This document shows, piece by piece, positions 1-37,661 of a stretch of DNA of 37,661 bases. The translations under genes and the position numbers were made by a program. The notes under the pieces are model-generated. The model was not told the DNA's origin. It did not search any database and was given only the letters and a program-made list of their open reading frames with translations. Every line of letters starts with the position of its first letter. Position 1 is the stretch's first letter. The DNA is from a virus, in IMG/VR virus record IMGVR_UViG_3300042544_002146, positions 1 to 37,661 of that record; one strand, 5' to 3'.

Positions 1-1
1 A

Positions 2-1471
2 GAACTTGACCTCTACTTTAACATTTCCTTTTTTGTCAGCTTTACCTTCCCGTTCTATAAAATAATCAACTCCGTTTACCTCAAAGTTAAACTTACATCG
101 GAAACTCATTTTCTGAGTATTCAATACGTGTACAGCTTTATATCCCTTGCTAAATTTATCAAATACACAAAATGCTAACGCATCCATAATACTCGATTTA
201 CCACTAGCATTTGGTGCAAATAATCCGATAGTACCCTTGAGTTTGGTAAAATCAATATAATTGCCTTCTCCGTAACTAAACATATTATCAAATTCAAATA
301 CTTTTGGTTTCCAGCGAATATTCTTCGGAGCTTTATCCTTTGGTATTTCTAGATTGATAATTTTATTTAACTCTTTAACCTTATAAATAAGTTCTGCGGA
401 AACATTCTTAGATAGAAGATTTTCTTCTATTAGTTTGTTCTGATAATCAACGTCGAAAATGTTATGAATCTCAAATATCTGACCCGATTTCAACATTAAA
501 TCATGTGATGGTTCATCGATTCGATTAAATGTGGTTTCGATAATTTCACACTTATTCTTTACTTCATTGATAATCTCTTTGACCTGAGATGGAATAGATT
601 CACAACAAAGTGTACGAATGCGAACTTTCTTTGGAATGTCTGTAATATCAGTGATTAGTTTACCTTTATTAATTTCGATTGTATAAAAGCCATAATCATT
701 TTTCAACTCATAATGTTTATAGACTTTTCGTTTCAGATCCCACATCAAGAATCCGTGTCCTTTAAGTTCTTCGCCGTGATTCTGTTGAATCATAGAACCC
801 GCATATACGATTATAGGCTTACTTTCACTTTCATCGTATTCTTGTAGAATCTGATGTTTATGGATATCGCCTAACATTGCAATGTGATGTCCATCAAACA
901 ATTCATTTGTAATAGCACGATTACTAACGGTGTATCCAACATCTGTAACAGCATTATTAACCGGACCATGGAATAATGCAATATGATGGTCTGTTTCTAC
1001 TCGATGTTTAGATAGAATGTCTTTATAACGGATATACTTGTCTGGATCGTCAAATACACTAAAATTGTTAAATAGTATATTTTGATAACGATAGACTTCA
1101 GTATTTTTTAGATAATAAAGATTTGGATGATTGAGTGCTTGTACGATTGGAGTTAAACAGTCCAATCTTGCCTTGTTTGCTAACGTTGCATCATGATTAC
1201 CCGCCGTTAAAATCACGGGCACACGATCAGCACAATTTTTTAGAAAGTCGCCCCCGATTTTAACACACTCAGGACTTAAATCTGATTTATTATGAAAAAT
1301 GTCGCCTGCAATAACCAAGATTGCATTTAGAGTTTTAGCTTTATCCAAAGCAGTATAAAACTTTTCAAATACAGATGTATATTCATCATGTCGTTTTGTC
1401 AAACGAATGTGAATATCCGCAACATGCATCACACAATTGATTTTATCGTCGGTATTTTTTAATACGATCAT
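2..1471 (-). CDS. SbcD-SbcC (gp47-gp46) fusion recombination nuclease/ATPase, partial
   Basis: The frame is open from ATG 1471 to the window edge (490 codons, no stop), so the C-terminus lies outside. Residues 1-340 are an SbcD/Mre11/gp47-type metallophosphatase: D19-x-H21 in ADIHIR, GDIFHNK at 56-62, GNHD at 91-94, FHGPV, and GDIHKH near 198. After a linker (about 345-385) the same frame enters the SbcC/Rad50/gp46 ATPase N-terminus, with FSYGEGNYIDF followed by the Walker A APNASGKSS (Lys425) and a Rad50-like strand ending in EREG. In T4 these are separate genes 47 and 46 acting together in end resection and recombination-dependent replication; here they are covalently joined. The ATG overlaps the stop of the primase gene (ATGA). 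I read every codon for stops and found none. The coiled coil and Walker B are off the window. Confidence 0.9.
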   Translation of the reverse strand, partial: MIVLKNTDDKINCVMHVADIHIRLTKRHDEYTSVFEKFYTALDKAKTLNAILVIAGDIFHNKSDLSPECVKIGGDFLKNCADRVPVILTAGNHDATLANKARLDCLTPIVQALNHPNLYYLKNTEVYRYQNILFNNFSVFDDPDKYIRYKDILSKHRVETDHHIALFHGPVNNAVTDVGYTVSNRAITNELFDGHHIAMLGDIHKHQILQEYDESESKPIIVYAGSMIQQNHGEELKGHGFLMWDLKRKVYKHYELKNDYGFYTIEINKGKLITDITDIPKKVRIRTLCCESIPSQVKEIINEVKNKCEIIETTFNRIDEPSHDLMLKSGQIFEIHNIFDVDYQNKLIEENLLSKNVSAELIYKVKELNKIINLEIPKDKAPKNIRWKPKVFEFDNMFSYGEGNYIDFTKLKGTIGLFAPNASGKSSIMDALAFCVFDKFSKGYKAVHVLNTQKMSFRCKFNFEVNGVDYFIEREGKADKKGNVKVEVKF

Positions 1472-2382
1472 AGTTTATTTATTAATTTATATCTGTATAA
1501 TACACTTTCATCCATTCTAACACCACAGCTGATGGTTTGCCAAGTTTTTATATGTCCTATTTCATTCGGATCTTTTCCGTCTAATAAAATTAGACGTGAT
1601 TCAATATCATTAGAAATTAAAAAATCACATATTTTCAAACTGGATCCTAAAGCATCGTTATCCAATAAAACATTTACATATGGCGGTCTATATTCTAGCA
1701 ATTTCATTTTAAGTTTTCTAGACATAGTCTTTCCGAATAAAGGTACCGTATTGTACTTTACCGAAAGCGCGTCAAATGGTCCCTCTACGATTGTAATAGG
1801 TTTTGTAAAATCTGTAAATAGTTCAAATCCTATGATGTCTTTGCTTCCATCACATAATCTATACTTTAGATACCCATTGTAAAAGTCTCTACCACAATAG
1901 AAATTTAAATTTCCATCTTTATCATATGACGGAATAATTACTCTATTTGCGAATGTGCCTTCTGTACAATAACCAATATTATAACGAACAATTTCATGCA
2001 CATTTAGATTTCTTTTTAAACAATAGTTAAGTGCGTGTTTATAACCAACGTCGTTTGAAGATTTGTATAGTGGTTTAAATTCACTTGGTAAAGTTAGTGT
2101 CTTTTTCTCGTCAGAGACATAACTTGTTCTGACTTTATTTTTACATAAGATCTGATAGTACTCAGCCGAAGCTTTTAATTTTTTAAGAAGTGAAGAAAAA
2201 CTTTTACCACTGAAGCCACATACCCAACATTGGTAATATCCAGTGATAGTGTTGATATTTAATTTACGTTTGTGATGTTGACAGTTTGTGCAAAACACAA
2301 GTATTTCAGTGCCACCTTTTTGAATATGTGGTTTTTGCTTAAACAACTTTGAAAGTGTTTCTATAACCGAACTATTAATCAT
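1468..2382 (-). CDS. DNA primase (zinc-ribbon + Toprim)
   Basis: A 304-aa DnaG/gp61-type primase that would make RNA primers for lagging-strand synthesis. It has an N-terminal zinc ribbon (C31-x2-C34 and C52-x2-C55) for template recognition. A Toprim core follows, with the acidic motif IVEGPFDALS (Glu200) and the DND motif (Asp241, Asp243) that bind catalytic metal. The length fits small phage primases that lack a fused helicase. The stop overlaps the start of the SbcDC fusion by four bases, so the two are likely translated together, and RuvC lies just upstream. Family is confident; whether it is closer to gp61 or to DnaG is not resolved. Confidence 0.88.
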   Translation of the reverse strand: MINSSVIETLSKLFKQKPHIQKGGTEILVFCTNCQHHKRKLNINTITGYYQCWVCGFSGKSFSSLLKKLKASAEYYQILCKNKVRTSYVSDEKKTLTLPSEFKPLYKSSNDVGYKHALNYCLKRNLNVHEIVRYNIGYCTEGTFANRVIIPSYDKDGNLNFYCGRDFYNGYLKYRLCDGSKDIIGFELFTDFTKPITIVEGPFDALSVKYNTVPLFGKTMSRKLKMKLLEYRPPYVNVLLDNDALGSSLKICDFLISNDIESRLILLDGKDPNEIGHIKTWQTISCGVRMDESVLYRYKLINKL

Positions 2383-2424
2383 CTCATTCTAGAGTAACAG
2401 ATGAATTAAATTAAATCAAGACAT

Positions 2425-2934
2425 TTATTTTTTATATAAACTAGCTACCACAGCGTCGTACATATCACCATTACGTTCGTCCCAATTTCCTTTTTTATTT
2501 TGTGTAGTAAACTTTATAACATCAGGCATAAGCAATTCAAGTTCTTGTCTAACAAAATCTTTTGATTTGATTCCTTTTATTCTACATTTGCCAAACAACT
2601 GTTTTCGTATCGTATTAACCGATAATAAATTAACTTTCTTTTTAAAATGTTCTTCTATAATATACGCAAAAACAGCATTGTGTCTAGCTAATGTGATAAT
2701 AACTTGTTGACTAGTAAAACCTCCAGCGAATCCGCTTAATGCGGCTTCAAGATTAATTTCATCAAAATTTTTAATTTCTTTAATAGTTTCAAGATGGGAT
2801 ATAATGTGAAATGTTTTTTCTTTTGTAGTTTCTAATTTTTTTGTGTCTACAAAACCAGCAGAAAGAATCTTTCCGTTTTCACAGAAAGACCAACCAGTTG
2901 TAGATGTAGATGAATCCAATCCTAATATAACCAT
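2425..2934 (-). CDS. RuvC-like Holliday junction resolvase
   Basis: A 169-aa RNase H-fold protein with the RuvC layout. The first strand GLDSSTSTTGW carries Asp7, NLEAAL carries Glu63, and the C-terminal helix GDMYDAVVASL carries Asp157 and Asp160, giving the four acidic residues that bind two metal ions. RuvC-type enzymes cut four-way junctions; in phages they resolve branched replicating DNA before packaging, the role endonuclease VII (gp49) has in T4. Its place beside primase and SbcDC supports that role. The length matches bacterial RuvC (about 170 aa). Confidence 0.85.
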   Translation of the reverse strand: MVILGLDSSTSTTGWSFCENGKILSAGFVDTKKLETTKEKTFHIISHLETIKEIKNFDEINLEAALSGFAGGFTSQQVIITLARHNAVFAYIIEEHFKKKVNLLSVNTIRKQLFGKCRIKGIKSKDFVRQELELLMPDVIKFTTQNKKGNWDERNGDMYDAVVASLYKK

Positions 2935-2946
2935 TTAGAATATATA

Positions 2947-3426
2947 TTAACGGCGGAATGAACCGTTAGTATATTTGTTACTATTAAAACCTTTAACGAA
3001 TCGTGAAAGTTCTAAAGATCTCTGATCTCCTACATCTTTAAATTGACTTGCACCTAATGGGGTTTGTAATCTAAACCCAGGATCTTTAGTATATAATGCA
3101 TCTTGCAAAGAAGCCTGACCATTCCAGTTAGTGGAAATTTTATTAACACCTGTAGTTAATACTGGACCATTTGAGGTATTATCACTGTACTTCAAATATT
3201 TTTCATTGAAATTTTCTTTGGGTTTATTAGGATATGGACCAGCTACTTGAAAACCAGGATTAATTGTTGACAATGTAGATTGAATACTGCCATTTCCAGC
3301 GTCTAACATTGTATTAGACGTAGATCGATATGCATCAAAAGCACCTCCGGCTTTTTGTCCGGATTGATATCTACCAACCAATCCCGTTTTTAGGGATTCA
3401 CGATTAATTTTTGAGTCTGTTGCCAT
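2947..3426 (-). CDS. hypothetical protein with an internal duplicated motif
   Basis: A 159-aa polar, Gly/Asn/Ser-rich protein that I do not recognise. Two similar segments occur: NPGFQVAGPYP near 55-66 and DPGFRLQTPLG near 114-125, each preceded by a Gln-containing stretch, suggesting an internal duplication. There is no membrane segment or signal peptide. It lies between the recombination block and the virion genes and is preceded by a T4-late-like TATAAATA, so a minor virion protein is plausible but unproven. Confidence 0.6.
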   Translation of the reverse strand: MATDSKINRESLKTGLVGRYQSGQKAGGAFDAYRSTSNTMLDAGNGSIQSTLSTINPGFQVAGPYPNKPKENFNEKYLKYSDNTSNGPVLTTGVNKISTNWNGQASLQDALYTKDPGFRLQTPLGASQFKDVGDQRSLELSRFVKGFNSNKYTNGSFRR

Positions 3427-3434
3427 ACGAGTCT

Positions 3435-3442
3435 ATTTATAT
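3435..3442 (-). promoter_or_regulatory. T4-late-like TATAAATA box
   Basis: TATAAATA reads on the minus strand, ending eight bases before the ATG of the 159-aa gene. It matches the T4 late promoter -10 consensus, and the phage encodes a gp55-like factor. Exact matches are expected by chance several times in such AT-rich DNA, and the box is unusually close to the start codon. Confidence 0.3.
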
Positions 3443-3453
3443 AATAAATATAA

Positions 3454-6084
3454 TTAGGTATCCCATTTAATCACAATATTAATAGGAATTTCACCGGTAT
3501 TTTTAATTGGTTGCGCTAATTTAGCTATAGCAACCAATTCGGCACCACTATATAATCCAACTGTTGTAATGTACGGTGCTAGATATGATCCAGTGGGATC
3601 CAATGAACTACTATAGTTATATTCAAAGAATTCTTGTTTTACTAATTTTTTGTTTGATTTTCCTGTTTTTTCATTCAAGAACGAAATCATATCATCGTAA
3701 TTATTACGGCGTGATCTTGGATTCAAATAATTCTGATAATTGTTTATTGTAAAATCTTGAATAAAATACTTCCATATGGCCGATCCATCTTGATAATTAG
3801 CTGTGCCATCACCATTAACATCAAAATTTAAAGAACTACATTTAGATTTTAACTCATTTGTCAATCTATTTGATTCGTAGTCATAATAAGATGAACTATA
3901 AAAATTAAATATAGACTCATCTATATCACCTGATACAAAATTATCCCACCATTTCTCAGAATTATTAACTGTAATTCGGGTATTAATATATCTTAAGATT
4001 ATATCTAAATTATCAAAATTAAAAATATCTGTATTAATCACTCCATAATCAAACATAGATGACGTAATTGCGGTTGGATTAGTAGATACATTAAATTCTC
4101 CTGGCTCTATAGTACAAATATATTGTTTTTCATGCAATGTTATTTGACTGTTATATTTCATGTATAAGTACGTGTTATTAAAATCCGTTGGATCAAGCGT
4201 TAGATTATTTAACACACTGCCTGTATTATTAATTATTAACTTATTAGTGTTATAAAATATATTACCGACATTAAAATTTGTTTGTAAATCAGACATATTA
4301 TAAATGTATGATTTTCCAAATATTTTACTAGCGGCATATGCGTATTCACCTTGTTCATCAGCAAACACTATCAAATTATCGCATGCGCCTGAAAAAGCAC
4401 CTGAAATGGGTCCGCCATTACAACTTAGACAATCTTCCATCTGTAGATACACAAAACTAGATGTTATAATACAATCTTCACTTTGATATGAAGATGTTAA
4501 TAAATAAGTTAAATCACTTCTACTACCAGATTCAGTTATTAACGGAGCTGATAAATAAAAGTCTTCATTTAGTGGAATAGGAGCTCCTATTACTAAATTT
4601 GTATCTGATAAAGATACTGAATATCCATAAGCTGTAAATGGTTTGCCAATTTCTTTTCTTTTAGATATAGGATCCGTAGTCATCTGCATTACTACAGATC
4701 CTGTCACTGCGTAAAGTAACGTTTGTCCGCAATACGTAGATTCTCCAAAATCATACTGATTGAAAGTTAAATCATAATAATTTATCGAACTGGAAATGAA
4801 TAATGAACTAAATGGAAAATATGGTTTTGGAGAACCAATTAATATTTTTTTATCAAAAGTAGATACAGAATATCCAAATAAATTGTCTTTAAATGTTACC
4901 TCGTCTCCATACAATTTTGTTATAAGTTGAAATCCGCAGTTTTTATCATCTGGACACTGTTGATTGTTATATACATAAACAGATCCACGCTGTCTTAAAG
5001 TTTTTGATCCAGAGTACTCCCAATAAACCAAATCATTTGGGGCACCTACAGCTAGAGTTGTATCATACAATGATACCGCATATCCGTATCTAGTATTAAT
5101 TTGACTTCCACTTGGAATTAATTCAAAGTTCGTATTTTGAATAGTATAATATTGCGAACTTGTATTTTGAGATAATACCTGACTTAATTTCCAATTATTT
5201 AAATTTAAAGATCCCGAAAATAAATAGACATTGGATTGAGATAGTTGATTGCTTCCAACCACCAATGTCCCTTCATTTTTTTTATCCAGAGAAATTGAAT
5301 ACCCAAACCCATATTGATGTGGATATTCAATAACACTACACGTTAATATTTGTGGAGAAGAATAGGTACAATCAGCATCTGTATATTTGTATATATATAC
5401 AGCGCCTCGACCGTTGTTGTAGTTAGGTGATCCAACTGCTAAGTAGTTATTGGTAATGGATACAGAACTACCAAATTTCTTTGAAATGGATCCTGTGATA
5501 GAACAAAATGGAATATCACTTATATTATATTCATCTACGGATATAGAGTTTCCCGCAGAACTAGGAATAATACCTTTTGTATTATCAAACGTATAGTTTG
5601 GATTAATTTTGAATATATCTACACAGGCGAAACTACTTGTGTGTCCTAGATAATAACTTGATGATACTGATGTGTCTCCCACTGCCAAAAAATATGTAGA
5701 TAAATCAATGGCAGATCCATAATTGGATTGATTTACTTTTAAATTGTTCGATTCTACAATGATAAAATCACAATTTGATCCTGGAGAATCATTTATAGAA
5801 CCACTTTCAATTATCAGAGAAGCTGTTAATGCAGCACTGGAACTTTGTTCTGTGTAGTAAGTCGCTAAATTTCCATTTTCTGGAAAAATTGTTTTCTTTA
5901 ATATTTTAGAAAGCGAGTAATTCGATTTAAAACTGTCTTTTTTAATCAAAAAAACCTGACCAACTTTACTAAATCCTTCACATGATGTGTATGTGTCAGA
6001 CGGTGGATTTCCTATAGCGATAAGATCACCATTGGTCACTACCACACTACCATAATTCTGATTATATATATTTTCCAAATTCAT
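3454..6084 (-). CDS. FG-GAP (integrin-like) beta-propeller virion protein
   Basis: An 876-aa protein whose first ~500 residues hold seven FG-GAP-type blades of the pattern [FY]G-x-[SA]-[VI]-x4-9-L-[AV]-[VI]-G: YGSVVVTNGDLIAIG, YGSAIDLSTYFLAVG, FGSSVSITNNYLAVG, FGYSISLDKKN, YGYAVSLYDTTLAVG, FGYSVSTFDKKILIG and YGYSVSLSDTNLVIG. Seven blades would close an integrin-alpha-like propeller. Near residue 756 is a calcium-loop-like DVNGDGTANYQD (dockerin/EF-hand type). The last ~35 residues (YITTVGLY ... LVAIAKLAQP) match the C-terminus of the 369-aa protein encoded at 6875-7984, so the two likely share an attachment or assembly domain. A virion role, possibly host or glycan binding, is inferred from position among tail genes. 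Confidence 0.78.
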   Translation of the reverse strand: MNLENIYNQNYGSVVVTNGDLIAIGNPPSDTYTSCEGFSKVGQVFLIKKDSFKSNYSLSKILKKTIFPENGNLATYYTEQSSSAALTASLIIESGSINDSPGSNCDFIIVESNNLKVNQSNYGSAIDLSTYFLAVGDTSVSSSYYLGHTSSFACVDIFKINPNYTFDNTKGIIPSSAGNSISVDEYNISDIPFCSITGSISKKFGSSVSITNNYLAVGSPNYNNGRGAVYIYKYTDADCTYSSPQILTCSVIEYPHQYGFGYSISLDKKNEGTLVVGSNQLSQSNVYLFSGSLNLNNWKLSQVLSQNTSSQYYTIQNTNFELIPSGSQINTRYGYAVSLYDTTLAVGAPNDLVYWEYSGSKTLRQRGSVYVYNNQQCPDDKNCGFQLITKLYGDEVTFKDNLFGYSVSTFDKKILIGSPKPYFPFSSLFISSSINYYDLTFNQYDFGESTYCGQTLLYAVTGSVVMQMTTDPISKRKEIGKPFTAYGYSVSLSDTNLVIGAPIPLNEDFYLSAPLITESGSRSDLTYLLTSSYQSEDCIITSSFVYLQMEDCLSCNGGPISGAFSGACDNLIVFADEQGEYAYAASKIFGKSYIYNMSDLQTNFNVGNIFYNTNKLIINNTGSVLNNLTLDPTDFNNTYLYMKYNSQITLHEKQYICTIEPGEFNVSTNPTAITSSMFDYGVINTDIFNFDNLDIILRYINTRITVNNSEKWWDNFVSGDIDESIFNFYSSSYYDYESNRLTNELKSKCSSLNFDVNGDGTANYQDGSAIWKYFIQDFTINNYQNYLNPRSRRNNYDDMISFLNEKTGKSNKKLVKQEFFEYNYSSSLDPTGSYLAPYITTVGLYSGAELVAIAKLAQPIKNTGEIPINIVIKWDT

Positions 6085-6095
6085 ACTCTATATAC

Positions 6096-6839
6096 TTATG
6101 TAGATATCGACCCATAATACAAATATTGTCCTAAACCTGTTATTCCATAATTAACTACGCTATTAGTATCAGTTGTATAAACTTCAAAATCACTAATAAA
6201 ATATGATCCGGACAAATATAAATTGTTTATACCATCGTCTAAAATATCACCAACTATATCACCTGTTTGATTATTAATTACTACACTAAAAGGACTAATT
6301 TTGTCACCGCTCTGTGTTACATTTAATGTATAACTTATAAATTTATCATCCAAATTTAACTTAGCTTTAGATGTATCATATCCATCAAATCCAAAAATAT
6401 TATATGAGTTATTATAATTATTATAATACATATTTTTTATTGTATTATAAACCTGTCCTTGATAAGTGCCATCTAAATTGATGGGATTAGTTTCACCATT
6501 ATAATGAATATTATCGACTGGATAAAATACTGATCCAGCTGGAATCTTTAACCCAAGTTGAAAATGCGGATTATTTGGATCTTCTATCGGCGAACAAGCC
6601 AAGAAACCATTAGAATTAATTAATGATGACGTACAACTATCATTGTTAACCGTAGCAAATGATCCTGTATCTAAATAATTAAAATTATAATCACATTCGG
6701 CTATGGGAATCACCAATGGGAAATTATACGTACCATCACTTAGTAGTAGCAAATCAGAAAAGATGTTATTAGCGACTTTAGTCTTTGCTACCGAAAATGT
6801 AGTAACTTGTATGTCTTGATTTTTGAGAAATTTAATCAT
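6096..6839 (-). CDS. hypothetical protein, likely virion structural
   Basis: A 247-aa protein, rich in Asn, Tyr and Asp, with no membrane segments and no family I recognise. The N-terminus (MIKFLKNQDIQVTTFSV) looks like a short folded lead-in before a beta-rich body. It sits between two proteins that share a C-terminal domain, with 11 and 35 bases to its neighbours, so it probably belongs to the same tail assembly. The start codon is supported by the gap upstream, which holds an AT-rich TATTTATA six bases from ATG. Confidence 0.6.
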   Translation of the reverse strand: MIKFLKNQDIQVTTFSVAKTKVANNIFSDLLLLSDGTYNFPLVIPIAECDYNFNYLDTGSFATVNNDSCTSSLINSNGFLACSPIEDPNNPHFQLGLKIPAGSVFYPVDNIHYNGETNPINLDGTYQGQVYNTIKNMYYNNYNNSYNIFGFDGYDTSKAKLNLDDKFISYTLNVTQSGDKISPFSVVINNQTGDIVGDILDDGINNLYLSGSYFISDFEVYTTDTNSVVNYGITGLGQYLYYGSIST

Positions 6840-6874
6840 CCCAATATAAATAGGAAGATTTAAAAGTATTTAGA

Positions 6875-7984
6875 TTAAAAATCAATACGACACTTAATCA
6901 ACAACTCATTATCAAATGATTTTTGTGTAGGTCTACTTAGTTTACCTACAGCTAATAGTTCGTTATTAGAATCATATAATCCAATTGTGGTAATATAAGT
7001 ACGAGGATTACTAATAAGTGCTGGATATATAATAGTGCCTTTAGTTTGACCGTCAGTACCATCTGATACAAATGTTGGGTTGTTACTGTAATTGAATTCT
7101 TTATTTTTTACTCTGATGAAGTAATTGGTAGATGGTACAAATTCTGATTTGCGAACCGCCATATTCTTATTTGATTTTTTTATACTCAAATAGAATTTAC
7201 GTATCCAATTTCTCCAATAACTCTTCCAGTTAACTGAATATTGATTCGTTGTTCTAGCACTAGTAATTTCCGGAGGATTTCCAGTAATACCAACTCTCGC
7301 ATCTAACTTTAATGCGTTCAATATAACTACTCCATTTGTAGGATAAAATAAACCGATTCCGTCATAAACACCGGATACGGTACCACCTTTAGTGTATGGA
7401 GTTGGAACTCCGTTAATAATAGATCCTGAAATCAAGTTATAAACATTTTGTTGTGTATTAATAACTTGGGAATCGTCGATATACGAGAATTGACCTAAAG
7501 AGCCAGTGAAATTTAATTGAATTTGGCCTGGATCAATTTGATCTTGGAATTTATCAGCTACATAGTTTAGTACAAAGATTGCGGAACTGTCGGTTGGAGA
7601 ATCAACACTACCAGACGCAAAGCTAAAGAATGTATCGCCTGGTTGTAAAAGTGTGTTTTTATATTGTGTATATATAATTTTGGTTTCATTCGTATACACG
7701 TTTGCTATTGATTGACCTGGATAATTAAAATAACTACTGCCTGAATTATAATAATCTCCATAAGCAACTGCAAAATATTGATCGCCTCCACTATATATAT
7801 CGATGTAATATTGTGCATTTCTTACGTCAAATGGACTAGATCCTGTCATGACGTTTGCTTGGGCGGATGAAGTTACAAATGATGATTGTGCTACTGTCAA
7901 ACTACCAGTACCAAACATGCCCGATGATACCTGGTTAATTCTTCCTGCTACTACGTCGTCTGGAGTAAATGGTGTGAATATCAT
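6875..7984 (-). CDS. virion structural protein sharing C-terminal domain with FG-GAP protein
   Basis: A 369-aa protein with Gly/Ser/Tyr-rich, beta-type sequence and no membrane segment. Its C-terminal ~45 residues contain YITTIGLYDSNNELLAVGKLSRP, nearly the same as the end of the FG-GAP protein encoded at 3454-6084. This C-terminal signature is familiar to me from tail-region proteins of marine T4-like phages, but I cannot name a T4 counterpart. It is 7 bases from the next structural gene upstream. Specific function unknown. Confidence 0.68.
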   Translation of the reverse strand: MIFTPFTPDDVVAGRINQVSSGMFGTGSLTVAQSSFVTSSAQANVMTGSSPFDVRNAQYYIDIYSGGDQYFAVAYGDYYNSGSSYFNYPGQSIANVYTNETKIIYTQYKNTLLQPGDTFFSFASGSVDSPTDSSAIFVLNYVADKFQDQIDPGQIQLNFTGSLGQFSYIDDSQVINTQQNVYNLISGSIINGVPTPYTKGGTVSGVYDGIGLFYPTNGVVILNALKLDARVGITGNPPEITSARTTNQYSVNWKSYWRNWIRKFYLSIKKSNKNMAVRKSEFVPSTNYFIRVKNKEFNYSNNPTFVSDGTDGQTKGTIIYPALISNPRTYITTIGLYDSNNELLAVGKLSRPTQKSFDNELLIKCRIDF

Positions 7985-7990
7985 ATATTA

Positions 7991-8632
7991 TTAATTTGTG
8001 GTAGGAACACTAACAGTTACATTGATTGAAGTACTTCCACCACTTTCATTGCCGATGATAGTAATATTAGTTGTTGTTGTCTTAGACAAAGAACTATTTG
8101 GAATAAATCTAAACTTATTACCTATAACGACTTGTGACGATTGTGATACTAAATCGCCTGTGAATGATGGAATCGTCGCTGATGTAGAATTCAAATTATT
8201 GGTTTCAGTGACCACTAAAGTGCCAACATTTTTATTAGTCAAAATTGCTGTATATCCCAATGTCACGTTATAAACTGGACTTGTACTCGGAATAACGTCA
8301 ATTGCGGCTGAATAAGTACGTGGTACAGAAATCAATGGCGGTGCAATACTAATAGTTGGTACCGATGTAACGCCATCATTCAAAGTGACCAACTTATATT
8401 TCATTGTCTGTGATTCATCCGTAATGGGTTCCATAATTGGAGTGTTACGAATAGCTATATCGTAATAAGCACTGCCCAGTGGGTGAGTTGGATTAAATTG
8501 AGTATAATCAATTTCGTCATCAGCTAAAGCGAAAGCTGTAATGTTCAATCCACCTGTTTTTGCTAATACTTCTCGACCTTTTTTTGTCAGTATCGCGTTA
8601 ACAGTCAGAACGTTGTTATTAAGGTATGCCAT
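7991..8632 (-). CDS. virion structural protein, hypothetical
   Basis: A 213-aa protein. The N-terminal half (MAYLNNNVLTVNAILTKKG, ALADDEIDYTQFNP, IRNTPIMEPITDE) resembles a conserved domain seen in tail regions of large marine myoviruses. The C-terminal half is Thr/Ser/Val-rich with an Ig-like beta-strand pattern ending in VTVSVPTTN. No catalytic motif is visible. It lies in the run of virion genes, 7 bases from the next one. Role inferred from context. Confidence 0.62.
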   Translation of the reverse strand: MAYLNNNVLTVNAILTKKGREVLAKTGGLNITAFALADDEIDYTQFNPTHPLGSAYYDIAIRNTPIMEPITDESQTMKYKLVTLNDGVTSVPTISIAPPLISVPRTYSAAIDVIPSTSPVYNVTLGYTAILTNKNVGTLVVTETNNLNSTSATIPSFTGDLVSQSSQVVIGNKFRFIPNSSLSKTTTTNITIIGNESGGSTSINVTVSVPTTN

Positions 8633-8678
8633 ATGTAAATAATTATCAAGTGTTTTTAGTTTTTAATCAAAAATTATA

Positions 8679-11600
8679 TTATAAATTCATAATGTACATG
8701 TTCATACTAGCACTTGCACATGTGGAGCATGTTAGTGGTTGTTGTATAAACAGACTATTTGGCGAGTCAATTGAACCAGTTAGTATCCCATATTTAGGGA
8801 AATTATCACTTTCTATATCAACCGCCAAGTATCCAGGTATCGTTATAATAGGAGAAGATCCATTTGGTAATCCTTTTCGATTCACAGTTGTAGTAAAATC
8901 ATTTTTACCTTTTGTATAAGTGTAGTATGTCAATTTACCAGACGATAAAGTTTTTACTCCATTTTTTATGGTATAATATGATCCAGAAATAGCTTGACAT
9001 TTTAATCTACTACCGACACGGACAAATTTACTTAAATGTCTTTGTGAATAACCACTATTCATTTCTCCATAGTAAATATTCTTGAGAGATTTACTGCCTG
9101 TAATTTGATTGTTTAAATTACCAGACCCAGATCCAATCGTTTGTATCGTGTAGTAACTTGACGTAAATGTTACAATAGATCCTGTATTATTTTGAGACTG
9201 ATAATAATCATTCTCAGAATAATTTATTGTATTTCGTACATTATATCCATTATTATCTACAAATATATATTTTCCATATTTAGCAAATATAAAATCTCTG
9301 TCATCGACTCTATCTTTAATTTCAAATCTTGAAAAATTATATGTATCGTGATCCGTATCAATTCCATTTACAGATTCAATATTTATTACGGTGTTGCTTG
9401 ATGAATTAACTGTATCTATCAATGAAGATAAGAATGTTGGTTTAATTTCATAAGACATTAAACTTGATGTTGTATTTGGGTCTATCGGTAAAAATACAGC
9501 ATCTTTATAATTAAATTTTACACGTTCGAATATTGAAGGTTCTAATAATAAACCGGTCTTTAAAGTAGCACGACTTGGTGTTAATTTTTTAACAAAATCA
9601 AATATAGAAAAATCAATGTAAAATTTATAAGTACTATAATATTCTTGTGGATATATATATTTCTTATTTGCAGCTGCAAATTCGGTCTGTCTTAGTTTTA
9701 ATTCAGGATAATTTCTCGATGTCAAATATTTAGGATCACCAATAATATCAGATATACCTTCTTTTCCTAAAAAGTCTTCTATATTTTCATTTAAGTATCT
9801 ATATGGAGAAATATAATATCCAACTAAATTAGAATCGCTACCAATAATATCATTTGTGTATGTAGAATATTCATATGGCACTAAATTAGAACTTACAATT
9901 TGAGAAATTTTATTAATATTAGCGTTAGATCTGTAATTTGGGCCAAATCTATTTGAGTTTGTAGACTGTTTGACATTAAATTTCTCAAATTGATATGGGA
10001 AAATATCGGCTGATATTGAATCGCAATATGGTGCTCCTCTTTGTATAGTATTTTGATTAAAATTATAAGCGTAAAATTTACTATTATATCTGTTATTCTG
10101 ATTAGGAACACTAGCTGGATTACCATATAAATTTACAGGAGTGTCAAAACTCCATAAATAATACATATTTTCATATACCAACGACTTTTCCGTGATAGAA
10201 ATTGAATTTAAGTTATAAGAGTGTTCTTGGAAATCGGCATCACTTAATGCATATTTTTGTACTTTAATTTTATCAATATTTCCATAGAACTGCATTGACG
10301 ATGAAAAGTTTCCTACATAATAACTTCCAGACGAGAAATATTGATTTTGATCATACAATATTGTTTTGGTTTTTTTATCTGTAAAATTCAATAAACTTCC
10401 GTAATATTGATTAACACTTAAAGTATATGTATGTGGTACATATTTATCCGCTGCGGATGAAGTTAACGATTGAGTTTGATTATATAAATTTGATATAACA
10501 GGTAAAGAATCAAATCTAATATTTTCATTTGGTTGCTTTCTCAACATTAGTGTATAAAAATCGCCATTAAAATAAGGCATTTCGATGCTTTCTACACTAG
10601 ACGTGATTATTGTAGAACCAATAGGACACATTTCAAAGACTAACTTTGCTGATTCTCTTTGTTTTGTCTTATACAAATAAATTTGCCAATCTAATTTATT
10701 AGATCTTGTTTTTTTAATCAACGGAATCTTATCTTTATAATTGTATTTATTCCATTCATTTGATCGGAAAGACAGTTCTACAGTTGAAACTCCTGTAAAT
10801 TCTTCGATTATTGATCTAGTTAATTGAGTTGGTGGATACGTACTTCCACTAGTGTATTGTTGTGTTACAAAATATTTATATTCGCTTCCCGTAAAATTGA
10901 ATTTTACAAATTGATTGTCTTCATATTTAGTAGCGTAAATTATATCGTCAAACTCATAATATGATTGTCTGTTTATCAACACATTTGGGCTACTATATTC
11001 GACTACATTTATTAAATCAGAGGATATTCCGAAAATTGAACGAATCAAATTAAATGATGTGGATGTACCTTTAGTTTTGTATATATAATTTAAATTATTT
11101 GTTATTCTGTTGAATATAGACTTAGCATAATCAAAATAAGACGATGATAAACTTCCGGTCATCTGTGTGTTATTAAACAATAATTGAGTTACATCACTTT
11201 TATTAAATTTAAAATTAGTTACATCCCAGTTAAAATTATTTAAAAGTTCTTCTATATAATTTTTTGGATAACTATTGTTATCATCCCAATTAATAGGATA
11301 TGATTTTGGAAACTTCTTAATAAATACTAAAATGTTATCAAAGAAATGACCAGTCATAGCAGTGAACTTTATATAATCAGCGTTTGATTCATCCGTTTTA
11401 ATATATTCAGGCAATTGATAAAATAGCGAATTGTAATTACTTTTGTCAAAACTTATACCATCTTCTATTTTTTGATCTATACTGGATGTAGAATAAAATA
11501 AATAAGATTCGTATTCGTCAAAACTATCCAATAATAATATCTGTTCATCGATAATTCTGGTTATATCATTGGAATATGATGCCGATATTGAAATATTAGA

Positions 11601-13127
11601 TGTTGACGAAGCTTGATTTTTAATTTGATTCTTGGAAGTCTCATAAGAACCGTATTTAGAAATTTTACTTTTAGCTATTTTTGATCTTAATTCAGCTGAT
11701 GAAAAATTTATAAAATTACTAAAATCAGTATAATTAATTAGTAAATCATTTATTTTTTGTTGAACACGTGTCTTAGCAGCAAATAATGTATTGTTATCTA
11801 AAGATTTAAATCTATCGTTTGTTGGATTTACAGACGGGGTTACTACTGTAAAATTAACGGCGTTTAAATAAACCTTTCGTGAAACTGGTGCCGTGTAAAG
11901 ATTAACTTTAAAATATAAAGGTAATAATGAAATATTGGAAATCCAACATGTGTCTTTTAAAGTGTATTGTGATGGAAGCGGACTATCTAATTTAATTTGA
12001 ACATTTATACGTCCATCAACCGTATTTAAATAACTTGTATGTGTTAATATTTTAACTAAATTGCCACCATCAAAATTCAATGCATTTTTATAATAACCAT
12101 AAAACTTTTGACTATAATTATTTAAAAGTTCGCCTATCTTTGGTTCTAACCAGTACTTATATACAATTTGTACAAATACGTTTACCGTTTCTACCAAGTC
12201 GTCATCTGTTAATGTCGTTCTTTGTAAGATTGCATCTTGACTGACTTTAAAAGTTATTAAAGAAATCGCTTCCAAAATTTCATTATATGAAAACTCGACA
12301 TCATTATAGCTATAAACAAAATTCTTTATTTGTTCAGCTATACCTGAAAATTTTACATTTTGATTAATTACGGAATCTGGATCATTGGAAAGATTAACAA
12401 TTTTATTATATCCAACATAAACTGAATTAATAAATTCTTGTAATTCGGCCGACGATTTAAATCCGAGATATTGTGCATATTTCAAATAATTAAAATTGGT
12501 TGAATTTTCATTAAATGATTGATCTATTGGGTTTCTATCTACTATAGGAACAATTTCATCTATTAGTTGTAAGAATACAAATTTTTTATCAGCGAATGAT
12601 GAAATTTTTACAGAATCTAATCTGTTAACTTCATTCAAGTTTGGATTGAATGCGTAGGACAGTCTTAATTCTGTTCTACTAGGAGAAACTTCTTTGATGA
12701 ATAATCTATTAGTAGTATTTCCCGCAATATTTCGGATGGGGTTATATAATGCATAATATAGACCTGGATTTAATTCACTAAATTTAAAATCATACTGAGT
12801 ATGTAATAACAATTCATTACCATACAAAGCATAATTTGTAAATGGATTTGCTACTCTATATGAACGTTGCACATTATTAACGTCTCTATAGGTTGACTGT
12901 ACAATACTAAATGTTGTTTTTGGAATTATTCTGTCAAAAAGAATTGGTTCTTGATTGCTATTATAGATACTTAATTCAAATATATCATCATTCGTATCAC
13001 CGAAAAAGTTTTCCGAATTTAAAACTTGTTGTTCGTATAAAGATTGTAAATTTTGAGGAAGATACGAAGCACTTACTATACCGTTAGTAAGATCAAGTTC
13101 ATTAATTGTTAAATAGTCGTATGGCAT
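8679..13127 (-). CDS. large tail/baseplate protein with LamG-like domain
   Basis: A 1482-aa protein, the largest in the window. Near residue 686 is YKTKGTSTSFNLIRSIFGI, which resembles the K-K-G-T ... fG signature of P2 gpI-like baseplate proteins. Residues ~785-975 look like a concanavalin/LamG sandwich, with DWQIYLYK, FYTLMLRK and the closing NIDKIKVQKYALSDADF. The N-terminal ~600 residues are unassigned. The C-terminus is Ser/Gly/Tyr-rich and ends in a Cys pair (CSTCAS). It follows the gp6-like gene at the place where T4 has its gene 7-10 wedge proteins, so a baseplate wedge or peripheral component is likely. Its start is joined to the previous stop as TAATATG. Confidence 0.7.
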   Translation of the reverse strand: MPYDYLTINELDLTNGIVSASYLPQNLQSLYEQQVLNSENFFGDTNDDIFELSIYNSNQEPILFDRIIPKTTFSIVQSTYRDVNNVQRSYRVANPFTNYALYGNELLLHTQYDFKFSELNPGLYYALYNPIRNIAGNTTNRLFIKEVSPSRTELRLSYAFNPNLNEVNRLDSVKISSFADKKFVFLQLIDEIVPIVDRNPIDQSFNENSTNFNYLKYAQYLGFKSSAELQEFINSVYVGYNKIVNLSNDPDSVINQNVKFSGIAEQIKNFVYSYNDVEFSYNEILEAISLITFKVSQDAILQRTTLTDDDLVETVNVFVQIVYKYWLEPKIGELLNNYSQKFYGYYKNALNFDGGNLVKILTHTSYLNTVDGRINVQIKLDSPLPSQYTLKDTCWISNISLLPLYFKVNLYTAPVSRKVYLNAVNFTVVTPSVNPTNDRFKSLDNNTLFAAKTRVQQKINDLLINYTDFSNFINFSSAELRSKIAKSKISKYGSYETSKNQIKNQASSTSNISISASYSNDITRIIDEQILLLDSFDEYESYLFYSTSSIDQKIEDGISFDKSNYNSLFYQLPEYIKTDESNADYIKFTAMTGHFFDNILVFIKKFPKSYPINWDDNNSYPKNYIEELLNNFNWDVTNFKFNKSDVTQLLFNNTQMTGSLSSSYFDYAKSIFNRITNNLNYIYKTKGTSTSFNLIRSIFGISSDLINVVEYSSPNVLINRQSYYEFDDIIYATKYEDNQFVKFNFTGSEYKYFVTQQYTSGSTYPPTQLTRSIIEEFTGVSTVELSFRSNEWNKYNYKDKIPLIKKTRSNKLDWQIYLYKTKQRESAKLVFEMCPIGSTIITSSVESIEMPYFNGDFYTLMLRKQPNENIRFDSLPVISNLYNQTQSLTSSAADKYVPHTYTLSVNQYYGSLLNFTDKKTKTILYDQNQYFSSGSYYVGNFSSSMQFYGNIDKIKVQKYALSDADFQEHSYNLNSISITEKSLVYENMYYLWSFDTPVNLYGNPASVPNQNNRYNSKFYAYNFNQNTIQRGAPYCDSISADIFPYQFEKFNVKQSTNSNRFGPNYRSNANINKISQIVSSNLVPYEYSTYTNDIIGSDSNLVGYYISPYRYLNENIEDFLGKEGISDIIGDPKYLTSRNYPELKLRQTEFAAANKKYIYPQEYYSTYKFYIDFSIFDFVKKLTPSRATLKTGLLLEPSIFERVKFNYKDAVFLPIDPNTTSSLMSYEIKPTFLSSLIDTVNSSSNTVINIESVNGIDTDHDTYNFSRFEIKDRVDDRDFIFAKYGKYIFVDNNGYNVRNTINYSENDYYQSQNNTGSIVTFTSSYYTIQTIGSGSGNLNNQITGSKSLKNIYYGEMNSGYSQRHLSKFVRVGSRLKCQAISGSYYTIKNGVKTLSSGKLTYYTYTKGKNDFTTTVNRKGLPNGSSPIITIPGYLAVDIESDNFPKYGILTGSIDSPNSLFIQQPLTCSTCASASMNMYIMNL

Positions 13128-13128
13128 A

Positions 13129-13602
13129 TTATACTAGTGGTAAAAACGGAAAATCGTCGCTGAAATCAGATGGAACTGATCCTTGACCTAACTGTATTCT
13201 GAGAGAAATAATAGTAGTTTTCAACGCATTGATAACTTGTTTATCATCATTATTTTCATATTTTTCAACTAACGCATTAACCGTCTGATTTAGAATTCTA
13301 TTTTCTTCAATCAGATTGTTATATTGATTTAAAACTTCATTTATATTACGTTTTTCTTCAATTTGTACAGTTTGAAGTTCTGTAAAATCCACTGTATTTG
13401 CGTCAATAATTTTTTGTTCATTGTATATAAATGTTTTCAATGGAACTTTAACATAATTAACGTTTCCATTAACAGATTGAGCCGCCGAAAATACTAATTG
13501 ATAATTTCCAAAAGAATCGACGTTATTAGTAAAGTTTCCAAAATTTTTAAAACTGGAAACTTCATCTGTAGCTACGTCGTAATTTAATTGTATATCTGAC
13601 AT
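13129..13602 (-). CDS. hypothetical protein with coiled coil
   Basis: A 157-aa protein. The first half is beta-rich (NYQLVFSAAQSVNG ... VPLKTFIYN). Residues ~75-140 form a predicted coiled coil with repeated hydrophobics (VQIEEKRNINEVLNQYNN, LNQTVNALVEKYE), followed by a Phe/Pro/Asp tail (DDFPFLP). It is coupled to both neighbours: its ATG follows the upstream stop by one base, and its stop is one base from the next ATG. A small tail-assembly partner is a reasonable inference. Confidence 0.6.
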   Translation of the reverse strand: MSDIQLNYDVATDEVSSFKNFGNFTNNVDSFGNYQLVFSAAQSVNGNVNYVKVPLKTFIYNEQKIIDANTVDFTELQTVQIEEKRNINEVLNQYNNLIEENRILNQTVNALVEKYENNDDKQVINALKTTIISLRIQLGQGSVPSDFSDDFPFLPLV

Positions 13603-13603
13603 A

Positions 13604-15496
13604 TTATCTTGTTATCTTAAATATTTTCTGAGTATCAGTTATATCTACTGTGCCGTCAATATATTCAGTCTTAATAAATATTTTCAAATATCTTTCTTGT
13701 GGCAATCCCGTTGTTTGTAACTTGAAATAGTTACCTTGATTTGCATCACAACTTAATTTTGTATATTGATCAAACCCAACTAAAACTTCTTCCGATTCAG
13801 CGTCCTTAATCATATAATAAGAACTAGTAGGAAGATATTTTGGAGTAACCATAACTGGTTGTTGATAAGCTTTTTGGAAGTTTTTTAACGGATATCTATC
13901 TCTAGCAAATACAAATATTTTTGGTAAACTCCCAGCCTTATAAGCATCTTTAAGATAGTTTAATGTAATTAAATTCTGAATTGATCCAGAAACAGGTTTC
14001 AAACTTCCTGTTATGAATACACTGTCATCCCAAGCTACATCGATATATGGACTATAAATTGTATTTGTATCTTTACTAAAGAATTGCAAAAGTCCATTAG
14101 TTTGTTGTAATGGAGGAGTTGAAATTTCCAACGAACTTAACAATATAAGTCCTTGATTAGGAATACATCCGCATAACCAACCTCTAACGATTTTGGTTAT
14201 ATCCATAGTAATGTCACTTTGATTACCGTAACTAAATGATTGACTACAAATTAAACTTGCATTAACTAATGATGGATATTTTGTAGAATTACAAATCCAC
14301 TTTGGTTTGTTTGTGTATGAAGCAGGAACTTTATAAAACCAAGTACCTCCTTGATTTTCAAAGCTAGCACTTGAATACGACGATGTTAATAAGTAATCTA
14401 CCTGTTGATACTCTTTTGTAATCTGACTTCCATACCAGATACCATTACCATCATAGTTTTTATAGTTCCAACTAGCGCCTAACTGTGAACCATCATCAGC
14501 ATATCTACCATTACCATTATTCCAACTTTGACTTATTGGATAAGCATAAATACTATAATTTAACGGTAAGTTTCTAGCACCACATGACTTTAAGTTTAAT
14601 GTAAATTTTATATTAGATCCGCTAATATTATTGCTTGAGATAGATTTACTCAATTCATTTATATCAAACTTAACAAGCGTTCTAGAAAACTCGGGGTAGT
14701 TCAAATATGTTGCTGTAGACGGCCGAGTAAAAGATCCACTATATTTGCCTTTAAAATAACCAGCAAAATTTATGACATCCGCGTAATACAATTTACTGGA
14801 CGTTAAAGTTTCTATATATAACTTAGAATTCGAACCACTAAAACTTCCTGTAAACGATCCTGAATTAAAAGCTCTTACTGGAGAATAAAAACTGGAGCTA
14901 CACGGTATGCCTGTATTTGATTTGCCTAATAGTTTCCCTCTTAAATTTTTAAAGCTGCCTGTGCCTGTCAAAGATGACGTTAACGGACTTGTTGTATATG
15001 TCCGTTTATTTACTTTTAGTTTTGTAAAAAAGCTACCAACTCTTACAGAACCTGAAAAACTACCTGTACTCCAACTACCTGTAAAGAACGAATAACTTGT
15101 TATATTCATACTACCAGTAAACGATCCAGATGCATAATTGGCAGATCCAGAAATATAAAGTGGTTTTTTTGGGTTAGTAGTTACATTAGATAATCTGCCT
15201 GTAAAATTAGCAATAAATGATGTATTTGGTATTACAGAAGATGTAAGATTAAAAGCATACCATTTACTTCCAGAGTAAATAAATAAAGAAGTGGTAGTAT
15301 AAGCTAACCAACCTTCGTTACCATAAGATGACGCTGTAATCGGAGCTTCGTGCCAGTTCGGATCTGTATATACAGTCGTCGTGCCTTTATTAGATGCATA
15401 AATTTCTAAGATCTCATCGATTCCAAAATTTTTATCGATAAATTCCGAAGAATTATTTATGTAGGTATCTTGAGATGGATAAATAAATGTGTGCAT
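13604..15496 (-). CDS. DNRLRE-like virion protein with Gly/Ser/Phe repeats
   Basis: A 630-aa protein. Its N-terminus (FIYPSQDTYINNSSEFIDKNFGIDEILEI) and later segments (TLVKFDINELSKS, ISQSWNNGNGRYADDG, DITKIVRGWLCG) follow the DNRLRE/CBM96-like beta-sandwich pattern: the QDtyi...nfG opening, then a W-N-x-G and a D-I-T motif. Between about 85 and 260 is an insertion with many GSFTGSF/GSFSGS units like those in the fibre proteins at 25387-26993. It lies between gp6 and the large tail protein, so a baseplate-attached decoration or carbohydrate-contacting protein is plausible. Confidence 0.66.
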   Translation of the reverse strand: MHTFIYPSQDTYINNSSEFIDKNFGIDEILEIYASNKGTTTVYTDPNWHEAPITASSYGNEGWLAYTTTSLFIYSGSKWYAFNLTSSVIPNTSFIANFTGRLSNVTTNPKKPLYISGSANYASGSFTGSMNITSYSFFTGSWSTGSFSGSVRVGSFFTKLKVNKRTYTTSPLTSSLTGTGSFKNLRGKLLGKSNTGIPCSSSFYSPVRAFNSGSFTGSFSGSNSKLYIETLTSSKLYYADVINFAGYFKGKYSGSFTRPSTATYLNYPEFSRTLVKFDINELSKSISSNNISGSNIKFTLNLKSCGARNLPLNYSIYAYPISQSWNNGNGRYADDGSQLGASWNYKNYDGNGIWYGSQITKEYQQVDYLLTSSYSSASFENQGGTWFYKVPASYTNKPKWICNSTKYPSLVNASLICSQSFSYGNQSDITMDITKIVRGWLCGCIPNQGLILLSSLEISTPPLQQTNGLLQFFSKDTNTIYSPYIDVAWDDSVFITGSLKPVSGSIQNLITLNYLKDAYKAGSLPKIFVFARDRYPLKNFQKAYQQPVMVTPKYLPTSSYYMIKDAESEEVLVGFDQYTKLSCDANQGNYFKLQTTGLPQERYLKIFIKTEYIDGTVDITDTQKIFKITR

Positions 15497-15497
15497 A

Positions 15498-17477
15498 TTA
15501 TACTACAAGTCCTTTTATATCAGAATCTGGAAATTTAACTTCAAATATAGATGGATCTTTTGATGGATAAACTATGTTATTTTGAGTTGCTATACTGATA
15601 TTATATGCAACTGGGGAATAATTTCCCTCATCAATAGTTAAATTTTTTATAACAATATCACTAACCGATTGAACACCTTCATTTTGCATTATTTCAAAAT
15701 TTATTTGACTTAAATTAATTGGTTGATTAAAACTCCATTTGTCAATTTCGAAAAATGATTTAATAGATTGTATGCAGTTATTCAACACATCCGACTTGTT
15801 GAATCCTTTAAATACTGTTATTTTGAATTCAACTGCGATATTAATAATATAACCATCGATGATATTAATCTTATCGGTTAATATCTTATAATTTTGAATA
15901 TAAGTTATTAAATTTTGAAGTGTAGCTGGATTTATTTGTGTTAAATTTTTATTTACATCATATCCCAACAAATACAAATTATTCGTAAATGGACTATTAG
16001 ATTGTAAAAATTTTCTTCTATCTAATGGATTCAACGGAGTTAAATCTACAGTTGAATTGTTTTCTGTATTTACAACTCCGGTTATCAATCCATTATATTG
16101 TACTTCTCTTGTTAAATTACTTTGTATAAATGCTTTTGCTATATTTCCGAGCTGAGCAGGCAATGCATAGACTCTCAACAAGAAGTCGTCTTCTGTCACC
16201 ATACGATTTTGCGTTGAAAAATTCAACATTGCATTTTGTCTGATCTCTTCATCAGATTCAGCGTCATCACCACCAGTTGCGGCTTCTAAATTGTTTACTC
16301 TTAATGAGTTTTTAATCGTGTTTAACAAAATAACTTCACTATCGGTCAATGATGTAACATCATTCAAATAAGAAATTCCTAGAATTTTCTTAATCTCCCC
16401 AGAGTTAACATTTGAATTTAAACCGCCGCCTATAATATATGTAATTGTTAGTGTAGTGTTAGATGGTGATACGCCATATGACTTTTCTTTCAATGCATTT
16501 GTATTATCCAGTGAAATGTTTAAGTTCTTCAAATTTGATAATGCTACTCCGACATTTGTAGGATTAGGGATAACGATTGTATTATCATAATTTTCAGTGT
16601 TTGCTCCAAATTGTAAAGTTGTTTGATCATTTTCATCAATAACTGTAACAAATCTTTTTTCAGTTCTTAAATACTTAAGAATTTTTGGAGTTTCATTTCT
16701 ATACTGAGATAGTGTCTGATTATTCAATGGAACATTATCCACCTCGATTGGAATAGTATCTTGTGCCAAGTAATCAAATTCATAGTACTTAACATTATTA
16801 CTATCAGTGACACTTATAATTTTAAGTACATTAGTTTCATCCAATTTTATACTATAAAATGGAACTTGATCGGTTACACTGACTTGTTTATTTACTACTG
16901 TACCGGAATAAGCTTTAGTTGTCTTTTTAATTAAATAAAATTGAGGGGCGCCAGTATTATCACGACTGTAAACTGTAATTTCTCTAGGGGAGAATTTAGT
17001 ATCTTGACTAAAGTCTATACTTTCTTCTATTATGAAATTAACTCCTGATGTACTCGACAACTGTGAAAATGGCTGTAGTATTAGACAATATCGCTCGTCT
17101 GGAAAATATTCATTGTCTTTGGTACGAATGGAAGGCAATAATTGAAATACGTCAACCACAGCTGAAGAAGCAGACGAAACTTTAGGCTTGTATCCCAGAT
17201 ATTTAGCACCGTTTATAATATTTCTACGATCTTGTGCAAATTGAATGTAACTTTCAAAAAATTGTTGATCTGTGTAATATGAAAGTACATCTCCAACATA
17301 AGCTGCTTGATCTATAAAGATTTGACCTGGTGAACTTTCACTGAAATCTTTATAACTCTGTGGATAATACTGTTTGGTGAAATCAATTAGTTGTTGACGC
17401 AATGATGTAAAATCTCTATTGAGATAGTTTATATCTTTTGTGTTCGCATCAAATGTTTTGTTAATTAGCTTTGACAT
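15498..17477 (-). CDS. gp6: baseplate wedge protein gp6-like
   Basis: A 659-aa protein; T4 gp6 is 660 aa. The N-terminus (YLNRDFTSLRQQLIDF, then FSESSPGQIFIDQAAYVGDVLSYYTDQQFFESY) is the characteristic gp6/baseplate J start. The central GDDAESDEEIRQNAMLNFSTQNRMVTEDDF matches the conserved ATGG-AE-S-EE-R ... R-VT-DY segment of baseplate J-like proteins. gp6 forms the ring that joins wedges around the hub and changes shape on tail contraction. It directly follows the gp25 homologue with overlapping TAATG, the same pairing as in many contractile tails. Confidence 0.93.
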   Translation of the reverse strand: MSKLINKTFDANTKDINYLNRDFTSLRQQLIDFTKQYYPQSYKDFSESSPGQIFIDQAAYVGDVLSYYTDQQFFESYIQFAQDRRNIINGAKYLGYKPKVSSASSAVVDVFQLLPSIRTKDNEYFPDERYCLILQPFSQLSSTSGVNFIIEESIDFSQDTKFSPREITVYSRDNTGAPQFYLIKKTTKAYSGTVVNKQVSVTDQVPFYSIKLDETNVLKIISVTDSNNVKYYEFDYLAQDTIPIEVDNVPLNNQTLSQYRNETPKILKYLRTEKRFVTVIDENDQTTLQFGANTENYDNTIVIPNPTNVGVALSNLKNLNISLDNTNALKEKSYGVSPSNTTLTITYIIGGGLNSNVNSGEIKKILGISYLNDVTSLTDSEVILLNTIKNSLRVNNLEAATGGDDAESDEEIRQNAMLNFSTQNRMVTEDDFLLRVYALPAQLGNIAKAFIQSNLTREVQYNGLITGVVNTENNSTVDLTPLNPLDRRKFLQSNSPFTNNLYLLGYDVNKNLTQINPATLQNLITYIQNYKILTDKINIIDGYIINIAVEFKITVFKGFNKSDVLNNCIQSIKSFFEIDKWSFNQPINLSQINFEIMQNEGVQSVSDIVIKNLTIDEGNYSPVAYNISIATQNNIVYPSKDPSIFEVKFPDSDIKGLVV

Positions 17478-17878
17478 TAAATTTTATTAGTTTCCAAGTT
17501 AAACTCGGTATTACCCACGGCATTGTTATATCTAAAAGTAATACTTATAAATATCGAATTTTTACTATTATTGTCGGGTTGAACTTGAGATAACTCAACG
17601 TTTAATATAGTTGTACCGTTCAAAAATTTATCAACGTCACGTTGAATCACATCAATAATTATGTCTTTAGATATGTCACTTCCTATATTATTGAATAATA
17701 AATTGTATAAACCAGATCCGAAAGTATTGTTAAATCTTCTTTCACCTGGCATAGTTAACAACAAATTTTGAATATTTGATGCTATTTGGGATATTGTATC
17801 TTTGTTTGTGGCAAAGTATCCTTGATTACCAAGTTGAATTGGTAATGACAAACCTATAGATTTTGTCGGAGTAGCCAT
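17477..17878 (-). CDS. gp25: baseplate wedge protein gp25-like (GPW/gp25)
   Basis: A 133-aa protein; T4 gp25 is 132 aa. It contains the family core NIQNLLLTMPGERRFNNTFGSGLYNLLF, with the conserved PGER and G-x-G-x-x-LLF. The remainder is the wedge-binding C-terminus (VIQRDVDKFL ... FISITFRY). gp25 links the sheath to the wedge and nucleates sheath assembly. The ATG of gp6 overlaps its stop by one base. Confidence 0.93.
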   Translation of the reverse strand: MATPTKSIGLSLPIQLGNQGYFATNKDTISQIASNIQNLLLTMPGERRFNNTFGSGLYNLLFNNIGSDISKDIIIDVIQRDVDKFLNGTTILNVELSQVQPDNNSKNSIFISITFRYNNAVGNTEFNLETNKI

Positions 17879-17888
17879 TTATTTTACT

Positions 17889-18359
17889 TTATTTATTTCC
17901 GCGTTTATTATTAACCGCTTTCATTAACGATCTATAGTCTCTATTTATAGCACTATAAACACTTTTAACGGGTTCAGGAGCATTTTCAGGTACTTTGGTT
18001 TCTGTAATAACTTCTTGTGTACCCCCTCCATATCCACCCATCATACTAACCATACTACCTTCTTGTGGTACCCCACCTGTAGTTTGATTTAAAATTTCAT
18101 TTAACATTGGGTTGTTGCTGTATTTTACAAACTTCTTCACAGATTTAACTGGTTCCTCAACAACAGTAGATTCGTTCATAGTTTCCAATTCGCTTAGAAT
18201 TTGTTGTTCTAAATCAGAATCAGCTGATTTTTTCTTGGCTTGAATAACTTCTTTAGAGAATATTTCTGCTAATTGACGTTTAATTTCAGATTGTACTACG
18301 ATTCGTACCTCTTGTTGCACTGTTTTTTTGATGAATTCTTTTAATATATCTATTTTCAT
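17889..18359 (-). CDS. hypothetical protein, helical N-terminus and Gly/Met-rich linker
   Basis: A 156-aa protein. Residues 1-45 are a charged amphipathic helix (FIKKTVQQEVRIVVQSEIKRQLAEIF). A Glu-rich stretch follows, then a flexible SMMGGYGGGTQ segment near 104-114, and a basic C-terminus. No known family. It sits between gp25 and the glycine-zipper protein in a tight run, suggesting a tail-assembly role. Confidence 0.58.
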   Translation of the reverse strand: MKIDILKEFIKKTVQQEVRIVVQSEIKRQLAEIFSKEVIQAKKKSADSDLEQQILSELETMNESTVVEEPVKSVKKFVKYSNNPMLNEILNQTTGGVPQEGSMVSMMGGYGGGTQEVITETKVPENAPEPVKSVYSAINRDYRSLMKAVNNKRGNK

Positions 18360-18376
18360 ATTATTATATATAATTA

Positions 18377-20047
18377 TTAACCCAATGGAGATTTAGGTAA
18401 ATTTAATAATGCTTGTGCGCCTTTTGTATCAGATGGTCTGGGTATCTTGATGGTCTTGATACGTGGCATACTAGGCGGTTTTGGTATATTTGGCTTAGAC
18501 ATTCCTTTTTGGACACTGGACAATTTAGCTGCCGCAGCTCCAACGGCTCCTCCAGTAACAGCCCCAATTGCAGCACCTTTTCCTCCCCCAACTATTCCTC
18601 CTATTCCAGCTCCTAACCCACCACCGGCTAAAACTCCTCCCGTTACACCGCCAATGGACAATCCAGTACCAAGTGCGGTACCACTTAATCCGCCTATTAA
18701 TGCTCCTTTACTACCCCCAGCTAATGATCCCACACCGGCTCCAATAGCACCACCTAATATTCCACCTTTTAATCCTTTAACTAAATTAGATGTGGATTCA
18801 ACCATACCTGTTTTAGCATTTACAAATTTATCATTTCCAGCTATAGATTCAGGACTAAACTTATCAGGCGACCAATCTTTACCCAAACCATCTGGTTTAA
18901 TACCTTTAGGATTGAGTTTATCAAATACTTTACCAGCTATACCACCCGTAATCAATCCAGCGCCTGCACCAATTAATGCACCTTTTCCCCCACCGGCTAA
19001 AGCTCCAATACCCGCTCCTAAAGCCCCTCCGCCAATTGCACCTTTAACTCCTGATGAAAGATTACTAAGTACTCCCCCAGCGGATTCTTGAACACCACTA
19101 ACTGCACCTTGTGCCTGTCCAACGGCTCCTTCCAATGCACCTTGTGCTTGACCAGTTGCACCTTGAACTTGTGATGTTAACCCGCCGGCTGCACTTTGTA
19201 CTTGAGACACAGCATTAGATGCTGCGCCTTGCGCTTGTGAGGCTGCTTGTTGTGCTGCATTTGCATCTAACCCCTTTACTTCTTGTGTTGGAAGTTTTAT
19301 GTTAGGATTATCTACCACAGGAGCTTTATTAGCAACTCCTGATATCGTTTGTGTAGGTGGACCTGGTAAAGCTGGATCGGGATCAGGTAAAAAACAAGCA
19401 GGTACTAAATTCTTATCAAGTTCGCCCGAAGAAATTTTATTTTTAATTTCTTCAGGTATACGTCTTACTTTTGATTTGATTTCATCAATTTCGCCGTTAT
19501 AATATAATTCGAAAGTATATGCATCTTTAATCCATTCCCGATTAAATGCTTGAATATTAAAAAGCCCTCTAAAGTCGAGTTGTAAATTTGAGAGGGTAGA
19601 TGTTTTAATAACATCGTATTGTGCTAAACATGGAAGTTTATCTCCCACGTAATCGGCAAATACTTGATATTTCTCCAAATCAACAAACACATTTACTTTA
19701 GGAGTTCCTCCTGATTTTGGCGTATATGTTTCTGTAAAATAATTTTGAAAAAACTGAAAAGTTCTATCGTATTTTTTATATATTTTTGTATACTTATTAT
19801 TTCCAATTTGTGCATACCCATTATTCAATAATTCAGTGGGACTATAAAATTCATATAGTGATTGATAAGACTCCGCAGATATCAAGCTTGGAGTGACTGA
19901 GGTTCCTTGTGAATTTATTCTAAATACCGCTCCAACGACGGTTTTATATTTGTTAAAATATGGAATTATTTCCAAAGAGTTTTTTGGAAAAATTCTACCT
20001 GTTGCTGGTTGTAAATTACCAAATATGTCTACTAGTTGTAATGCCAT
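18377..20047 (-). CDS. tail-region protein with multiple glycine-zipper segments
   Basis: A 556-aa protein. Residues 1-210 are a folded domain that I do not recognise (ALQLVDIFGNLQPATGRIFPK). A Gln/Ala linker follows with repeated SQAQGAAS and VQSAAGGLTSQ. Residues ~335-510 carry three long Gly/Ala/Ile stretches of glycine-zipper type (GAIGGGALGAGIGALAGG, GGAIGAGVGSLAGG, GAGIGGIVGGGKGAAIG), capable of packing as membrane helices. The C-terminus is Pro/Lys-rich. It lies directly after the spike gene. A protein released into or inserted in the host envelope during DNA entry is an inference. Confidence 0.62.
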   Translation of the reverse strand: MALQLVDIFGNLQPATGRIFPKNSLEIIPYFNKYKTVVGAVFRINSQGTSVTPSLISAESYQSLYEFYSPTELLNNGYAQIGNNKYTKIYKKYDRTFQFFQNYFTETYTPKSGGTPKVNVFVDLEKYQVFADYVGDKLPCLAQYDVIKTSTLSNLQLDFRGLFNIQAFNREWIKDAYTFELYYNGEIDEIKSKVRRIPEEIKNKISSGELDKNLVPACFLPDPDPALPGPPTQTISGVANKAPVVDNPNIKLPTQEVKGLDANAAQQAASQAQGAASNAVSQVQSAAGGLTSQVQGATGQAQGALEGAVGQAQGAVSGVQESAGGVLSNLSSGVKGAIGGGALGAGIGALAGGGKGALIGAGAGLITGGIAGKVFDKLNPKGIKPDGLGKDWSPDKFSPESIAGNDKFVNAKTGMVESTSNLVKGLKGGILGGAIGAGVGSLAGGSKGALIGGLSGTALGTGLSIGGVTGGVLAGGGLGAGIGGIVGGGKGAAIGAVTGGAVGAAAAKLSSVQKGMSKPNIPKPPSMPRIKTIKIPRPSDTKGAQALLNLPKSPLG

Positions 20048-20050
20048 ATA

Positions 20051-21757
20051 TTAATCCTCAAATTCAAATTCAACTTGTACTGGACCTTCACGACGATTTC
20101 TACCTTTGAAATCACCCACAACTCCAGCGCCTGTAACCGTATTAATTTCCACCGGATCTTTACACTCTCCACCACTACCAGTTGGTTTAACTCCATTACT
20201 ACCTGGAGCATATCCACCTCCGGTCACGAATACACGTCTACTTAGTGTCTTGTGTAAATTATCTCTTAATAATTGTAGTTTAATTTGTTGTACCGGTATT
20301 TGTGTTTGATCTGGATTAGCGTCATTGGTATTTTCAGCATCAATTTTACCGGCATCTTCATGACCATGTGGATGTGGATGAACGTGATGATACCAATGTA
20401 CATGATCCAATAGCCAGTTACAAAGATCATACATCCAATCTACAGTTGTTTGACCCAATAACGCTGGTTCATTAGTTTCACCATATTGTCCTAAAAATAT
20501 TTGGGGAGCATTTATAGTTGCTGTATTATTAGTGGTTATAACAACTTGATCATTAGCATCAACTGTATATTCACTATCTGTAGCAACAGCATAACGTTTT
20601 TTACTAAAATGAAAAGTTTCTGCAAATCTGCTACTCAATATTAAACGATCACTATTAATAACAATTTGATCGCCTATCAATGTTGGAAATTTAAATTGCG
20701 TAGAACCTTTTGGATTGAATCTAGATTGTTCTTCGGTTGATTTATTTTCACTGTTTATTCCAAATATACTTTTATATACAGTGGTTTGCCATGCACTTAC
20801 TGTATATCCACTTGTTATTTGTATAGTACTTCCATCGTTGTTAATATCTTCATCTATCTGACCACCATAATTCTTTTCTTTATCAGTTATAGGAGATATT
20901 GGAGGAAGTTTAGGATGTAACTGTTGTGTAGTTTTTTGCGCAATATTACGTTGACGATTTCGTATAGTTAGTTTGGGATTTCCATATCCACTTCCGACTG
21001 ACTCTTTGAATAGATTTCCATTTAAAGCATAAGATGCATATGCTCCTTTGTCATTAGAACGATTATCGTCATAAGCACTAAATCTTATAGATTGTCCAAA
21101 TCTACTTTCAATTATAGTATCGCCCTCAAATTGACGAACACTGCGTATGAATGGATTGCATATAAAATAGTTACCAAAATATCCCGTTTGATTTTGATTT
21201 ATAAATATTGGATGACTTACGTAACTTTTACAATTTTTAGGTTGTAAATATGCAATTGCGCTTTTTCCATCATCGCTGCTTGATTTTTCAGTTATAAACT
21301 CCCCATTTGTTCCTAGAAAATTCAAACGATTAAATGGCTTTGTGTAATAATAATTCTCCCCTATTTTTAAAACCAAAACTTTTTCATTTAATAATGGAAA
21401 TTGTGTGATGGTATTATCCAATGGAATTGCCCATGGCAACTTATCATAAGACGTTTGTTTTTCTTCGCTTAAAATGCGAATTTTAACTCGACCAATATAA
21501 CTGAAATCAGTATCTGTCGCAAGTGGTATTGTATTATTGTAATTTACCGGTATTTGTTGATATCTTACAGTTGGAGGAGGCTGTGAATTTTTATCGGTTG
21601 TTGTTTTTCCAAAAAAAGGATGTTTATCGTCTAAAATAATATCTACAACAACTGCTAATTTTAAGAAATTAGTATCTATATTGTTATTAGATGTGTTTAA
21701 AACAGTTGACGTAGATGGATTTAAAAGTCTAGCTATAGTAGATACGTTTGTGCTCAT
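20051..21757 (-). CDS. baseplate hub/spike protein, gp5-like
   Basis: A 568-aa protein; T4 gp5 is 575 aa. Residues ~60-130 look like the OB-fold (IGRVKIRILSEEKQ ... PWAIPLDNTITQFPLLNEKVLVLKIG). A conserved ESRFGQSIRFSA ... GNPKLTIRNRQR block follows. Residues ~370-450 have short beta repeats of spike type (VINSDRLILSS, VATDSEYTVDANDQVVIT, ATINAPQIFLG). Near 460-490 is a His cluster (HVHWYHHVHPHPHGH). No lysozyme domain like that of T4 gp5 is visible. Its position ahead of gp25 and gp6 fits the central spike. Confidence 0.82.
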   Translation of the reverse strand: MSTNVSTIARLLNPSTSTVLNTSNNNIDTNFLKLAVVVDIILDDKHPFFGKTTTDKNSQPPPTVRYQQIPVNYNNTIPLATDTDFSYIGRVKIRILSEEKQTSYDKLPWAIPLDNTITQFPLLNEKVLVLKIGENYYYTKPFNRLNFLGTNGEFITEKSSSDDGKSAIAYLQPKNCKSYVSHPIFINQNQTGYFGNYFICNPFIRSVRQFEGDTIIESRFGQSIRFSAYDDNRSNDKGAYASYALNGNLFKESVGSGYGNPKLTIRNRQRNIAQKTTQQLHPKLPPISPITDKEKNYGGQIDEDINNDGSTIQITSGYTVSAWQTTVYKSIFGINSENKSTEEQSRFNPKGSTQFKFPTLIGDQIVINSDRLILSSRFAETFHFSKKRYAVATDSEYTVDANDQVVITTNNTATINAPQIFLGQYGETNEPALLGQTTVDWMYDLCNWLLDHVHWYHHVHPHPHGHEDAGKIDAENTNDANPDQTQIPVQQIKLQLLRDNLHKTLSRRVFVTGGGYAPGSNGVKPTGSGGECKDPVEINTVTGAGVVGDFKGRNRREGPVQVEFEFED

Positions 21758-22101
21758 TATTGATTACCTTTGCTAATTGTTATAACTTCTTCCATCAATT
21801 GTTTTCTTTCATCTTCACTGAGCACCATAGATGGACCTTCCCCACTTGCTTCGCCTTTAGCGACTAATCGTTGTACTACAGATGCTAATTTAACCAATTG
21901 TTCGTCATTTTTAATACCGACATCGTAGTAGTCTTTAATGAGTGGAACAATAATCACAGCATCATTAACTGTTTTAATCAAAGTGCGTAATTCAGAAATC
22001 AATATATCAATTTGATCTTTCTTGTTTTCTGAATTTTTCACTATATCTTTACAAAGACCAGAAAAATGCTTTCCTTTGTAAATTTCAAAATTTAAGTCCA
22101 T
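21757..22101 (-). CDS. hypothetical protein, helical
   Basis: I start this 114-aa gene at ATG 22101 (MDLNFEIYKGKHFSG). A longer reading begins at TTG 22128, inside the terminator hairpin, and is unlikely. The protein is mostly helical and charged, ending in SEDERKQLMEEVITISKGNQ. The spike ATG overlaps its stop (TAATG), so the two are translationally coupled. It opens a new unit: terminator, then TATTTATA, then ATG. Function unknown; first gene of the baseplate run. Confidence 0.66.
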   Translation of the reverse strand: MDLNFEIYKGKHFSGLCKDIVKNSENKKDQIDILISELRTLIKTVNDAVIIVPLIKDYYDVGIKNDEQLVKLASVVQRLVAKGEASGEGPSMVLSEDERKQLMEEVITISKGNQ

Positions 22102-22106
22102 ATACC

Positions 22107-22114
22107 TATAAATA
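22107..22114 (-). promoter_or_regulatory. TATTTATA element before the baseplate operon
   Basis: TATTTATA on the minus strand lies between a terminator and the ATG at 22101, with five bases to the start. The same arrangement precedes other first-in-unit genes. It may be a phage-specific late promoter; inference from position only. Confidence 0.3.
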
Positions 22115-22116
22115 GA

Positions 22117-22146
22117 AAAACCACTCAAAATAGAGTGGTTTTATTA
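22117..22146 (-). terminator. terminator after the sigma factor gene
   Basis: AAAACCACTCTA and its partner TGAGTGGTTTTT form a hairpin followed by T-rich sequence on the minus strand, 13 bases after the gp55-like gene. It isolates the baseplate operon from upstream transcription. Confidence 0.75.
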
Positions 22147-22158
22147 TTGATTTAGATA

Positions 22159-23157
22159 TTATAATGTTCCTCTATGACTATAATTTCTCATCACAATATT
22201 TTGATAACTCTTCATTTTATTAATTACTTTTGTAATTTGTTGTGTTTTACAGTTACTGAGTTCTCTAATATAGAGATACAATGTTTTCTTATTAAAATTC
22301 TCAATTCTTTCACAATTTCTAAATAATTCAATGACGGCGTATGCAATATTTAAATCTTTCTGCTTATTAAAAATTTTTGTAATATTAGATTCCCAATAAT
22401 TTACCATGAGTTTCATGAATTCTTGTGTCTGAACATCTTTATGATGTGCATCTTCAGTTTGTAAACATACAGAAGATTCACTTGGAGTGTCGCTTATATC
22501 TACGTGTTGATTGAATCGTTTATAGTTATTGTTATTGTGGAATATTAAATAATTCTTAGCTACTATACTAAAATAACTAAATGCTTTGCCTTTACCTGCT
22601 TGAAATTTATGTATATTAGTTACCAAATGTGATACTGTTTCTTTTTGAATTTCCTGAGGACTATTATCAAAATAAGTAAATTTAAATGTGTTAAATATAT
22701 TTTCCACTAATTTGTCAAAACTAAACTTTATCTTTGTTTCATAGATTTCATTTCTTCTTGTATCATCTTCTTCATTATTATATTCTATGATAGCATCTTC
22801 TGTTTTTTTACTAAAATAAATTTTATCTTTTTTGTTTCTCCCACGTCTTTTTTTTCTTTCACCATTTACATCGAATTGAGACTCTTCATTATCATTACTT
22901 TTAATAATATTTTGTGTTTGAATACTACGTGGCACTTCAATATTAGAAATATTTTTTGATTTCGATGTGGTCTTTTTCTCTGCGTTCAGAACAATAATAT
23001 CAATATCATTCTTAGGTTTTTTAACTAATTTAACCATCTGAATGGCCGTTTTATCTTTTTTATTAACACCGTCTTTAAGAACCACAATCTTCTTTATTTT
23101 TTTAGAATGGTTTATTTTTGTTTTTTTCATCAATGTCGGTTGATTTATCATTATCAT
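22159..23157 (-). CDS. gp55-like late sigma factor
   Basis: A 332-aa protein. Residues ~165-225 match the gp55/sigma region 2 pattern: FDNSPQEIQKETVSHLV, then FQAGKGKAFSYFSIVAKNY, then HNNNNYKRFNQHVDI. The ~150 residues before it are lysine-rich and low-complexity, much longer than T4 gp55 (185 aa). The C-terminal third is helical (LNIAYAVIELFRN ... LYLYIREL). In T4, gp55 directs host RNA polymerase to TATAAATA late promoters together with the clamp. The start is uncertain: ATG 23157 overlaps the upstream gene by 56 bases, ATG 23130 by 29. A terminator follows. Confidence 0.8.
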   Translation of the reverse strand: MIMINQPTLMKKTKINHSKKIKKIVVLKDGVNKKDKTAIQMVKLVKKPKNDIDIIVLNAEKKTTSKSKNISNIEVPRSIQTQNIIKSNDNEESQFDVNGERKKRRGRNKKDKIYFSKKTEDAIIEYNNEEDDTRRNEIYETKIKFSFDKLVENIFNTFKFTYFDNSPQEIQKETVSHLVTNIHKFQAGKGKAFSYFSIVAKNYLIFHNNNNYKRFNQHVDISDTPSESSVCLQTEDAHHKDVQTQEFMKLMVNYWESNITKIFNKQKDLNIAYAVIELFRNCERIENFNKKTLYLYIRELSNCKTQQITKVINKMKSYQNIVMRNYSHRGTL

Positions 23158-23416
23158 CAGTTTGAATTCTTTTATTTGTTAGTTTTATGATATTTAGCAA
23201 ATCTGTAAACAAAAAGCCAACATCATCGTCTTTCTCAAATATACACCGATCATCAACAAATTTCAATTTATTATATGTATTTTTTACAAGTAATTTAAAT
23301 TCTAATAACCATGTCTCCAGTGTATCTATTTGTACAAATGACTTTTTAAGAGCCACTAATAGAAAAATATTTAATATCAGTGATGTAAGTAGTACGGTAA
23401 GTATAACATATATCAT
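23102..23416 (-). CDS. small membrane-anchored protein
   Basis: A 104-aa protein with one N-terminal membrane helix (about 2-24, VILTVLLTSLILNIFLLVA), then a soluble helical and charged domain ending in an Asp/Lys-rich tail. The likely topology is a short anchor with a cytoplasmic domain. Its ATG overlaps the stop of the 50-aa gene upstream (ATGA), and its end overlaps the sigma-factor gene, so all three are probably co-translated. Function unknown. Confidence 0.62.
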   Translation of the reverse strand: MIYVILTVLLTSLILNIFLLVALKKSFVQIDTLETWLLEFKLLVKNTYNKLKFVDDRCIFEKDDDVGFLFTDLLNIIKLTNKRIQTDDNDKSTDIDEKNKNKPF

Positions 23417-23565
23417 TGTTTTAATTCGTCAAAAGTTTCATCGTCGTCATTTAATTCTATATACTCAGATAAATAATCCATAGACTCTTGTATCAAGTCC
23501 CAATTAGATGTATCAAATCCACGTTTAAGATTCCTATATAATTCAAAAATTTCTTTTTCTTCCAT
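23413..23565 (-). CDS. small acidic protein (50 aa)
   Basis: A 50-codon frame from ATG 23565 (MEEKEIFELYRNLKRGFDTS) to TGA 23413, ending in YIELNDDDETFDELKQ. It is acidic and helical, with no family known to me. The four-base ATGA overlap with the next start and the absence of other coding sequence here support it being real. A 14-bp perfect palindrome lies just upstream. Confidence 0.66.
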   Translation of the reverse strand: MEEKEIFELYRNLKRGFDTSNWDLIQESMDYLSEYIELNDDDETFDELKQ

Positions 23566-23568
23566 ACG

Positions 23569-23582
23569 TATATGTACATATA
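23569..23582. promoter_or_regulatory. 14-bp perfect palindrome upstream of small acidic gene
   Basis: TATATGTACATATA is a perfect 14-bp palindrome, beginning four bases before the ATG at 23565. Such a site could bind a dimeric repressor controlling the run that ends in the late sigma factor. No regulator is identified. Confidence 0.35.
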
Positions 23583-23612
23583 TAGTGAAATAGATAAAAA
23601 TTATTTTTTATT

Positions 23613-24689
23613 TCAAAAACTAAACATACCTCTTACCCCCGTTGATTTTTTAGATCGATTTTCAACTATGCGATCAACTATTTTTTCAACCTCAACAGGC
23701 TTTTCCACTATGCGTTCAACTATTCGATCAACCTCAACAGGCTTTTCTACTATACGATCAACTATTTTTTCAACCTCAACAGGCTTTTCTACTATACGAT
23801 CAACTATTTTTTCAACCTCAACAGGCTTTTCTACTATACGATCAACTGTTGAATGTGTTGGTTTATCGTTGGACTCGTCTGTAGATTTTTCTTGTTTTTT
23901 GACATCCTCTGAATAAACCTTATTTGTACTTATATTATACGCCAATAATAATACGACAGCGAGCGGATCAAATACAGTAATAAGCACTACAATAAACCAT
24001 TTTACTACATTTTGAATCGTTGTATTAAATTGATCAGCTACAAATTTAAACGTTATAATATCTTTCTTTTGACTGTTATCTACTTTTAACTTGAAAATGT
24101 CATCATCAACAGCTGTTGATTTAGCACTGTAGGTTTTGATTTTATCATTTTCGTTTTCTAACTGTTTATTGAGATCTGTAATTTGATCGTTAATTTGATT
24201 TTGGATATTTTGTAGTTGGATTGGATTACGAGCAATTAATACATTTGTAAGTACTCCGTTCAATCTACTTTCTTGACTACTTCTCAGCGCATACAGTTTT
24301 TCTATAGATTTTTTTGTAGACTCAATTTTATCAATCTCTTCTTTTTTCTGAGATTCCAGTGTTGAAATTTTATTTAATGCCAATTCAGTTTCCAAAGATG
24401 ATTTTTGAAAAGCGGCTGTCAAAAATCCAAATACACCCAATGATGTTATAGCCATCAATGCGAATACGGCAGTTATCATATAGATTCTCATTAGAATATT
24501 AGCATAGTTCCAATATCTAAATAGCCAAGATGTTGTTACCAATTTACCCAGTTCTAAAGCGGATGCCATTATCATAACAGCAATCGTTGCGCCTGAAAAT
24601 AATAATCCTATACCATATACGCTAAAATAAGCAGCACATCCAGCGATTAAAAGTGATGTAAATATTACCAAATGTTTAAACTGTATCAT
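23613..24689 (-). CDS. multi-pass membrane protein with coiled coil and 14-residue repeats
   Basis: A 358-aa protein. Membrane segments lie near 7-27, 28-50 and 68-93 (LVIFTSLLIAGCAAYFSV, MITAVFALMAITSLGVFGF). A long coiled coil follows (about 95-205) and another membrane helix near 235-258 (WFIVVLITVFDPLAVVLLLAY). The C-terminal ~75 residues are four to five copies of a 14-residue unit, IVEKPVEVEKIVDR. Valine/Glu/Pro repeats of this kind form extended rods or coiled structures. Exact function unknown; a membrane sensor or envelope-spanning protein is possible. Its ATG is only three bases from a TATTTATA element. Confidence 0.72.
   Translation of the reverse strand: MIQFKHLVIFTSLLIAGCAAYFSVYGIGLLFSGATIAVMIMASALELGKLVTTSWLFRYWNYANILMRIYMITAVFALMAITSLGVFGFLTAAFQKSSLETELALNKISTLESQKKEEIDKIESTKKSIEKLYALRSSQESRLNGVLTNVLIARNPIQLQNIQNQINDQITDLNKQLENENDKIKTYSAKSTAVDDDIFKLKVDNSQKKDIITFKFVADQFNTTIQNVVKWFIVVLITVFDPLAVVLLLAYNISTNKVYSEDVKKQEKSTDESNDKPTHSTVDRIVEKPVEVEKIVDRIVEKPVEVEKIVDRIVEKPVEVDRIVERIVEKPVEVEKIVDRIVENRSKKSTGVRGMFSF
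23655..23850 (-). repeat. 42-bp tandem repeats
   Basis: About four and a half near-identical 42-bp units encode the IVEKPVEVEKIVDR repeats of the 358-aa membrane protein. The unit carries ACTATACGATCAACTATTTT and CAACCTCAACAGGCTTTT. Near-identity at DNA level suggests recent expansion, so copy number may vary between relatives. Confidence 0.85.
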
Positions 24690-24692
24690 ATC

Positions 24693-24700
24693 TATAAATA
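24693..24700 (-). promoter_or_regulatory. TATTTATA element before membrane-protein gene
   Basis: TATTTATA on the minus strand, three bases before ATG 24689 and just after the hsp20 terminator. It is one of the recurring elements at the head of transcription units. No Shine-Dalgarno-like sequence fits between it and the ATG. Confidence 0.3.
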
Positions 24701-24710
24701 TCTACAAAAT

Positions 24711-24742
24711 AAAAACCCCATCCAATTAAATGAACGGGGTTT
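24711..24742 (-). terminator. terminator after hsp20
   Basis: AAACCCC ... GGGGTTT hairpin followed, on the minus strand, by TTTTTATTTTG. It lies 30 bases after the Hsp20 stop. Confidence 0.75.
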
Positions 24743-24771
24743 AATATAACCTTGACTGAATATTACGAATA

Positions 24772-25254
24772 TTACTCAATCTTTATTTTTTTGGTTTCTG
24801 GAATTGTAGGTTTGATCTTTGACAATGTAACCCTTAACAACCCATTTTCAAATTTTGCGGATGGATTTCTGCGATCAATTTGATCACCTAATGTAAAACT
24901 TCGTTTGAAATTGCTATGTTTTAATTCTCTACGAATATACTTTCCTGTAAATTCCCTATCATCAATCTTTTTAATCTTTTGACCACTAATAGTAAGAACA
25001 TTTTCTTGTACATCAACAGAAACATCTTCTTTAGAGAGACCGGGAATCTCTGCTAGAATTTCCACTCGATCATTATAATCAACAACGTCTACACGTGGAT
25101 AACTTTGTTTTTCAAAGAAACCAACCCCCAATTCTTTATTTAATTCTGGGAAATGTGCCGCGAATACTTCATCGAATACACGGTCAAATGGCGTTAAAAA
25201 CTCATCACGATCAACGTGACGTAATGCAAACGGACTATATTTAATTACTGACAT
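24772..25254 (-). CDS. hsp20: small heat shock protein Hsp20
   Basis: A 160-aa alpha-crystallin-type chaperone. The N-terminal arm (SPFALRHVDRDEFLTPFDRVFDEVF) is followed by the crystallin core at ~50-150 (PRVDVVDYNDRVEILAEIPGL, KEDVSVDVQENVLTISG, FKRSFTLGDQI, AKFENGLLRVTLSKIKP), and a C-terminal I-x-I (KIKIE) for oligomer contacts. It would hold unfolding proteins, ATP-independently. Hsp20 genes are known from T4-like cyanophages near structural genes. It has its own sigma-70 promoter and an AAAGG ribosome-binding sequence nine bases from ATG, clearer than for most neighbours. Confidence 0.95.
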   Translation of the reverse strand: MSVIKYSPFALRHVDRDEFLTPFDRVFDEVFAAHFPELNKELGVGFFEKQSYPRVDVVDYNDRVEILAEIPGLSKEDVSVDVQENVLTISGQKIKKIDDREFTGKYIRRELKHSNFKRSFTLGDQIDRRNPSAKFENGLLRVTLSKIKPTIPETKKIKIE

Positions 25255-25319
25255 ATATTTACCTTTCTTTTAATAATTCTATTGAACTTATTAACCTAAT
25301 AGCCTCACTCGAGCACTAT

Positions 25320-25345
25320 AGTAGATAATACACACGTACTATCTA
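25320..25345. promoter_or_regulatory. inverted repeat at hsp20 transcription start
   Basis: TAGATA at 25322-25327 and TATCTA at 25340-25345 form a 6-bp inverted repeat with a 12-base gap, just downstream of the predicted -10 and next to an ACTATAGT palindrome. It is well placed for an operator, or for a stem at the 5' end of the mRNA. Confidence 0.3.
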
Positions 25346-25351
25346 AAAATA

Positions 25352-25380
25352 TATATAAACGAACTTCTGAAAAATGTCAA
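25352..25380 (-). promoter_or_regulatory. sigma-70 promoter for hsp20
   Basis: On the minus strand TTGACA (25375-25380) is followed after 17 bases by TATATA (25352-25357). Transcription would start near 25345, giving a leader of about 90 bases. This suggests expression by host polymerase, early and independent of gp55. Confidence 0.7.
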
Positions 25381-25386
25381 GAAAAA

Positions 25387-26643
25387 TCAAAAATATCCAA
25401 CTGCATATCCATAAATAGCACTTGGGGAACCACCGACATATACACCCACTGAGATTGTACCTGTAGTAACTCCTGGCGGCGGCGCGCCTTCGATTGTAAA
25501 ATGAGTTATTATATTTCCATTATCTGGATCGTATCCATATGCATGTTGCCATCCCCAACTTGAATACACATTTGTAGTAAGATCAGTACCACCTAAATTT
25601 ACACCATATAAGTATACGTTATTATTTTCACTGACATCAAAACTACCTTCTATTTTAAACCATTTTAATGTTTTACCAGTCGCACTGATATTTCCGAAAG
25701 GTTCGAGCGTACCTGAATTAGAAGGAGTTCCAGCGCCGGTTCTAATAGTATAAGAAGCATTTACAAATGTATCTCCACCAACAGATCCACCGGCTAAATA
25801 ACTAGATGTTTTAGCATAACTACTGCTTACAGCATAACTTGCGGTACCATTAAAAGATACTTTTTTTCCCGTTCCTCTAAAATTAGTAATATTATCGATT
25901 CCTCTAAATGATCCGGTAATTAAAGATCCTTTTGATCCTATTACTTTTCCATAATGACTACCACTGAAACTACCACTAGCTACGGTATTTTTGCTTAATA
26001 TTCGTCCCCAGTAACTGCCACTAAAACTGCCACTAGCTTTACCTTTAAAACTACCACTGAAGCTGCCACTAGCTTTGGTATTTTTGCTTATTAAGCTGCC
26101 GTAGTGACTTCCGCTAAAACTGCCACTAGCTTTACCTTTAAAACTTCCGCTAAAACTGCCACTAGCTACGGTATTTTTGCTTAATATTCGTCCCCAGTAA
26201 CTACCACTGAAGCTGCCACTAGCTTTGGTATTTTTGCTTATTAAGCTGCCGTAGTGACTTCCACTGAAGCTACCACTAGATTTACCTTTAAAACTTCCGC
26301 TAAAACTACCACTAGCTACGGTATTTTTACTTAATATCCGTCCCCAATAACTGCCACTAAAACTACCACTAGCTACGGTATTTTTGCTTATAACTTTACC
26401 CCAATAACTACCACTAAAACTGCCCGATGATATTCCTTTAAAACTTCCTGTAAAACTTCCAGAATATGATCCTGTTAATCTGCCTAATGATGATTTTAAA
26501 TCATTAATGGTACTGCGTCTTGACCAAAGTGAAGAACCTGATTGAACCGTCAACAATAAATCATCGCCATCCAAATTTGAATATCTAACCAATTTACTGA
26601 CTTTAATTGGAGTTACACTGACGTTATTACATGGTAAAGGCAT
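25387..26643 (-). CDS. tail-fibre-like protein with GSFSGS repeats
   Basis: A 418-aa protein. The N-terminal ~65 residues (VTPIKVSKLVRYSNLDGDDLLLTVQ) are an adaptor also found in the 111-aa and 503-aa proteins beside it. Residues ~65-245 repeat two modules, ASGSFSGSYWGRILSKNTV and ASGSFSGSHYGSLISKNTK, with GSFKGK linkers. This looks like a beta solenoid or fibrous rod. The C-terminal ~120 residues form a Gly/Tyr-rich globular head (GWQHAYGYDPDNGN, ISVGVYVGGSPSAIYGYAVGYF). The adaptor-rod-head order is typical of tail or collar fibres. The last gene of its run; no clear terminator follows. Confidence 0.75.
   Translation of the reverse strand: MPLPCNNVSVTPIKVSKLVRYSNLDGDDLLLTVQSGSSLWSRRSTINDLKSSLGRLTGSYSGSFTGSFKGISSGSFSGSYWGKVISKNTVASGSFSGSYWGRILSKNTVASGSFSGSFKGKSSGSFSGSHYGSLISKNTKASGSFSGSYWGRILSKNTVASGSFSGSFKGKASGSFSGSHYGSLISKNTKASGSFSGSFKGKASGSFSGSYWGRILSKNTVASGSFSGSHYGKVIGSKGSLITGSFRGIDNITNFRGTGKKVSFNGTASYAVSSSYAKTSSYLAGGSVGGDTFVNASYTIRTGAGTPSNSGTLEPFGNISATGKTLKWFKIEGSFDVSENNNVYLYGVNLGGTDLTTNVYSSWGWQHAYGYDPDNGNIITHFTIEGAPPPGVTTGTISVGVYVGGSPSAIYGYAVGYF
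25955..26450 (-). repeat. tandem repeats coding for GSFSGS modules
   Basis: Alternating units of about 57 and 36 bp in the fibre gene, sharing ACTGCCACTAGC-type cores and long near-identical stretches (CGTCCCCAGTAACT occurs several times). They encode the rod and probably change length by recombination. Confidence 0.85.
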
Positions 26644-26657
26644 ATATTATATAAGTA

Positions 26658-26993
26658 TCAAATATTGTACAATAAAATTTTATATGTAGTTCCGTTGATT
26701 TTAACCGGTAAATAATTACTAGTTGCAGATCCAACCGTAGTTGCCAAAGTCAATGATCCTGTAAATCCGGATTGAATATTTAAACTTCCTGTAAATGATC
26801 CTTTATATGAAGCGTTTACCGATCCAAAGTATGTTATTAAGTTTCCAAATGTAGCTTTCTTGGAATAATATACATTATTACTACTGTCATATTGGGAAAT
26901 GACCAATAGATCATTTGAACTTATAATCGAAGAAGCCAATTGACTTATTCTCAAAGTTTTTACATTTAAACTGTTACAAGGACTGATTGCCAT
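26658..26993 (-). CDS. short fibre-like protein with shared adaptor
   Basis: A 111-aa protein. Its N-terminus (SLNVKTLRISQLASSIISSNDLLVISQYD) parallels the adaptor of the 418-aa fibre protein, followed by one or two GSFTGSL units and a short hydrophobic end (VKINGTTYKILLYNI). It looks like a truncated or minimal member of the same family: adaptor without a long rod or head. Fourteen bases from the 418-aa gene. Confidence 0.62.
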   Translation of the reverse strand: MAISPCNSLNVKTLRISQLASSIISSNDLLVISQYDSSNNVYYSKKATFGNLITYFGSVNASYKGSFTGSLNIQSGFTGSLTLATTVGSATSNYLPVKINGTTYKILLYNI

Positions 26994-27025
26994 ATATTAT
27001 AAGTATAATTCAATGATAAATTTAG

Positions 27026-27466
27026 TTATATAACTTGTGATATAATAAAGTCAATTTCAATATAAGATTCAGATAGTCCATCATTTTCTAAAAAAGTAAG
27101 AGTTCCATTAACAACTAATGAACTATCTGAATTTTTTCTTATTTCAAAAGTAACTACGTTATTTCCAGTCGGAACTACTGGATCAGGATCTTTAGTAGGA
27201 TACGTCAAATTATAATTAATTGAAGTCGTGCCATACGGCGACCAAGAATTTGTATTAGTTACAGTTGTAACGGTAGTTAACCTATTCACAACAAATTGCA
27301 ATACTTTCTTAGTATCGGCACCAATATTACTTAAACTTTGTGTTGTAATCAAATTTCTAACAGTAGTTTTACACGTTGAAAAATTACTCGGATTTGAATA
27401 ATCACTAAAATTATAACTATTTCCTCCACCAGATGTAACTTGTCGCCAAAATGCAAAATTTCTCAT
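27026..27466 (-). CDS. hypothetical fibre-associated protein
   Basis: I start this 146-aa gene at ATG 27466 (MRNFAFWRQVTSGGG). A longer reading to 27532 would overlap the fibre gene by 65 bases and begins with unlikely sequence. The ATG follows the upstream stop by one base (TAATATG). The middle is Thr/Asn-rich; the C-terminal half (VVTFEIRKNSDSSLVVNGTLTFLEN) is beta-rich. No known family. Coupling to the 503-aa fibre gene suggests a head domain or fibre partner. Confidence 0.6.
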   Translation of the reverse strand: MRNFAFWRQVTSGGGNSYNFSDYSNPSNFSTCKTTVRNLITTQSLSNIGADTKKVLQFVVNRLTTVTTVTNTNSWSPYGTTSINYNLTYPTKDPDPVVPTGNNVVTFEIRKNSDSSLVVNGTLTFLENDGLSESYIEIDFIISQVI

Positions 27467-27467
27467 A

Positions 27468-28979
27468 TTAACTAAAATTCTGAATTGCAGAACCGTAAAT
27501 TTTACTCTTAATATTAACAAATGTAAAAACATCTTGCTTTAAATTGCCCGATGTCACAGACGGTTCCACTCCAGATTTCCAATAAATTTTAGTATTTGCC
27601 GTCGATCCATTTAAACTACCTGACCAGTGTTGAACAGTATATGTACTGCTGTTTTTTACTAAAACCGTCGATGTTTGTCCATCTAATAATGACATTGTAA
27701 CGTTTCCACTCTGACTTAATGCAAGTATGAGTGTTGAATATCTCACTCCATTTAAAATTCTACCCTGGTTTAATGAACTAATCGTTTCGGTATCTGTAGC
27801 GTTACCTCTATATGAGCCTGTAAAAGCACCATATTGAGCCGTTATTCCTCGGTTTACTTGTAATTGAGTTTCAATTACGTATTTCGCACCATCCCAATAA
27901 AAATTATTTAAATTCTTCAATGTTCTTGCACCGCCCCAAACCGTTAAATAATCTGCAACACCTACCGTACTAGCTGTAATTGGATTGGTCCATCCAACAG
28001 CATAATCAGCATTAGTATTTTTAGCTAATATTTGATATTGATTACCTCCTATTGGCACACCATTTATTGCTGATCCACCAGCAGATGCATATGCTGCAGT
28101 TAAAGCTTGAGTAGCATAGGACGATGTACCATAAAATGCCGCCGATGCTACTCCACCATTTGCAGTTGGAGTAGTAGTACCACTTTCTAATACTTTTGTC
28201 GCGGTAGAATTATAAACGTCTCCGGTTAAATTACCGGTTACATTGCCGGTTATATTGCCGGTTACATTACCACTGAATCCAGTTGTAGCCGTTATAGTTG
28301 TGCCAGTTATAGTTGTAGCAGATGTAGCTCCTATAATAGTGCCATCTATAGTTCCTCCATTAACATCAATAGTACTAAATGTGCTTGTACCTATTGTAGA
28401 TGTTATATTACCAACGAATCCGGCTGTAGCCGTTATAGTTGTACCTGTAACAGTTCCAACAGTTATATTAGGTGTTCCAGATAAACCAGTAGCAGTACCT
28501 GTTACATTTCCAGTGAATCCAGTGTTAGCCGTTATAGTTGTGCCAGTTATAGCCGCAGCAGTACCGGCGCCTATAATAGTATTATCTATAGTACCACCAT
28601 TAATGTCTATAGTGGTAAACGTACTTGTTCCTGTGGATGTTATGTTACCTGTTATGTTACCAGTTACATTTCCCGTTAAATTTCCAGTAATACCATTAGA
28701 TACAGATAATGAATTTCTAACATTAACGGTATAGAAATTAGATGATTTAAAATCCGGATTATAGAAACTACCTGTGAATTTATTATTTGTACCAGTGAAA
28801 TTTACAGTTGCATTAAATGGACTGAAATTAGTTGAGCTAAGTATAGATCCGCTTAATGTGGCATAGTTTATTCTTTTAGTAATTCCACTCGACTGCAAAA
28901 GTAATTCGTCTTGCCCGCCTATAGTTGAAGTTATAGGCAACGATGAAATTAATCTTCCATTATTAGATAAGACTGGCAT
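27468..28979 (-). CDS. tail fibre protein with Gly/Thr/Asn repeats
   Basis: A 503-aa protein. Residues 1-45 are the shared adaptor (LISSLPITSTIGGQDELLLQ). Residues ~80-270 are repeats such as GNVTGNITGN, TFTTIDINGGTIDNTIIGA and TGTTITATTGFSGNVTG, typical of phage fibre rods with a beta-helix or triple-beta-spiral pattern. The C-terminal ~200 residues (YLTVWGGARTLKNLNNF ... VTMSLLDGQTSTVLVKN) form a head-like domain. Likely a virion fibre contacting host or neighbouring structures; its target is not predictable. Confidence 0.75.
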   Translation of the reverse strand: MPVLSNNGRLISSLPITSTIGGQDELLLQSSGITKRINYATLSGSILSSTNFSPFNATVNFTGTNNKFTGSFYNPDFKSSNFYTVNVRNSLSVSNGITGNLTGNVTGNITGNITSTGTSTFTTIDINGGTIDNTIIGAGTAAAITGTTITANTGFTGNVTGTATGLSGTPNITVGTVTGTTITATAGFVGNITSTIGTSTFSTIDVNGGTIDGTIIGATSATTITGTTITATTGFSGNVTGNITGNVTGNLTGDVYNSTATKVLESGTTTPTANGGVASAAFYGTSSYATQALTAAYASAGGSAINGVPIGGNQYQILAKNTNADYAVGWTNPITASTVGVADYLTVWGGARTLKNLNNFYWDGAKYVIETQLQVNRGITAQYGAFTGSYRGNATDTETISSLNQGRILNGVRYSTLILALSQSGNVTMSLLDGQTSTVLVKNSSTYTVQHWSGSLNGSTANTKIYWKSGVEPSVTSGNLKQDVFTFVNIKSKIYGSAIQNFS

Positions 28980-28995
28980 AATATAATATATATAA

Positions 28996-29712
28996 TTAAT
29001 GCAGAGTTTTAAGTTTTTTTAATACAAATTTAACTAACCCACTTCTTACAATATCTTCTTCATTAAATCTAAATACATACACTCCATTATTTCTACTTTC
29101 TTCATCGTCAAACAGATTCATAATTGGCACAAATCCACTTTTGCCATTGATGTCACTTTGATCCGGATCTCCACAAATGAATAATTTACTAAATTCGCCG
29201 ACACGTGTGATTAATGTAATAAGTTCTTTTTTAGTCATATTCTGAGCTTCGTCTGCAACAATACATTTGGCATTCCAACTTAAACCGCGCAAAAAATTAA
29301 TTGGAAATCCATGAATTCGTTCTTCTCTTTTCAACTTTTCAATGTCACTACGAGGAACCAATTCTTCTAACTTATCTATCAACGGTTGAATATATGGACT
29401 CATTTTTTCATCCATTTCACCAGGCAAAAATCCCAATTTACTATCACTACTTTCAACTATACTACGTACATACACAATCTCACTTACTCGTTTTTGATTT
29501 AATAGATTCAAACCAGCCAAAACACTAGTATACGTTTTGGATGTGCCAGCTGGACCAGCAATAAAGACACATTTTGTATTTTTATTTTGTAAAAGTTCTA
29601 ATAACTCAATTTGCTTAGGATTTAATTCTCGATTATCAAGTTTTATCACATCTCTAATTTTTGCGTTTTGGTGAACTTTTGGACTTGTGTCTTTCTTGGT
29701 GTTTTTGTTCAT
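28996..29712 (-). CDS. phoH: PhoH-like ATPase
   Basis: A 238-aa PhoH-family ATPase. The Walker A is GPAGTSKT (53-60). The conserved VYVRSIVESSDSKLGFLPGE follows (about 81-99). The Walker B is CIVADEAQNMT (Asp154, Glu155) and there is a sensor-like LFICGDPDQSD (near 173-183). PhoH proteins are common in marine phages and are related to superfamily 1 helicases; their role in infection is unsettled, despite frequent linkage to phosphate stress or RNA metabolism. The gene overlaps the 117-aa gene by 59 bases. Confidence 0.94.
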   Translation of the reverse strand: MNKNTKKDTSPKVHQNAKIRDVIKLDNRELNPKQIELLELLQNKNTKCVFIAGPAGTSKTYTSVLAGLNLLNQKRVSEIVYVRSIVESSDSKLGFLPGEMDEKMSPYIQPLIDKLEELVPRSDIEKLKREERIHGFPINFLRGLSWNAKCIVADEAQNMTKKELITLITRVGEFSKLFICGDPDQSDINGKSGFVPIMNLFDDEESRNNGVYVFRFNEEDIVRSGLVKFVLKKLKTLH

Positions 29713-30007
29713 GTTGTTCTATTTGTTTTTTTAATTTAACTAACCGATCACAAAACTCATATTGTTCAGTTGTGATATAATGTTCAAAGATATTATCAAT
29801 ATTATCTCTGAAGTTTGACCGATCCAATATAACAATAAAATTTGAATTCTTAAATGCAAATACTTCGATTGACGGATATCCGTTGTCCAGTGCGTATTGC
29901 ACTGATAAAACAATTTGTTCCATTAATTTGACTTTGTTTTTCTGAATATATGATTCCATTTCATCATAATCAGAAGGTAAAGTCATTACGTTAAATGATT
30001 TATCCAT
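29654..30007 (-). CDS. hypothetical protein, PhoH-operon
   Basis: A 117-aa protein. The first ~75 residues are an alpha/beta domain (LMEQIVLSVQYALDN, IEVFAFKNSNFIVIL). The C-terminus is a basic His/Gln/Lys-rich helix (KQIEQHEQKHQERHKSKSS). It opens a unit after a terminator, with TATTTATT six bases before ATG, and its 3' end overlaps PhoH, suggesting the two act or are made together. Function unknown. Confidence 0.62.
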   Translation of the reverse strand: MDKSFNVMTLPSDYDEMESYIQKNKVKLMEQIVLSVQYALDNGYPSIEVFAFKNSNFIVILDRSNFRDNIDNIFEHYITTEQYEFCDRLVKLKKQIEQHEQKHQERHKSKSSPKRKN

Positions 30008-30039
30008 CCACTCAATAAATAGAAAAATAAAACAAAAAA

Positions 30040-30064
30040 GGCGTTACCATTACGTAACGCCTTT
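30040..30064 (-). terminator. terminator before the 117-aa/phoH unit
   Basis: GGCGTTAC and GTAACGCC (30040-30047 and 30054-30061) form an 8-bp stem with a 6-base loop, flanked on the minus strand by CTTTTTTG. A strong intrinsic terminator for the two small genes upstream. Confidence 0.88.
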
Positions 30065-30081
30065 ATTATAAACCATTTATT

Positions 30082-30312
30082 TTACCGTCTAACCCTATCT
30101 TTCTTCTTTTTAGAAGATTTTTTGGATTCGGTTGACATTTCAGTAGTCTGTACAACCTCATTAATACCTAACATGGATAATCTGACTTTAGCAGCTGATT
30201 TCCAAGCACGTCGTGTATCTTCGGTAGCAAATTCAAAACTTTTTCCTTTTGACAATAATGAAAAAATTTCAGATTCTGAATTTGCTTTTTTAATTTGTTC
30301 TTTTAATCCCAT
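30082..30312 (-). CDS. small basic hypothetical protein
   Basis: A 76-aa helical protein. The core (IKKANSESEIFSLLSKGK, EDTRRAWKSAAKVRLSML) is followed by a Ser/Lys-rich basic tail (ESKKSSKKKKDRVRR), which could bind nucleic acid. It has an AAAGGTAAG ribosome-binding sequence at the end of the gene before it, and follows that gene by two bases. Confidence 0.62.
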   Translation of the reverse strand: MGLKEQIKKANSESEIFSLLSKGKSFEFATEDTRRAWKSAAKVRLSMLGINEVVQTTEMSTESKKSSKKKKDRVRR

Positions 30313-30314
30313 AA

Positions 30315-30506
30315 TTACTTACCTTTCGATTCAATAATTTCCAATTTACTTCCATCCGGCCATCGTTTAACGATATTTTTCCAATGGTTATATTCTACTT
30401 TAGCCTCTTCTTCATTTAAATACTCCAAGTCGGACACTCTTAAACCATTACGAATAACAACGTACTTACTTTGTCTCTCATTTGTTATATTATTTTTAAC
30501 TAACAT
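30315..30506 (-). CDS. small hypothetical protein
   Basis: A 63-aa protein (YVVIRNGLRVSDLEYLNEEEA, then HWKNIVKRWPDGSKLEIIE) with an alpha/beta pattern. First gene downstream of a sigma-70 promoter on the minus strand, so probably early. Function unknown. Confidence 0.6.
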   Translation of the reverse strand: MLVKNNITNERQSKYVVIRNGLRVSDLEYLNEEEAKVEYNHWKNIVKRWPDGSKLEIIESKGK

Positions 30507-30586
30507 ACTATATTATTACTTTTTAAGTTTTTAACTATTGGTACATGATCAGAACTATAAGATTACCAGTCTCATATTCACTCAAG

Positions 30587-30614
30587 TATATATACAGAAG
30601 ATGGGGGATGTCAA
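30587..30614 (-). promoter_or_regulatory. sigma-70 promoter for the small-gene/PhoH run
   Basis: On the minus strand TTGACA (30609-30614), 16 bases, TATATA (30587-30592). Transcription toward the 63-aa gene would leave a leader of about 75 bases. The site overlaps the 5' region of the divergent plus-strand gene. Confidence 0.6.
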
Positions 30615-30657
30615 TGTTATTTTAAAGTTTTTAATCAGATATATATATTTATTCAAT

Positions 30658-33339
30658 ATGGATAGAAATTTAAATCATAAAGAAGCTGTAATAAAAGACA
30701 TTTTAAGAGAATTTATATATGCGGAATTTAATTCTAAAAAGTCTTTGACCGAATCATATTTAGGAGTTAGCAAAAAATCAAAATTCTATAAATTGTATCA
30801 AGAAGGCATCAATCAAGGTATAGAATTACAAACGGAGGTTTTATACGAAATAATAAAACAAGATTCCAAATTAAGTGAGGATATATTTCAAAGAGCAACC
30901 GCTGGTTTCAAAAATATATTTAAAGCTGGAGACGCTAAAACTAAACTAGATACCTATTTTCAGACGTTTAAACAACAAACCGAACCATACGTTACAACAA
31001 CTCCCCCGCCTGCGCTTTCAGGTATGCCAGCTAATGTTTCAGCTGCACTTCAAAATTATCGTGGAGTTGGTCCTGGTCCAAGTCAATACGCACCAGATCC
31101 AGAAACGAGCGCCGATAAATTCGGAGGTACCGCAAATACACAAAATACTAACCAAGGTATTCCTGGTTTAGGTGTATTATTTGGCAAAAGATTTGCAAAT
31201 TTAAGACCCAATCCTAAATTACAATGGTCAGCTGGTACCCCAGAAGAAATTGCTGCAAAACAATCTAAAGTAGAACAATTGTTAAATAAACTACGTGCTA
31301 AATTGCCATCATCATTCAATGATACTTTGGATGAAATTGGCATTTTTGCAAGAGAACATCCTTATATAACCAATATACTAATTGGTGCATTAGTAAGTCT
31401 TTTAGTTGTTAAACTAGGACCATTAATCGCAATTCCTAAACTATCGATTTTTATAATAGGTACTTCGATAAGAACTATAGTAGGTATTTTGAAAGGAGAA
31501 GAACCTGTAAGAGCCGGTATTAAAGCCGCTACTCTTACCGCTGCAGCTATAGGATTAAGCGAGTTGTTTACAAAGTATATTCCTAACATAATGAATTGGC
31601 TCCAAACTAAATTGCAAGGAGCACAAGGACCAATGGGACCACAAGGCCCAGCAGGCGGAATGGGGCCATCAGGTCCACAAGGTCCATCAGGAGCAGCTGG
31701 TGAACCTGGAGTACCAGGAGAGACTGGTACTGGTCCTGCTGGACCTGCAGGACCACAAGGACCAGCTGGTCCAGCAGGAACATCCTTTGGTAGTGGCACT
31801 GGAGGAGTTACTACATCCGTCGTACCATCAATAACAGGCGATACAATTCAATCAAAAATAAGCGCATTAAATAATTTACCGGATTGGTATTCTTTAAAGG
31901 CTGGTTCGTTAACTCAAGATGTTGTAAAACTTCTTAATGGTCAATATGTGCAACCTAAAGAAGCATTAGAAATGTGGATAAATTCCATAAAAGACGTAGG
32001 TGAAGCAAAACAATTAATAAATGCTCCTGGCATAAGACAACAACTTATACGAAAAGGACTGTTGAGCATGTTTAGCAAGAAATTCGGCATACAAGAAGCT
32101 TTGGAACTAGACGTAATTAAAGCTGAATTATTAGCTGAAGCAAATCCTCTTCAATATGCATTTGGTACTAGAGGTGCAAATATGGGCGCTGAAAGAATGG
32201 ATTATAAATCCGTCGAAAGTGCTTATAACAAGTTCTTGACCAATACTGGTATATTACTCAAACTTAAAAATCCAACAAGAGCAGACGTTGAGAAAAAAAT
32301 ATTGGAAACTGATAAAAACGTTTATGACTACTTGATGAAAGTTAAAGATTGGTTGTATCCACGTAAAGCAGATAAAGAAGCACTTCCAGATAAAGTACCA
32401 CCGCCACAACCAACTCCAACTCCTCCTGGTACACCTCCAATTATACCAGTTCCACAACCACCACAACCTGGAACAGTTACTCCTCCACCACCTGGACCAG
32501 TTACTCCTCCAAAACCAGGACAACCAGACGGTGATAATCTATTTGGACCGGAAGATTGTGAAAAGATTAGAAAAATCGCTCGTAAACAAGTATTTGCATT
32601 ACGTTTACAAGGATTTGTAATTCCTCAAGGCGGAGATTATACGAAACCAAAATTAACAGGTCCAGACAAGGTAAATGTTGTTTATTATATCAAAAATTCA
32701 ACAAATGTAAGTGCTAGATACACAATCTTGATGAATGGAAAACCGATGGCATTTAGAATTGGTAATAAAAATCTCATATCAAAAACATATGTAGATTCAT
32801 TCAAAGGAAAATTAAAAGAAGCTGTAGTTAATCTATCTGTTGAGTCAATGAAAAAAGAATTTACTTCTCACTTTGTAATGGCTCTTACAAATGGAATAAT
32901 GAAAGATCCTACTTTTAATCCTAAAAAATATAAGTTCCAAAGTCAAGCTTCGTATCAAGTTCTATTTAATAAAGTTAATGAATGTATTCAAGGTGACGAT
33001 CAATTGAGTAGCGAAATTTCTAGTATGTTACAAACCCACACTAGATTTATATCTAAATTCAACGATGATCCAATGAACGAAAAATATAAACCTAAATTTA
33101 TATTCGCGGTAACTACAGCTAGAACGTTCATTCTTGAAGAAGAAGGCGGTCAAATAACTCCTAACAAACCAGAAGAACAGCCAAAAGGTTCCAATAAATC
33201 TAAATCTATCAAACCAGAACCAATCAGTACATCTGAACCTCAAGTAAAAGGATTTGGTATTCAGTCCAGAGGAGACACTAAAGGCGCAGCTGAATCGATG
33301 ACAAAACTTGGTAATTTGTTAAAAAATATAAACAAATAA
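30658..33339 (+). CDS. membrane protein with collagen-like repeats and Pro-rich linker
   Basis: I start at ATG 30658 (MDRNLNHKEAVIKDILREF), 893 aa; an upstream in-frame ATG at 30538 adds 40 residues of unlikely sequence across the minus-strand promoter. Residues ~1-90 are helical. A hydrophobic region lies at ~235-275 (NILIGALVSLLVVKLGPLIAI). Residues ~321-374 are a collagen-like Gly-X-Y run (GPMGPQGPAG ... GPAGPQGPAGPAG). Another helical domain follows, then a Pro/Thr linker (~575-620, PPPQPTPTPPGTPP) and a ~230-residue C-terminal domain of unknown type. It is one of only two plus-strand genes. Collagen-like repeats trimerise in phage fibres; a membrane segment makes a plain fibre less likely. 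Confidence 0.75.
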   Translation: MDRNLNHKEAVIKDILREFIYAEFNSKKSLTESYLGVSKKSKFYKLYQEGINQGIELQTEVLYEIIKQDSKLSEDIFQRATAGFKNIFKAGDAKTKLDTYFQTFKQQTEPYVTTTPPPALSGMPANVSAALQNYRGVGPGPSQYAPDPETSADKFGGTANTQNTNQGIPGLGVLFGKRFANLRPNPKLQWSAGTPEEIAAKQSKVEQLLNKLRAKLPSSFNDTLDEIGIFAREHPYITNILIGALVSLLVVKLGPLIAIPKLSIFIIGTSIRTIVGILKGEEPVRAGIKAATLTAAAIGLSELFTKYIPNIMNWLQTKLQGAQGPMGPQGPAGGMGPSGPQGPSGAAGEPGVPGETGTGPAGPAGPQGPAGPAGTSFGSGTGGVTTSVVPSITGDTIQSKISALNNLPDWYSLKAGSLTQDVVKLLNGQYVQPKEALEMWINSIKDVGEAKQLINAPGIRQQLIRKGLLSMFSKKFGIQEALELDVIKAELLAEANPLQYAFGTRGANMGAERMDYKSVESAYNKFLTNTGILLKLKNPTRADVEKKILETDKNVYDYLMKVKDWLYPRKADKEALPDKVPPPQPTPTPPGTPPIIPVPQPPQPGTVTPPPPGPVTPPKPGQPDGDNLFGPEDCEKIRKIARKQVFALRLQGFVIPQGGDYTKPKLTGPDKVNVVYYIKNSTNVSARYTILMNGKPMAFRIGNKNLISKTYVDSFKGKLKEAVVNLSVESMKKEFTSHFVMALTNGIMKDPTFNPKKYKFQSQASYQVLFNKVNECIQGDDQLSSEISSMLQTHTRFISKFNDDPMNEKYKPKFIFAVTTARTFILEEEGGQITPNKPEEQPKGSNKSKSIKPEPISTSEPQVKGFGIQSRGDTKGAAESMTKLGNLLKNINK

Positions 33340-33362
33340 TAATTGATTATAAAAAATAAAAA

Positions 33363-33409
33363 AATAACGTCACTCATATGTATATAAAAATATTATGAGT
33401 GACGTTATT
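33363..33409 (+). promoter_or_regulatory. 16-bp inverted repeat spanning a start codon
   Basis: AATAACGTCACTCATA (33363-33378) and TATGAGTGACGTTATT (33394-33409) pair perfectly around a 15-base loop. The second arm contains the ATG and first codons of the 92-aa gene, so the mRNA start would be buried in a stem. On the minus strand the same hairpin is followed by TTTTTTT, so it may also act as a terminator against leftward transcription. Confidence 0.65.
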
Positions 33410-33673
33410 AAGTTTACAGATGAAGAAATGGTATCGATTGCTAAATTGCAAAATGATTATCAACAATCAATTTATATGCTTGGCCAAATTGATTTAGAAA
33501 AAACAGATCTAGAACAACAACTCAAAGATTTAAATACTCGTAGAAACGAAATATTTGAAAATTGGAAAAAAACTCAACAAGATGAAAATAACTTGTTAAG
33601 TACTTTAAGTCAAAAATATGGAGACGGTAGTCTCAGTTTGAAAGACGGTACTTTCAAACCAATAGTTAAATAA
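33395..33673 (+). CDS. small coiled-coil protein
   Basis: A 92-aa plus-strand protein. Residues ~10-65 are strongly coiled-coil (IDLEKTDLEQQLKDLNTRR). The rest is short (YGDGSLSLKDGTF). No family known to me. Its start codon lies in a perfect 16-bp inverted repeat, and it converges with the 61-aa gene across a bidirectional terminator. It follows the collagen-like protein by 55 bases and may be co-transcribed. Confidence 0.68.
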   Translation: MSDVIKFTDEEMVSIAKLQNDYQQSIYMLGQIDLEKTDLEQQLKDLNTRRNEIFENWKKTQQDENNLLSTLSQKYGDGSLSLKDGTFKPIVK

Positions 33674-33680
33674 TAAATAA

Positions 33681-33706
33681 AAAACCCGGTTTTAACACCG
33701 GGTTTT
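33681..33706. terminator. bidirectional terminator
   Basis: AAAACCCGGT and ACCGGGTTTT form a 10-bp stem around a 6-base loop between convergent genes, with T-runs on both strands. Confidence 0.9.
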
Positions 33707-33709
33707 ATT

Positions 33710-33895
33710 TTACTTTGTTGGATCTCCAGCTGAAGCTTCTTCTACGATAGCTTTTATCTCACTTTCAATCTCTTTCATTCGATCTTTGTATCCACTCGCT
33801 ACATCTTTAAAATCTTTTTTAACATGTAAAAGATCTTCGGTTAGTTGATATACTTTCTTTTCGGCTTCAGCCTTTGTTAGTTTAATATTACTCAT
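33710..33895 (-). CDS. small coiled-coil protein (61 aa)
   Basis: A 61-aa, charged helical protein (AEAEKKVYQLTEDLLHVKKD, YKDRMKEIESEIKAI). Its ATG overlaps the stop of the ART-like gene by four bases (ATGA), so the two are translated together. The pairing of a possible enzyme with a small helical partner resembles two-gene effector/immunity or subunit pairs, but nothing shows this directly. Confidence 0.65.
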   Translation of the reverse strand: MSNIKLTKAEAEKKVYQLTEDLLHVKKDFKDVASGYKDRMKEIESEIKAIVEEASAGDPTK

Positions 33896-34305
33896 AACTG
33901 TTTTAAATCTATAATTTTTGTTACTGCTTCTATCGGTATATAACTAGTAACATAATTACCCGTATCTACATTTTTTAAATCAGGTAACTTACTCTTATCT
34001 ATTACAACCACTATACCTTCTCTCTTGTCTCTGTAGTTGACCAACGCAAACCTAGCTGCCAATTTAAAATCACTCGCTAGATAACTACCCACAATGTTTC
34101 TGGTATTTCCCCTACCTCTCGACGTAACTTTACCAGTACTCTTTAAAATATTATACTCCTTCTCAGACATTCCTCTATAAAGTTTAGAACTGTCGATTGG
34201 AATTTTATCCAATTCATCCGCAATATATTGCAATTTTCCCGTCGGTTCCCATACTAGATAATCATATATGCTAGATTCGTATAATAAACTATATCTTTTC
34301 ATCAT
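33892..34305 (-). CDS. possible ADP-ribosyltransferase-fold protein
   Basis: I start at ATG 34305 (MMKRYSLLYESS), 137 aa; ATG 34326 adds seven residues. The pattern follows the R-S-E class of ART folds: an early strand with Arg (KLYRGMSEKEYNILKSTGKV), a central GSYLASDFKLAARFA in place of the S-T-S strand and helix, then EGIVVVIDKSKLPDL, and a late YIPIEAVTKIIDL with Glu. Phage ARTs such as T4 Alt and ModA modify host polymerase, but many proteins of this outline are uncharacterised. It lies downstream of the tmRNA terminator with its own TATTTATA element. Fold confidence is moderate; activity is not demonstrated. Confidence 0.55.
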   Translation of the reverse strand: MMKRYSLLYESSIYDYLVWEPTGKLQYIADELDKIPIDSSKLYRGMSEKEYNILKSTGKVTSRGRGNTRNIVGSYLASDFKLAARFALVNYRDKREGIVVVIDKSKLPDLKNVDTGNYVTSYIPIEAVTKIIDLKQL

Positions 34306-34307
34306 TA

Positions 34308-34315
34308 TATAAATA
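34308..34315 (-). promoter_or_regulatory. TATTTATA element before ART-like gene
   Basis: TATTTATA on the minus strand, two bases before ATG 34305, between the tmRNA terminator and the gene. No ribosome-binding sequence lies between. Confidence 0.3.
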
Positions 34316-34348
34316 TACATATTCAAAATATAAACTTTGAATAAAAAA

Positions 34349-34375
34349 ACCCCGGGCCAATAACGGCGCCGGGGT
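34349..34375 (-). terminator. terminator of the tmRNA/tRNA array
   Basis: ACCCCGG and CCGGGGT plus an inner GCC/GGC form a 10-bp stem with one bulged base, followed on the minus strand by TTTTTTT. It lies about 34 bases after the tmRNA 3' end. Confidence 0.88.
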
Positions 34376-34408
34376 CAACTAAATAACCCATTGGGTTATA
34401 AGATAAAA

Positions 34409-34794
34409 TGGTGGAGATGGCGGGGAGTCGCACCCCGCGTCCATAAAAAATTATTACTGCCAGACTACACGTTTATATATTTTAAATTGTTGGGAAGTAA
34501 TAATTAAAAATATCTAAAAATATTACCCTTAAGATTTACCATTTTCTCAGCCATTTACGCAAATCAAATATTTGGCCCAGTCCAATAATTTACACCCAAT
34601 ACAACTATCAGACTTCATTGTATTGAATGTGCAACAACTTAGGCTGCAAGGGCTACAACGTCATCATAAGAGAAGTCATAGCTAACTACGTTATCTTCAG
34701 CAGTTAATTTTCAATAGAACTTTTAAAGAGGCCAACTATTATCCTCTACGTGCCTAACAATAGATATTTATCTATGTCGAATCTACACATCCCC
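34409..34794 (-). ncRNA. ssrA: transfer-messenger RNA (tmRNA)
   Basis: A complete one-piece tmRNA of 386 bases with encoded CCA. The tRNA-like acceptor pairs GGGGATG at the 5' end with CATCTCC at the 3' end. The T-arm is CGGGG-TGCGACT-CCCCG. The tag frame reads GCT GAA GAT AAC GTA GTT AGC ... GCC CTT GCA GCC TAA, encoding AEDNVVSYDFSYDDVVALAA, 20 residues ending in the ALAA degron recognised by ClpXP-type proteases. tmRNA rescues stalled ribosomes with SmpB. It is the last gene of the tRNA array before the terminator. The tag is longer than the usual 8-15 residues. Confidence 0.93.
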
Positions 34795-34822
34795 ATAAAA
34801 TTTTAAAGAACTAAACAAAAAT

Positions 34823-34896
34823 TGGAGCGGGTAGAGGGAATCGAACCCTCACATCAACCTTGGCAAGGTCGAAGGCTACCACTACATCATACCCGC
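34823..34896 (-). tRNA. tRNA-Gly(GCC)
   Basis: Acceptor GCGGGTA/TACCCGC, discriminator U, encoded CCA. Anticodon stem-loop ACCTTGCCAAGGT gives GCC. T-loop TTCGATT. Confidence 0.95.
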
Positions 34897-34903
34897 TTTA
34901 AAA

Positions 34904-34978
34904 TGGTGGACCGTAAGGGAATCGAACCCTTCCCTAAAGCTTGCAAAGCTCCCGTGCTACCACTATCACTAACAGCCC
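34904..34978 (-). tRNA. tRNA-Ala(TGC)
   Basis: Acceptor GGGCTGT/ACGGTCC with the G3-U70 wobble that marks alanine tRNAs. Anticodon stem GGAGC/GCTTT with loop TTTGCAA gives TGC. T-loop TTCGATT, encoded CCA. A GCA (Cys) reading of the loop mispairs the stem and is rejected. Confidence 0.88.
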
Positions 34979-35335
34979 ATTTAAAAATCTTACACCAATA
35001 CATAGTGTTTGTCAAATCAAAAAACAAAAATTGGATGACCATGACTTGCGAATATACGAGGATTTCACTATTGTTCCATATTTCGGTCAAGTCCAACGGC
35101 ACTGTGCGCACAGAAACCATAAACTTAAATCGAATGTCTATCTCGTCAACTTCAGTCTCCTCTACCTCCTAATGGTAGCGTGCTATAATTCTATACACTA
35201 ATAGTCAAATCAAAAAATTCAACCCTATCCTATCTGGATCAGATTCGTCCGGGTCAGACATACAGGGGTGTATCGTGTCCCTCACGCTGTTGGACGTTTC
35301 CACCCAACACGCACATTGTTAAATCTAAAAAACGG
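34979..35335. other. gene-free, hairpin-rich stretch inside the tRNA array
   Basis: I find no tRNA and no convincing gene here. It holds one sigma-70 promoter (34987-35015), a 12-bp palindrome CTGTGCGCACAG (35102-35113), a TTGGA/TCCAA plus GACC/GGTC paired element (about 35031-35097), a GACATACA/TGTA/TGTC stem (about 35258-35280), and GTTGG/CCAAC. It is richer in G+C than nearby protein genes. An AGGAGG on the minus strand has no start codon at a usable distance. Confidence 0.5.
34987..35015 (-). promoter_or_regulatory. sigma-70 promoter for tRNA-Ala, tRNA-Gly and tmRNA
   Basis: TTGACA (35010-35015), 17 bases, TAAGAT (34987-34992) on the minus strand, just upstream of tRNA-Ala. Confidence 0.68.
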
Positions 35336-35411
35336 CGCAAACTACGGGAATCGAACCCATCACCGCTGATAACTTAAGTTCAATCCTAAGCCAACGTTCT
35401 CACCAGATTGC
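35336..35411 (-). tRNA. aberrant tRNA, isotype undetermined
   Basis: The T-arm ATGGG-TTCGATT-CCCGT is canonical. The acceptor GCAATCT/AGTTTGC pairs with one T-T mismatch. Position 8 is G rather than U. The best anticodon stem (CTTAG/TTAAG) leaves an 8-base loop GATTGAAC and too short a D-arm. The expected CCA is CCG, whereas all other tRNAs here encode CCA. It is either a decaying tRNA or one with an unusual anticodon loop; Ser(TGA) would fit the loop but another Ser(TGA) is present nearby. Confidence 0.5.
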
Positions 35412-35426
35412 AGCTAGCATATAAAT

Positions 35427-35500
35427 TGGTTGGGGATGATGGAATCGAACCACCACAAGCAGATTCAAAGTCTGCCGCACTACCATTATGCAAATCCCCA
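35427..35500 (-). tRNA. tRNA-Gln(TTG)
   Basis: Acceptor TGGGGAT/ATCCCCA, anticodon stem GCAGA/TCTGC with loop CTTTGAA giving TTG, T-loop TTCGATT, encoded CCA. The U1-A72 pair is typical of glutamine tRNAs. Confidence 0.95.
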
Positions 35501-35511
35501 GTTACTAAAAA

Positions 35512-35587
35512 TGGAGCGTGTGGTGAGGTTTGAACTCACGACATCAAGTTTGGAAAACTCGTACTCTACCAACTGAGTTACACACGC
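35512..35587 (-). tRNA. tRNA-Gly(TCC)
   Basis: Acceptor GCGTGTG/CACACGC with discriminator U. Anticodon stem CGAGT/ACTTG with loop TTTCCAA gives TCC. T-loop TTCAAAC, encoded CCA. Confidence 0.93.
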
Positions 35588-35593
35588 AAAAAA

Positions 35594-35685
35594 TGGCGGT
35601 GAGGGAGGGATTCGAACCCTCGGTGGCTTTTAAGGACCACAACAGTTTAGCAAACTATCTCTTTAGACCGCTCAGACACCTCACC
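35594..35685 (-). tRNA. tRNA-Ser(GCT)
   Basis: A class II tRNA of 92 bases with acceptor GGTGAGG/CCTCACC, discriminator G, and a long variable arm. Anticodon stem ATAGT/ACTGT with loop TTGCTAA gives GCT. T-loop TTCGAAT, encoded CCA. Confidence 0.94.
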
Positions 35686-35722
35686 GTAAAATTTTGACAA
35701 TCTCTGATTTCTTCATGGGACG

Positions 35723-35751
35723 ATATTATCAGTCCTCAGTTCCAATGTCAA
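35723..35751 (-). promoter_or_regulatory. sigma-70 promoter inside the tRNA array
   Basis: TTGACA (35746-35751), 17 bases, TAATAT (35723-35728) on the minus strand, between tRNA-Ser(TGA) and tRNA-Ser(GCT). A near-consensus promoter. Confidence 0.75.
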
Positions 35752-35768
35752 GTGGAGTTGTATTAAAA

Positions 35769-35860
35769 TGGCGGTTGATGTCCGTACTGCCCGGACCTTC
35801 GTCTTTCAACGAACTCAGTTTTCAAGACTGATGCAGCCAGCTTATATCTGCCTATCAACC
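35769..35860 (-). tRNA. tRNA-Ser(TGA) with atypical T-loop
   Basis: A class II tRNA of 92 bases. Acceptor GGTTGAT/ATCAACC, discriminator G, D-stem GCAG/CTGC, anticodon stem TCAGT/ACTGA with loop CTTGAAA giving TGA, and variable arm TTCGT/ACGAA. Every stem pairs fully. The T-stem GTCCG/CGGAC carries loop GGCAGTA instead of TTCRANY, so T54, T55 and A58 are all replaced. Encoded CCA. Confidence 0.88.
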
Positions 35861-35868
35861 GTATAAAT

Positions 35869-35953
35869 TGGTGGGCATAGAGGGACTTGAACCCCCACGG
35901 ATTGCTCCCCGAGCTTCTAAGACTCGTGCGGCTGCCAATTACGCCATATGCCC
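35869..35953 (-). tRNA. tRNA-Leu(TAG)
   Basis: Acceptor GGGCATA/TATGCCC with discriminator A. Anticodon stem CGAGT/GCTCG with loop CTTAGAA gives TAG. An expanded variable arm, T-loop TTCAAGT, and encoded CCA. Confidence 0.93.
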
Positions 35954-35960
35954 AATAAAA

Positions 35961-36034
35961 TGGTCGGCCACGTCAGAATTGAACTGACTCCACATGAACC
36001 CAAATCATGTATGCTACCGTAACACTTGTGACCG
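35961..36034 (-). tRNA. tRNA-Pro(TGG)
   Basis: Acceptor CGGTCAC/GTGGCCG with the C1-G72 pair typical of proline. Anticodon stem CATGA/TCATG with loop TTTGGGT gives TGG. T-loop TTCAATT, encoded CCA. Confidence 0.93.
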
Positions 36035-36041
36035 ATTAAAA

Positions 36042-36117
36042 TGGTAGGTGGTATAGGATTTAAACCTATGACATTTTGCGTGTAAAGCAAATGCTCTATC
36101 AACTGAGCTAACCACCC
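36042..36117 (-). tRNA. tRNA-Val(TAC) with A19-U56 substitution
   Basis: Acceptor GGGTGGT/ACCACCT with a G-U end pair. Anticodon stem TTTGC/GCAAA with loop TTTACAC gives TAC. Encoded CCA. The T-loop is TTTAAAT, so position 56 is U instead of C, and the D-loop has TTGATA instead of TTGGTA, so position 19 is A instead of G. Confidence 0.92.
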
Positions 36118-36256
36118 ATTTAAAAATTGTTATATACTTTATGTCATTATCGCCAGATGGGTTCTGTATTTCAGCATAACACCCAGTGACCGATCAAATG
36201 TTTTAACTTATGTTGGGGACATCAGATAGAGTTTCAACCCCGTTCGTTATATTTCT

Positions 36257-36284
36257 AATTTACCATACTTCGTCAAATTGTCAA
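36257..36284 (-). promoter_or_regulatory. sigma-70 promoter upstream of the tRNA array
   Basis: TTGACA (36279-36284), 16 bases, TAAATT (36257-36262) on the minus strand. It would start transcription about 130 bases before tRNA-Val, leaving a structured leader. Confidence 0.65.
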
Positions 36285-36298
36285 CCACTAAAATCAAA

Positions 36299-36329
36299 AA
36301 CCCATCATTCTTTTTAAGAGTGACGGGTT
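36299..36329 (-). terminator. terminator downstream of protease gene
   Basis: AACCC(A)TCA-T-TCTT paired with AAGA-G-TGA(C)GGGTT, followed on the minus strand by TTTTTGATTTT. It separates protease transcription from the tRNA array. Confidence 0.75.
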
Positions 36330-36344
36330 GTATATTTTTAGCAA

Positions 36345-36396
36345 ACAACCTCGTACTCAACTTCCTGATGGGAGTTGACTGGCTTGACTAGGTTGT
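36345..36396. other. two-stem inverted repeat, candidate structured RNA
   Basis: An outer stem ACAACCT/AGGTTGT encloses an inner 9-bp stem TCAACTTCC/GGGAGTTGA with loop TGAT. The inner stem is complete only if read as plus-strand RNA, where one position is G-U; read as minus-strand RNA it is a C-A mismatch. It is not a T-rich terminator. Confidence 0.45.
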
Positions 36397-36457
36397 GAAA
36401 TTAAATTCATATTCGTACTAATATATAGTGTTTGAAATTAAAAAACAATAAAATTAT

Positions 36458-37384
36458 TTAATAAGTTTTAAATTGACTCAAATCAACTTCATTAACTTTA
36501 TATCCACTACTTAATGATGTTATTGTGTTATTTACTTCAGTTATATAACTGGGAATATTTGTGCCTAAACCGGCCATAGCTCCAAATGTCATATACCAAG
36601 CACCAATTAATACTATCTCATTATTAATAATAGTAGAAACAATATTGCCGCTGTCGCCGCCAATAACTGGTTCAAAATATTGCGCTCTATTAATGTCTTT
36701 TGACATATTTATTAATGTATTTGTTGATCCATAAGTAATATTAATTAAACCATTTTCACCAATCAAAGCTTTTCTTTCTTGATCAGAATACAACAAAGGA
36801 AAATTAATTTGCTTATCAAAGTATTTAAGATAATTAGCTGGCAATACATTATATATCTTTAATGAAGAATCAACTTCCTTATCTAGTTCACCAATTAATA
36901 TATCAGTATTGGCGACTCGCTTTGTTTTCATTACGTTATAAACAAGCGATACATTATTATTATTAACAAAGAAAATCATGAATGGCGAATTTGAATAAGG
37001 CACATGATTAGATAATAATACATGTTTCTTCGTTATAAGTGTTCCGCCGCCAACTCCTCCAAGAGGAACAATGCAAGCGGCGTATCCAGTTAGATCAAGA
37101 CTTTTTGCCCAACAATTAGTATTTCTGGGCCAATTATAAGGATTAGCATACGGTGTCAGCATTTCTTTATCTTTTTTTTCTTTAATCAAATTATCAAAGT
37201 TACTAGATATATGAGAAAATAAATCTAATTTTTGATTTGAATTTATATTTGAAGAGCTAGTTCCAATCCCAACGTTAATATTTGATGTGGAAGATGTAAT
37301 TGCAATAGCTTCTTTTTTAGCTTCAGCAATTATCTTTTGAATAATTGCATTGTGTTCTGATAATAAATTTTCCATCGTAGTCAT
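36458..37384 (-). CDS. chymotrypsin-like serine protease
   Basis: A 308-aa protein. The first ~75 residues are a helical and Ser/Asn-rich leader. The S1-type double beta-barrel follows, with GGGTLITKKHVLLSNHV (His127 in the place of TAAH), NTDILIGEL (Asp161), and IGGDSGNIV (Ser245 in GDSG). All three catalytic residues are in the right order and spacing. No signal peptide is obvious, so it probably acts in the cell or in the virion. An AAAGG sequence 12 bases from ATG supports the start. It has its own terminators on both sides. Possible substrates include phage capsid or host proteins, or the adjacent outer-membrane protein. Confidence 0.83.
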   Translation of the reverse strand: MTTMENLLSEHNAIIQKIIAEAKKEAIAITSSTSNINVGIGTSSSNINSNQKLDLFSHISSNFDNLIKEKKDKEMLTPYANPYNWPRNTNCWAKSLDLTGYAACIVPLGGVGGGTLITKKHVLLSNHVPYSNSPFMIFFVNNNNVSLVYNVMKTKRVANTDILIGELDKEVDSSLKIYNVLPANYLKYFDKQINFPLLYSDQERKALIGENGLINITYGSTNTLINMSKDINRAQYFEPVIGGDSGNIVSTIINNEIVLIGAWYMTFGAMAGLGTNIPSYITEVNNTITSLSSGYKVNEVDLSQFKTY

Positions 37385-37408
37385 AATAATAATAAACCTT
37401 TCTTTAAT

Positions 37409-37416
37409 TATAAATA
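37409..37416 (-). promoter_or_regulatory. TATTTATA element before protease gene
   Basis: TATTTATA on the minus strand, 24 bases before ATG 37384, between the upstream terminator and the gene. Here, unlike the other cases, there is room for a ribosome-binding sequence. Confidence 0.35.
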
Positions 37417-37433
37417 GAATATTAAAAATAAAA

Positions 37434-37457
37434 ATCCCGCTTATTTCTAAGCGGGAT
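37434..37457 (-). terminator. terminator after the outer-membrane-protein gene
   Basis: ATCCCGCTTA and TAAGCGGGAT form a perfect 10-bp stem with a 4-base loop, followed on the minus strand by TTTTTATTTTTAA. Confidence 0.9.
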
Positions 37458-37482
37458 ACAGATACACTATTTTAGTTCTAGA

Positions 37483-37661
37483 TTAGAATGTCAATCTCAA
37501 ACCACCGGAATATACTACATCACCACTAAGTTCGCGGGTAGCCCAATTATATTTAGTAGCATTAAAATTGTTGTCATACCATCCAGCACTTGCAAATGGA
37601 GTCAATACACCAAATGAAGTTTCAAAAGGACGAGTCACTGACAACTTCGCATTTACAGCTG
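37483..37661 (-). CDS. outer-membrane beta-barrel protein, C-terminal part
   Basis: A frame open from the window edge to TAA 37483 gives the last 58 or so residues. They alternate polar and hydrophobic residues in beta-strands (KLSVTRPFETSFGVLTPFAS, GWYDNNFN, NWATRELSGDVVYSGGLRLTF). The final strand ends GGLRLTF with a C-terminal Phe, the classic BamA-recognised signal of Gram-negative outer-membrane barrels. Phage-encoded barrels are known from lysogenic conversion genes such as Lom, but are unusual in large lytic myoviruses. The N-terminus lies outside the window. Confidence 0.7.
   Translation of the reverse strand, partial: AVNAKLSVTRPFETSFGVLTPFASAGWYDNNFNATKYNWATRELSGDVVYSGGLRLTF

Follow-up and report, generated by a model that had tools for sequence, protein, structure and literature searches.

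The left end of the window, meaning the whole stretch of 37,661 bases from a viral record analysed here, raises the question of whether a nuclease of the gp47/SbcD type and an ATPase of the gp46/SbcC type are encoded there as one protein, and, if so, how such a fusion arose and what it does. The open reading frame at positions 2–1471, on the minus strand like all parts of this gene described below, starts with the ATG at 1471–1469 and comprises 490 codons without a stop before the contig end truncates it. Pfam detected Metallophos (PF00149) at residues 14–204 (E = 1.5e-10) and the Rad50/SbcC-type AAA_23 at residues 395–484 (E = 3.1e-8), both above their curated cut-offs, and the PHROG matches comprised SbcD-like and SbcC-like subunits, confirming that an SbcD/Mre11 nuclease continues in frame into an SbcC/Rad50 ATPase. 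A sequence-only reading had given the coordinates, the frame and both domains correctly, and was equally right about the N-terminal nuclease, the intact Walker A lysine Lys425 (G424-K425-S426 are present) and a junction free of stops and frameshifts. The window covers only 490 of approximately 1061 residues, and the remainder was read from the near-identical contig L002 (IMG/VR 3300027798_000197), which shares 96.7% DNA identity with window positions 1–9477. In this contig the frame is completed to its stop (L002:8001–11186), yielding a single 1061-aa protein in which a capping domain and a putative helix-loop-helix of the Mre11 type are followed by a linker of 12 residues, Walker A, a coiled coil with a CxxC zinc hook, the signature motif and Walker B; the coiled coil, Walker B and stop anticipated beyond position 1 were thus recovered.

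The same architecture was widespread among related viral sequences. The nuclease and the N- and C-terminal lobes of the ATPase occurred in one ORF in 161 of the 170 fetched loci; these 161 formed 56 clusters at 82% amino-acid identity and represent approximately 144 distinct records, since the two viral scans share 18 contigs by record name, 17 of them within the 161. Annotated isolates with one fused gene, namely Microcystis phage Mel-JY01 and Tenacibaculum phages pT24 and PTm1, displayed this domain order as well. Among the nine non-intact loci, L055, L088 and L159 were contig ends or partial hits, L063 and L132 were one contig with a break within the coiled coil, L083 was split by an inserted ORF, L169 was the divergent fused pT24, partly found by the profile, and L170 and L171 were controls from known phages in which the genes are truly split. 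One further contig (L051/L097) had an in-frame stop near residue 942, and the frame break of L063 lies near residue 770 of an otherwise conserved fused gene; both could be either real pseudogenes or assembly errors. Such breaks show that reading frames can be disturbed in these assemblies, which lends some substance to the idea that two genes were joined in the window by an assembly or sequencing error. However, the uninterrupted frame recurs across the distinct records, the 56 clusters and the three isolates, and this conservation across samples excludes the removal of a stop by error, leaving that explanation a negligible probability. In most comparisons within the family, dN was mostly 0.02–0.06 and dS approximately 1 or more, with similar values in nuclease, junction and ATPase lobes and a looser coiled coil, indicating from substitution patterns that both halves and the junction are under strong purifying selection. 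No DNA-level match to the window was found among known phages, and plasmid relatives were restricted to weak partial ATPase matches in Acinetobacter. Cellular relatives in genome contigs amounted to four MAG contigs, which are probably binned viral sequence. One contig assigned to a Candidatus Nitrosopelagicus bin (L085, CALBOT010000005.1) carries a fused gene of the family and is probably a mis-binned marine virus.

The organization of the junction was examined with an alignment of 55 diverse fused members and an AlphaFold2 model computed from the same alignment (pLDDT 82.6, pTM 0.46), the low pTM of which leaves the positions of the domains relative to one another uncertain. Along the chain, the model comprises the nuclease core, a capping domain extending to approximately residue 317, two helices (residues 341–354 and 359–373), 12 irregular residues, the first ATPase strand at residue 386 and the ATPase with its hook. 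Judged by their position, the two helices (residues 341–373; 353–451) probably correspond to the Rad50-binding helix-loop-helix of Mre11. They are followed by the 12-residue inter-domain linker (residues 374–385; 317–352), delimited by the model and the alignment and low in dN, the invariant W387 just after it, and the N-terminal lobe of the ATPase (residues 386–490; 2–316), which is recognized by AAA_23 and continues off the window. For the Thermotoga maritima complex, approximately 9–12 residues have been estimated to span the 28 Å gap between the C-terminus of Mre11 and the N-terminus of Rad50 (PMC3175470), and the 12-residue linker agrees with this estimate; the model also retains the capping domain and the putative helix-loop-helix, as in fusions of the R555 type. 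A separate SbcC chain might also be produced from an internal start beside the full-length protein, making the fusion only partly obligatory, and M397 is a candidate for such a start, being in frame and conserved in the 55 sequences. Nevertheless, no other in-frame start exists between codons 340 and 428 of the window, and initiation at M397 would drop the first conserved ATPase strand (residues 386–395, including F392 and F394) plus N396; a separate SbcC chain is therefore very unlikely, given that its sole start lies inside the first conserved ATPase segment. The missing Shine-Dalgarno sequence was discarded as an argument against internal initiation, as 23 of the 25 window genes are without one and the phage hardly uses such sites. 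Shine-Dalgarno-like motifs precede two of the 25 genes, A/T-rich sequence precedes the starts and the GC content is 32%, and the scarcity of these motifs may reflect a host that makes little use of them.

In the ATPase half, a coiled coil divides an ABC ATPase head that contains Walker A, the signature motif, Walker B and an H-loop. Walker A (194–217) reads APNASGKS, with G424, K425 and S426 invariant in the 55 fused sequences, and the signature motif reads SGMEKF, of which G973-x-E975 (SG-x-E) is retained in the alignment along with the Walker B residues D1002-E1003 and H1035. The zinc hook is formed by C736 and C739, also invariant in the 55 sequences and located in the model at a helix break at the apex of the coiled coil. 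Structural matches in the PDB covered mainly residues 386–1061, with the nuclease part in fewer of them, and residues 387–1061 of the model matched the E. coli SbcC head with a Z score of 31.6. In L048 (L048:8001–11186), the segment from Walker B to the C-terminus (IDEGWGTLDQSN...) departs from that of its close relatives (IDEGFGCADSDH...) and looks more like the form seen in Mel-JY01, a pattern that suggests recombination within the fusion gene.

The nuclease half comprises a Mre11/SbcD phosphodiesterase core (residues 1–250; 722–1471), delimited by PF00149, the AlphaFold2 model and VIA-align, and a capping domain (residues ~251–317; 521–721) supported by modelled strands and a helix at residues 260–317 and by matches to SbcD capping domains. 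VIA-align of the nuclease and capping domains gave Z scores of 24–26 to S. aureus and E. coli SbcD, with residues 11–317 of the model matching S. aureus SbcD at 25.8. Calcineurin-like phosphoesterase motifs I–V are all present, including motif I D19xH21 (1409–1417), motif II GDxxH at residues 56–60 (1292–1306), motif III GNHD at residues 91–94 (1190–1201) and motif V GDIH at residues 201–204 (860–871), and D19, H21, D57, N92, H93, D94, H168 and H204 are all found in the window protein, with G91-N92-H93-D94, H168 and G201-D202-I203-H204 kept in the 55-member alignment. The main metal-binding motifs claimed in the sequence-only reading are not fully canonical, motifs II and V being variant. At motif II, His60 stands where split SbcD mostly has Asp, GDxxH being found in 154 of 158 fused sequences versus 3 of 79 split SbcD; at motif V, the position of the canonical His is taken by Asp (Asp202 in the window) in 162 of 162 fused sequences, versus His in 78 and Asp in one of the 79 split SbcD of the main set. 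In terms of Pyrococcus Mre11 (Pfu), H60 and D202 of the window and its family amount to GDxxH and Asp for His206. The single exception among the split proteins is a T5-type D12, and four further T5-type D12 also have Asp, so motif V Asp was ruled out as a mark unique to fusions.

With these departures from canonical Mre11, the protein may have a changed nuclease activity or a different choice of metal. Carried further, the universal Asp for a metal-ligand His and the GDxxH in place of GDxxD could signify a degenerate or repurposed nuclease, the protein using its ATPase, coiled coil and hook mainly to bridge or tether the ends of DNA. This is improbable, as practically every fused sequence retains D19, H21, D57, N92, H93, H168 and H204, Asp can itself coordinate metal well, GDLH also occurs in T5-type D12, and the nuclease core is under purifying selection. 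The Asp-for-His variant, here systematic across the fused set and noted earlier for Mimivirus R555 in one paper found (PMC3175470), is the part of the finding most worth a bench test. Insertions were observed in the nuclease part of two relatives. In a 73%-identical relative on a 303-kb contig (L098:3998–8161), an in-frame insertion of approximately 326 residues, in which Pfam recognizes intein splicing and LAGLIDADG endonuclease domains, lies right after GNHD (motif III) of the active site, and in the 484-kb huge phage LR756508 (L083:5677–6591), an ORF that combines a TnsA-like endonuclease domain with zinc-finger-like cysteines breaks up the nuclease part, with no Rfam match above noise to a group I or II intron at this insertion.

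The fusion itself is not a new kind of protein, contrary to what the sequence-only reading implied. Mre11-Rad50 fusions of the same order were described in Mimivirus (R555), Bacillus phage 0305phi8-36, plasmids of C. kluyveri and Deferribacter, other bacteria and several eukaryotes (Yoshida, Claverie, Ogata 2011, PMC3175470). The study reported an abundance of R555 homologues in viral metagenomes from aquatic sources, frequently sharing scaffolds with primases and other phage genes, and inferred a viral, in part phage, origin for them (PMC3175470). This kind of fusion has thus been known since 2011, aquatic viruses included, and the window adds a tailed-phage member. The long contigs support the 2011 inference of a viral, and in many cases phage, origin for the abundant aquatic R555 homologues, as they reveal a tailed-phage family with a fixed primase neighbour. 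R555 and the giant-virus fusions share with the window family a single chain with Mre11 N-terminal to Rad50, and R555 shares both unusual residues, with GDxxD ending in His instead of Asp and with Asp242 at the position of Pfu His206, as published (PMC3175470); R555 has 1351 aa as compared with approximately 1061 aa for the phage protein, and the window virus carries contractile-tail genes. The best full-length viral structural matches (Foldseek, BFVD) were likewise giant-virus fusions, with Tupanvirus at 26% identity over 1327 columns and the Tenacibaculum phages lower, at 16%. Among phages, the Mel-JY01 protein WWT39521, annotated as 'AAA domain containing protein', is fused like that of the window, has 1066 aa and is 42% identical to the window part. 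The Tenacibaculum phages pT24 and PTm1 and the huge phage LR756501 are fused in the same order with a GDIH motif V, whereas their proteins are longer and share 16% (pT24 and PTm1) and 26% (LR756501) identity with the window family. In T4, the same two enzymatic parts occur in a myovirus, gp47 (SbcD) upstream of gp46 (SbcC), but as separate genes with 46.1 and 46.2 between them and GHxH at motif V, and the T4 definition as two polypeptides does not fit the window. T5 D12/D13 resembles the fused family in motif V Asp (5/5) and, in some cases, an SGLE-like signature, yet its genes are separate and overlapping.

Regarding the origin of the fusion, trees of each half placed the 15 fused sequences all on one side of a branch, with supports of 93/95 and 90/86 with eight split controls and of 94/92 and 87/86 with 12. 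The T5-type SbcD half grouped with the fused clade (97/93) and the T5-type SbcC half did not; with a split sample this small (8–12) and halves that disagree on the T5 genes, the deep placement of the fused sequences is unsure and the set may or may not stem from a single fusion event, several events having been concluded previously (PMC3175470). In Xanthomonas phage XaC1, the end of sbcD is followed after nine bases by the start of sbcC in the same frame, a plausible precursor state from which losing a single stop codon could create a fusion. It is possible, though doubtful, that the phage and giant-virus fusions constitute one old viral single-chain Mre11-Rad50 lineage that is marked by the Asp-for-His metal ligand, differs from cellular Mre11 in nuclease behaviour (metal use and the balance of endo- and exonuclease activity) and has been carried between phages and eukaryotic viruses.

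For the function, the gene very probably encodes a single-chain SbcD-SbcC complex of R555 type that serves an aquatic contractile-tailed phage in end-processing for recombination, and by analogy its most likely role would be that of a covalent counterpart of T4 gp46/gp47, the end-processing nuclease of phage recombination. Two chains would pair through their ATPase heads and nuclease domains into an M2R2 assembly, a linker predicted to be just long enough for the native gap would tie each nuclease to an ATPase head, and ATP-driven closing and opening of the heads may gate the access of the nuclease to DNA ends. Such processing would leave 3' single-stranded ends that feed recombination-dependent replication and repair, as for T4 gp46/gp47, and the enzyme may, on the same model, also break down host DNA. 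Canonical Mre11-Rad50 complexes are already 2:2 and thus reach this ratio with separate subunits, which weakens the earlier proposal that it newly fixes 1:1 stoichiometry; obligatory co-synthesis and association, together with joint inheritance and transfer, are likelier benefits. The complete Mel-JY01 genome contains just the fused copy of each domain, and the fusion must therefore be sufficient for the whole task in that phage. The family also provides a large and diverse set of natural single-chain Mre11-Rad50 proteins, which may prove more tractable for purification and structure determination than complexes encoded by two genes.

The gene neighbourhood was largely shared as well. A DNA primase gene (1468–2382, minus strand; phrog_47, E = 9e-34) lies directly upstream and overlaps the start of the fusion gene, and a primase adjoins the fusion in 141 of 146 testable loci. 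Also on the minus strand is a RuvC-like Holliday junction resolvase gene (2425–2934; phrog_827/phrog_159), with a RuvC-like gene occurring within 3.5 kb of the fusion in 102 of 138 loci. Mel-JY01 has a primase-like gene one small ORF upstream of its fusion, the intervening 57-codon ORF being absent from the window, but no RuvC match near the fusion, while the pT24 and LR756501 loci, unlike the window, showed neither a primase nor a RuvC match. The window further encodes a baseplate wedge protein, as in contractile-tailed phages. In its tail-gene region, genes for an HSP20 small heat-shock protein (24772–25254) and a PhoH-like ATPase (28996–29712) were observed, as was an 876-aa FG-GAP repeat protein (3454–6084). 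Upstream of the fusion, LR756508 contains matches to this protein too, and Mel-JY01 weak ones.
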